DNA from: a virus
DNA: 34,467 nt
Virus record (IMG/VR): IMGVR_UViG_3300025425_000076
Coordinates: 1 to 34,467 of that record
Direction: 5' to 3' (one strand)
The translations under genes and the position numbers were made by a program. Positions 1-34,467 of this stretch are shown piece after piece. The first letter of the stretch is position 1, and each line of letters starts with the position of its first letter. The notes under the pieces are model-generated. The model had not been told where the DNA came from, searched no databases, and saw only the letters and a list, made by a program, of their open reading frames with translations.

Positions 1-2
1 CT

Positions 3-590
3 GCGGTAACTGCAATACCTGCGTCTATCCCAACAGGTGCATTAACTTTAATTAAATCCATTACAGCTAGTTCTTCTGCAAGTATATCCTTTGTAGATGG
101 TACAGATGGAGTGGTGCTAGATGATACTTATAGTTCTTATATATTTAAGTTTATTAATATTCACCCACAAAATGATGCTAGAGGTTTTTATGTTAATTTT
201 AGTATTGATGGTGGTAGTAATTATAATGTTGTTAAAACTACTACTTGTTTTTTAGCAAGACTCAGTGAAGCAGGAACAGGTGCAGATTTACAATATAAAA
301 CTGGAGAAGATTTAGCACAAAGCACAGCAGACCAAATATTAAACCAAGAAGTAGGAAATGGTGCAGATGAATCAGTTAGTGGTAGTATGCAATTATTTAA
401 TCCATCAAGTACAACTTATGTTAAACATTTTATTAGTAGAACAAGTGGATATGAAGGTAATTTTAGTGGTGAATATGATTGGCACACTGCTGGTTATTGT
501 AACACTACATCAGCAATAGACGCAGTTATTTTTAAATTTAATTCATCTAACATAGATGATGGAATAATTAAAATGTATGGGATTAAATAA
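3..590 (+). CDS. Tail fibre / receptor-binding-like protein, 5' truncated
   Basis: The frame is open to the left edge, so the true start lies outside the window; the internal GTG at 111 is not the real start. The visible 195 residues align along their length with the next gene: both carry GSNYNVVKTTT, MQLFNPSSTT followed by VKHFI, an AGY.NTTSA segment and a C-terminal MYGI. This is a tandem paralogue pair. The beta-rich, Ser/Thr/Asn-rich composition and the downstream tail-assembly chaperone suggest a virion-surface fibre or fibre-tip protein. That function is inference; no named family was recognised. The stop overlaps the next start as TAATG. Confidence 0.7.
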   Translation, partial: AVTAIPASIPTGALTLIKSITASSSASISFVDGTDGVVLDDTYSSYIFKFINIHPQNDARGFYVNFSIDGGSNYNVVKTTTCFLARLSEAGTGADLQYKTGEDLAQSTADQILNQEVGNGADESVSGSMQLFNPSSTTYVKHFISRTSGYEGNFSGEYDWHTAGYCNTTSAIDAVIFKFNSSNIDDGIIKMYGIK

Positions 591-1171
591 TGGGATTAAC
601 TAAATTAAATAATATATCAGTAGAAGATGTAACTAGCATACCAGTTGCTTTAGGAGATATGGTATTAGTATCTAGTGCAACTGCTAGTGCTTCTGCTTCT
701 GTGGAGTTTACACTAGGGGATTATAAGGAGTATAAGTTTTTCTTTGTGAATATGCACCCTTCTACTACTTCATTTTTTCAATTTAATTTGAGTACAGATA
801 ATGGAAGTAACTACAATGTTGTTAAAACTACTACAAACTTTATTTCTTACCATAATGAATCAGGAGCAGATTCTGCATTAGCATATAATGGTGGTAGCGA
901 TTTAGCACAAGAAACAGGCGACCAGCGTTTAGGTAGTTTAAAAACAGATAATGATGCAAATTTGGGTGGCACTATGCAATTATTTAATCCTTCTTCAACA
1001 ACCTTTGTAAAGCATTTTATAACAAGAACTCAAAATTCAAATATTCCTTATTCAGAAGAATATTATGTAGCTGGATATGCAAATACGACTAGTGCGGTAA
1101 ATAAAATTATTTTTAGACAAGCTAGTGGAAACATAGACGCAGGAAAAATCTTGATGTACGGAATTAATTAA
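590..1171 (+). CDS. Tail fibre / receptor-binding-like protein, paralogue
   Basis: A 193 aa protein whose ATG overlaps the previous stop (TAATG), implying coupled translation. It is a diverged copy of the upstream protein. The N-terminal segment about 1-40 contains a Ser/Ala-rich ATASASAS stretch like ITASSSAS in the copy; the central VVKTTT motif and the C-terminal MYGIN are also shared. The middle differs most, as expected if the exposed surface varies while the fold is kept. Its place in the fibre cluster before a tail-assembly chaperone supports a fibre-tip role, but no domain was recognised. Confidence 0.7.
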   Translation: MGLTKLNNISVEDVTSIPVALGDMVLVSSATASASASVEFTLGDYKEYKFFFVNMHPSTTSFFQFNLSTDNGSNYNVVKTTTNFISYHNESGADSALAYNGGSDLAQETGDQRLGSLKTDNDANLGGTMQLFNPSSTTFVKHFITRTQNSNIPYSEEYYVAGYANTTSAVNKIIFRQASGNIDAGKILMYGIN

Positions 1172-1189
1172 TATAAAATAGGAGAACAT

Positions 1190-1486
1190 ATGGCACATAA
1201 ACTAGTAAATGGAATACAAATACCGCTAACAGCAGAAGAAATATCTGCAAGACAAGCTGATGAAGTTACTTGGAATGCTGGTGCATTTGATAGAGCAATA
1301 GCTGATTTAAGAAGTAACAGGAATAGAGCTTTAAAAGATTCTGATTGGTCTGTATTAACAGACGTTACTTTAACCCCAGCTGAAAAAGCTGCGTGGATGA
1401 ATTATAGAACTTTATTAAGAAACATAACTGATGGGTTAGATACTGTAGATGAAGTACAATCAACAACCTTACCTGTTGCACCATAA
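1190..1486 (+). CDS. Phage tail assembly chaperone-like protein
   Basis: A 98 aa protein preceded by AGGAGA. Residues about 40-80 match the pattern of the phage tail assembly chaperone family (PF16778 type): an RNRAL.DSDW segment, LTPAEKAAW, then YRTLLRNIT. In other phages such small proteins sit directly after fibre genes and help fibres fold or attach, and the position here is the same. The N-terminal part (VNGIQIPLTAEE) resembles the usual lead-in of these proteins. The family assignment comes from motif recognition without an alignment. Confidence 0.82.
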   Translation: MAHKLVNGIQIPLTAEEISARQADEVTWNAGAFDRAIADLRSNRNRALKDSDWSVLTDVTLTPAEKAAWMNYRTLLRNITDGLDTVDEVQSTTLPVAP

Positions 1487-1490
1487 AAAC

Positions 1491-1667
1491 ATGGCTAAAC
1501 AATCTCCAACAGAAGTTAAATTAGAGTTTATCTGCAGAGAGATTAAAGAATTAAAAGAAGAACAAAAACTATTAAGATCTGACATCAACAAAGGCAAAGG
1601 TGCTTTATGGCTGTTGCTTATTATTGCTGGTCTGGTTACTGGTTTTATGGAATGGTTTAATGGCTAA
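1491..1667 (+). CDS. Small membrane protein, XhlA/holin-accessory-like architecture
   Basis: The ATG at 1491 gives 58 residues; the open frame extends upstream to 1449, but that would overlap the chaperone gene and adds nothing recognisable. Residues about 9-35 form a charged, probably coiled-coil helix (VKLEFICREIKELKEEQ), and residues 36-53 form one hydrophobic helix (ALWLLLIIAGLVTGF). A charged helix followed by a C-terminal membrane anchor is the layout of XhlA-like holin-associated proteins. A role in lysis or in anchoring a virion complex is possible; the sequence alone does not decide. Confidence 0.65.
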   Translation: MAKQSPTEVKLEFICREIKELKEEQKLLRSDINKGKGALWLLLIIAGLVTGFMEWFNG

Positions 1668-1989
1668 TACTTATAAGAACTCAATGTTTGACTTAACTGT
1701 TACAACCAAAGTAACAGTATATACTTGTCCTGCTAATACTACAGCGTTAATAAAAACCATCCAAGTTACCAATATAGATACTGGTAATATAGAATTAGAA
1801 TCATTCGTAACTGACAGTTCAGACTCTGATGCTGAACATGAAATAGCTCATGTTACAATTGCATCCAAAACAGTAGACAATATAGCAAAAGGCACTATAG
1901 TATTAGAAGCAGGAGATACATTAAAATTACAAGCAGCAACAGCTGATAAAATTGCAGGGATAATAAGTTTAGTTGAAATAGATTTTTAA
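1660..1989 (+). CDS. Small beta-rich virion structural protein
   Basis: The chosen ATG at 1660 gives MANTYKN and 109 residues, overlapping the previous gene by 8 bases. A longer open frame from 1600 merely reads the previous gene's membrane segment out of frame. The protein alternates short strands: a TVYTCPANTTALIKTIQVTN opening, then IVLEAGDTLKLQA, then IISLVEIDF. Layout and spacing resemble the 108 aa protein at 33,854-34,180, which has the same opening / GDTL-like / C-terminal strand order. It is probably an accessory fibre or capsid-surface protein; no named family was recognised. Confidence 0.7.
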   Translation: MANTYKNSMFDLTVTTKVTVYTCPANTTALIKTIQVTNIDTGNIELESFVTDSSDSDAEHEIAHVTIASKTVDNIAKGTIVLEAGDTLKLQAATADKIAGIISLVEIDF

Positions 1990-2439
1990 ATGATTAAGTT
2001 AGTTGGAATACCAAAAGATACCATTGATAAGGTCTGGGCTAGGGTAGAAAACGACATAATAGCAGCGTTAGACAGATCTGGAAATTGGGCTAATTATACT
2101 TATTTTTACGACAGGTGCAAAGAAGGAAAATATCAATTATGGATTCTTTGGGATAAAGACGAACCTATTCATGTTAAAAAATACTACGGAATAGTTGTTA
2201 CTGAGATAATTCAAAGACAGCTTCAAAAGTGTTGTCTTATAAAGATTATGACAGGTCACCATAGAGAAAAATGGCAACATCTGTTAAAAGACATAGAGGT
2301 ATGGGCAGCGTTGAATAATTGTGATAAGATGGAGCTTATGGCGAGGCCAGGTTGGGAAAGAATTTTAAAGAATTTTAAGTACTCTAAAAGTCATGTACTA
2401 TTAGAGAAACCATTAAAAAAACAAAAGGAGAATAAATAA
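1990..2439 (+). CDS. GNAT-like protein in the virion gene block
   Basis: A 149 aa protein starting immediately after the previous stop and ending in TAATG overlap with the next gene. The central part (KKYYGIVVTEII, then CCLIKIMTGHH) and the end (KMELMARPGWERILKNFKYSKSHVLLEKPL) resemble the last strands of GNAT-fold proteins, where an R.GW.R.L..F motif and a final V..K.L strand are usual. Many podoviruses encode such proteins beside their internal virion proteins. I see no clear acetyl-CoA-binding loop, so it may be structural and not catalytic. The GNAT assignment is moderate. Confidence 0.6.
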   Translation: MIKLVGIPKDTIDKVWARVENDIIAALDRSGNWANYTYFYDRCKEGKYQLWILWDKDEPIHVKKYYGIVVTEIIQRQLQKCCLIKIMTGHHREKWQHLLKDIEVWAALNNCDKMELMARPGWERILKNFKYSKSHVLLEKPLKKQKENK

Positions 2440-3152
2440 TGTCAAGTGGATCAGATGGTGGCAATGACACTACAGTAAATACAACTTCAGAGCCTTACGC
2501 ACCAGCAATGCCAGCACTAAACCAAATTATTGGTGAAGCTGGAACTATCTATGGAGCAGGCCCAAATTATGTTGCACCCAATGCTTTAACAATGGAAGGT
2601 TTAGCCTCTCAAGAAACAATGGGCAGAGCAGCAAATACACAACTTGCAGATACTGTTGCAGGTAAATACTCTAATCCTTTTTTATCTCCTATTATTCAAG
2701 CTGCTGCAAACGATGTTTATTCTGGAGTTGCTAGTCAGTTTAGTGGTGCAGGAAGAACTCCTGGTGGAGTAACTTCTCAACAACAAGTTGCAGGTCAAAT
2801 TGCACAACAAGCAATGCCTTATGCGTTTCAATCTTATGAAAACGAAAGAGGAAGACAATTACAAACTGCAGCAGGCGCAAACAGTTTAACTTCAGTAGGA
2901 CAAACTTTAGAAGGATATGAAAGACAAAGACAACAAGCTCCTTATGAAAATTTATTGCAGTACGCAAATGTTATTAATCCTGTAGCTAGGGGTGGCGCAC
3001 AAGGAACACAACAAAGTATTGGGCCTCAACGTAATGCCTTCTCATCTGCAGCAGGTGGTGCAATGATGGGTGGAAGTATCGGAAGCATGATTGGTGGCTC
3101 AACAGGGGCTATGTATGGAGCAGGATTAGGTGCTTTAGGAGGCTTATTATAA
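2439..3152 (+). CDS. Internal virion / ejection-type protein with C-terminal glycine zipper
   Basis: A 237 aa protein, Gln/Ala-rich in the middle, with a helical YENERGRQLQ...GYERQRQQAPYENLLQYANV segment (about 133-178) and a C-terminal run of small residues (about 203-237: AGGAMMGGSIGSMIGGS...) typical of glycine-zipper membrane-interacting tails. Residues 66-77 carry NTQLADTVAGKY, closely repeated in the 324 aa protein two genes downstream. The YENLLQYAN-type segment is one I associate with podovirus virion proteins. An ejection or internal role is inferred from composition and neighbours. Its start overlaps the previous stop as TAATG. Confidence 0.62.
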   Translation: MSSGSDGGNDTTVNTTSEPYAPAMPALNQIIGEAGTIYGAGPNYVAPNALTMEGLASQETMGRAANTQLADTVAGKYSNPFLSPIIQAAANDVYSGVASQFSGAGRTPGGVTSQQQVAGQIAQQAMPYAFQSYENERGRQLQTAAGANSLTSVGQTLEGYERQRQQAPYENLLQYANVINPVARGGAQGTQQSIGPQRNAFSSAAGGAMMGGSIGSMIGGSTGAMYGAGLGALGGLL

Positions 3153-3262
3153 TGGATAGAATAAGAAAATTATACTATGATTTACAAGTAAGAGTACGAG
3201 AAAATCCAATAAAACCTATTATCATACTATACATTTTATTTATTGTTTCTATAATTCTATAA
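3152..3262 (+). CDS. 36 aa membrane peptide
   Basis: The short frame begins in TAATG overlap with the previous gene and ends 8 bases before the next start; that next gene's AAGGAG ribosome site overlaps this stop. The peptide opens with a basic amphipathic segment (MDRIRKLYYDLQVRVRENP) and ends in one transmembrane helix (IIILYILFIVSIIL). It sits among ejection-protein candidates. Tight coupling at both ends and the clean basic-then-hydrophobic layout argue that it is translated. Function unknown. Confidence 0.6.
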   Translation: MDRIRKLYYDLQVRVRENPIKPIIILYILFIVSIIL

Positions 3263-3270
3263 GGAGTAAA

Positions 3271-4245
3271 ATGGATCCAGAACAAGAATTTACTTATTCT
3301 TATCAATGCGGTGGCGGTGATGGCGGAGATTCTAGTGGAGAATCACAAGGCCCAGATGCAGCTCAAGGAAGTGGTTCAAATGTAGGAACAAGTACAGCTT
3401 CTGGAAATAGTTCAACTTCTAATTCAGACGGAACAGATAACGAAGAATCGGATCCAGGTGGTGCTAATACAAGCACAGGATCAAGTACAGGAACAAGCAG
3501 TGACAGCGAAAGTGGCGGTTACGTTTCTAATCAAGACTTTTCACAATCACAACCTGACTATAACTTTAGAGATGACGATGGTAATTATGGTGGTGGATAT
3601 TCAGAAAGTGTTGCAGATCAATTAGGCATAGATACTTCAATGGATACCTCCTATGCTGGTGGTATTGATTATAATACTGCAGATGAAGAAAATCAAAGAG
3701 CAATAGCAGATATTGAAGCACAAGGTGGTTATGGTACAAGTGCAGTGGGACTTAAAGGATGGACAAACAATCTTAGATCAAATTTTTTAACTAATCCTTC
3801 TGGATTTATGATGGGAACTCAAAGTATGCTTGGTTTAGGTATGCTTGCGTTAAATGCAACTCCTACAGTAATAGGACTTAAAGATCGTATAAATGAAAAA
3901 TTTACTGGTGTTTTTGATGATGTGGGAAGTATTTTTGACAGACCAACTAATTATGATCCAGCAGTATTTAATACTGGAGGAGATAGCGATGGTGGAAATC
4001 AAAGTGATTTTGGTGGTATAATATCAGAACAAATTAATACACAATTACCAGACTCTGTAGCTGGTAAGTATTATGCACAACAACATGGATTATTAGGCAA
4101 GTCAGTTATGGATGATTATCAAAAAGCAAAAGCAAGCATAAACCAAACAACTCAAAGTGCTGGAAACCTACAACAAGTAGCTACGACTTCAAATCCATTC
4201 TTTGATTTTTTAGAAGCTAACAACTTAAACAGAGGTATATTGTAA
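3271..4245 (+). CDS. Low-complexity acidic virion protein
   Basis: A 324 aa protein with a strong AAGGAG site. The first ~110 residues are Gly/Ser/Asp/Asn-rich and probably disordered. Residues about 176-203 form a hydrophobic stretch (SGFMMGTQSMLGLGMLALNA), and residues 256-267 carry NTQLPDSVAGKY, nearly identical to a motif in the 237 aa protein upstream. The end (NPFFDFLEANNLNRGIL) overlaps the next ATG. The disordered head, membrane-like patch and shared short motif suggest an internal protein assembled with its neighbours and perhaps ejected with DNA. No family recognised. Confidence 0.6.
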   Translation: MDPEQEFTYSYQCGGGDGGDSSGESQGPDAAQGSGSNVGTSTASGNSSTSNSDGTDNEESDPGGANTSTGSSTGTSSDSESGGYVSNQDFSQSQPDYNFRDDDGNYGGGYSESVADQLGIDTSMDTSYAGGIDYNTADEENQRAIADIEAQGGYGTSAVGLKGWTNNLRSNFLTNPSGFMMGTQSMLGLGMLALNATPTVIGLKDRINEKFTGVFDDVGSIFDRPTNYDPAVFNTGGDSDGGNQSDFGGIISEQINTQLPDSVAGKYYAQQHGLLGKSVMDDYQKAKASINQTTQSAGNLQQVATTSNPFFDFLEANNLNRGIL

Positions 4246-5357
4246 TGGGGTTAATAGACGAATTATTTTCAAAAAGCACAGGAATGAAAAGCCTTTTAGG
4301 AGATCAAATAAATACTCCTATATCTAAAGAAAGTTTAGGTGGTGGTGGAAGGTCTTATGATCCAAATCAACAAGCTATATCGCAAGATGAATTTTACCAA
4401 AAAAAAGCAGACGATAACAAACAAAGAGGTCAGCAAATTTCAGATTATCTTAAACCAGAACCATTTGACCCAAAAAAACTTGGCAGTGGTTCTCGTGGAT
4501 ATAATATAGATATACCCAATGGTGAAGTTCCACCAGCAGAAACAGATGCTGAAGATGGTATTACTAATTATGCCAAAGCAGATCCAAAAGGTTTTTTTAA
4601 AATGTTTGGTCAGTCATTAGAACAAATGTCTGCAAATTGGAAAGATAAAGGTGGCTTTGAAGCATTAATGGCTAACCCTGCATTTACAGTTGGTGCAGCA
4701 CTTTTAAAAAGTGGTAGTCAAGGTAAAAGTATTGGTGCAGGTGCAATAGATTCTCTTGTTACTGGAGGAGCTATATCTAAACAATACGCAGATCAAATCA
4801 AAGCAAGGTCAAAAGTATTAGCTCCTATTTCTCAAGATCAAAGAGATTCAGTAGCAGCAGTATTGGCAGAAGATAATTATTACGAACCTAACTTTTTAGA
4901 AAGTTTAGCAAAAGGAAATCAATCTGCTAAATTTAGAGAAAGTCTTGATGACATTGCTGACAGAGCAGACAAACTTGCTAAAATAGAATCACGTCAAAAG
5001 GGTGGTAAAGAAATAAGATATGGAAGAAAACATATCAGACAAGCATTAAAACAACTAGAAGACGAAGGAGTTCTTAAAAAAAGAGATCCTTCATTTTTTG
5101 GTATTATTGGTGGTAGTATTCAATCTAAAAAAGGAATTAAAGCTAGAGCAGAAGGTGGCCCAATTCAATCTGGTCAAGATTATGTAGTAGGTGAAGAAGG
5201 CCCAGAAATGTTTGTATCAGAAACCAATGGTACTATTATTAATAATGATGATTCTAAAGTTGTAAGTATGTTGTTGGAGTCTAATCCACAACTTAAGAAT
5301 GTATCTAAAGCAAGAGCAGTAAAAATCTTAAAAGCAAGATTTCCTGATTACTTTTAA
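4245..5357 (+). CDS. Virion protein with tape-measure-type C-terminal motif
   Basis: A 370 aa protein in TAATG overlap with the previous gene. Residues about 303-335 read EGGPIQSGQDYVVGEEGPEMFV followed by a NGTIINNDD segment. This is the GGP..G..Y.VGE.GPE.F pattern usual near the C-terminus of tape-measure proteins in long-tailed phages. Before it lie a hydrophobic Ala/Gly patch (about 144-177) and a basic helical part (about 250-282). In a podovirus-like genome without a tail tube, this motif more likely marks an internal or ejection protein. The motif is seen directly; the role is inferred. Confidence 0.65.
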   Translation: MGLIDELFSKSTGMKSLLGDQINTPISKESLGGGGRSYDPNQQAISQDEFYQKKADDNKQRGQQISDYLKPEPFDPKKLGSGSRGYNIDIPNGEVPPAETDAEDGITNYAKADPKGFFKMFGQSLEQMSANWKDKGGFEALMANPAFTVGAALLKSGSQGKSIGAGAIDSLVTGGAISKQYADQIKARSKVLAPISQDQRDSVAAVLAEDNYYEPNFLESLAKGNQSAKFRESLDDIADRADKLAKIESRQKGGKEIRYGRKHIRQALKQLEDEGVLKKRDPSFFGIIGGSIQSKKGIKARAEGGPIQSGQDYVVGEEGPEMFVSETNGTIINNDDSKVVSMLLESNPQLKNVSKARAVKILKARFPDYF

Positions 5358-6109
5358 TGAACTATAGCAAATTTGCAAGATTTAGAACAGTAGGAAAGAA
5401 ACCTACAGTACAAAAATTTCCTGCACAAAAAGCACCTAAAGTATCTTCATCTTTTGATGATATGTTAAAAAAATCTAAAACAACTAAGTTACGTACTAGT
5501 TTTGGATCTGATATGCCTAAGTCTTTTTATGAAAGACCACCTCTTGTTTCTTTATCACAAGAAAGAATTTCTAAAGTTGGAAGACGTGTAGAAAGCGGAG
5601 CATTTGGAAGAATGTCTAAAATAAGAACTGCTGCTGCATCTCGCATTAAAGCTAAACGTGATATATTTGGTAAAGAAAAAACTAAACTGTTTGTAAGAAC
5701 TAACAGTGGTTTAAAACAAACTCCTTTTGGAAAAAGAGTTAAAGCTAAAGTTTCTTCTTTACAAACTAGAGCATTTAAACTAGCTGAAAAAAAAGGTACA
5801 AAAGTTGAAGCTAAAATGTCTCAAAAATTAGGAATTACATCTAAAAGATTTGGAAGTAAAAAAACAGAATATAAAAATGAATTATCTTCTTCAGAAAGTA
5901 GAGAGTTAGGTTTTGCACCAAAACAATCTTCTAGTTCAAAGTATTTAAACTTGTCTTCTAAATATACACCAGGAGAAAAAATTACATATAAAATAAACAA
6001 ATTTTCACAAGATTATAAATTTGATAAAACTATGAGAAAAAGTAACCCAAGATCAAAGGTTTCATATTACGATTCTGTTACTGGAAAGTTAAAAACTAAA
6101 AAAAAGTAA
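5357..6109 (+). CDS. Highly basic virion protein, candidate DNA-associated ejection protein
   Basis: A 250 aa protein in TAATG overlap with the gene before it. Lys, Arg and Ser dominate throughout, with repeated short basic blocks (FGKRVKAKVSS, AEKKGTKVEAK, SKRFGSKK), and I see no membrane segment. Such charge suits a protein packaged against DNA or moving with it during injection. Its position between the tape-measure-motif protein and the 1,073 aa protein supports membership of the internal complex. No family recognised; an unstructured linker protein is an alternative. Confidence 0.6.
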   Translation: MNYSKFARFRTVGKKPTVQKFPAQKAPKVSSSFDDMLKKSKTTKLRTSFGSDMPKSFYERPPLVSLSQERISKVGRRVESGAFGRMSKIRTAAASRIKAKRDIFGKEKTKLFVRTNSGLKQTPFGKRVKAKVSSLQTRAFKLAEKKGTKVEAKMSQKLGITSKRFGSKKTEYKNELSSSESRELGFAPKQSSSSKYLNLSSKYTPGEKITYKINKFSQDYKFDKTMRKSNPRSKVSYYDSVTGKLKTKKK

Positions 6110-6112
6110 ATA

Positions 6113-9100
6113 ATGTCAAATGAGTTATATCTTAACGATACAAATCTGCAAGATCCTATTCAAGACCTTAAAGATCCCATACAAGATCCTACACAAGTAA
6201 AAGAAGAAGTACCGCCTGGGTTTTTCTCAACCCTTAGAAATCCACTAGAATTAATTTTTGAAGAATCTTTACCTGCATCTTTATATCAGTACGCAACTGG
6301 TAATACTAAAAAAGTACAAGCAGAAAAAGCATTTAAGTTTCTACAAACAAATCCTCAATTACAAAACACTGGTCAGTATAAAGAAGCTGAACGTATCTAT
6401 AAAAAGTTTGGTTATCTTTTAGAAGAAGGTGAGCAGTCTTTTGATGCTGGAGAAATACTTAAAATGGCTAAAAAGTACCCAAGTGTAGTAGGTGCTGAAT
6501 TAGTTAATATGCTTGTTGCAGATCCTTATTTATTGTTATTGCCAAGTACTATGTTTTCTAGATTAGGTAGAGGTATAGTTAACGCAACCAGATTGTCTTA
6601 TAACAATAAGTTTAAAGCAGTTAAGCGTGTTAAAAAACTAGGTATGCAAGAAGCTATTAAAGATATTAAAGTAGGTGCTATGGCTAGTACTCTATTGCCT
6701 TTTGCTTTTAGTACAGGTCTACAGCTTGGAGAAAGAGGAGAGATAGATGGTAACAGAACAACAGCAGAAACTACATTTGGTGCTACTGCAGGTTTATTAA
6801 TATCAACAGCATTAGGCGGTATATCTGCACTTACTTCTAAAACAACTTACATTAATCAACCTAAAATAAACCAAGCTATTATCAATAGGTTAAACAAATA
6901 CCAAAAATTAGATGATGGTATTAAGATTAATGAAAATGGTAATTATCAAATTACTGATGATTTGTTTAATGATATTAAAAAAGATTTAAAAGATTTTTCT
7001 CCTCAAAAGTTAGAGGCATTTAAGGCAAAAATAGATACTGGTGTAAGAGAAGTATTAGAAAATGGTAGAGATAGTATTAAGTCTAGTTTAGTTAAAGCAA
7101 CTACATTTGGTGGTGTAGCAGCTACTGCTCAATTTTTAACTGAAAAAGATGACAAAGTGGTAGAATCTATTAAAGGATTTGCTGTAGGAGCAGGTGCTTA
7201 TGCATTAATTAGAGGTGCTGGTAAACTGTTTGGTCAAGCTAAAAAGTTAGCTCCTATGGAACTAGATTTTGAACGTATGACTGATGCAATATTAGTGCAG
7301 CAAAACAAAGTTAATAGTAATGCTGTTAATTTTACAAGCAAAATAAAAGATCTTTTGCCTGATCCTTCTGACAGAATTAAAGTATTTCACAACATTAATA
7401 AAACTAAAGTTAATAACAAATTAGAATATAATAAATCAGGAAGAATTATACCTGACTCAGAATTAAATGGTAAGCAAATAGAAGCTAAACAATTAATTAA
7501 CAAGTACTTTGATACAATGTATAACAGTTTAACTAAAGAATTAGACAATCTTAATTTTCAAATTAATTACAGATCAGCATATACTCCATTAATATTTGAA
7601 GGATTTGCTGGTGGAACAACTAAAGATTTTGGAGAAAAAATATTTGGATCCTCTGTTAAAACTTCTAGATTTTTTAAAAATAGAATATTTGATAATATTA
7701 ACGATGCATTAGAAAGTGGACAAAAAATAAAAGTTGGTATGGACGATCCTGCCAAACTTATACAAGCATATACTTTTGCAGCATCTAAAGCATTAGCTAA
7801 TAGAAATATTATTAATTACTTAAAAGGCAAAAGACACGTAATAGGCAAGACTAAATCAGGCTACCCTATTTCTCACAAAGCAATATATGAATCTGAAAAT
7901 CTTATACCAGAACAATTTAGAGATGGTTCGTTTAAAGAGTTTAGACATCCTTTATTAGATAAAAACAAAGCATATTTTGTTCATCAAGATGTAGAAAAAT
8001 CATTAAAAATGTTATTTGAAGCAAAGTCAGAAAGTGAATTGATGGGCGCAATATTTAACACTAACCTTATGATGAAACGATCTGCTGTAGGTTTTTCATT
8101 CTTTCATGCTGGTGCATTAGTAGAGTCTATGATTTTTGCTGGAGTTCCTTTTAAAGTAGTTGGACAGTTTCTTAAACCAAGATCTAAAAATCAAATTATG
8201 AATATGGTCGACAATCCAAATCTTACTTTAGAAAACTTTACTTTTGCTAAAGAAGCATCTGAAAAACTAGGATTCAAAGACATTGTTTCTTTTGCTAGAT
8301 CATCTAGATTAGAAATATCTACACCTGAAGATGTAGGTTATGACAGATTTTATGCCATAATGCAGAAAATAGACAATGACTTTTTTAAGCCGCATTTTGG
8401 ACTTAAACCAATGGCTAAAGTAGAAAAAGTATACAAATGGTTTGATAGAATCACTTGGGATAGAATATTTACACAAGCTAAACTATACACTTTCTTAAGA
8501 CAGCTAGATAATATTGTAGAACCTGGAGATACTATGTCTTCTATTTATGCAAAAGCTAGAAAATCTGCACAATTTACTAACGATGCTTTTGGTGGACAAA
8601 ACTGGGAAGCTATTACACAAGGTATTACTAATCCTACCTACAAAAAATTAGCACAAACTACATTTAATCCTGGGTCTAGAGGTTACTTACAGTTATTGTT
8701 CTTTGCACCTGACTGGACTATTTCTAACTTAAGAATTATAGGTAAGTCACTTCCTGGATTTAATTCAGATCCAGTAGCTAGACGTATGTATCAGTATTAT
8801 TTTTTACGTGCATCTTTAATGTATGCAACTATAGGTACTGGTTTAAACTATATGTTTAGCGGTCACTCTCAATTAGAAAATAAAGATCCTACTAGAATAG
8901 ATCTTGGTAATGGACAAGTACTTACATTTAGTAAACAATTAATGGAGCCATTTCATTGGATTACAGATCCTCAAAATACTGGACTTAAAAAAATAGGATC
9001 TCTACCAAGAGGTGTAATTGAAATACTTACTAATAAAGAATACTTAACTACTAAATGGAGTCCTAATTTAACAACTAAAGACGACAATGCTATTGAGAAA

Positions 9101-9334
9101 GCTATTAAAATTGGTGGTAAAGCAGGAGAAAAATTCTTACCTATTTGGCTGCTTAACTCTACTCGTTCAATTTCAAACGCATTAGAAAAAGAAGGAATAA
9201 GTTCTGATTTAGCAAGTGAAGTTGCTTTAGATTTTGTTCTTGGACAAAGTGGTCATCCAAGGTATAAAGGCCCTCGTACAAGTTCATATAAACTAAAAGG
9301 ATTAGTTAGATCTCCTTACGAAACATTATTTTAA
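6113..9334 (+). CDS. Large internal virion / ejection protein (1,073 aa)
   Basis: The longest protein in the window, starting four bases after the previous stop. It has several hydrophobic stretches: about 124-148 (VGAELVNMLVADPYLLLLP), about 188-206, 218-240 (FGATAGLLISTALGG), 352-372, 655-680 and 890-910. The C-terminal third has aromatic-rich segments (VYKWFDRITWDRIFTQAK; LLFFAPDWTISNLRIIGKSLPG) that I associate with large internal or polyvalent virion proteins. Position and size match the T7 gp16-type role of forming the channel through the host envelope. I see no lysozyme or transglycosylase motif, so a wall-degrading activity is not supported. Confidence 0.68.
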   Translation: MSNELYLNDTNLQDPIQDLKDPIQDPTQVKEEVPPGFFSTLRNPLELIFEESLPASLYQYATGNTKKVQAEKAFKFLQTNPQLQNTGQYKEAERIYKKFGYLLEEGEQSFDAGEILKMAKKYPSVVGAELVNMLVADPYLLLLPSTMFSRLGRGIVNATRLSYNNKFKAVKRVKKLGMQEAIKDIKVGAMASTLLPFAFSTGLQLGERGEIDGNRTTAETTFGATAGLLISTALGGISALTSKTTYINQPKINQAIINRLNKYQKLDDGIKINENGNYQITDDLFNDIKKDLKDFSPQKLEAFKAKIDTGVREVLENGRDSIKSSLVKATTFGGVAATAQFLTEKDDKVVESIKGFAVGAGAYALIRGAGKLFGQAKKLAPMELDFERMTDAILVQQNKVNSNAVNFTSKIKDLLPDPSDRIKVFHNINKTKVNNKLEYNKSGRIIPDSELNGKQIEAKQLINKYFDTMYNSLTKELDNLNFQINYRSAYTPLIFEGFAGGTTKDFGEKIFGSSVKTSRFFKNRIFDNINDALESGQKIKVGMDDPAKLIQAYTFAASKALANRNIINYLKGKRHVIGKTKSGYPISHKAIYESENLIPEQFRDGSFKEFRHPLLDKNKAYFVHQDVEKSLKMLFEAKSESELMGAIFNTNLMMKRSAVGFSFFHAGALVESMIFAGVPFKVVGQFLKPRSKNQIMNMVDNPNLTLENFTFAKEASEKLGFKDIVSFARSSRLEISTPEDVGYDRFYAIMQKIDNDFFKPHFGLKPMAKVEKVYKWFDRITWDRIFTQAKLYTFLRQLDNIVEPGDTMSSIYAKARKSAQFTNDAFGGQNWEAITQGITNPTYKKLAQTTFNPGSRGYLQLLFFAPDWTISNLRIIGKSLPGFNSDPVARRMYQYYFLRASLMYATIGTGLNYMFSGHSQLENKDPTRIDLGNGQVLTFSKQLMEPFHWITDPQNTGLKKIGSLPRGVIEILTNKEYLTTKWSPNLTTKDDNAIEKAIKIGGKAGEKFLPIWLLNSTRSISNALEKEGISSDLASEVALDFVLGQSGHPRYKGPRTSSYKLKGLVRSPYETLF

Positions 9335-9555
9335 TGGAATATGTATTTATTATAGTATTAAAAATATGCACCTTTCAAGGATGCACTGAAATATTTACAG
9401 ACAATATACAATATAAAACTGAAAAAATTTGTTTTGATAAAGCATTAAAAAAGTCTGTAGAAATTAGTGAAGAATTAGTTAATTACAAATCATTTGATGG
9501 AATTATGTATTCAATTGAATATGACTGTGAAAAAGAACTTAAATTTAGTATCTAG
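9334..9555 (+). CDS. Small Cys-containing protein, possibly exported
   Basis: A 73 aa protein in TAATG overlap with the large virion gene. It starts with a hydrophobic stretch (YVFIIVLKI) followed by four cysteines: C12, C17, C33 and one in YDCEKE near residue 65. A short hydrophobic start and paired cysteines suit a small periplasmic or membrane-tethered protein, but the hydrophobic part is short for a signal peptide. No lipobox is clear. Function unknown; it closes the internal-protein group before a 32-base gap. Confidence 0.55.
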   Translation: MEYVFIIVLKICTFQGCTEIFTDNIQYKTEKICFDKALKKSVEISEELVNYKSFDGIMYSIEYDCEKELKFSI

Positions 9556-9587
9556 ATTTACAAAACAAATACTAGTATAAATTGTGT

Positions 9588-10289
9588 ATGTATAAAAAAA
9601 TACTTGTCATATCTGACACACACGTTCCTTATCATCACAGGGACTTACTTCCTTTTTTAAGAGAAGCTAAAAAACAAATCAACCCAGATAAAGTAGTACA
9701 CATCGGTGATGAATTAGATAAACACGCTTTATCATTTCACGACTCTGATCCTGACTTACCTAGTGCAGGAGATGAACTAAGAATATCATTGCCAATAATA
9801 AAAGAAATAGAGAAACTATTTCCTGAAGTAGATCTTCTTGACTCCAATCATGGATCACTTGTTTACAGAAGATCATTAAAGCATGGAATCCCAAAAGCAT
9901 ATTTAAAACATTACAATGATTTCTTGCAAGTTGGTAAAGGATGGAAATGGCATGATGACTTAACCCTCAAGACTCCTCTTGGGCCAGTTTATTTTTGTCA
10001 TGGTAAAGTTGCAGATGTATTAACACTTGCTCAATCTATGGGTATGAGTTGCGTACAAGGACATTATCACAGTTCTTTTAACATTAAATTCTATGGTAAT
10101 TCTTTAGGGTTATATTATGGGTTACAAGTAGGGTGTTTAATAGACAAAGACTCTTTAGCCTTTAGATATAACAAGACTCAAAGGTCTAGACCTATTATAG
10201 GATGTGCTGGTATAATAGACGGGTTACCTAAACTTATACCAATGGTGTTAGACAAAAATGGAAGATGGATCGGAAAACTTTATACCTAG
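9588..10289 (+). CDS. Calcineurin-like metallophosphoesterase
   Basis: With the ATG at 9588 the protein has 233 residues; a TTG six bases upstream is a weaker start, and no good ribosome site precedes either. All the usual metal-binding blocks are visible: D10-x-H12 (SDTH), G40-D41-E-L-D44, N87-H88 (SNHG in place of GNHD), H138 (CHGK) and GHYH at 158-161. The family hydrolyses phosphomono- or diesters using two metal ions. In phages it may act on nucleotides, nucleic acid or phosphoproteins; the substrate cannot be told here. A TATAAA six bases before the ATG could be a -10 box. The 3' end overlaps the next gene by 32 bases. Confidence 0.88.
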   Translation: MYKKILVISDTHVPYHHRDLLPFLREAKKQINPDKVVHIGDELDKHALSFHDSDPDLPSAGDELRISLPIIKEIEKLFPEVDLLDSNHGSLVYRRSLKHGIPKAYLKHYNDFLQVGKGWKWHDDLTLKTPLGPVYFCHGKVADVLTLAQSMGMSCVQGHYHSSFNIKFYGNSLGLYYGLQVGCLIDKDSLAFRYNKTQRSRPIIGCAGIIDGLPKLIPMVLDKNGRWIGKLYT

Positions 10290-10689
10290 AGGGATTAGAA
10301 ATAATAATCCAGGAAATATAAAGAAAAATAATGTTGAATGGGAAGGACTCGCTCCCGAAGATGAGCAAATAGATAATACATTTTTTGTATTTTCTGCTGC
10401 TAAATATGGAGTTAGAGCATTAAGTAAAATTCTTATTACCTACAGATCGTATGGATTAAATAATATTTACTCTATTATTAATCGTTACGCACCACCTTCT
10501 GAAAACGATACAGAGGCTTATCAAAGTTTCCTATCTAAAGAAACTGGACATGGAGTTCTTACAAATTTAGAAAATACTATCGAAGATTACTTACCTATTG
10601 TTAAGGGTATTATCTTAATGGAAAACGGAGTGCAACCTTATAGCGAAGAAGAAATCTTAGAAGGTATGTATTTAGCATGGAATCAATAA
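10258..10689 (+). CDS. Lysin-like protein (RGIRNNNPGN family)
   Basis: A 143 aa protein starting inside the metallophosphoesterase gene. It has the pattern of a phage family often annotated as peptidoglycan hydrolase or structural protein P5-like: RGIRNNNPGNI (11-21), W.G near 28, F..F.....GVRAL (44-55), then INRYAPPSENDT.AY (73-88) and KETGHG. The conserved Asn/Glu-rich core suggests a muramidase-like fold. Its place directly before small membrane proteins fits a lysis cassette, so it may be the endolysin. I see no signal peptide, so it would need a holin to pass the membrane. Catalytic residues are not assigned. Confidence 0.75.
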   Translation: MEDGSENFIPRGIRNNNPGNIKKNNVEWEGLAPEDEQIDNTFFVFSAAKYGVRALSKILITYRSYGLNNIYSIINRYAPPSENDTEAYQSFLSKETGHGVLTNLENTIEDYLPIVKGIILMENGVQPYSEEEILEGMYLAWNQ

Positions 10690-10790
10690 TCAAATATATT
10701 AATCACATTGCTGGAAGAATTGAAAACTATACTTGGCGTAAGTTGTATGCCAACAAATGTAAACGAAAACATAATTGTAGGTGTAAATGA
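10677..10790 (+). CDS. 37 aa basic Cys-containing peptide
   Basis: The frame starts 13 bases inside the end of the lysin-like gene and stops in ATGA overlap with the next gene, so both ends suit coupled translation. The peptide begins MESIIKYINHIAGRIENYTW and ends in a basic cluster with three cysteines (NKCKRKHNCRCK). The end could bind metal or nucleic acid. No family recognised; the case for it rests on gene packing. Confidence 0.55.
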   Translation: MESIIKYINHIAGRIENYTWRKLYANKCKRKHNCRCK

Positions 10791-11035
10791 AGAGTGCAGC
10801 TTGGCAGCGTAAAGAAGGAAAGAATCCTAAAGGTGGTTTAAATGCTAAAGGTCGTGCAAGTTACAAACGTCAAACTGGTGGTACACTCAAAGCCCCTAGT
10901 AAAAAAGTTGGAAACAAACGTAGAGCATCTTTCTGTGCAAGAATGAAAGGCATGAAAAGTAAACTTACTTCTGCCAAAACAGCAAGAGATCCTAACAGTA
11001 GAATTAATAAATCATTAAGAGCCTGGAATTGCTAG
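10787..11035 (+). CDS. DUF6321 family protein
   Basis: An 82 aa very basic protein with the hallmark SAAWQRKEGKNPKGGLNAKGRASY at 3-26, then RASFCARMKGMK (46-57) and a C-terminal SLRAWNC. I recognise this set as DUF6321, small proteins frequent in marine phages whose role is unknown. Its high charge and lack of membrane segments suggest nucleic-acid or virion association. It overlaps the upstream 37 aa gene by ATGA and lies one base before the next start, inside the putative lysis cluster. Confidence 0.85.
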   Translation: MKSAAWQRKEGKNPKGGLNAKGRASYKRQTGGTLKAPSKKVGNKRRASFCARMKGMKSKLTSAKTARDPNSRINKSLRAWNC

Positions 11036-11036
11036 T

Positions 11037-11414
11037 ATGTGGTTAAATTTAATTGGCATGGCAGTTAAGACTGGTGCTGAAGTTTATAAAAATAAAAAAC
11101 AATCTGAAGCATTAGAATCTCAAGCTAAGAAGCTACACTATGAGAAGATGGCTAGAGGAGAGATTGAATATACAGGTAAGATTTTAGATAGTCAAAAGGG
11201 TGATTACAAAGATGAGTTTGTTTTAATACTTATTTCTGTTCCAATTATATTGCTTTTTTGGAGTGTATTTAGTGATGATCCTAAGATTCAAGAAAAGGTT
11301 GCATTGTTCTTTGAGCATTTTAATAACCTACCATTTTGGTTCCAAGCATTATGGGTTTCTGTTTGTGGAGCAATTTTTGGTATTAAGGCAACAGATCTAA
11401 TTAAAAGGAAATGA
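11037..11414 (+). CDS. Putative holin or membrane protein with two transmembrane segments
   Basis: A 125 aa protein. Residues 1-60 are helical and charged (LESQAKKLHYEKMARGEIEYTGKI), followed by two hydrophobic helices: about 62-78 (FVLILISVPIILLFWSV) and about 100-117 (FWFQALWVSVCGAIFGI). The short loop between them and the basic C-terminus (DLIKRK) suit a two-helix holin. The position two genes after the lysin-like gene supports a lysis role. It could also be an unrelated inner-membrane protein; no holin family was assigned. Confidence 0.68.
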   Translation: MWLNLIGMAVKTGAEVYKNKKQSEALESQAKKLHYEKMARGEIEYTGKILDSQKGDYKDEFVLILISVPIILLFWSVFSDDPKIQEKVALFFEHFNNLPFWFQALWVSVCGAIFGIKATDLIKRK

Positions 11415-11415
11415 T

Positions 11416-11610
11416 ATGTCTAATAGATTATCAGCATTTATTGCTAAAGAAAACGACAGAAAATTAAAAGAACATAAGGAAAAAACTTTATTAAAAAGTA
11501 GAAAAGAAGTTGAGATTAATGGTAACGGAACTACAGGGTATGTTATCAAAAAAGGATCTCAAAAAGGTAGAGTCTTAAAACATATTCAAATCAAGAGTAA
11601 GAACATATAA
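11416..11610 (+). CDS. Small basic protein
   Basis: A 64 aa protein with AAAAGGA upstream. Residues 8-30 form a strongly charged helix (FIAKENDRKLKEHKEKTLL), then a short beta-like tail (GTTGYVIKKGSQKGRVLKHIQIK). There is no membrane segment or known motif. It is packed between two membrane-protein genes and overlaps the next by TAATG. Function unknown. Confidence 0.6.
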   Translation: MSNRLSAFIAKENDRKLKEHKEKTLLKSRKEVEINGNGTTGYVIKKGSQKGRVLKHIQIKSKNI

Positions 11611-11738
11611 TGGATCAACTAATAGATAAAATAGCATTCTTATTACTACCAGCTAATTTTGCCAAAATCATGCCTTACTGTTTTTGGTATTGGTTAATGA
11701 TGACTCTAATTTTAATGTGGCTATTTAGAAAAAAATAA
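11610..11738 (+). CDS. 42 aa membrane peptide
   Basis: The frame is in TAATG overlap at both ends, strong evidence of a translated gene. The peptide has a hydrophobic patch (IAFLLLPANFAKIM) and a terminal aromatic transmembrane helix (CFWYWLMMTLILMWLF) ending RKK, which would sit on the cytoplasmic side. It lies in the small membrane-protein cluster after the lysin-like gene and may assist lysis. Function otherwise unknown. Confidence 0.6.
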   Translation: MDQLIDKIAFLLLPANFAKIMPYCFWYWLMMTLILMWLFRKK

Positions 11739-11926
11739 TGAGTAGAAAAACTAATACAATGTTAATTGCATTATTAGGTACAATTTTAATGGGATTAGCT
11801 ACATGGACATTAATTACATTAATAGAACTTTCAACAATTGTAGCTATGTTACAACAAGAAATGATGGATATAGATAAAGTTATAGGAAGAATGTATAATC
11901 ATATAGATAGATTAACAAATAGATGA
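11738..11926 (+). CDS. Small membrane protein with C-terminal coiled coil (possible spanin or holin-associated)
   Basis: A 62 aa protein: a short basic N-terminus, one transmembrane helix at about 8-30 (MLIALLGTILMGLATWTLITL), then a heptad-like helix (STIVAMLQQEMMDIDKVIGRMYNHIDRL). An N-terminal anchor followed by a coiled coil resembles inner-membrane spanins, though it is short for one. It is coupled to both neighbours (TAATG upstream, ATGA downstream). A lysis role is inferred from position only. Confidence 0.62.
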   Translation: MSRKTNTMLIALLGTILMGLATWTLITLIELSTIVAMLQQEMMDIDKVIGRMYNHIDRLTNR

Positions 11927-12093
11927 AAAAACATACAATTTTTCTTGTAGGTAAATGCGACACTTGCAAACAGAAAATACTTAATACAGATTCTTTTGTT
12001 ACTTTTGCTACTAGGAAAAATGTTTGTCTTAAATGCTATCGTCAGGATAATCTCTATGAAGAATCATCTCCAGATAGTGGATTGCTTTTTTAA
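11923..12093 (+). CDS. 56 aa zinc-ribbon-like protein
   Basis: The ATG overlaps the previous stop (ATGA). Two CxxC pairs are visible, C12-D-T-C15 and C35-L-K-C38, spaced 19 residues apart like a small zinc ribbon. The strands between them (ILNTDSFVTFATRKNV) fit that fold. It may bind nucleic acid or a protein partner. It is the last rightward gene and its final 65 bases overlap, on the opposite strand, the end of the DUF3310 gene. The motif is seen directly; the role is unknown. Confidence 0.68.
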   Translation: MKKHTIFLVGKCDTCKQKILNTDSFVTFATRKNVCLKCYRQDNLYEESSPDSGLLF

Positions 12094-12253
12094 TATCTTC
12101 AGCTTTGTTTTTCTTAGAATGTCTACAAATGTATTTAATTGCATTGCCTTCAGCAAATAATAAATTGTTTTTATTAATAAATTCAGATGGTTGTATTTCA
12201 AAATCTTTGTAATGAGATCCACCAACTTGTTCAAAAAATACTTTATTGGTCAT
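12029..12253 (-). CDS. DUF3310 family protein
   Basis: The start at 12253 gives 74 residues (MTNKVFFEQVGGSHY); the open frame extends 15 residues further but the family core begins here. The hallmark is clear: VGGSHYKDFEIQPSEFI, then GNAIKYICRHSKKNKAEDIKKAIHYLEMIL. DUF3310 proteins are small phage proteins found beside nucleotide and replication genes; their function is not established to my knowledge. It is the last gene of the leftward unit, overlaps the upstream gene by 11 bases, and overlaps the rightward zinc-ribbon gene tail to tail. Confidence 0.88.
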   Translation of the reverse strand: MTNKVFFEQVGGSHYKDFEIQPSEFINKNNLLFAEGNAIKYICRHSKKNKAEDIKKAIHYLEMILHRDYPDDSI

Positions 12254-12563
12254 TAGTTTTTTGTTTTTTACTAAATAAGTAATCTCTTTGTATAGCATTA
12301 AGTTGCATTTCTCCTTTGTTTCTAATTTCTATTATTTTATCTCTAAGATAAACTGGTTCATAATTAGCTAAATCAGAAATTAAACAAAAGTCTGTACTCA
12401 TTGTAGTAAGCCATTCAATAGCTTCCAGCTTATAATTAAGTTCTGGGTTAGTAATTCCTTCATAATTAGCATCTTCAATTGCTTGAAGCAAAACAGCTTT
12501 AAATAAAGTTTCTTCTTTACTCTTCTCTGTTGCTATTAATGCTATCGTCAACGAGGACTTCAT
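12243..12563 (-). CDS. Hypothetical early phage protein
   Basis: A 106 aa helical protein. The segment LLQAIEDANYEGITNPELNYKLEAIEWLTTMSTDFCLISDLANYEPVYLRDKI (about 25-77) has a pattern I have seen in phage early proteins: AI.DA..., A..WL, then an F..I..LA..EP..LR core. I cannot name a function. It overlaps the upstream gene by 47 bases, and no strong ribosome site precedes this start, so the true start could be internal. Confidence 0.65.
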   Translation of the reverse strand: MKSSLTIALIATEKSKEETLFKAVLLQAIEDANYEGITNPELNYKLEAIEWLTTMSTDFCLISDLANYEPVYLRDKIIEIRNKGEMQLNAIQRDYLFSKKQKTNDQ

Positions 12564-12714
12564 AAGTGGTTCTGTCTGTTCTTGTAGGATTAGTCTTCCA
12601 CTTATAATCCGATATACTTGTTTTGTTAAACTTTTTTAAAGCCTCTTTGTCGTTCTCAGCTTCGATGTCAATAAGTCCAATAAGATTGCAATATTTTCTA
12701 AAAGAATATTTCAT
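12517..12714 (-). CDS. Small hypothetical protein
   Basis: A 65 aa protein whose start overlaps the upstream stop as ATGA. The pattern is strand (LIGLIDIEA), a helix with EAENDKEALKKFNK, then strand (YEVLVDD). The order beta, an EAEN..EA...F helix, beta resembles small phage proteins of unknown function. No catalytic motif is visible. Confidence 0.6.
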   Translation of the reverse strand: MKYSFRKYCNLIGLIDIEAENDKEALKKFNKTSISDYKWKTNPTRTDRTTYEVLVDDSINSNREE

Positions 12715-13037
12715 ATATTGTTTCTTCTACGACTAGCTTCTAATGTTCTCCAAACATCTATAATTAAACACTCTTTAGATCTTTTATTCTCTACTATATT
12801 TACCTGTTCTGATAATGCTTGTTTTTCTTTAATATGATTCAAATAATTATCAGAAGCATAATATCTTTGTTCTTTAGAAGATATAGTAGTGTCTTCTGTA
12901 TTGTGAACAATATGTAGTGCTTTATCTCTTTTAGATTTATCTTTAAGATACTCCAATCCAGATCCTAACTTTGCATGATCTTCATCAGTATCTGACAAAT
13001 ACTTTAATGCTTCTTCAAGTCTTTTTTCTGTTATCAT
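12711..13037 (-). CDS. Conserved early phage protein, unknown function
   Basis: A 108 aa helical protein with GTAGGAG ahead of its start. It matches a phage pattern I recognise: LEEALKYLSDTDEDHAKL near the N-terminus, YYASDNYLNHI in the middle, then a C-terminal IDVWRTLEASRRRNNI. Such proteins often sit beside phage recombination genes, here near the SSB-like and exonuclease genes. A recombination-accessory role is possible but unproven. It overlaps the upstream gene by 23 bases. Confidence 0.7.
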   Translation of the reverse strand: MITEKRLEEALKYLSDTDEDHAKLGSGLEYLKDKSKRDKALHIVHNTEDTTISSKEQRYYASDNYLNHIKEKQALSEQVNIVENKRSKECLIIDVWRTLEASRRRNNI

Positions 13038-13188
13038 TTTCTACTCCTACTGGTTTATAGTTTAACTCTAAGTTTTTAGTATTCCAAAATTTTAATTTAA
13101 TAATCTTTAATATCTCTTTTTTAATCCCTTCAATATCTTCTTTATTGCAGTGTGTATTCCAAGTTATTGTACATAAAAAGTTTTTCAT
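13015..13188 (-). CDS. Small hypothetical protein (57 aa)
   Basis: I place the start at 13188 (MKNFLCTITW), because a frame from 13224 would run through a GC-rich hairpin directly upstream and the core begins here. The protein shows strand (FLCTITWNTH), helix (KEDIEGIKKEILKIIKLKFW), then strand and a basic tail. No family recognised. It lies between the SSB-like gene and the conserved helical protein. No clear ribosome site is visible, so the upstream hairpin may affect its translation. Confidence 0.5.
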   Translation of the reverse strand: MKNFLCTITWNTHCNKEDIEGIKKEILKIIKLKFWNTKNLELNYKPVGVENDNRKKT

Positions 13189-13195
13189 AATATTC

Positions 13196-13223
13196 TGCAC
13201 CCCCACAGGGGAATGAGGGTGCA
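13196..13223 (-). promoter_or_regulatory. GC-rich hairpin between SSB-like and downstream gene
   Basis: Arms TGCACCC (13196-13202) and GGGTGCA (13217-13223) pair perfectly. Inside them a competing short hairpin of four C and four G (13201-13204 with 13208-13211, loop ACA) is possible, so the two folds exclude each other in part. It lies in a 48-base gap of the leftward unit, just before the start at 13188. There is no following T run, so it is probably not a simple terminator; processing or translational control is more likely. Confidence 0.6.
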
Positions 13224-13236
13224 TAGTTTTAACTAA

Positions 13237-13734
13237 CTAAAATGGAACATCCTCTGAAGGAGGTTCACTAACTACTGCAGGAGATAAAATCCTTTTGGCT
13301 ATTCTATCTACCGCTAAAAATACAGCATCATATTCTTCTGTAGATCTAGCTGGAAGTACGCTAGATAACAAATTAGACATAGTCAATCTGTACTTTTCTT
13401 TCCATTGGTCTGCAGAAAGGTTAACTGCTTGACCACTAGAAACTGGTGCTGTTGGGCTAGGTGCAGATGCTGCTGGAGTAGATGTTTGTGCATCATTCCA
13501 ATCAACTTTCTCTATTTTTATACAAGTTTGATTATTAGAGCCTGGTTTTTTAATAATATAACCAGTTACTTTTACTCTTTCTCCCTTGTTCATTTCTCTG
13601 CAACTTTGCTCGACAAATAATTTACGTTCTCTTTTATCATCTAGTAATACTGATAACCAGTATTTTACAGGATTTTCATCATCGTGGATGTCTTTTAACC
13701 CCTGTATGGTAGCTTCATACGTTTCTGTACTCAT
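13237..13734 (-). CDS. Single-stranded DNA-binding protein-like (SSB)
   Basis: The start at 13734 (MSTETYEATIQGL) has an AAAAGGAGT site and gives 165 residues. Residues about 5-83 alternate strands in an OB-fold-like way (YEATIQGLKDI, KYWLSVLLDD, ERVKVTGYIIKK, TCIKIEKVDW). A Pro/Ser/Ala linker follows at about 87-105, then a helical part, and the last residues are SEDVPF, matching the acidic DxxPF tip by which SSBs recruit partner proteins. It sits next to an exonuclease gene, forming a likely recombination/replication pair. The extra C-terminal helices before the tip are unusual for an SSB. Confidence 0.75.
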   Translation of the reverse strand: MSTETYEATIQGLKDIHDDENPVKYWLSVLLDDKRERKLFVEQSCREMNKGERVKVTGYIIKKPGSNNQTCIKIEKVDWNDAQTSTPAASAPSPTAPVSSGQAVNLSADQWKEKYRLTMSNLLSSVLPARSTEEYDAVFLAVDRIAKRILSPAVVSEPPSEDVPF

Positions 13735-13772
13735 GTTTTTACTCCTTTTGTTTATTTTATTTATTATTGTTT

Positions 13773-14570
13773 TTATATTTTCCATACCTTGTTCCAAACA
13801 TCTGTAGCAAATTCTTTGATGTCTGTCATCCCTTTTCCCCATCTAAAGTTATCCATAGTTAATGGAAACATTTTAACTACATCTTCTTTAGATTTGGCTA
13901 TAGAGCATACATATTCCATGGTATGAAACACTTGTATTATATCTATGCTAGCAACTCTGTCTAACATATCTATACCTTCTTGGTCTTTTGCAGAAGAGTA
14001 TAATAATCCAGTAGGTTTATTGAATACTCTTTTATACAGAAGCTGTTGTCTTACATCGCTATCTTTTGGATACCAATTAGCATCTAACTTTCCAGATTTT
14101 AATCTTTTAAGATAGGCTGTAGCTTTGGTATCTATGATTACATCATCAAACTCAAAGTCTGTAATACATTTAATAGGATAGTTTAAGCCTTTTTCATTTA
14201 CTATTTTTTCATTTTGATATGATACAACTTCACCAAACTCTTTTAGTGAATTAACGAACCTTACAGCAATTTCTTGACACCAATGGTATTCAGGAAACTC
14301 TTTAACCTCGTCTGTATCTAATTTTAATTTATGAGCATCTGAATACAAAGTATCAAAATCTTTAGCAGCTTGTTCTCTTACTTTGTCTTCGCTAAGATCT
14401 AATTTTAGTCCTTCCATTGCAGCAGATTCGGCAGCTAAACCCATTAACATTCTTGGGTTAGGCAGTTCTCTATATCCGTACAGTTCTGTAATAATCCAAT
14501 GTGCTGGACTATCTATAAAGGCATTGCCTCTACTAGCACTGTGTCTGTAGTCTTTTCTTAGTATACTCAT
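13773..14570 (-). CDS. PD-(D/E)XK exonuclease, RecB/Cas4-like
   Basis: A 265 aa protein with a strong AAAAGGAG site. RecB-type nuclease motifs appear in order: G44..E48 (LMGLAAESA), D138 (TDFEF), D147-T-K149 (VIIDTKAT) and Q175-Q-x-x-Y179 (RQQLLYK). These would bind metal and cut DNA ends. Next to the SSB-like gene it probably resects DNA for recombination-based replication or repair, or degrades host DNA. I see no annealase (RecT, Beta or Erf type) that would complete a recombination pair. It is the first gene after a divergent, palindrome-rich gap. Confidence 0.85.
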   Translation of the reverse strand: MSILRKDYRHSASRGNAFIDSPAHWIITELYGYRELPNPRMLMGLAAESAAMEGLKLDLSEDKVREQAAKDFDTLYSDAHKLKLDTDEVKEFPEYHWCQEIAVRFVNSLKEFGEVVSYQNEKIVNEKGLNYPIKCITDFEFDDVIIDTKATAYLKRLKSGKLDANWYPKDSDVRQQLLYKRVFNKPTGLLYSSAKDQEGIDMLDRVASIDIIQVFHTMEYVCSIAKSKEDVVKMFPLTMDNFRWGKGMTDIKEFATDVWNKVWKI

Positions 14571-14592
14571 TTTTTCTCCTTTTTTTAGTTAA

Positions 14593-14632
14593 AACAAATC
14601 AATTTGTTACACAGTAATCAAATGATTTGATT
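14593..14632. promoter_or_regulatory. Twin palindromic operator-like sites in divergent gap
   Basis: Two dyads lie 7 bp apart between the leftward exonuclease and the rightward HNH gene. The first is AACAAAT-CA-ATTTGTT (14593-14608), seven pairs around two bases; the second is AATCAAAT-G-ATTTGATT (14616-14632), eight pairs around one base. Both contain CAAAT/ATTTG half-sites. They are well placed to control both genes, perhaps through the XRE protein at 18,926-19,210; that link is inference. A TTGGCA at 14632-14637 and its complement TTGCCA are possible -35 boxes, but no clean -10 box was found. Confidence 0.65.
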
Positions 14633-14661
14633 TGGCAAGTATTTTATTGTACTGATTTATT

Positions 14662-15030
14662 ATGTTGAAACAAAAAAAATACAGATCTAAAAGTTACTTA
14701 AAATGGGTAGCTTCTAAACCATGTTTAATTTGTAGATATGAGCCTTGCCAAGCACACCATATTACTATTGCAGAGCATCGTGGCTGGGGACAGAAGGTAT
14801 CTGATAAATACACTATACCTTTGTGTTACCAACACCATGATTTGCTACATCATACTTCTGAACGTAGGTTTTGGAATGAAATAGGAGCAGATCCTATGTT
14901 TTACGCTAATTTGTTGTTTTCTGTAAAGGGTACTGATTGTGATAATGATGAATGGTTATTTAATAATATGTATAAAAGAATTTATCCCCTTGTACAAAAC
15001 AATATAGACTTTTTAATGAAACCTAAATAA
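14662..15030 (+). CDS. HNH nuclease, DUF968/Ref-like
   Basis: A 122 aa protein on the strand opposite its neighbours. Zinc and catalytic positions are clear: C21-x-x-C24 (PCLICRYEPCQ), H32-H33 (AHHI), then C55 (PLCYQHHDLLHH) with H58-H59 and H63-H64, followed by FWNEIGADPMFYA. This is the pattern of DUF968 and Ref-like HNH nucleases, which cut DNA. The ATG lies one base after an AT-rich stretch with no ribosome site, so the transcript may have little or no leader. It leads a three-gene rightward island and could be a mobile endonuclease or a host-DNA-degrading enzyme. Confidence 0.85.
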   Translation: MLKQKKYRSKSYLKWVASKPCLICRYEPCQAHHITIAEHRGWGQKVSDKYTIPLCYQHHDLLHHTSERRFWNEIGADPMFYANLLFSVKGTDCDNDEWLFNNMYKRIYPLVQNNIDFLMKPK

Positions 15031-15047
15031 GATGCAATTATATTATA

Positions 15048-15305
15048 ATGGCTAAAATATTTGAATTTCCTAAGCAATCTAAAGCTGAAAAGTTTATGGA
15101 TGATGTTAATCCAGAAAGTGTTGCCGATCATTTATTAGATAATAATCCTGATCTTAATCCTAGAATTGTATCTGCAATGTCTTTGGCTATGGTGTACGCA
15201 GTTTACCTTTCTATGGTATGTGAAGAAGAGGATTTAGACACTAAAGAGTTATTTGAAACAACTGAATCTAACTGGCCTTTTCCTGATGAAGAAAACATCC
15301 ATTAA
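15048..15305 (+). CDS. Small acidic hypothetical protein
   Basis: An 85 aa protein 17 bases after the HNH gene. It is acidic, with a helix-rich middle (AMSLAMVYAVYLSMVCEEEDL, about 44-65) that is moderately hydrophobic but followed by acidic residues, so probably not a membrane segment. It ends WPFPDEENIH. No family recognised. The next gene starts 20 bases inside its end, so the two are probably cotranslated as part of the rightward island. Confidence 0.6.
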   Translation: MAKIFEFPKQSKAEKFMDDVNPESVADHLLDNNPDLNPRIVSAMSLAMVYAVYLSMVCEEEDLDTKELFETTESNWPFPDEENIH

Positions 15306-15546
15306 GAAGTTTAAATTTAATTATAAAAAAATACATTTATCTTGGTATGATGCTAAATCAGATTCAGGTTGGTTAACTATGACTCAAATGAAAAATCACA
15401 AACCTGCTATATGCCATACACAAGGATGGGTATTTGAAAATAATTCTAAATTTATTAAAATATTTGGTACATACACTATAGATGAAGAAGATCAGTCTAT
15501 AGACTTTGGTGAAATAATTTGCGTACCAAAAATTTGGATTGTTTAA
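15286..15546 (+). CDS. Small beta-rich hypothetical protein
   Basis: The chosen ATG at 15286 gives 86 residues (MKKTSIKKFKFN); the open frame reaches 15253, but that would deepen the overlap with the gene before. The pattern LSWYDAKSDSGWLTM, then PAICHTQGWVFENN, and a C-terminal ICVPKIWIV recalls short phage proteins with W.DA...GW...T.GW and a terminal PK strand. Function unknown. It ends in GTTTAAAC, where its stop and the stop of the opposing gene overlap. Confidence 0.65.
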   Translation: MKKTSIKKFKFNYKKIHLSWYDAKSDSGWLTMTQMKNHKPAICHTQGWVFENNSKFIKIFGTYTIDEEDQSIDFGEIICVPKIWIV

Positions 15547-15809
15547 ACAGTATATTTATCTATTAATTCTGTTTTAAATGGATCCGTTGGCTGATCGTCT
15601 ACAGGCTCACACCCTTCTATAGTTGCTATATCTTTTTTAGTTTCTTGAATAACTTCTTTTACTTTGTCTTTAGCTTCTTCCAAGTCAGCAGTAAGATTAG
15701 GAAAATTTCCTGGGTATATACCATACAAGTATAGATCATTTATAGCTGCAGATATTCTTGATAACCCTTGGTATCTTCTTCTTAGTCTTGCTATTTTACT
15801 GTCATCCAT
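15543..15809 (-). CDS. Hypothetical helical early protein
   Basis: An 88 aa protein with AAGGAG ahead of its start. It has an N-terminal basic helix (KIARLRRRYQGLSRISAAINDLY), then a GIYPGNFPNLTADLEEAKDKVKEVIQET segment and an acidic end. No membrane segment or known motif is visible. Its stop overlaps the rightward gene's stop by four bases. It is the last gene of the leftward stretch on the right side of the HNH island. Confidence 0.6.
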   Translation of the reverse strand: MDDSKIARLRRRYQGLSRISAAINDLYLYGIYPGNFPNLTADLEEAKDKVKEVIQETKKDIATIEGCEPVDDQPTDPFKTELIDKYTV

Positions 15810-15811
15810 AA

Positions 15812-15982
15812 CTACTCCTTTGTTTTTTTAGTTTTTTTAGGTGTTTCCATTTCTTTATCGTAATTATTTATTTGTTCTAAGTATTTTACTTGATCTTTTA
15901 ATTGCTGTATTTCTTTTTTTAACGTATGTTTTTCATTAAGCAATTTGTTTATATTAACTTGTAAAAACTTTTCTCTGCTCAT
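15812..15982 (-). CDS. 56 aa Lys-rich coiled-coil protein
   Basis: This short frame has an AAAGGAG site before its ATG, and the next gene's AAGGAG site overlaps its stop. Residues about 8-40 look like a coiled coil (VNINKLLNEKHTLKKEIQQLKDQVKYLEQI), followed by a basic Lys/Thr tail (TPKKTKKTKE). It may dimerise or bind nucleic acid through the tail. The ribosome site and good gene spacing argue that it is real. Function unknown. Confidence 0.62.
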   Translation of the reverse strand: MSREKFLQVNINKLLNEKHTLKKEIQQLKDQVKYLEQINNYDKEMETPKKTKKTKE

Positions 15983-16003
15983 TTCATTCTCCTTTGTTAT
16001 TGT

Positions 16004-16222
16004 TTATTCCCAATTGTTATCTTTCATCATTTTATATAACATTTTGGTTCTTATATCATCATTTACTTTTTTATTTGCTATAAAATCCTTATGAAACTCC
16101 TCATAAGTTGAATGATTGCTGTCATATATAGCATATACTTCTTCACCTAATGGTGTTTCTGGATCGCTATTGCCTTTGGCTAGTTTGTTTATTTCTGCTA
16201 TTCGTTTATCCTTCCAACTCAT
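16004..16222 (-). CDS. Small hypothetical early protein
   Basis: A 72 aa protein with AAAGGAGAACAT before its start. It opens with a basic helix (MSWKDKRIAEINKLAKG) and has a central EEVYAIYDSNHSTYEEFHKDF segment. It is charged and soluble in appearance, with no recognisable domain. Its ATG overlaps the stop of a 31 aa upstream frame (ATGA). Function unknown. Confidence 0.6.
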   Translation of the reverse strand: MSWKDKRIAEINKLAKGNSDPETPLGEEVYAIYDSNHSTYEEFHKDFIANKKVNDDIRTKMLYKMMKDNNWE

Positions 16223-16314
16223 ATGTTCTCCTTTTTGATTGTTGTGTTTCCGTATTCGTCTTTGTATATAACATAACTATGCTTACCATCCCAGTAATAT
16301 CCTACTATACTCAT
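16219..16314 (-). CDS. 31 aa peptide coupled to next gene
   Basis: The tiny frame MSIVGYYWDGKHSYVIYKDE... ends in ATGA overlap with the 72 aa gene. It is aromatic and beta-prone and has a possible AAGGG site upstream. The coupling suggests translation, but the gene is short enough to be chance. It could also act only to position ribosomes at the next start. No family recognised. Confidence 0.4.
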   Translation of the reverse strand: MSIVGYYWDGKHSYVIYKDEYGNTTIKKENI

Positions 16315-16344
16315 AGTTTACCATACCCTTGTTTCTCAAGTTTT

Positions 16345-16539
16345 TTAAACACTCTTCCTTGTTTTTTTCTGTGATTTACCAACCAAATCGGAAATTTTGA
16401 TTCCGTTTTTTTTTTTAGCTTCTTCATTTAGATACTCCCTTATTTGTTTGTATTCTTTAATTATGTTGCTTGGTTTATGACCTACAACTTCTTGTTCGAG
16501 GATTTGCTGCCACAAGGACAGCACATCATCAAACCTCAC
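16345..16539 (-). CDS. Small hypothetical early protein
   Basis: A 64 aa protein whose start overlaps the upstream stop by four bases. It is helical: VLSLWQQILEQEVVGHKPSNIIKEYKQIREYLNEEAKKK, then a basic end (KKTRKSV). The helical segments could be a small DNA-binding protein, but no helix-turn-helix is convincing. Function unknown. Confidence 0.55.
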   Translation of the reverse strand: MRFDDVLSLWQQILEQEVVGHKPSNIIKEYKQIREYLNEEAKKKNGIKISDLVGKSQKKTRKSV

Positions 16540-16718
16540 GATGGTTTTCTATGAGACACATCTGTAATTGTAACAAAATAATGTTTACCATTACGTTCAA
16601 AGCTAAAGTCTGCTTCTTCTTGAACTAAACTTTCTCCTTGTCCTATAATTTCAATTTCAGTATCATTTTCTGTTAATAAATAAGTAAAATAATCTCTCAT
16701 TTGGTTTATTTTATTCAT
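16536..16718 (-). CDS. Small hypothetical early protein
   Basis: A 60 aa protein with AGGAGAAAACA before its start. After an N-terminal helix it has strands (EIEIIGQGESL, ADFSFERNGKHYFVTITDV) that suggest a small beta sheet. No known motif was seen. The stop is coupled to the next gene. Function unknown. Confidence 0.55.
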   Translation of the reverse strand: MNKINQMRDYFTYLLTENDTEIEIIGQGESLVQEEADFSFERNGKHYFVTITDVSHRKPS

Positions 16719-16727
16719 TGTTTTCTC

Positions 16728-16886
16728 CTAGTTTAAATGTTTGCTTAGTTTTTTACGCACTAAATTTGCCCACTCAAAAAACTCTTTTATATAATTAGTG
16801 TTTTTAGTTCTTTTGGCTTCTAGTTCGTCCATAGCTTCTTTAGTTGCTGCACTCAATGCTTTTAATTGTTTATCTTGTTTATCCAT
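16728..16886 (-). CDS. 52 aa charged helical protein
   Basis: The frame starts at 16886 with GAAAGGACAG ahead of it and fills most of the gap before the 60 aa gene. It is almost all helix (KQDKQLKALSAATKEAMDEL, FFEWANLVRKKL) with a basic C-terminus. There is no membrane segment. It is the first gene after a 108-base gap holding an inverted repeat, so it may start a transcription unit. Function unknown. Confidence 0.58.
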   Translation of the reverse strand: MDKQDKQLKALSAATKEAMDELEAKRTKNTNYIKEFFEWANLVRKKLSKHLN

Positions 16887-16920
16887 CTGTCCTTTCTGTT
16901 GTTAGTGGGTATGATTTGGC

Positions 16921-16950
16921 TGTACAAATGTTCGAAATGATCGTTGTACA
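16921..16950. promoter_or_regulatory. Inverted repeat, possible operator or hairpin
   Basis: TGTACAA (16921-16927) and TTGTACA (16944-16950) are perfect inverted copies 16 bases apart, with TTCGAA in the middle, giving a 30-bp site. It lies in the 108-base gap between the DUF932 gene and the next leftward gene. On the leftward strand TTGTAC followed 17 bases later by TAACAA could be a weak promoter. Another short inverted pair, GTATT/AATAC, lies nearby near 16970-16985. Operator, attenuator and promoter are all possible. Confidence 0.5.
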
Positions 16951-16994
16951 TTTAAGATTACTTAACTAGTATTACACTTAATACACCAAATTAT

Positions 16995-17894
16995 TTACGC
17001 TGCCATTGCTAACCAGTAATTACTGTTTAACATATTGGCAACTTGTTGTTCTCTTTTTCTTTTTACAAGTTCTCTACTTCCTCTTGTAATCGGGTGAGAA
17101 GACCATTCAGTAGCAGCTTGATATACTGCAAACAGGTTACTGCCATAGCTATGACGATACTTATCCCATAGATTGCCCAATATAATAACTGTGCGATCAT
17201 TGAAAGAATCGGTATCAAATACTCTGCTGATTCTGGCCAATGTTTTCTTAAATAGATGCTCAACTTCAACATTAGTTACCTTCCTTTGTATTTGTTTAAA
17301 TAGTTCTTCACCCAACTCATTTTGGGCTTCTAAACCATCTTTAAACATTTTTACTGAATAATCAGTATCTTTATTTGTACTATGTCTATTATATACATTG
17401 AATGACCAGGTAGGTCTTACCATACCATTCATACATAATACGTACACAGATCCAAATATTATTTGCTCTGCCCACGTTGAATCGTAACTTGCGTAGATTC
17501 TTAAGTGGGGTACTGTCTTTTCTTTATAGTTATCTTTGACTGGTATACCCTTATCCCAAAAATAAACATCTCGTTTAAATTTGGATCCGCTAGGATTAGT
17601 CCAGTCATTTACTGTTACATTTTCAGTAAGGATTCCGCCATTAGCTTCAATCATTGCTGAATTTACTTTAGTAACTAAGTCATTATACTTTCTTACATTG
17701 TATCTTGGGGATACGACCCCTAGACACTCTTTGTTATCATCTCTTATCAACGCATATCTTTTAGGTATTTGTTGCATTTCTACATCACCACCTATTGCTT
17801 TTTCGAAATAGACTGGTTGTTTAATGACATTGAAATTTGCTTTCTCACTCAATGGCATTATGTTGTCTGCTTTTGTTATGTTTTCTAGGTTCAT
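16995..17894 (-). CDS. DUF932 family protein
   Basis: The start at 17894 (MNLENITKADN) has CAGGAG at good spacing and gives 299 residues; the frame is open 15 residues further upstream, but that would run into the neighbouring gene. DUF932 features are visible: MPLSEKANF near the N-terminus, YALIRDDNKECLGVVSPRYNVRKYND (about 44-69), a beta-rich middle, VYVLCMNGMV, and a C-terminal NLFAVYQAATEWSSH. The family is common in phages and plasmids; its molecular role is not known to me. As the largest leftward gene it may have a central early function. Confidence 0.87.
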   Translation of the reverse strand: MNLENITKADNIMPLSEKANFNVIKQPVYFEKAIGGDVEMQQIPKRYALIRDDNKECLGVVSPRYNVRKYNDLVTKVNSAMIEANGGILTENVTVNDWTNPSGSKFKRDVYFWDKGIPVKDNYKEKTVPHLRIYASYDSTWAEQIIFGSVYVLCMNGMVRPTWSFNVYNRHSTNKDTDYSVKMFKDGLEAQNELGEELFKQIQRKVTNVEVEHLFKKTLARISRVFDTDSFNDRTVIILGNLWDKYRHSYGSNLFAVYQAATEWSSHPITRGSRELVKRKREQQVANMLNSNYWLAMAA

Positions 17895-17910
17895 ATTGTT
17901 CTCCTGTTGG

Positions 17911-18288
17911 TTAAAGTTCTGCTTTAAAGTCGCATTCACCTGTTTTTTCTACACACTCTAGAATTTGTTGTCCAAGTTTTAACCTGGCATACCACTCTAT
18001 AACGTGAGATTCTTGATCTTTGCTTAAACCGATTTGATCGTTAAGCATTTGATCATTGTACATATTGTTATCTTTAAAGAACTTATCTAGTTTGTTTTTC
18101 CATTTACCTAAATTTAATAAACAATCCTCTATACCCTCTTTAATATCTGGCAAATGAGTTTCATCATAATGATAATATAAATAATCATTTGGCTCTACTC
18201 CATTTACACCAAAGTAATCTGCATCGTTACTGCTTTGTACAGCAAACCAGAATTTACCTTCTATATCACCTTCGTAATATCTTCCCAT
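17911..18288 (-). CDS. Conserved early phage protein (MGRYYEGDIEGKFWF type)
   Basis: A 125 aa protein with AAAGGAGAACATT before its ATG. The opening MGRYYEGDIEGKFWFAVQSS is very close to a conserved opening I recognise from phage proteins found beside DUF932 genes. An acidic middle (YHYDETHLPDIKEGIEDCL) and a helical end follow. It lies 16 bases upstream of the DUF932 gene, so the two are probably cotranscribed and may act together. Function unknown. A structured hairpin precedes its ribosome site. Confidence 0.72.
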   Translation of the reverse strand: MGRYYEGDIEGKFWFAVQSSNDADYFGVNGVEPNDYLYYHYDETHLPDIKEGIEDCLLNLGKWKNKLDKFFKDNNMYNDQMLNDQIGLSKDQESHVIEWYARLKLGQQILECVEKTGECDFKAEL

Positions 18289-18304
18289 AATGTTCTCCTT
18301 TTGT

Positions 18305-18344
18305 TTGGGTAGTCACCTACTTGTAGGTACGGGCAACTACCCAA
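18305..18344 (-). promoter_or_regulatory. Two-level hairpin upstream of a ribosome site
   Basis: Outer arms TTGGGTAGT (18305-18313) and ACTACCCAA (18336-18344) pair over nine bases. Nested inside, ACCTAC (18315-18320) and GTAGGT (18323-18328) form a second stem with a two-base gap. Read leftward it ends four bases before the AAAAGGAG of the 125 aa gene. No T run follows, so a leader structure or processing site is likelier than a terminator. Confidence 0.65.
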
Positions 18345-18353
18345 TATTGTTAT

Positions 18354-18632
18354 TTAGCTATTTGCTACTTGTTTAGCTTCTGTTCTAACAGCAGACATTT
18401 TTAACATATTGTCTGGAGTTAATTTTTCTTTCTGTGCTTCATCCATTCTTGAACATACTCTGATGAACAGTGAAGTTGCAGAAGTTTTTTGTCCCATAGG
18501 GTCTAACTTAGATAGAACCTCGTTAGTCTTAATTGATTGATGACATCTTGCTAATAAAGATGCATAATAATCACACATAAGACCATACTTATCATTGATT
18601 CTATCTTTTTGAGGCTTTCTTGGTTCTGTCAT
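18354..18632 (-). CDS. Hypothetical early protein
   Basis: A 92 aa protein with AAAAGGAGAAG before its start. It is helical and basic at the N-terminus (TEPRKPQKDRINDKYGLMCDYYASLLARC), with a C-terminal MSAVRTEAKQVANS. Two or three cysteines are scattered without a zinc pattern. No family recognised. A structured gap separates it from the downstream gene. Confidence 0.6.
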   Translation of the reverse strand: MTEPRKPQKDRINDKYGLMCDYYASLLARCHQSIKTNEVLSKLDPMGQKTSATSLFIRVCSRMDEAQKEKLTPDNMLKMSAVRTEAKQVANS

Positions 18633-18779
18633 TTACTTCTCCTTTTTTTTGATTTCGAATGGCATTTCTAACTCTTGAGGTACTTTATCCTCAATAGCTT
18701 TATACACTCCAATAGCCACTCTTATTGGAAATGTAATTGTTTTCACAATATGGTTACCTATGTTTTCTATACGTTTCAT
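18633..18779 (-). CDS. 48 aa small protein with hydrophobic middle
   Basis: The frame is preceded by AAGGAGTCAG, and the next gene's ribosome site lies at its stop. The peptide has a moderately hydrophobic middle (IVKTITFPIRVAIGVYKAI) and a basic end (KKKEK). The middle could associate with a membrane or be an amphipathic helix. It overlaps the upstream gene by 26 bases. Ribosome-site quality supports translation; function unknown. Confidence 0.6.
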   Translation of the reverse strand: MKRIENIGNHIVKTITFPIRVAIGVYKAIEDKVPQELEMPFEIKKKEK

Positions 18780-18942
18780 CTGACTCCTTCATTTGTTTAT
18801 ATTTGTTAGTTACTTTACGATACTTAATCGCAAACTCTTTTGTACCCGCAGGTGGATCAACATCTTCTGTTAACCAGTTCCATGATGATCTTATAAGATA
18901 CCCCCCTAGGGTATATCCTACGAATTTAGCTACGTTCCACAT
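18754..18942 (-). CDS. Small early protein (62 aa)
   Basis: I place the start at 18942 (MWNVAKFVGYTLGGYLIRSSW), which has GTGAGGAT at good spacing; the open frame reaches 19005, deep inside the XRE gene. The N-terminal helix is amphipathic or weakly hydrophobic with glycines; the C-terminal half is charged (KYRKVTNKYKQMKESDETYRKHR). It overlaps the end of the XRE gene by 17 bases. Function unknown. Confidence 0.55.
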   Translation of the reverse strand: MWNVAKFVGYTLGGYLIRSSWNWLTEDVDPPAGTKEFAIKYRKVTNKYKQMKESDETYRKHR

Positions 18943-19210
18943 TATCCTCACTTTCTTGCTGTATGTTTTGCTCACTTGGGAGCTGAACATCAGCATATAG
19001 TTCATCTAAATATGAAAACTTTATATCTAATTTCTTAAATAAATGGATTAATTTAGGCAAACTAATTTTATTTATTGAGTTCTCATACTTCTGTATTTGT
19101 TGAAATGTACACCCTAATTCGTTACCCACTTGACTCTGTGTGAAGCCTTTTGAGTATCTCTTCTTCCGTATCAGCGTGCCTATTCTCAGTAATATTTCTT
19201 TTTCGTTCAT
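18926..19210 (-). CDS. XRE-family helix-turn-helix regulator
   Basis: A 94 aa protein with AAAGGAG before its start. Residues about 8-65 form a full Cro/C1-type domain: IGTLIRKKRYSKGFTQSQVGNELGCTFQQIQKYENS, then ISLPKLIHLFKKLDI. The recognition helix is likely TFQQIQKYE. The C-terminus is acidic and lacks a peptidase or dimerisation domain. It probably controls phage promoters, perhaps at the palindromes near 14,593-14,632 or 20,703-20,726; that target is inference. No integrase is present, so a lytic timing switch is likelier than a lysogeny repressor. Confidence 0.88.
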   Translation of the reverse strand: MNEKEILLRIGTLIRKKRYSKGFTQSQVGNELGCTFQQIQKYENSINKISLPKLIHLFKKLDIKFSYLDELYADVQLPSEQNIQQESEDNVERS

Positions 19211-19520
19211 AGTTTTCTTTCTCCTTTCCGAATAGTTTCTTTAAAACAACTAGTTCACGCTTGTCTGAACTGGATTGTTTGGTTATTACTCTAATAGTAT
19301 TACGATGTTTATGTGTGCTATTAAGTCTAACAACACATATATACCCTTCCTTTGGGTAGGTTATTTCTTGGTATTTGGTGGTTTCGATATAATTTCGCCA
19401 CCACCATACCCTCTCTAGTTTTATGAACCCAGTAAACTCAAGTCCGTATATTAGACTTAGAGACTTTGATAGACTTATTCTCCTTTTCGAGAATTTCTGC
19501 TTGTATTTTATTAGATACAT
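19122..19520 (-). CDS. Uncertain open frame upstream of the XRE gene
   Basis: The 132-residue frame has only one ATG, at its far end, where it overlaps the previous gene by 83 bases; the other end overlaps the XRE gene by 89 bases. The middle (EGYICVVRLNSTHKHRNTIRVITKQ, then RELVVLKKLFGKEKE) looks protein-like, but I see no credible internal start with a ribosome site. It may be a real gene using an odd start, or 227 bases of structured leader. The hairpin at 19,370-19,410 favours a regulatory reading. Confidence 0.33.
   Translation of the reverse strand: MYLIKYKQKFSKRRISLSKSLSLIYGLEFTGFIKLERVWWWRNYIETTKYQEITYPKEGYICVVRLNSTHKHRNTIRVITKQSSSDKRELVVLKKLFGKEKENYERKRNITENRHADTEEEILKRLHTESSG
19370..19410 (-). 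promoter_or_regulatory. Bulged hairpin upstream of the XRE gene
   Basis: GGTAT and GGTGG (19370-19374 and 19377-19381, with a TT bulge) pair with CCACCATACC (19401-19410), giving ten base pairs around a 19-base loop. A second small hairpin, TACCC (19342-19346) with GGGTA (19354-19358), lies next to it on the XRE side. Both fall in the only part of the leftward unit lacking a secure gene, which suggests leader control of the regulator. Structure is inferred by eye. Confidence 0.5.
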
Positions 19521-19629
19521 TTTTCTCCACCCATCGTTGTAGTTGTGTGTATAGATGATACTTAAGTTTCTTATCCTTAAAGTTATCTACCATTTTTAAT
19601 AGTTCTACTGCTCTAGTACTTGCTTTCAT
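19438..19629 (-). CDS. Small basic early protein
   Basis: A 63 aa protein with GGGAG before its start, which lies 17 bases inside the upstream gene. Helices dominate (TRAVELLKMVDNFKDKKLKYHLYTQLQRWVEKNV), followed by a basic tail (ENKSIKVSKSNIRT). No known domain was seen. The charge pattern would suit nucleic-acid or protein binding. Function unknown. Confidence 0.6.
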   Translation of the reverse strand: MKASTRAVELLKMVDNFKDKKLKYHLYTQLQRWVEKNVSNKIQAEILEKENKSIKVSKSNIRT

Positions 19630-19771
19630 GATACTCCCTTCCTAGTTCATATAGTTTGTTTTCTGTTTCTGTTATTCTTTTTTCTAGATTAATAGACATA
19701 TTTACGTTTTCTTCTACTTGTCTATATAGATCATCTACTCTATCTATTAATACTTTCATGTCGTCTTTCAT
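19613..19771 (-). CDS. 52 aa coiled-coil protein
   Basis: The frame is preceded by AAGGATAGAG and overlaps the next gene by 17 bases. Almost the whole peptide is a heptad-like helix (MKVLIDRVDDLYRQVEENV, LEKRITETENKLYEL), so it probably forms a coiled coil. No membrane segment or motif is visible. It sits among other small early proteins. Function unknown. Confidence 0.6.
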   Translation of the reverse strand: MKDDMKVLIDRVDDLYRQVEENVNMSINLEKRITETENKLYELGREYHESKY

Positions 19772-19799
19772 ACTCTATCCTTTCAGTTAAGCAATTGGC

Positions 19800-19988
19800 T
19801 CACTTGTTGTGCCTATTGCGATACTCTTTGTTTCTGTCGTCTATGTATCTATTGCCATCTTCGGCTAACTCACAAGCTATGCCTAGAATTGCACCAGCTA
19901 ATATAACTATACCTATAGTTACATCTACAAATATCAGTGCCACTACCCCTATAGGTAGTAGCAACACGAAGTGTCCAAAGTCTGTCAT
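19800..19988 (-). CDS. Small membrane protein
   Basis: A 62 aa protein with AAGGAT upstream. Residues about 6-40 are strongly hydrophobic and may cross the membrane once or twice (HFVLLLPIGVVALIFVDV, then IGIVILAGAILGIACELA). The tail is charged (DGNRYIDDRNKEYRNRHNK). It starts one base before the end of the 40 aa membrane gene upstream, making a membrane-protein pair. It may alter the host membrane early in infection; that is inference. Confidence 0.62.
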   Translation of the reverse strand: MTDFGHFVLLLPIGVVALIFVDVTIGIVILAGAILGIACELAEDGNRYIDDRNKEYRNRHNK

Positions 19989-19989
19989 A

Positions 19990-20112
19990 TTATTTATCCT
20001 TATCTTTAGTTAAGTCATAGACGATTTTTCCGCCTATCAACAGTCCTGCTATTATTCCTATTACCTTTATCCCTAGGTATATAGCTACTAACACTAATAC
20101 TACATCTAACAT
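19990..20112 (-). CDS. 40 aa membrane peptide
   Basis: The frame has AAAGGAG ahead of its ATG and ends directly before the next membrane-protein gene. It has two short hydrophobic stretches (MLDVVLVLVAIYLGI and VIGIIAGLLIGGKIV) with small-residue spacing, then a charged tail (DLTKDKDK). The ribosome site and hydrophobic design support a real gene. Function unknown. Confidence 0.6.
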   Translation of the reverse strand: MLDVVLVLVAIYLGIKVIGIIAGLLIGGKIVYDLTKDKDK

Positions 20113-20130
20113 ATCATTCTCCTTTATTGG

Positions 20131-20181
20131 TTAAACTATACTGTTTATTATGGTTATTATAATTAACTCTAACCAAGTCAT
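20131..20181 (-). CDS. 16 aa hydrophobic leader-like peptide
   Basis: The frame MTWLELIIITIINSIV begins in ATGA overlap with the stop of the 51 aa gene and ends 18 bases before the 40 aa membrane gene. It is one short hydrophobic helix. Coupling makes translation possible, but its size leaves chance likely. It could serve as a leader for the following membrane genes. Confidence 0.28.
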   Translation of the reverse strand: MTWLELIIITIINSIV

Positions 20182-20333
20182 CTTCTCTTAAGATTCTTAT
20201 GATTAAGACCTAATCCCACTATCTTTCTAAACTTAACATCATGTGGATGCTTTCTTTTAGGTGGTAATGGTATCACTGGCATAGTACTAAATAAGTCTAA
20301 TTGTAGTACCTTTTCATATGTCTTTACGTTCAT
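20178..20333 (-). CDS. 51 aa basic protein, first gene of the leftward unit
   Basis: The frame starts at 20333 with AAAGGAGT at good spacing, just after the noncoding region. The peptide has a helix (VKTYEKVLQLDLFS), a proline-rich turn (PVIPLPPKRKHPHD) and a basic helix (FRKIVGLGLNHKNLKRR). As the first leftward gene it would be expressed earliest and may act on the host or on transcription. No family recognised. Confidence 0.65.
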   Translation of the reverse strand: MNVKTYEKVLQLDLFSTMPVIPLPPKRKHPHDVKFRKIVGLGLNHKNLKRR

Positions 20334-20396
20334 GGTATGTACTCCTTTCCTTATTGTTATTTATTATTAATCAAGTTCGGTTATCAGTTGAACCAA

Positions 20397-20416
20397 CTCC
20401 CTCATGTGTGAGGGGG
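20397..20416. promoter_or_regulatory. GC hairpin in the divergent control region
   Basis: CTCCCTCA (20397-20404) and TGAGGGGG (20409-20416) form eight pairs, one of them a wobble, around a TGTG loop. A small GGG/CCC pair follows at 20419-20428. Read leftward it would sit about 64 bases before the first leftward gene, as a leader structure. No T run follows on either strand. Confidence 0.55.
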
Positions 20417-20470
20417 GTGGGACAACCCAAACATATATATCCAGACTGTGTTGTGAATATATATATAATA

Positions 20471-20511
20471 GTTTACCGACTGCCTTACGCAGTCAGGCCA
20501 GTCGAGTAAAC
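20471..20511. repeat. Nested inverted repeats with alternative pairings
   Basis: GTTTAC (20471-20476) pairs with GTAAAC (20506-20511). Inside, GACTG (20478-20482) can pair with either of two CAGTC copies (20490-20494 or 20499-20503). A further GACTG lies at 20444-20448. The duplicated arms allow at least two exclusive folds, as RNA or as a cruciform. It follows a TA-rich run. Function unknown; it is not a tRNA. Confidence 0.5.
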
Positions 20512-20528
20512 CTAAGAGTGTAAGCAAC

Positions 20529-20601
20529 GAGCAACAGCGAGTTGAACAAGAACCATAAAGGAACATAGCAAGAACAAACATAATGACATGAGCAACAGCG
20601 A
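20529..20601. repeat. Direct repeat pair and degenerate 11-bp units
   Basis: GAGCAACAGCGA occurs at 20529-20540 and again at 20590-20601. Between them are three consecutive 11-base units, AAGAACCATAA, AGGAACATAGC and AAGAACAAACA (20548-20580), each with GAAC in the same place, so GAAC recurs every 11 bases. This helical phasing suits cooperative protein binding, as at iteron origins or operators. The units are degenerate and only three, so chance is not excluded. Confidence 0.45.
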
Positions 20602-20682
20602 ATGACGGGTTTGTAAAGTACACCAAGAGAACTGAGTATCGTGTATGTACTTATATATAGGGGGGTAATGTACAGCTACCAC

Positions 20683-20726
20683 TAGACAATGGAAGGGGGG
20701 GTTTGTTATAATATGCACCATAACAA
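20683..20726 (+). promoter_or_regulatory. Late promoter with overlapping dyad
   Basis: TAGACA (20683-20688) and TATAAT (20707-20712) are 18 bases apart, a good sigma70-type promoter, with a G7 tract inside the spacer. Transcription would start near 20,719, just before the AAGGAG of the first rightward gene. TTGTTAT (20703-20709) and ATAACAA (20720-20726) form a perfect seven-base dyad covering the -10 box, which suits a repressor or activator site. It probably drives the structural operon. Confidence 0.65.
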
Positions 20727-20739
20727 GGAGAACAAAATT

Positions 20740-21036
20740 ATGTATGCATCGCTAGCAAGATTCGGTTACAATATTGCAAAAAAAATAAGACCAAGTAAAG
20801 TAAAAAAATTTTTAAAACCTGCGGTAGACAAAGCTACTAAAGCATCTCTTAAAGGAACAAAGATGGGTGCAGGAGAAGCGAAACTCGTATCTGGGGTACA
20901 AGGAGCTGCCAAAAAAGGATTTAAAGGATATAAGAAATTATATGGCGCAACTCTTGGAACATCAGGTGCTAGGAAAGCAACGTCTGCTGGAATAGGTGGT
21001 TATGCTATAGGATCTTTTTTAGACTCTGACGATTAA
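20740..21036 (+). CDS. Basic glycine-rich small protein, first late gene
   Basis: The start at 20740 has AAGGAG at good spacing; the frame is open 17 residues upstream but crosses the promoter. The protein has 98 residues. The first ~70 are basic and helical (YNIAKKIRPSKVKKFLKPAVDKATKAS), and the end is a small-residue, weakly hydrophobic segment (TSAGIGGYAIGSFLDSDD). Two further late proteins (21,149 and 22,123) share this basic-then-glycine design. It may be a packaged, DNA-associated or membrane-active protein; this is inferred from composition. Confidence 0.62.
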   Translation: MYASLARFGYNIAKKIRPSKVKKFLKPAVDKATKASLKGTKMGAGEAKLVSGVQGAAKKGFKGYKKLYGATLGTSGARKATSAGIGGYAIGSFLDSDD

Positions 21037-21152
21037 TGGCCAAGAAAGTAGATATTGGTAAAGAACAGTTAATCAAAGAAAGACGAAAAAAACGACCAGG
21101 TAGACATAGCAAAAAACATAAAGTAACTTATAAAGGACAAGGAAAAAAATGA
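21036..21152 (+). CDS. 38 aa basic protein (RPGRH type)
   Basis: The frame overlaps the previous stop (TAATG) and the next start (ATGA). The peptide is almost entirely basic (KERRKKRPGRHSKKHK at 15-30, then VTYKGQGKK). I recognise the KKRPGRH..KKH element from tiny proteins upstream of terminase genes in marine phages. It probably binds nucleic acid. Function not established. Confidence 0.68.
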   Translation: MAKKVDIGKEQLIKERRKKRPGRHSKKHKVTYKGQGKK

Positions 21153-21520
21153 TAGGAAAAGCAGCAATTTTTTTAAAACACCGAGCAGGTAAAATTGGAT
21201 CTAAAGTGGGCGGAATGTTTCGTGGTAGAGATCTCAAAAACAAAGTAAATATAGCTAAGTTTAAAGCTAAAAAAGCTGGATTAAATTTTGTAAAAAAAAA
21301 TCCTGTATTAGCTGTTAATAGTGCTTATTATGGTTCAGGATTACTAGCAGCTGGGGCAGTATTTGGCTCTGGTGTAGCAACTGGATCCATGTTAGGTTTG
21401 GGAACAAATAAAAAGGGCATGAATAAAGAGATTAAAAAAATACAGCAAGAAAAAAAATCAGGTAAAAAAAATACAACTAAAGATTTAACAAATAGATTAG
21501 CTAGATCTCAAAGATATTAG
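21149..21520 (+). CDS. Basic protein with central glycine-rich hydrophobic segment
   Basis: A 123 aa protein in ATGA overlap with the previous gene. A basic first half (KHRAGKIGSKVGGMFRGRDLKNKVNIAKFKAKKAG) is followed by a hydrophobic, small-residue segment at about 54-86 (LAVNSAYYGSGLLAAGAVFGSGVATGSML), then a Lys-rich tail ending DLTNRLARSQRY. The 105 aa protein at 22,123 has the same order and a similar DLTNK element. One membrane-inserting helix with basic flanks suggests a virion or membrane-active role; unproven. Confidence 0.62.
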   Translation: MIGKAAIFLKHRAGKIGSKVGGMFRGRDLKNKVNIAKFKAKKAGLNFVKKNPVLAVNSAYYGSGLLAAGAVFGSGVATGSMLGLGTNKKGMNKEIKKIQQEKKSGKKNTTKDLTNRLARSQRY

Positions 21521-21521
21521 T

Positions 21522-21758
21522 ATGGCAAAAGATAAGATAGAACAACTAGCAGATACTATTATTGGCTTAAAGCCAGAAGAAGCTGAGAAGTTACAAGTAG
21601 TAATTAAAGCTAAGATGATGCCTGAACTCGAAAGACAGAAGGGCTTATTACAACAACAACCTAACAATCCTCAAATGCAACAGATGGCTAGACCACCACA
21701 ACAACAAATGGCTCCTCCAACTACACGTGATCTTGCAATGAAAGGTTTGTTGAGGTAA
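21522..21758 (+). CDS. Gln-rich small helical protein
   Basis: A 78 aa protein starting one base after the previous stop. The N-terminal half is helical and charged (IEQLADTIIGLKPEEAEKLQVVIKAKMMPELERQ). The second half is Gln/Pro-rich (PQMQQMARPPQQQMAPP) and probably disordered, ending TTRDLAMKGLLR. No family recognised. It lies in the pre-terminase group of small genes. Confidence 0.6.
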   Translation: MAKDKIEQLADTIIGLKPEEAEKLQVVIKAKMMPELERQKGLLQQQPNNPQMQQMARPPQQQMAPPTTRDLAMKGLLR

Positions 21759-21766
21759 TACAGGTT

Positions 21767-21901
21767 ATGGACAAAAGAAATTTAGAAGATTTATTTGAAC
21801 AGCTAAGAGAACTTCATTCAGAAGAAGAAGAGATCATTGCTGAAATTGAATCAATTGTAACTGAAGAAGAAGACGACTTCTACGAAGATAATGAAGAATA
21901 A
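21767..21901 (+). CDS. 44 aa very acidic protein
   Basis: The frame has only a weak ribosome site (CAGG) and overlaps the next gene by 11 bases. The peptide is nearly all helix with extreme acidity (HSEEEEIIAEIESIVTEEEDDFYEDNEE). It stands out among very basic neighbours and may neutralise or chaperone them, or mimic nucleic acid; both ideas are speculative. Gene packing supports translation. Confidence 0.55.
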   Translation: MDKRNLEDLFEQLRELHSEEEEIIAEIESIVTEEEDDFYEDNEE

Positions 21902-22001
21902 AAAAACTCACAAAATGCCTAATGGTAAAGTAATGAAGGGTGCTAAACATCCTACTAAATCTGTTAACGCAAAGACTAAAAAAAAAAGAAATAAATACTA
22001 G
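21891..22001 (+). CDS. 36 aa basic protein (KMPNGK..KGAKHP type)
   Basis: The frame starts inside the end of the acidic gene and ends one base into the next GTG start. The element THKMPNGKVMKGAKHP at 6-21 is one I recognise from small marine phage proteins, followed by a Lys-rich tail (NAKTKKKRNKY). It probably binds nucleic acid or the capsid interior. Function unknown. Confidence 0.66.
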   Translation: MKNKKTHKMPNGKVMKGAKHPTKSVNAKTKKKRNKY

Positions 22002-22123
22002 TGAAAAAAAAAGGTTTATACGCAAACATAAACGCTCGTAAAAAAAAGGGCATATCTCGCCCTAAAAGTAAAAGCACAGTAAGTGCCAAATCATATAAAG
22101 CAATGAAAAAAGGATTCAAATAA
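22001..22123 (+). CDS. 40 aa basic protein (KKGLYANI type)
   Basis: The GTG start at 22001 overlaps the previous stop (TAGTG) and the stop overlaps the next ATG (TAATG). The opening KKKGLYANINARKKKGI resembles the KKGLYANI.AKRKRI opening of small phage proteins I have seen near structural genes. The end (SAKSYKAMKKGFK) is basic. The GTG start is supported because the family opening begins right after it. Function unknown. Confidence 0.66.
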   Translation: MKKKGLYANINARKKKGISRPKSKSTVSAKSYKAMKKGFK

Positions 22124-22440
22124 TGGCTAAAAAATTCTATCCACCAGTACCTACTGCACCAGTACCTGCAGTCATAAAAAATAATAAAAAATCTAAATTT
22201 TTTGAAGCTGGCAAAGGTGCTAAAATTATGAATAGTAAATTTCTAAAAGGTACTAAATCACTTGTTAAAAAAGGAATTAAATTTGGTTTAAAAACTAGTG
22301 CTGTAGGTTTAGGACTTTCAGGTGCTATGTATCTTGCAGGTGCTAAAAGCAGAAGATATGCAAAAGCTCCTAAATTTGGAGATCAAAGAGATTTAACTAA
22401 TAAAGTAATTGGAAGAAAAACGGATTATTATAATGACTAG
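22123..22440 (+). CDS. Basic protein with C-terminal hydrophobic glycine segment
   Basis: A 105 aa protein in TAATG overlap. It starts with a proline-rich part (FYPPVPTAPVPAV), then a basic helical part (SKFLKGTKSLVKKGIKF), a hydrophobic small-residue helix at about 62-76 (SAVGLGLSGAMYLAG), and a tail with DLTNKVIGRK. This order matches the 123 aa protein at 21,149, so the two may be distant paralogues. It overlaps the small terminase gene by eight bases. Role unknown; virion or membrane association inferred. Confidence 0.62.
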   Translation: MAKKFYPPVPTAPVPAVIKNNKKSKFFEAGKGAKIMNSKFLKGTKSLVKKGIKFGLKTSAVGLGLSGAMYLAGAKSRRYAKAPKFGDQRDLTNKVIGRKTDYYND

Positions 22441-22711
22441 TGAAAATTACGGGGGGAAAAGACCTGGAGCTGGAAGAAAAAAAGGCTTTAAACGAGAAAA
22501 GATGTGGAAAACAGAACAGGAAATGTCAACGAAGTATCAAACTTCTCCATTAGATTATTTGTTAGCTGTATTAAATAACCCTATCTCATCACCTGAAAGA
22601 AAAATGTATGCAGCCGAAAGAGCAGCACCTTACGTCCACGCAAGAGTTGCAACCACAACCAAACTTGCAACAGACAAACCACTCGAAATCAAAGTCAAGT
22701 GGGAAGACTAA
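22433..22711 (+). CDS. terS: Terminase small subunit-like protein
   Basis: The start at 22433 gives 92 residues (MTSENYGGKRPGAGRKKG); the frame is open eight residues further upstream, but the typical opening begins here. The opening GGKRPGAGRKKG, SPLDYLLAVLNNP (about 38-50) and AAERAAPYVHARV (about 61-73) follow the pattern of small phage terminase subunits, which recognise DNA and regulate the packaging motor. The large subunit directly follows and overlaps. No other candidate for this role is visible. Confidence 0.82.
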   Translation: MTSENYGGKRPGAGRKKGFKREKMWKTEQEMSTKYQTSPLDYLLAVLNNPISSPERKMYAAERAAPYVHARVATTTKLATDKPLEIKVKWED

Positions 22712-23975
22712 AGTACACGAAATAAGCATACCTTATAAACCTAGACCATTACAAAAAGAGGTTCATAAGAGTTTAAAAAGATTTAATGTTCTGGTATGTC
22801 ATAGACGTTTTGGCAAATCCGTACTTGCAATAAATGAACTTATATTACACGCTGTTCAAAATCCAAATCATAAACTAGCTTACATAGCTCCGACTTATCG
22901 TCAGGGTAAAGCCATTGCTTGGGATTATTTAAAGCAGTACACAAAGCCACTTATGTATTTAGGTGGAGATAAAAACGAAACAGAATTACGTGTTGATCTA
23001 TGGAATGGTTCTAAGATCCAAATATATGGGGCAGATAATAATGACTCATTAAGGGGATTAGGGTTTCATGGGGTTATTATGGATGAGTATGCTATTATGG
23101 CTCCTCGTACATGGACGGAGATTGTAAGACCTGCTATCTCAGATACATTAGGATGGGTTATCTTTATTGGAACTCCAATGGGGCATAATCAATTTTGGGA
23201 AGTATATGACTATTCTTTAAGAAATAATAAAGATTGGTTTGGTCAAATGTATCGTGCTTCTGAAACGAAAGTTATACCAGATGAAGAGCTTAAACAAGCT
23301 GCATCTATTATGACAGAAGAGCAGTACAATCAAGAATTTGAATGTAGTTTTACTGCTGCGGTATCTGGATCTTATTATGGTAAGCTAATGACAAAAGCTG
23401 ATAATGAGAATAGAATAGGAGTTGTACCTCTTGACGAAAATGTTGGAGTTGAAACATGGTGGGATTTAGGTATAGGAGATTCAACAGCTATTTGGTTTGC
23501 ACAAAGAGTTGGAGAAGAAGTACACCTAATTGACTATTATGAAAATTCAGGTGAGAGCCTAATGCACTACGCAGATATACTAGAAGATAAAGGTTATGCT
23601 TATTCTAGACATATAGCTCCACACGATATTCAGGCTAGAGAATTAGGAACTGGTAAGTCTAGGTTGGAAGTTTCTCAGGAATTAGGTATAATGTTTGAAG
23701 TTGCTCCAAAACTAGAAGTAGACCATGGTATTGAGTCAGTAAGAAATGCTTTGCCTTACTGTTGGTTTGATAGAGAAAAGTGTAAACTAGGTATTGATGC
23801 GTTGCGTCAGTATCGTAAACAATGGGATGAGAAGAATCAGGTTTTTAAAAGTAAACCCTTACATGATTGGTGTTCACACAGTTCCGATGCATTTAGATAC
23901 GGATGTGTACACGACCCAATAGATGTTAGTGATTGGACTTCCCCAATAAATGTTGATACAAAATATATAGTATGA
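22608..23975 (+). CDS. terL: Terminase large subunit
   Basis: A 455 aa DNA-packaging motor. ATPase motifs: Walker A CHRRFGKS (64-71), Walker B VIMDE (156-160, catalytic E160) and a coupling motif IGTP (187-190). Nuclease domain: WWDLGIGDS (D286, D291), HD at 339-340 and a late acidic residue in HSSDAFRYG (D427). The ATG at 22608 overlaps the small-subunit gene by 104 bases; conserved sequence begins only near IPYKPRPLQK (41-50), so a later TTG (22647 or 22665) is possible. The 3' end overlaps the portal gene by ATGA. Confidence 0.93.
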   Translation: MQPKEQHLTSTQELQPQPNLQQTNHSKSKSSGKTKVHEISIPYKPRPLQKEVHKSLKRFNVLVCHRRFGKSVLAINELILHAVQNPNHKLAYIAPTYRQGKAIAWDYLKQYTKPLMYLGGDKNETELRVDLWNGSKIQIYGADNNDSLRGLGFHGVIMDEYAIMAPRTWTEIVRPAISDTLGWVIFIGTPMGHNQFWEVYDYSLRNNKDWFGQMYRASETKVIPDEELKQAASIMTEEQYNQEFECSFTAAVSGSYYGKLMTKADNENRIGVVPLDENVGVETWWDLGIGDSTAIWFAQRVGEEVHLIDYYENSGESLMHYADILEDKGYAYSRHIAPHDIQARELGTGKSRLEVSQELGIMFEVAPKLEVDHGIESVRNALPYCWFDREKCKLGIDALRQYRKQWDEKNQVFKSKPLHDWCSHSSDAFRYGCVHDPIDVSDWTSPINVDTKYIV

Positions 23976-26092
23976 AAATTAATGAAAGAGAAATAGTTTC
24001 TATCCTAGATAGAGAGTTAAGAGCATCATCAGGTTATATTGGTGGTGAAATAGTTTCAAGAAGAAAAAAATCTTTAGAGTTTTATCTTGGTAAACCTTTT
24101 GGTAATGAACAAGAAGGAAGATCACAAGTAGTTAGTACAGACGTATCTGATACTGTTGAATCTTTAATGCCTTCTTTAATGAGAATCTTTACAGCAGGAG
24201 ATAGAGTATTTGAATGTGAACCTGTTGGATCTGAAGATGAACAAGTAGCAGCACAAGCTACAGATTATTTAAACTATATTTTTTACAAAGAGAACAATGG
24301 CTTTACAGCTTTATATGCTGCGTTTAAAGATGCCTTAATTCAAAAGAATGGCATACTTAAAGTATATTGGGATGACTCAGAAAAAACAACAAGAGAAGAA
24401 TACAAAAAATTAACTGAAGATGAATTTAATATTTTAGTTGCTGATGATGAAATAAAAGTATCTCAGCATACAGAGTATACAGAAGATTTAAAAGATGAAG
24501 ACGGAATAACATTAGATGAATTAGTTTATCACGATTGCGTTGTTCATAAAACTATTTCTTATGGAAAAGTTAGAATTGATCCTGTTCCACCTGAAGAATT
24601 TTTAATTGAAAGAAGAGCTAAGTCTATTGAAGATGCTAATTTTATAGCTCACAAAACTACTATGACTAGAACTGAATTAATTGAAATGGGATATGATGCA
24701 GATGTTGTTGCAACACTTCCAGTTGGAGATACTAATTTTTATTCAGAAGATAAACACGTTAGATTTGAAGACACAGACTTTTCTGCTCCTCAAGACAGAG
24801 GTGATAAAACAACAGACAATATTTTAATTCATGAATGTTACGCAAGAATAGATGTTGACGGAGATGGCAAATCTGAACTTGTTAAAGTTTGTTTAGCTGG
24901 AGATGCTAATTACAAAGTATTAGGAATTGATGAAATTGACACAATGCCTTTTATATCCTTAACTCCTATTATGATGCCACATAGATTTTATGGCAGATCT
25001 GTTTCTGAATTAGTAGAAGATATTCAATTAGTAAAATCAACTGTTATGCGTCAGATGTTAGACAATATGTATCTAACTAATAATAACAGAATAGCTGTTC
25101 AAGACGGACAAGTAGCTATGGATGATTTATTAACAAACAGACCTGGTGGAATAGTAAGAACTAAACAACCACCTTCTAATGTTATTATGCCATTACAAGC
25201 ACAACCTATTACAGATCAGGCAAGTACCATGCTAGGTTATTTAGATTCAATTAAAGAACAAAGAACTGGAGTGTCTAGACAATCACAAGGGCTATCTCCT
25301 GACAGTTTAAATTCTAAAACTGCTACTGGTATGAACCAAGTATTAACCCAATCTCAAATGAGAATGGAATTAATTGCACGTATATTTGCAGAAACTGGAA
25401 TGAAAGATTTAGGTAAAAAATTATTTGAGTTAGTTTGTAAGTATCAGCAAAAAGAAAAGATGATTAAGATTAGAGGCAAGTTTATAGCAATGAAGCCTTA
25501 TGAGTGGAGAGATAGAGTTAATATTAGTGTAAGTGTAGGACTAGGTACTGGTTCTAAAGAACAACAATTAATTTTACTTAATTCAATATTACAAAGACAA
25601 ATGCAAGCTCTTGAGTTGCAAAAAAATGTACATGGCCCAGTTGTTAATCTTAAAAACATTTATCATACTTTACGTAAATTAGTTGAGAACGCTGGACTTG
25701 GAAGTGTAGATCCTTATTTTATGGATCCAGAAGTAGGTGCTGCACAAATGCCACCTATACCACCAACTCCTCCTACTGAATTTGAAAAAGTTTCGTTGGC
25801 TCAAGTACAAGGTGAAAATGAAAGAGCTGTATTAAATTCTACAATAGAAACTAAAAAACTAGAAGCTGACATGAGAGCCAAATTACTAGACTTTGAATTA
25901 AAAGTTAAAGACATGGAACTTAAATATAATACTAAAATTGATGAACTTGCACTTAAGAGTAAATCTATGGTAGAACAGTCACAAGTTAAACAGTCTGGAG
26001 ATATTTTCAAAAAGATATTAGATGGACAGAAACAATTTTTTGATGGAAAACAACAACCTACACCAACAAACGAGCAGGGGAACGAGGGCTAA
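23972..26092 (+). CDS. Portal protein, P22-like
   Basis: A 706 aa protein. The N-terminal part has the podovirus portal pattern: TVESLMPSLMRIFTAGDRVFECEPVG, DEQVAAQATDYLNYIFY (about 88-104), then a FKDALIQKNGILKVYWDDSE segment. The central part (HECYARIDVDGDGKSELVKVC) and MPHRFYGRSVSELVEDIQ also fit. The C-terminus is a long charged helix (about 610-680, KLEADMRAKLLDFELKVKD). The portal forms the DNA gate at one capsid vertex and docks the terminase and tail. Length is normal for the family. It overlaps the terminase gene at its start. Confidence 0.9.
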   Translation: MKINEREIVSILDRELRASSGYIGGEIVSRRKKSLEFYLGKPFGNEQEGRSQVVSTDVSDTVESLMPSLMRIFTAGDRVFECEPVGSEDEQVAAQATDYLNYIFYKENNGFTALYAAFKDALIQKNGILKVYWDDSEKTTREEYKKLTEDEFNILVADDEIKVSQHTEYTEDLKDEDGITLDELVYHDCVVHKTISYGKVRIDPVPPEEFLIERRAKSIEDANFIAHKTTMTRTELIEMGYDADVVATLPVGDTNFYSEDKHVRFEDTDFSAPQDRGDKTTDNILIHECYARIDVDGDGKSELVKVCLAGDANYKVLGIDEIDTMPFISLTPIMMPHRFYGRSVSELVEDIQLVKSTVMRQMLDNMYLTNNNRIAVQDGQVAMDDLLTNRPGGIVRTKQPPSNVIMPLQAQPITDQASTMLGYLDSIKEQRTGVSRQSQGLSPDSLNSKTATGMNQVLTQSQMRMELIARIFAETGMKDLGKKLFELVCKYQQKEKMIKIRGKFIAMKPYEWRDRVNISVSVGLGTGSKEQQLILLNSILQRQMQALELQKNVHGPVVNLKNIYHTLRKLVENAGLGSVDPYFMDPEVGAAQMPPIPPTPPTEFEKVSLAQVQGENERAVLNSTIETKKLEADMRAKLLDFELKVKDMELKYNTKIDELALKSKSMVEQSQVKQSGDIFKKILDGQKQFFDGKQQPTPTNEQGNEG

Positions 26093-26321
26093 AGCCCTTT
26101 TAGACGACCCCCTACTTAAAGAAGGATTTGAATATCTGTTTGAACAGTATCGAACAGAAATATTTAATACAAGTTACAAAGACGATGAGCAACGACAAGT
26201 ACTTTGGATGGCATTTAATATGCTTGATAAAATCAAAGCACATTTGTTGACTGTCATGGAAACTGGTAAACTAGCTTCCTCGGAGCTAGAACAACTAACA
26301 CGCCAATCTAAGAATACTTAG
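26022..26321 (+). CDS. Conserved hypothetical protein after portal
   Basis: A 99 aa protein overlapping the portal gene by 71 bases if it starts at 26022; the ATG at 26043 would give 92 residues and a shorter overlap, and neither has a ribosome site. The core RAKALLDDPLLKEGFEYLFEQYRTEIFN (about 22-49) and the end MLDKIKAHLLTVMETGKLASSELEQL follow a pattern I recognise from helical proteins encoded right after podovirus portals. Role unknown, perhaps in head assembly. Confidence 0.7.
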   Translation: MDRNNFLMENNNLHQQTSRGTRAKALLDDPLLKEGFEYLFEQYRTEIFNTSYKDDEQRQVLWMAFNMLDKIKAHLLTVMETGKLASSELEQLTRQSKNT

Positions 26322-26345
26322 AAGCGTTAAACAAAGGAGCATAAT

Positions 26346-27356
26346 ATGCCAATTGCTGATAGTTCAGTAACAGGTGCTGCTGACAAAATCTTAGGATTAC
26401 TGAATCCTGAACCTGAAACTCCAAAAGAGTCAACTCAGGATCAAGGACAACCAGAACCTGAAACTAAAGTAGAACCAACTCCAGAACCTGTTGAGGAACA
26501 GGAAACTTCTGAAGAGAGCCAATCTAAGTCTGAAGAAGCTCCAGTAGAAGTCGAGTCTGAAGTGAATGAGGAAACGAAAGAAGATAATACTGCATCTGAA
26601 GCAGAAGTTGAGAAACCAAATCTCCACCATGTCAAAGTACAGGGTCAAGAGTTAGAGGTTACCCTCGATGAGCTTAAAGCAGGTTATTCTAGAGATTCCG
26701 ATTATAGACAAAAAACACATTCTCTTTCTGTAGAGAAAAAACAGGTAGAAGAAGAGAAGACTGTTTTGCGTCAACAATACGATCAAAAACTTAGAGAGTT
26801 AAACGAGGCAGTAGCTTCTGCGGAGTCTATGAACAGACAAAAGCTAAGTACTGAAGAGCTTCAAAAACTTTATGAAGAAGATCCTACGAGTGCTGCAAAA
26901 TTGGATTTCCAAATGCGACAGCAATCAGAAAGATTACAATCATTAAGAGCTAAAGCTAATCAGGAACAGGCATCACAATATAATGTCTTTTTAGCTGAAC
27001 AAACAAGACTCGCACAGGAACGTATTCCTGAATTTTCTGATCCTAATAAAGCTGATAAATTTAAGTCAGGTGTTAAATCCGTACTTAAAGATTATGGCTT
27101 TTCAGATCAAGAAATAAGCACAGTAGCAGATCATAGATTTCTATTAGTGTTAAAGGATGCGTTAGCATATCGTAACATAAAGCAAAGCAAACCTATAGTT
27201 TCAAAAAAGGTTAGTAATGCTCCAAAAGTTATAAAAGCAGGTGTAGCCAAAGGTGATAACTCTAGACGTGAGATCGTAAGGAACAAAATATCTAAATTGA
27301 AGAAAAGTGGTCGTCTTGATGATGCCCAGTCTGCAATTTTGGATATGATAAAATAA
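26346..27356 (+). CDS. Scaffolding protein
   Basis: A 336 aa protein with AAAGGAG upstream. The first ~90 residues are acidic and Pro/Glu-rich. Residues about 93-123 (HVKVQGQELEVTLDELKAGYSRDSDYRQKT) form the typical opening of the phage scaffold core, followed by a long coiled coil (about 125-215) and a basic C-terminus (about 285-336) suited to binding capsid protein. Scaffolds guide procapsid assembly and then leave. The position between portal and capsid genes is standard. Confidence 0.87.
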   Translation: MPIADSSVTGAADKILGLLNPEPETPKESTQDQGQPEPETKVEPTPEPVEEQETSEESQSKSEEAPVEVESEVNEETKEDNTASEAEVEKPNLHHVKVQGQELEVTLDELKAGYSRDSDYRQKTHSLSVEKKQVEEEKTVLRQQYDQKLRELNEAVASAESMNRQKLSTEELQKLYEEDPTSAAKLDFQMRQQSERLQSLRAKANQEQASQYNVFLAEQTRLAQERIPEFSDPNKADKFKSGVKSVLKDYGFSDQEISTVADHRFLLVLKDALAYRNIKQSKPIVSKKVSNAPKVIKAGVAKGDNSRREIVRNKISKLKKSGRLDDAQSAILDMIK

Positions 27357-27375
27357 CCTTAACGGAGAAAATAAA

Positions 27376-28323
27376 ATGGCACAACCAACAAACACTTTCG
27401 ACACATATGATGCAGTCGGAATTAGAGAAGACCTACAAGATGTGATCTACTCAATCTCACCAACTGATACTCCATTTATGAGTTCAGCTGCGAGAGAAGG
27501 AGTGAAGAACACATTTCACGAATGGCAAACTGATGCACTAGCAGCAGCCGCTACAGATAACGCAGTTATTGAAGGCGATGAAGCTACTCTTGATGCAGCT
27601 GCTGCAACAGCAAGAATTGGTAACTACACACAGATCATGGATAAAACTGTTGTAATTACTGGTACTCAAGAAGCTGTTGACAAAGCAGGCAGAGCAAGTG
27701 AACTTGCGTATCAAATTGCTAAAAAATCTAAAGAACTAAAAAGAGACATTGAAGCTACTTTGTTGACTAACCAAGCAAGAGCTGCTGGTAACGCAACAAC
27801 TGCTAGAACATTTGCTTCTATAGGTGCTTGGATTGCTACTAACGATGCTTTAGGTGCAAGTGGTACATCACCAACTGCAGCTGATGGATCTGATGCTAGA
27901 AATGACGGAACACAAAGAGCTTTGACTGAAGACCTTTTAAAAGGGGTTATCAAAGGATGTTGGAACTCTGGTGGAAGCCCGTCTGTTATAATGGTAGGCC
28001 CATTTAACAAACAAAAAATTTCTAGTTTCACTGGTGGATCAACTCGATTTGATGCATCTGAAGACAAGACTTTATACACTTCTATTGACGTGTATTCTTC
28101 TGACTTCGGTGATCTAGAGGTAGTACCAAATAGATTCTCAAGAGATAGAGATGCTTTAGTCCTAGATATGGATTATTGGTCTGTAGGTTTCTTAAGAGAT
28201 TTCACTATGAATGAGCTTTCCAAAACTGGTGACTCAGAGAAAAGACAGTTATTAACTGAACTTACTTTGATCTCTAGAAGTGAAGCTGCTTCTGGTGGAG
28301 TATTTGACTTAACTACTGCATAA
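27376..28323 (+). CDS. Major capsid protein, SU10-like (DUF5309 type)
   Basis: A 315 aa protein with CGGAGAAAATAAA before its ATG. The opening (TNTFDTYDAVGIREDLQDVIYSISPTDTPFMSS) is characteristic of SU10-type major capsid proteins, followed by FHEWQTDAL and a C-terminal DYWSVGFLRDFTMNELSKTGDSEKRQLLTELTLI strand-helix region. It would adopt the HK97 fold and build the head shell. The length is normal for the family. A terminator follows the stop, so much of the transcript may end here, leaving capsid in excess over later genes. Confidence 0.9.
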   Translation: MAQPTNTFDTYDAVGIREDLQDVIYSISPTDTPFMSSAAREGVKNTFHEWQTDALAAAATDNAVIEGDEATLDAAAATARIGNYTQIMDKTVVITGTQEAVDKAGRASELAYQIAKKSKELKRDIEATLLTNQARAAGNATTARTFASIGAWIATNDALGASGTSPTAADGSDARNDGTQRALTEDLLKGVIKGCWNSGGSPSVIMVGPFNKQKISSFTGGSTRFDASEDKTLYTSIDVYSSDFGDLEVVPNRFSRDRDALVLDMDYWSVGFLRDFTMNELSKTGDSEKRQLLTELTLISRSEAASGGVFDLTTA

Positions 28324-28336
28324 TACTAAAATAGAG

Positions 28337-28364
28337 GGGTGGCGGAGAAATCTGCCATCCTTTT
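28337..28364 (+). terminator. Rho-independent terminator after the capsid gene
   Basis: GGGTGGCGGA (28337-28346) pairs over ten positions, two of them wobble, with TCTGCCATCC (28351-28360) around a GAAA tetraloop, followed by TTTT. It lies 13 bases after the capsid stop. As more structural genes follow with no evident new promoter, it probably works partially and lowers expression of the genes beyond. Confidence 0.82.
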
Positions 28365-28367
28365 AAA

Positions 28368-28382
28368 CAAACAATTTGTTTG
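28368..28382. promoter_or_regulatory. Palindrome following the capsid terminator
   Basis: CAAACAA-T-TTGTTTG (28368-28382) is a perfect palindrome of seven pairs around one base, directly after the terminator T run. It shares CAATTTGTT with the first dyad near 14,593. It could be an operator, a second weak hairpin in the transcript, or chance in AT-rich DNA. Confidence 0.42.
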
Positions 28383-28426
28383 GTCTTTGAAGTCAATGGC
28401 GGAACGAAGCAAACGGAGAAAATAAA

Positions 28427-28774
28427 ATGAGAACATTAAACGATTATTTCTTAACAGTTAAAATGACAGATGTATCTACTGCTGGTTCAGTATATGTAGT
28501 TGCACCTGATGCTGGTAAGATTATTAAAATATATTCAGTATTAGGTGGCGCGATTGCTACTGCTAATGCTGCTATTACAACTGAAATTAATGGAACTGCT
28601 GTAACTGGCGGAGCCATTACTATTGCTACTGCATCTTCTGCAGCTGGCGATGTAGATTCTGCAGTACCTACTGCTGCAAACTCTGTACTAGAAGGCGGTG
28701 TAATTGAAATAATTACTGATGGTGCTTCAACAAACACTATCCCTGCTGAATTTACAGTTATAATTAGAAGATAA
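28427..28774 (+). CDS. Small beta-rich structural protein, possible capsid decoration
   Basis: A 115 aa protein. Eighteen bases ending at its ATG (28412-28429) are identical to those at the capsid start. It is rich in Ala, Thr and Ile and alternates strands (YFLTVKMTDV, GSVYVVAPDAGKIIKIYSVLGG, IEIITDG, FTVIIRR), typical of small beta proteins that cover capsids or form head fibres. Its place right after the capsid gene supports a decoration role, but no family was recognised. Confidence 0.68.
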   Translation: MRTLNDYFLTVKMTDVSTAGSVYVVAPDAGKIIKIYSVLGGAIATANAAITTEINGTAVTGGAITIATASSAAGDVDSAVPTAANSVLEGGVIEIITDGASTNTIPAEFTVIIRR

Positions 28775-28782
28775 TTAAAATT

Positions 28783-28800
28783 GGGGGTGGAAACGCCCCC
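28783..28800 (+). promoter_or_regulatory. GC hairpin with GAAA tetraloop
   Basis: GGGGGTG (28783-28789) pairs with CGCCCCC (28794-28800), with one wobble, around a GAAA loop. It sits between the putative decoration gene and the next start. The bases after it (TAATAAAAGG) lack a T run, so it may slow polymerase, protect the transcript end or mark a processing site. It has the same loop as the terminator about 440 bases upstream. Confidence 0.65.
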
Positions 28801-28819
28801 TAATAAAAGGAATAAAATT

Positions 28820-29098
28820 ATGAATTACGGACTAAGACATGGAACTGTATTAAAGCTAACTTCAGCAGCAAGTTCTTCTGCAAGTGCAGCATTTCCAGAT
28901 AGCACAAAATATATAAGAGTAGTAAGCACTATTGCTTGCCACATAGTAGTTAACAAAACACCTACTGCTGCTGTAACTACAACTTACTTACCAGCTAATG
29001 AAGTTGAAATTATTAAAGTTGATGCTGGAGAAAAAATAGCTGTATTAAGAATTGGTGGTTCAGATGGTGAACTATACGTTACTCTATTATCTGAATAA
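28820..29098 (+). CDS. Small beta-rich structural protein
   Basis: The start at 28820 (MNYGLRHGTVLKL) follows AAAAGGAAT and gives 92 residues; the longer frame from 28781 would run through the hairpin. Strands alternate (GTVLKLTSAAS, KYIRVVSTIACHIVVNKT, EVEIIKVDAGEKIAVLRIGG, GELYVTLLSE), the pattern of a small virion beta protein. It may be a second decoration or head protein. No named family was recognised. It ends in TAATG overlap with the next gene. Confidence 0.64.
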   Translation: MNYGLRHGTVLKLTSAASSSASAAFPDSTKYIRVVSTIACHIVVNKTPTAAVTTTYLPANEVEIIKVDAGEKIAVLRIGGSDGELYVTLLSE

Positions 29099-29424
29099 TG
29101 AGCATCTTAAGATCAGTTGATCCAGATGGAACAAAGTATTTCTTTGAAGATGATGGAACATTAACTGTAAAAAACTCACAAGACGTTGAACCCATTCTTA
29201 AAAAAAACAAAAGAATGTATAATGATGGAGATGGCTATTCTGCATCTAAAGATTTAAAAAGAGTAGCTAGTATTCCAACTTTAATATTAACGCTTTGGGC
29301 TAAAGAATATAATGGTTCTAATAACTGGTTTGGTTTACCAGCAGATGAACGTAAAAAAATTCTTAAAAGAAAATTAAATAGTAACGAGTTTCGTTATTTT
29401 AGAACTGCGTCAGGAAATTTATAA
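29098..29424 (+). CDS. Conserved hypothetical head-region protein
   Basis: A 108 aa protein coupled at both ends by TAATG. The pattern DPDGTKYFFEDDGTLTVKNSQDVEPILKKNKRMYND at the start, then VASIPTLILTLWAKEY, and a C-terminal KRKLNSNEFRYFRTASGNL is one I recognise from small proteins between capsid and adaptor genes of podoviruses. Role unknown; perhaps a head-completion or adaptor-associated protein. Confidence 0.7.
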   Translation: MSILRSVDPDGTKYFFEDDGTLTVKNSQDVEPILKKNKRMYNDGDGYSASKDLKRVASIPTLILTLWAKEYNGSNNWFGLPADERKKILKRKLNSNEFRYFRTASGNL

Positions 29425-30089
29425 TGGCCTTAACTACTTACACAGACTTAAAAACATCTATAGCTAATTGGCTTAATAGATCTGATCTTACTACAGAAAT
29501 AGCTGGAGATTTTATTGCTTTAGCTGAAGCTGATTTTAACGCCAAGTTAAGAATTAGACAGATGGAACAAATTGATGAAATTACTATCAATGCAGAAACT
29601 GTAACTGTTCCTACTGGATTTATTTCTGTACGATCTTTATACATACTATCTGGTAGCACAAAATATAATGTTGAATACATTACTCCTGCTAATCTATTTA
29701 AAACTAAAGGAAGTTCAACCTCTGGACTACCAAGAGTTTATTCAATAGAATCAGATGATGCTACAGAAAGTTTTAGATTTGCTCCAACGCCTGACTCATC
29801 GTACACAGGCTATTTACAATACTACAAAGCATTCAATAATCTATCTGACTCAGTGGCTAGCAACTACATTCTTGCTGCACATCCTGCTATTTATCTTTAT
29901 GGTAGTCTTTATCATGCAAGTAATTTTCTTGGTGGTATTGACCCAAATCAGACAGCTCAGTGGATGAATATGTATTCTATGGCTTTAGAAAGATGCGAAA
30001 ATAACGACAGACAAGATAGCTATGGTGGTGCGCCTACAGTTCAAAGAGCAGACGTATCTACTGACTTGTCTTTCTACAGAAGAAAGTAA
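29424..30089 (+). CDS. Head-tail adaptor protein, SU10/gp4-like
   Basis: A 221 aa protein. Its opening (TTYTDLKTSIANWLNRSDLTTEIAGDFIALAEADFNAKLRIRQM) is typical of adaptor proteins that bind under the portal in podoviruses such as SU10. The middle has a beta part (SVRSLYILSG) and SFRFAPTPDSSYTGYLQYYKAFN; the end is helical (AQWMNMYSMALERCENNDRQ) with an RADVS tail. It would join portal to tail nozzle, encoded by the next gene. Length matches the family. Confidence 0.85.
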   Translation: MALTTYTDLKTSIANWLNRSDLTTEIAGDFIALAEADFNAKLRIRQMEQIDEITINAETVTVPTGFISVRSLYILSGSTKYNVEYITPANLFKTKGSSTSGLPRVYSIESDDATESFRFAPTPDSSYTGYLQYYKAFNNLSDSVASNYILAAHPAIYLYGSLYHASNFLGGIDPNQTAQWMNMYSMALERCENNDRQDSYGGAPTVQRADVSTDLSFYRRK

Positions 30090-30092
30090 TTA

Positions 30093-31895
30093 ATGCAACT
30101 ACCTTTTGGGGAATGGTTACCTGACCAACCTAATCATCTTAAGCAAGGAGCAAACATAGCTAAAAATGTTTATCATGCTAAACAATCTTATAAACCTGTT
30201 AAAAGTTTAGTTCCATATTCCAGCAATACAATTTTATCTACTTGTCTAGGAGCAGGTTCTTTTAGAGATGGTTCAAGTAATGTTTTTAACTTTGCTAGTT
30301 CTCAAGATACTATTTATCAATTAACTTCTGGAGCTTTTGCAGACAGAGGTGCTGGTGGATTACTTTTAACTACAGCCAAAGCATCATGTACAATTACAGT
30401 TTCAGATTATGCAAACATTGGTGCTGGAAAAACTCTTTCTTTAACAAAGAATAATGGAACAATTATTGTATTTACTTCCACAGCAAGTTCGCCTTCTACA
30501 AATCAATTTCAAGTACAAACAGATAATAATACTACAGCAACAAATTTAAAAACTACTATTGATGGCCATGCTGATTTTACAGCAACAGTAGCAGACGCAG
30601 TTGTTACAGTAACAAGAGCAGCAGTAGGTAGAGATAATCTTACAGTTACTTCTTCTGATACTACAAGACTTACTTCTACTAATTTTACAGGTGGTACTCC
30701 TCTTACGGGAGATTCTACAGATTACATAACATTTACTCAATTTGGAAATTATATAATTGTATCTAATGGTGTAGATGCACCTCAATATTATTTAATGGGT
30801 ACTTCAACTAGTTTTGCTAATTTATCTGCTATTGCAACAGAAGGCACACCACCAGTATTTAGAGTAAGCGGAGTTATACGTGATTTTTTAGTTACAGGAA
30901 ATTTACCCAGTAACACAAATAGAGTTCAATGGTCTGGTATTAATGATATTACTACATGGACACCTGGGAAAAAATTAGCAGATTCTCAAGATCTTCCAGG
31001 TTCAGGTGGTCAAATTGTTCACATAACTTCTGGAGAAGTTGGATATATATTTAGACAGAATCAAATTATTCGTATGGACTTTGTAGGTGGTGCAACTGTA
31101 TTTAGATTTTCTGTTATATCATCTAATCGTGGAGCTGTTTATGGAAGAACAGTAACTCAAAATGATAGAAATGTTTTCTTTTATTCTGATGATGGATTTT
31201 ACCAAATTAGTGGAGATACATTAATTCCTATTGGAGCAGAAAAAGTTAATCGTTATTTTGATAATGATTTAAACAAAGCATACACAGATCGTATTAGTTC
31301 AGCAGTAGATCCCTTTAATCAGTTAGCTATTTGGTCGTATGTTTCTAAACGAAGCACAGATGGAAATCCAGATTCTTTAATGATCTATAATTATGTTACC
31401 AAAAAATGGACTTTTGCTAGTATTTCAGCATCTACTATTTTTACACAATTCTTTGGTGCTTATACTGTAGAAACAATGGATGTTATATCTGAAAACTTAG
31501 AAAATCTTAATATTTCTTTAGATACAGATTTTTGGTTAGGTGGACAGTTATATTTAGGAGCTATTGACGAATCTTTTAAAGCTGCTATTTTTTCAGGAAC
31601 TTCTTTAGAAGCAGAATTTGAAACAGATGAAATTGAAGGCAAACCAGGCACAAGATTAAACATTACGGGTGTAAGACCTATTATAGATGCTAATACTACA
31701 GTAACTATAAAAAGCAGAGAAAAACTCTCAGACACTGCAATAGAGTCTAACTCTGGAAGTACTACTGATAGCGGTGTAAATCCAGTCAGATCTTCTGGCA
31801 GATATATTAGAGCAAATGTTAAAGTTTCCGCAGGAGTAGGGTGGAATGATGCTCAAGGTGTTGATATAATAGCAAGCCAAGCAGGTACTAGATAA
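30093..31895 (+). CDS. Tail nozzle / stabilisation protein, P22 gp10-like
   Basis: A 600 aa protein starting three bases after the adaptor stop. The N-terminal part (GEWLPDQPNHLKQGANIAKNVYHAKQSYKPVKSLVPY) and ITFTQFGNYIIVSNGVDAPQYY (about 211-232) fit P22 gp10-type proteins, which form the tail nozzle. The region about 93-206 looks like an inserted beta domain (ITVSDYANIGAGKTLSLTKN ... NLTVTSSDTTRLT). Later segments (GGQIVHITSGEVGYIFRQNQI, YSDDGFYQISGDTLIPIGAEKV) fit the beta-propeller core. A nozzle gene after an adaptor is standard order. Confidence 0.85.
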   Translation: MQLPFGEWLPDQPNHLKQGANIAKNVYHAKQSYKPVKSLVPYSSNTILSTCLGAGSFRDGSSNVFNFASSQDTIYQLTSGAFADRGAGGLLLTTAKASCTITVSDYANIGAGKTLSLTKNNGTIIVFTSTASSPSTNQFQVQTDNNTTATNLKTTIDGHADFTATVADAVVTVTRAAVGRDNLTVTSSDTTRLTSTNFTGGTPLTGDSTDYITFTQFGNYIIVSNGVDAPQYYLMGTSTSFANLSAIATEGTPPVFRVSGVIRDFLVTGNLPSNTNRVQWSGINDITTWTPGKKLADSQDLPGSGGQIVHITSGEVGYIFRQNQIIRMDFVGGATVFRFSVISSNRGAVYGRTVTQNDRNVFFYSDDGFYQISGDTLIPIGAEKVNRYFDNDLNKAYTDRISSAVDPFNQLAIWSYVSKRSTDGNPDSLMIYNYVTKKWTFASISASTIFTQFFGAYTVETMDVISENLENLNISLDTDFWLGGQLYLGAIDESFKAAIFSGTSLEAEFETDEIEGKPGTRLNITGVRPIIDANTTVTIKSREKLSDTAIESNSGSTTDSGVNPVRSSGRYIRANVKVSAGVGWNDAQGVDIIASQAGTR

Positions 31896-32047
31896 TGGCA
31901 GACGTTACAGAAAGAGATATTGATAATGTTAGATATTCTTTTGAAACACAAGAGTTCTTTCAAAGACAAATGGAAGAATCAGTAAATAGTTTAATTAATA
32001 AAAACAATGTAGAAACAGATAAAGTTTTTGCATGGTTTATGTCTTAG
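31895..32047 (+). CDS. 50 aa helical protein
   Basis: The frame overlaps the nozzle gene's stop (TAATG), and the next gene's TAGGAG site lies across its own stop. It is a mostly acidic helix (TERDIDNVRYSFETQEFFQRQMEESVNSLI) ending VFAWFMS. Between nozzle and fibre genes it may be a small tail-assembly factor. Coupling and spacing make it credible; function unknown. Confidence 0.58.
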   Translation: MADVTERDIDNVRYSFETQEFFQRQMEESVNSLINKNNVETDKVFAWFMS

Positions 32048-32055
32048 GAGTTTAA

Positions 32056-33840
32056 ATGGCAGGAATTAAAGATTATTCAACAACACAAGCAGACAACACA
32101 TCTCTAAACGGAATTAGTACTGCAGAAGGAATGTTACCTTCTAATTTGAACAATGCAATTAGAGCATTGATGAAAAATACTAGAGATTGGTATAATGATT
32201 CACAGTGGGTTATTTATGGAGATGGAAGTGCTGCATATACTTTTGCTTATGTAAGTGCTACTTCTTTTACTGTAGCAAGTTCTGATGTTACTGGTTTTTA
32301 TCATGTAAATCGTAGAGTTAAAATTGTAGGATCTTCTACAGGAACTATTTATGGAACAATTGCTTCTTCTAGTTTTTCTACCAATACTACTGTTACTGTA
32401 ACTTTAGATAGCGGTGCAATTCAAAACGAATCAATAGAAGTTTATGTAGCTGCTTTATCTGCAACTAATAATTCTATTCCTGAAGGAGTAGTTGGTACTA
32501 CAACATTAGCAGACCTAAGTGTAACAACTGCCAAGTTAGCTGCAGATGCAGTAGATGGAACTAAAATAGCAGATGATAGTATTGATTCAGAACATTATGT
32601 GGATGGTTCTATTGATACTGCTCACATTGCAGATGACCAAATTACCACAGCTAAAATAGCTGATTCTCAAATTACTAGTGCAAAAATTACAAATGATACC
32701 ATTGTTAATGCAGACATAAATTCTTCTGCTGCTATTGATGCAACCAAAATACATGATGGTACAATTACTAATACAGAGTTTAAATATTTAGACGGAGTAA
32801 CTTCTGCAATACAAACACAATTAGATGCTAAGTTAGTTAAATCAAATAATTTATCAGATGTAATTTCAGCTTCTACTTCTAGAACTAATTTAGGGGTAGC
32901 TATTGGTACAGATGTCCAAGCATATGATGCTGAACTTGCAGCTATTGCAGGATTAACTTCTGCTGCTGATAAGGGTATTCAATTTACAGGTTCAGGTACA
33001 GCAGGAGTTTATGATTTAACAACTGCTGGTAAAGCATTATTAGATGATGCAGATGCTTCTGCACAAAGAACTACTTTAGGTTTAGGTACTATTGCAACTC
33101 AAAATGCAAATAGTGTTTCTTTAACTGGTGGTTCAATTACAGGATTGGGAGATCCTTCTTCTTCTTCTGAGGCTGCTACTAAAAATTATGTTGATACTTT
33201 AGTTGCTGGACTTAGAACAAGAGCTGTTGCAAAAGTTGGCTCAACTGCCAATGTTACGATTGCTTCTGAATTAGAAAATGGAGATAGTATAGATGGTGTT
33301 ACATTAGCAACTGGTGATAGGGTATTATTAAAAAACCAATCTACTGCATCACAAAATGGTTTATATATTGTTGTAGCTTCAGGTGCTGCATCAAGAGATA
33401 CAGAATTTGATACTATAGAAGAATTAGCTGGACAATTAATTTTAATATCAGAAGGCTCTGCTAATGCTGATGATTTATATTTATGTACAACTGATGCTAG
33501 TGCTACACTAGGTTCTAGTGCTATTAGCTACACACAAGTATTTCCAAGTTCAGGCGGAACTGTAACTTCAGTAGGAGTAGCAGATTCTGGTTCTGGAGAA
33601 TTTACAGTAGGAAGCACACCTGTTACTTCATCTGGAACTATAACATTAGAAGTAAATGCTATTGCTAATACTAAAATTACAGGACTAGGAACAGCAGCTA
33701 CTTTAAATGTTGGAACTTCAGCTAATAATATAGTACAATTAGACGGATCAGCTCAACTACCTGCTGTAGATGGTAGTAATTTAACTAATCTTCCAGGAGC
33801 ATCAGCAGGATTTGCTATTGCTATGGCAATCGCATTATAA
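32056..33840 (+). CDS. Main tail fibre protein
   Basis: A 594 aa protein with TAGGAG upstream. The N-terminal part ([34 protein letters not shown]) is the usual attachment module of marine podovirus fibres. Residues about 150-250 hold imperfect short repeats around the TAKIAD.SI / [10 protein letters not shown] theme, a repetitive beta or coiled shaft. Later comes an ATKNYVD...[10 protein letters not shown].....NGLYIV module (about 375-438), also common in fibres. It would bind the host surface; receptor specificity cannot be read from it. Confidence 0.88.
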
Positions 33841-33853
33841 TATAGGAGAATAT

Positions 33854-34180
33854 ATGGCACAAAACTTTAGACGATACACAAGCAACGATGTAGGAACATC
33901 TGCTGCAACTTTATTTACTGCTGACAGTTATGATACTGTAGTAGGTATTTCAGTAGCGAATGTAACCACTTCTGCTGTGGTAGCATCAGTTTATATCAAC
34001 GATGGAACAAACGATATTTATCTAGTGAAAGACGCACCCATACCTGCAGGTTCTGCATTACAAGTATTAGATGGTGGTGCTAAATTTGTAGTACAAGCTA
34101 GTGATGTTTTAAAAGTCATATCTGATACCGCTTCATCTTTAGATGTTTGGGTATCTACAGTAGACGCAATTAGTTCATAG
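33854..34180 (+). CDS. Small beta-rich fibre-associated structural protein
   Basis: The start at 33854 (MAQNFRRYTSNDVG) has ATAGGAGAATAT and gives 108 residues; the open frame reaches into the fibre gene. It alternates strands (TVVGISVANVTTSAVVASVYIND, DIYLVKDAPIPAGSALQVLDGG, KFVVQASDVLKVISD, LDVWVSTVDAI). The layout resembles the 109 aa protein at 1,660. It probably belongs to the fibre or tail surface. No family recognised. Confidence 0.68.
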   Translation: MAQNFRRYTSNDVGTSAATLFTADSYDTVVGISVANVTTSAVVASVYINDGTNDIYLVKDAPIPAGSALQVLDGGAKFVVQASDVLKVISDTASSLDVWVSTVDAISS

Positions 34181-34188
34181 GAGAATAA

Positions 34189-34467
34189 ATGGCATACATT
34201 GGAAAAACTCCAACATCAGTTCCTTTAACAAGTTCTGATTTGGCTGATAGCATTGTAACTTCTGCAAAGATAGTAGATGCAACTATAACAACTGCTGATT
34301 TAGCTTCAGGTGTAGTTTCTCCAGTTTATGGATTGTTTAGAAAAATTGACCCAACAGTTGTTGCTTGGGATAAAACAGGTGCTTTCACAATGGAGACTAA
34401 CACAGGATTATACATTGAAGTTAATGGTGATGTTAAAACTATAGCTTCAGCAACTTCTATTACTATG
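34189..34467 (+). CDS. Tail fibre-type protein, 3' truncated by window end
   Basis: The ATG has TAGGAG upstream. The 93 visible residues (MAYIGKTPTSVPLTSSDLAD...) include an SIVTSAKIVDATITTADLASG segment like the repeat theme of the main fibre, then the start of a beta domain (YGLFRKIDPTVVAWDKTG). The gene runs off the window. Joined directly to base 1 it would hit a stop after two codons, so the two window ends are not adjacent as given. It is a second fibre or fibre-tip gene. Confidence 0.7.
   Translation, partial: MAYIGKTPTSVPLTSSDLADSIVTSAKIVDATITTADLASGVVSPVYGLFRKIDPTVVAWDKTGAFTMETNTGLYIEVNGDVKTIASATSITM

Follow-up and report, generated by a model that had tools for sequence, protein, structure and literature searches.

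A probable control region with two structured leader RNAs between the early and late genes of an uncultured marine phage

Introduction

What is the role of a 406-base stretch that carries no convincing gene and lies exactly where the early and late genes of a phage diverge? The DNA analysed here (the window) is a record of 34,467 bases from an uncultured virus, a marine phage. Its large terminase subunit (TerL; 22608–23975, plus strand) shares 51% identity with the TerL of Pelagibacter phage HTVC106P and 47% with that of HTVC010P and, judged by these sequences, the virus is distant kin of the two. From 20.74 kb, rightward structural genes extend as far as the end of the record and continue from its start to ~11.9 kb; the genes at 12.0–20.3 kb point mostly leftward and are of the early type. 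Within this early region, a small rightward block at 14662–15546 encodes an HNH/DUF968 protein and its neighbours, and the local GC skew follows that block. Several related contigs measure 36–39 kb, so some kilobases of the late region may be missing from the record across its ends.

The gap at 20334–20739 is the single junction in the record at which early (minus strand) and late (plus strand) genes diverge. On its left, the first gene of the leftward block (20178–20333, minus strand) encodes 51 amino acids without a family match, and the complement of its Shine-Dalgarno sequence lies at 20342–20347. On its right, the first late gene (20740–21036, plus strand) encodes a 98-aa basic protein and is preceded by an AAGGAG site at 20725–20730. 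A first-pass annotation, made from the window alone, had drawn the gap to these correct bounds and described it as the only long stretch without a gene. It is indeed the longest we found without a convincing gene, the open reading frames listed inside it being judged spurious.

The proteins of the early block that we searched matched, among others, a DUF932 protein, an HTH_3 regulator, the HNH/DUF968 protein and a fragment resembling a nucleotide kinase. We recognized no polymerase, helicase or primase in this set, and no phage RNA polymerase. Skadi, a relative of the HTVC010P type, reportedly depends on the RNA and DNA polymerases of its host (PMC10504331). The region described below offers a concrete, conserved target for asking how such pelagiphages, without polymerases of their own, time early and late expression or initiate replication.

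Results

Several of the sequence features that had drawn attention to the gap can be read directly from the window. The three G tracts are present as claimed (G6 at 20412–20417, G6 at 20660–20665 and G7 at 20695–20701), and the record has five G/C runs of six or more, three of them inside these 406 bases, where 0.015 would be expected. The 12-mer GAGCAACAGCGA occurs twice, at 20529 and 20590. Three GAAC units do recur at 11-nt spacing (20550, 20561 and 20572), but they are not conserved in relatives and look like chance. Folding of the whole gap as a single sequence was unexceptional (z of −1.2 on the plus strand and −1.8 on the minus strand), with z reaching −4.1 for the left half on the minus strand; the hairpins claimed for the region therefore needed comparison with relatives.

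Relatives were gathered through the terminase, without use of the gap sequence. This yielded 29 with enough upstream sequence, the 29th of which (L050) begins inside the late gene. All of the 28 that cover the junction carry two elements, S1 and S2, at the same spacing, a count that overstates independence, as several relatives are close kin. Pattern scans added further sequences, including two further groups (groups 2 and 3). Since these scans fix part of S1 and S2, agreement at the seed letters is built into them, but the spacing was free to vary: any of 19 lengths (34–52 nt) was allowed between the two motifs, and 42 of the 61 distinct sequences show a gap of 41–42 nt, with 46 nt in group 3. 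Most of the remaining sequences, with other gap lengths, look like chance matches in unrelated contigs. The window's TerL is 79% identical to that of group 2 and 68% to that of group 3. In both groups the junction is followed by the genes for the small and large terminase subunits; the first late protein could not be aligned with that of group 2. Conservation in relatives had been set beforehand as the test of this region, and repeats as well as stems turned out to be conserved, namely the 12-mers and the long hairpins, as well as the promoter and the G runs ahead of the late gene.

The first of the long hairpins adjoins the early gene. This early-leader hairpin (motif M; 20368–20436, minus strand, in the window GUUUGGGUUG...CAACUGAUAACCGAAC) spans ~60 nt, and across 17 aligned relatives 14 of its 16 pairs change on both sides. 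Its covariation score is 0.578, compared to 0.193 in shuffled alignments (reached in none of 500) and at most 0.133 when the alignment is slid. Read on the plus strand, the helix holds 55 C.A cells versus two G.T cells; on the minus strand, the C.A cells become G.U pairs and the stem runs nearly continuously over 17–19 bp. Folding energy is lower on the minus strand in all 17 relatives, and unbiased shuffles give z of −6.05 on that strand versus −2.57 on the other, the minus strand being stronger in 21 of 21. Compensatory changes above both controls and wobble pairs on one strand show the hairpin to be a structured RNA. Because the C.A/G.T count, the energies and the unbiased z all favour the minus strand, it is most likely the leader of the leftward transcript.

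The window's own copy was matched to the relatives by position and by its flanks (TCAAGTTCGGTTATCA and CCAAACATATATA), and its identification rests on these and on its own fold; a covariance model of the hairpin found no convincing match in isolate phages and missed the window copy itself. The first G6 forms one arm of an enlarged inner hairpin in this copy and is not a separately conserved run. Other readings of the hairpin were dropped: as a coding sequence, since its length varies (57–61 nt) and frames break, and as a plus-strand, riboswitch-like RNA with an internal loop, which was overturned by the C.A count. A stem count that treats both wobble types alike was likewise set aside, as it mixed neighbouring elements together. 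Next to the hairpin, towards the early gene, group 2 (L179, L164 and L150) has another hairpin-like block, in which TATCAA is repeated (CTATCAATACTACAACTATCAAGTTAGTTAATAGTATCAATAGG in L179).

On the opposite strand, a second folded leader occupies ~20471–20604. It opens with a long hairpin, HPA (20471–20511, plus strand, GTTTACCGACTGCCTTACGCAGTCAGGCCAGTCGAGTAAAC; z −5.3), whose counterparts in relatives form the same kind of stem from unlike sequences. G.U pairs number 16 on the plus and two on the minus strand, a count taken from hairpins picked from plus-strand folds; with the strand assigned partly from such hand-picked segments, the unbiased z is the fairer test. For the zone from the early hairpin to S1, z is −4.75 on the plus versus −3.09 on the minus strand, the plus strand being stronger in 20 of 21 (window: −4.4 versus −2.3).

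The duplicated 12-mer caps two further hairpins in this leader, CAAC-GAGCAACAGCGA-GTTG at 20525–20544 and CAT-GAGCAACAGCGA-ATG at 20587–20604 (both plus strand), with tandem G.A pairs closed by C-AACA-G. In all 15 distinct contexts, at least three complementary bases flank the 12-mer and the arms differ; one relative (L015) has a fully paired CATTTGCAACAGCAAATG in place of the second tandem-G.A hairpin. Among 2.9 million viral contigs, the 18-mer core of the first, AACGAGCAACAGCGAGTT, occurs in 14, all of which carry the element. The number of hairpins varies among relatives. With folding and wobble pairs favouring one strand, these data support a structured RNA on the plus strand. The noncoding RNA proposed by the first-pass annotation is thus supported in the form of two leaders on opposite strands.

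Where might the two leaders begin? Between them lies an AT-rich stretch (20430–20470) in which A/T strand bias changes sign; the flip falls between the two leaders, near 20440–20456 in the window. A TATAAT on the plus strand (20464–20469) has no good −35 partner, and promoter scans of the divergent start zone in relatives gave no match above chance. We infer that both leaders start within this stretch.

Downstream of the rightward leader come S1 (20607–20624, plus strand, GGGTTTGTAAAGTACACC) and S2 (20655–20666, plus strand, ATATAGGGGGGT). S1 has the general form GGGTTT...AC[AC]CC and in most relatives reads GGGT-N9-ACCC, resembling a 17-bp dyad; at S2, some relatives carry GGGAGG. From the start of S1 to two bases past the G run there are 61 nt in the window, and each of the 36 aligned sequences has either 60 or 61, a spacing kept even though the first late protein can become too different to align. 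In group 1, the S1-S2 segment shows no folding (z near 0), which, together with fixed spacing and sequence, points to DNA sites. We therefore think S1 and S2 are best read, from their sequence and spacing, as putative DNA sites for a regulator. The stretch between the two elements is taken up by a covarying hairpin in group 2, and a reading of S1-S2 as folded RNA holds in that group only. An H-type pseudoknot is possible at S1 in L139, L150, L166 and L179 only (GTGAATT(C)-GAC-GGG-TTTT/TTTGT-(G)AATTCAC-CCC).

The late promoter named in the first-pass annotation lies at 20683–20712 (plus strand) as TAGACA-N18-TATAAT, matching at 11 of 12 positions, with a TG one base before the −10 hexamer and the G7 run (S3, 20695–20701) in its spacer. 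The form TAGA..-N17/18-TATAAT is conserved in about half of group 1; a conserved promoter of the sigma-70 type, with hexamers 16–18 nt apart, is thus a property of part of that group only. No promoter could be recognized downstream of S2 and ahead of the late gene in group 2, and S3 cannot therefore be a general late promoter.

Beyond the relatives, an Rfam 15 search returned no family at or near threshold, a tRNA search nothing relevant, and direct comparison of the region with phage genomes at the nucleotide level no match. Searches with the element from relatives gave chance hits only, cellular genomes scanned with a strict form of the pattern contained no match, and none of the isolate phages scanned carries the element. 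Many uncultured marine virus contigs carry this pair of oppositely directed leader RNAs, neither with an Rfam match, together with a DNA cassette of fixed spacing; we found them in no sequenced isolate.

Discussion

What, then, is this region for? We consider it probable that the gap is a divergent control region for early and late transcription, worked by the host RNA polymerase. Starting in the AT-rich zone near 20430–20470, the host enzyme would make the leftward early mRNA and a rightward transcript, each beginning with its own folded leader: one long hairpin on the early side and a row of hairpins, two of them of the tandem-G.A type, on the other. S1 and S2 further downstream would act as DNA sites held at a fixed distance, and in group 1 a distinct strong promoter, whose spacer holds a G run, would start the late operon. 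A regulator made by the phage and acting at S1/S2 and the G-run spacer may activate this promoter once the early genes have done their work, and the leaders may tune stability or elongation of both mRNAs. Gene order, the conserved elements and their fixed spacing, the late promoter sequence with its conservation, and the two structured RNAs with their strands are what the sequences show; where the transcripts start, the regulator, its timing and the work of the leaders are read from them. The HTH_3/XRE-type protein encoded inside the early block (18926–19210, minus strand) is a candidate for binding S1/S2 or the late promoter. The master switch suggested earlier would fit this anatomy.

Some of the same features could serve replication instead. 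In that case the region would be an origin primed by an R-loop, with the rightward transcript hybridized at S2/S3 and cut to prime the host DNA polymerase, in the manner of ColE1 or mitochondrial CSB2. That the early proteins we searched included no recognized DNA polymerase, helicase or primase would agree with this, as would the report that an HTVC010P-type relative uses the host DNA polymerase (PMC10504331), the conservation of G runs on one, RNA-like strand and a GC-skew minimum at ~20.5 kb. However, the skew change coincides with the switch of coding strand, which explains the minimum equally well, and the minimum therefore does not separate this origin from antitermination. Considering also that the first G6 belongs to the early hairpin rather than to a conserved run and that GGGAGG replaces the G run at S2 in some relatives, we hold an R-loop origin to be unlikely.

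The folded rightward leader might, alternatively, be a put-like antitermination RNA, allowing read-through of the very long late operon by the host RNA polymerase. A conserved series of plus-strand hairpins does stand ahead of about 25 kb of late genes in a phage for which no RNA polymerase of its own was recognized, and put RNA works in cis, as nascent transcript (PMC9378689). Yet the group 1 late promoter lies downstream of the hairpins, so that its transcripts would not carry them. Given in addition the varying number of hairpins and the lack of an Rfam match, Rfam being the only route by which put was compared, we find this explanation rather unlikely. Quite speculatively, the rightward leader and the S1-S2-S3 G-run cassette could be one device of polymerase-less marine phages, whose transcript would couple late transcription to replication, either by R-loop priming of the host DNA polymerase or by put-like antitermination.

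Could S1, S2 and S3 be operator and promoter repeats and nothing else, the hairpins being by-products of palindromes in protein-bound DNA? The dyad-like S1 of most relatives and the fixed S1-S2 spacing, typical of DNA-bound partners, would suit such a view, but compensatory changes in unlike stems and a G.U bias confined to one strand are not expected of a fixed protein site, and we deem it improbable. A packaging (pac/cos) signal, suggested by a position ~2 kb upstream of the terminase genes, is very improbable, since what is conserved behaves like leader RNAs and a promoter.

Comparison with known systems

Of the phages with known relationship to the window, the HTVC010P-type pelagiphages (Skadi, Greip and HTVC010P) and HTVC106P have TerL proteins 45–51% identical to its own and, like it, divergent early and late blocks; the S1-S2 element is absent from those examined. 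At the early/late junctions of Greip and HTVC010P (L182 22395–22518, L083 577–582), the strand that holds the G/C runs is, with respect to the late genes, the opposite one, perhaps as a different, analogous element. HTVC010P-type isolates also encode a short DnaA-like protein (DnaA C-terminal domain) near a nuclease and an annealing protein (L184 8415–8969, L181 8307–8828, L182 29919–30440 and L183 21439–21951), which possibly recruits or blocks host initiation.

Outside this lineage, the divergent layout of the window, with regulation in between, is shared with the phi29-like region, where early and late transcription units stand back to back; no p4- or p6-like protein was identified in the window, and to our knowledge neither folded leaders nor G-run elements have been described there. 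In the ColE1 RNA II origin and mitochondrial CSB2, as in the window, G runs lie on the RNA-like strand with hairpins upstream. A ColE1-type origin has two G runs about 245–250 nt apart on the transcript; the window's two G6 runs are likewise ~250 bp apart (248 nt), but the pair is not conserved in relatives, the first run being no conserved element there. The put element of HK022 is likewise a folded leader RNA in a phage that uses the host RNA polymerase. It is ~70 nt long and forms two stem-loops in early leaders (PMC9378689), whereas the putative rightward leader of the window, with three hairpins or more, precedes a late promoter.
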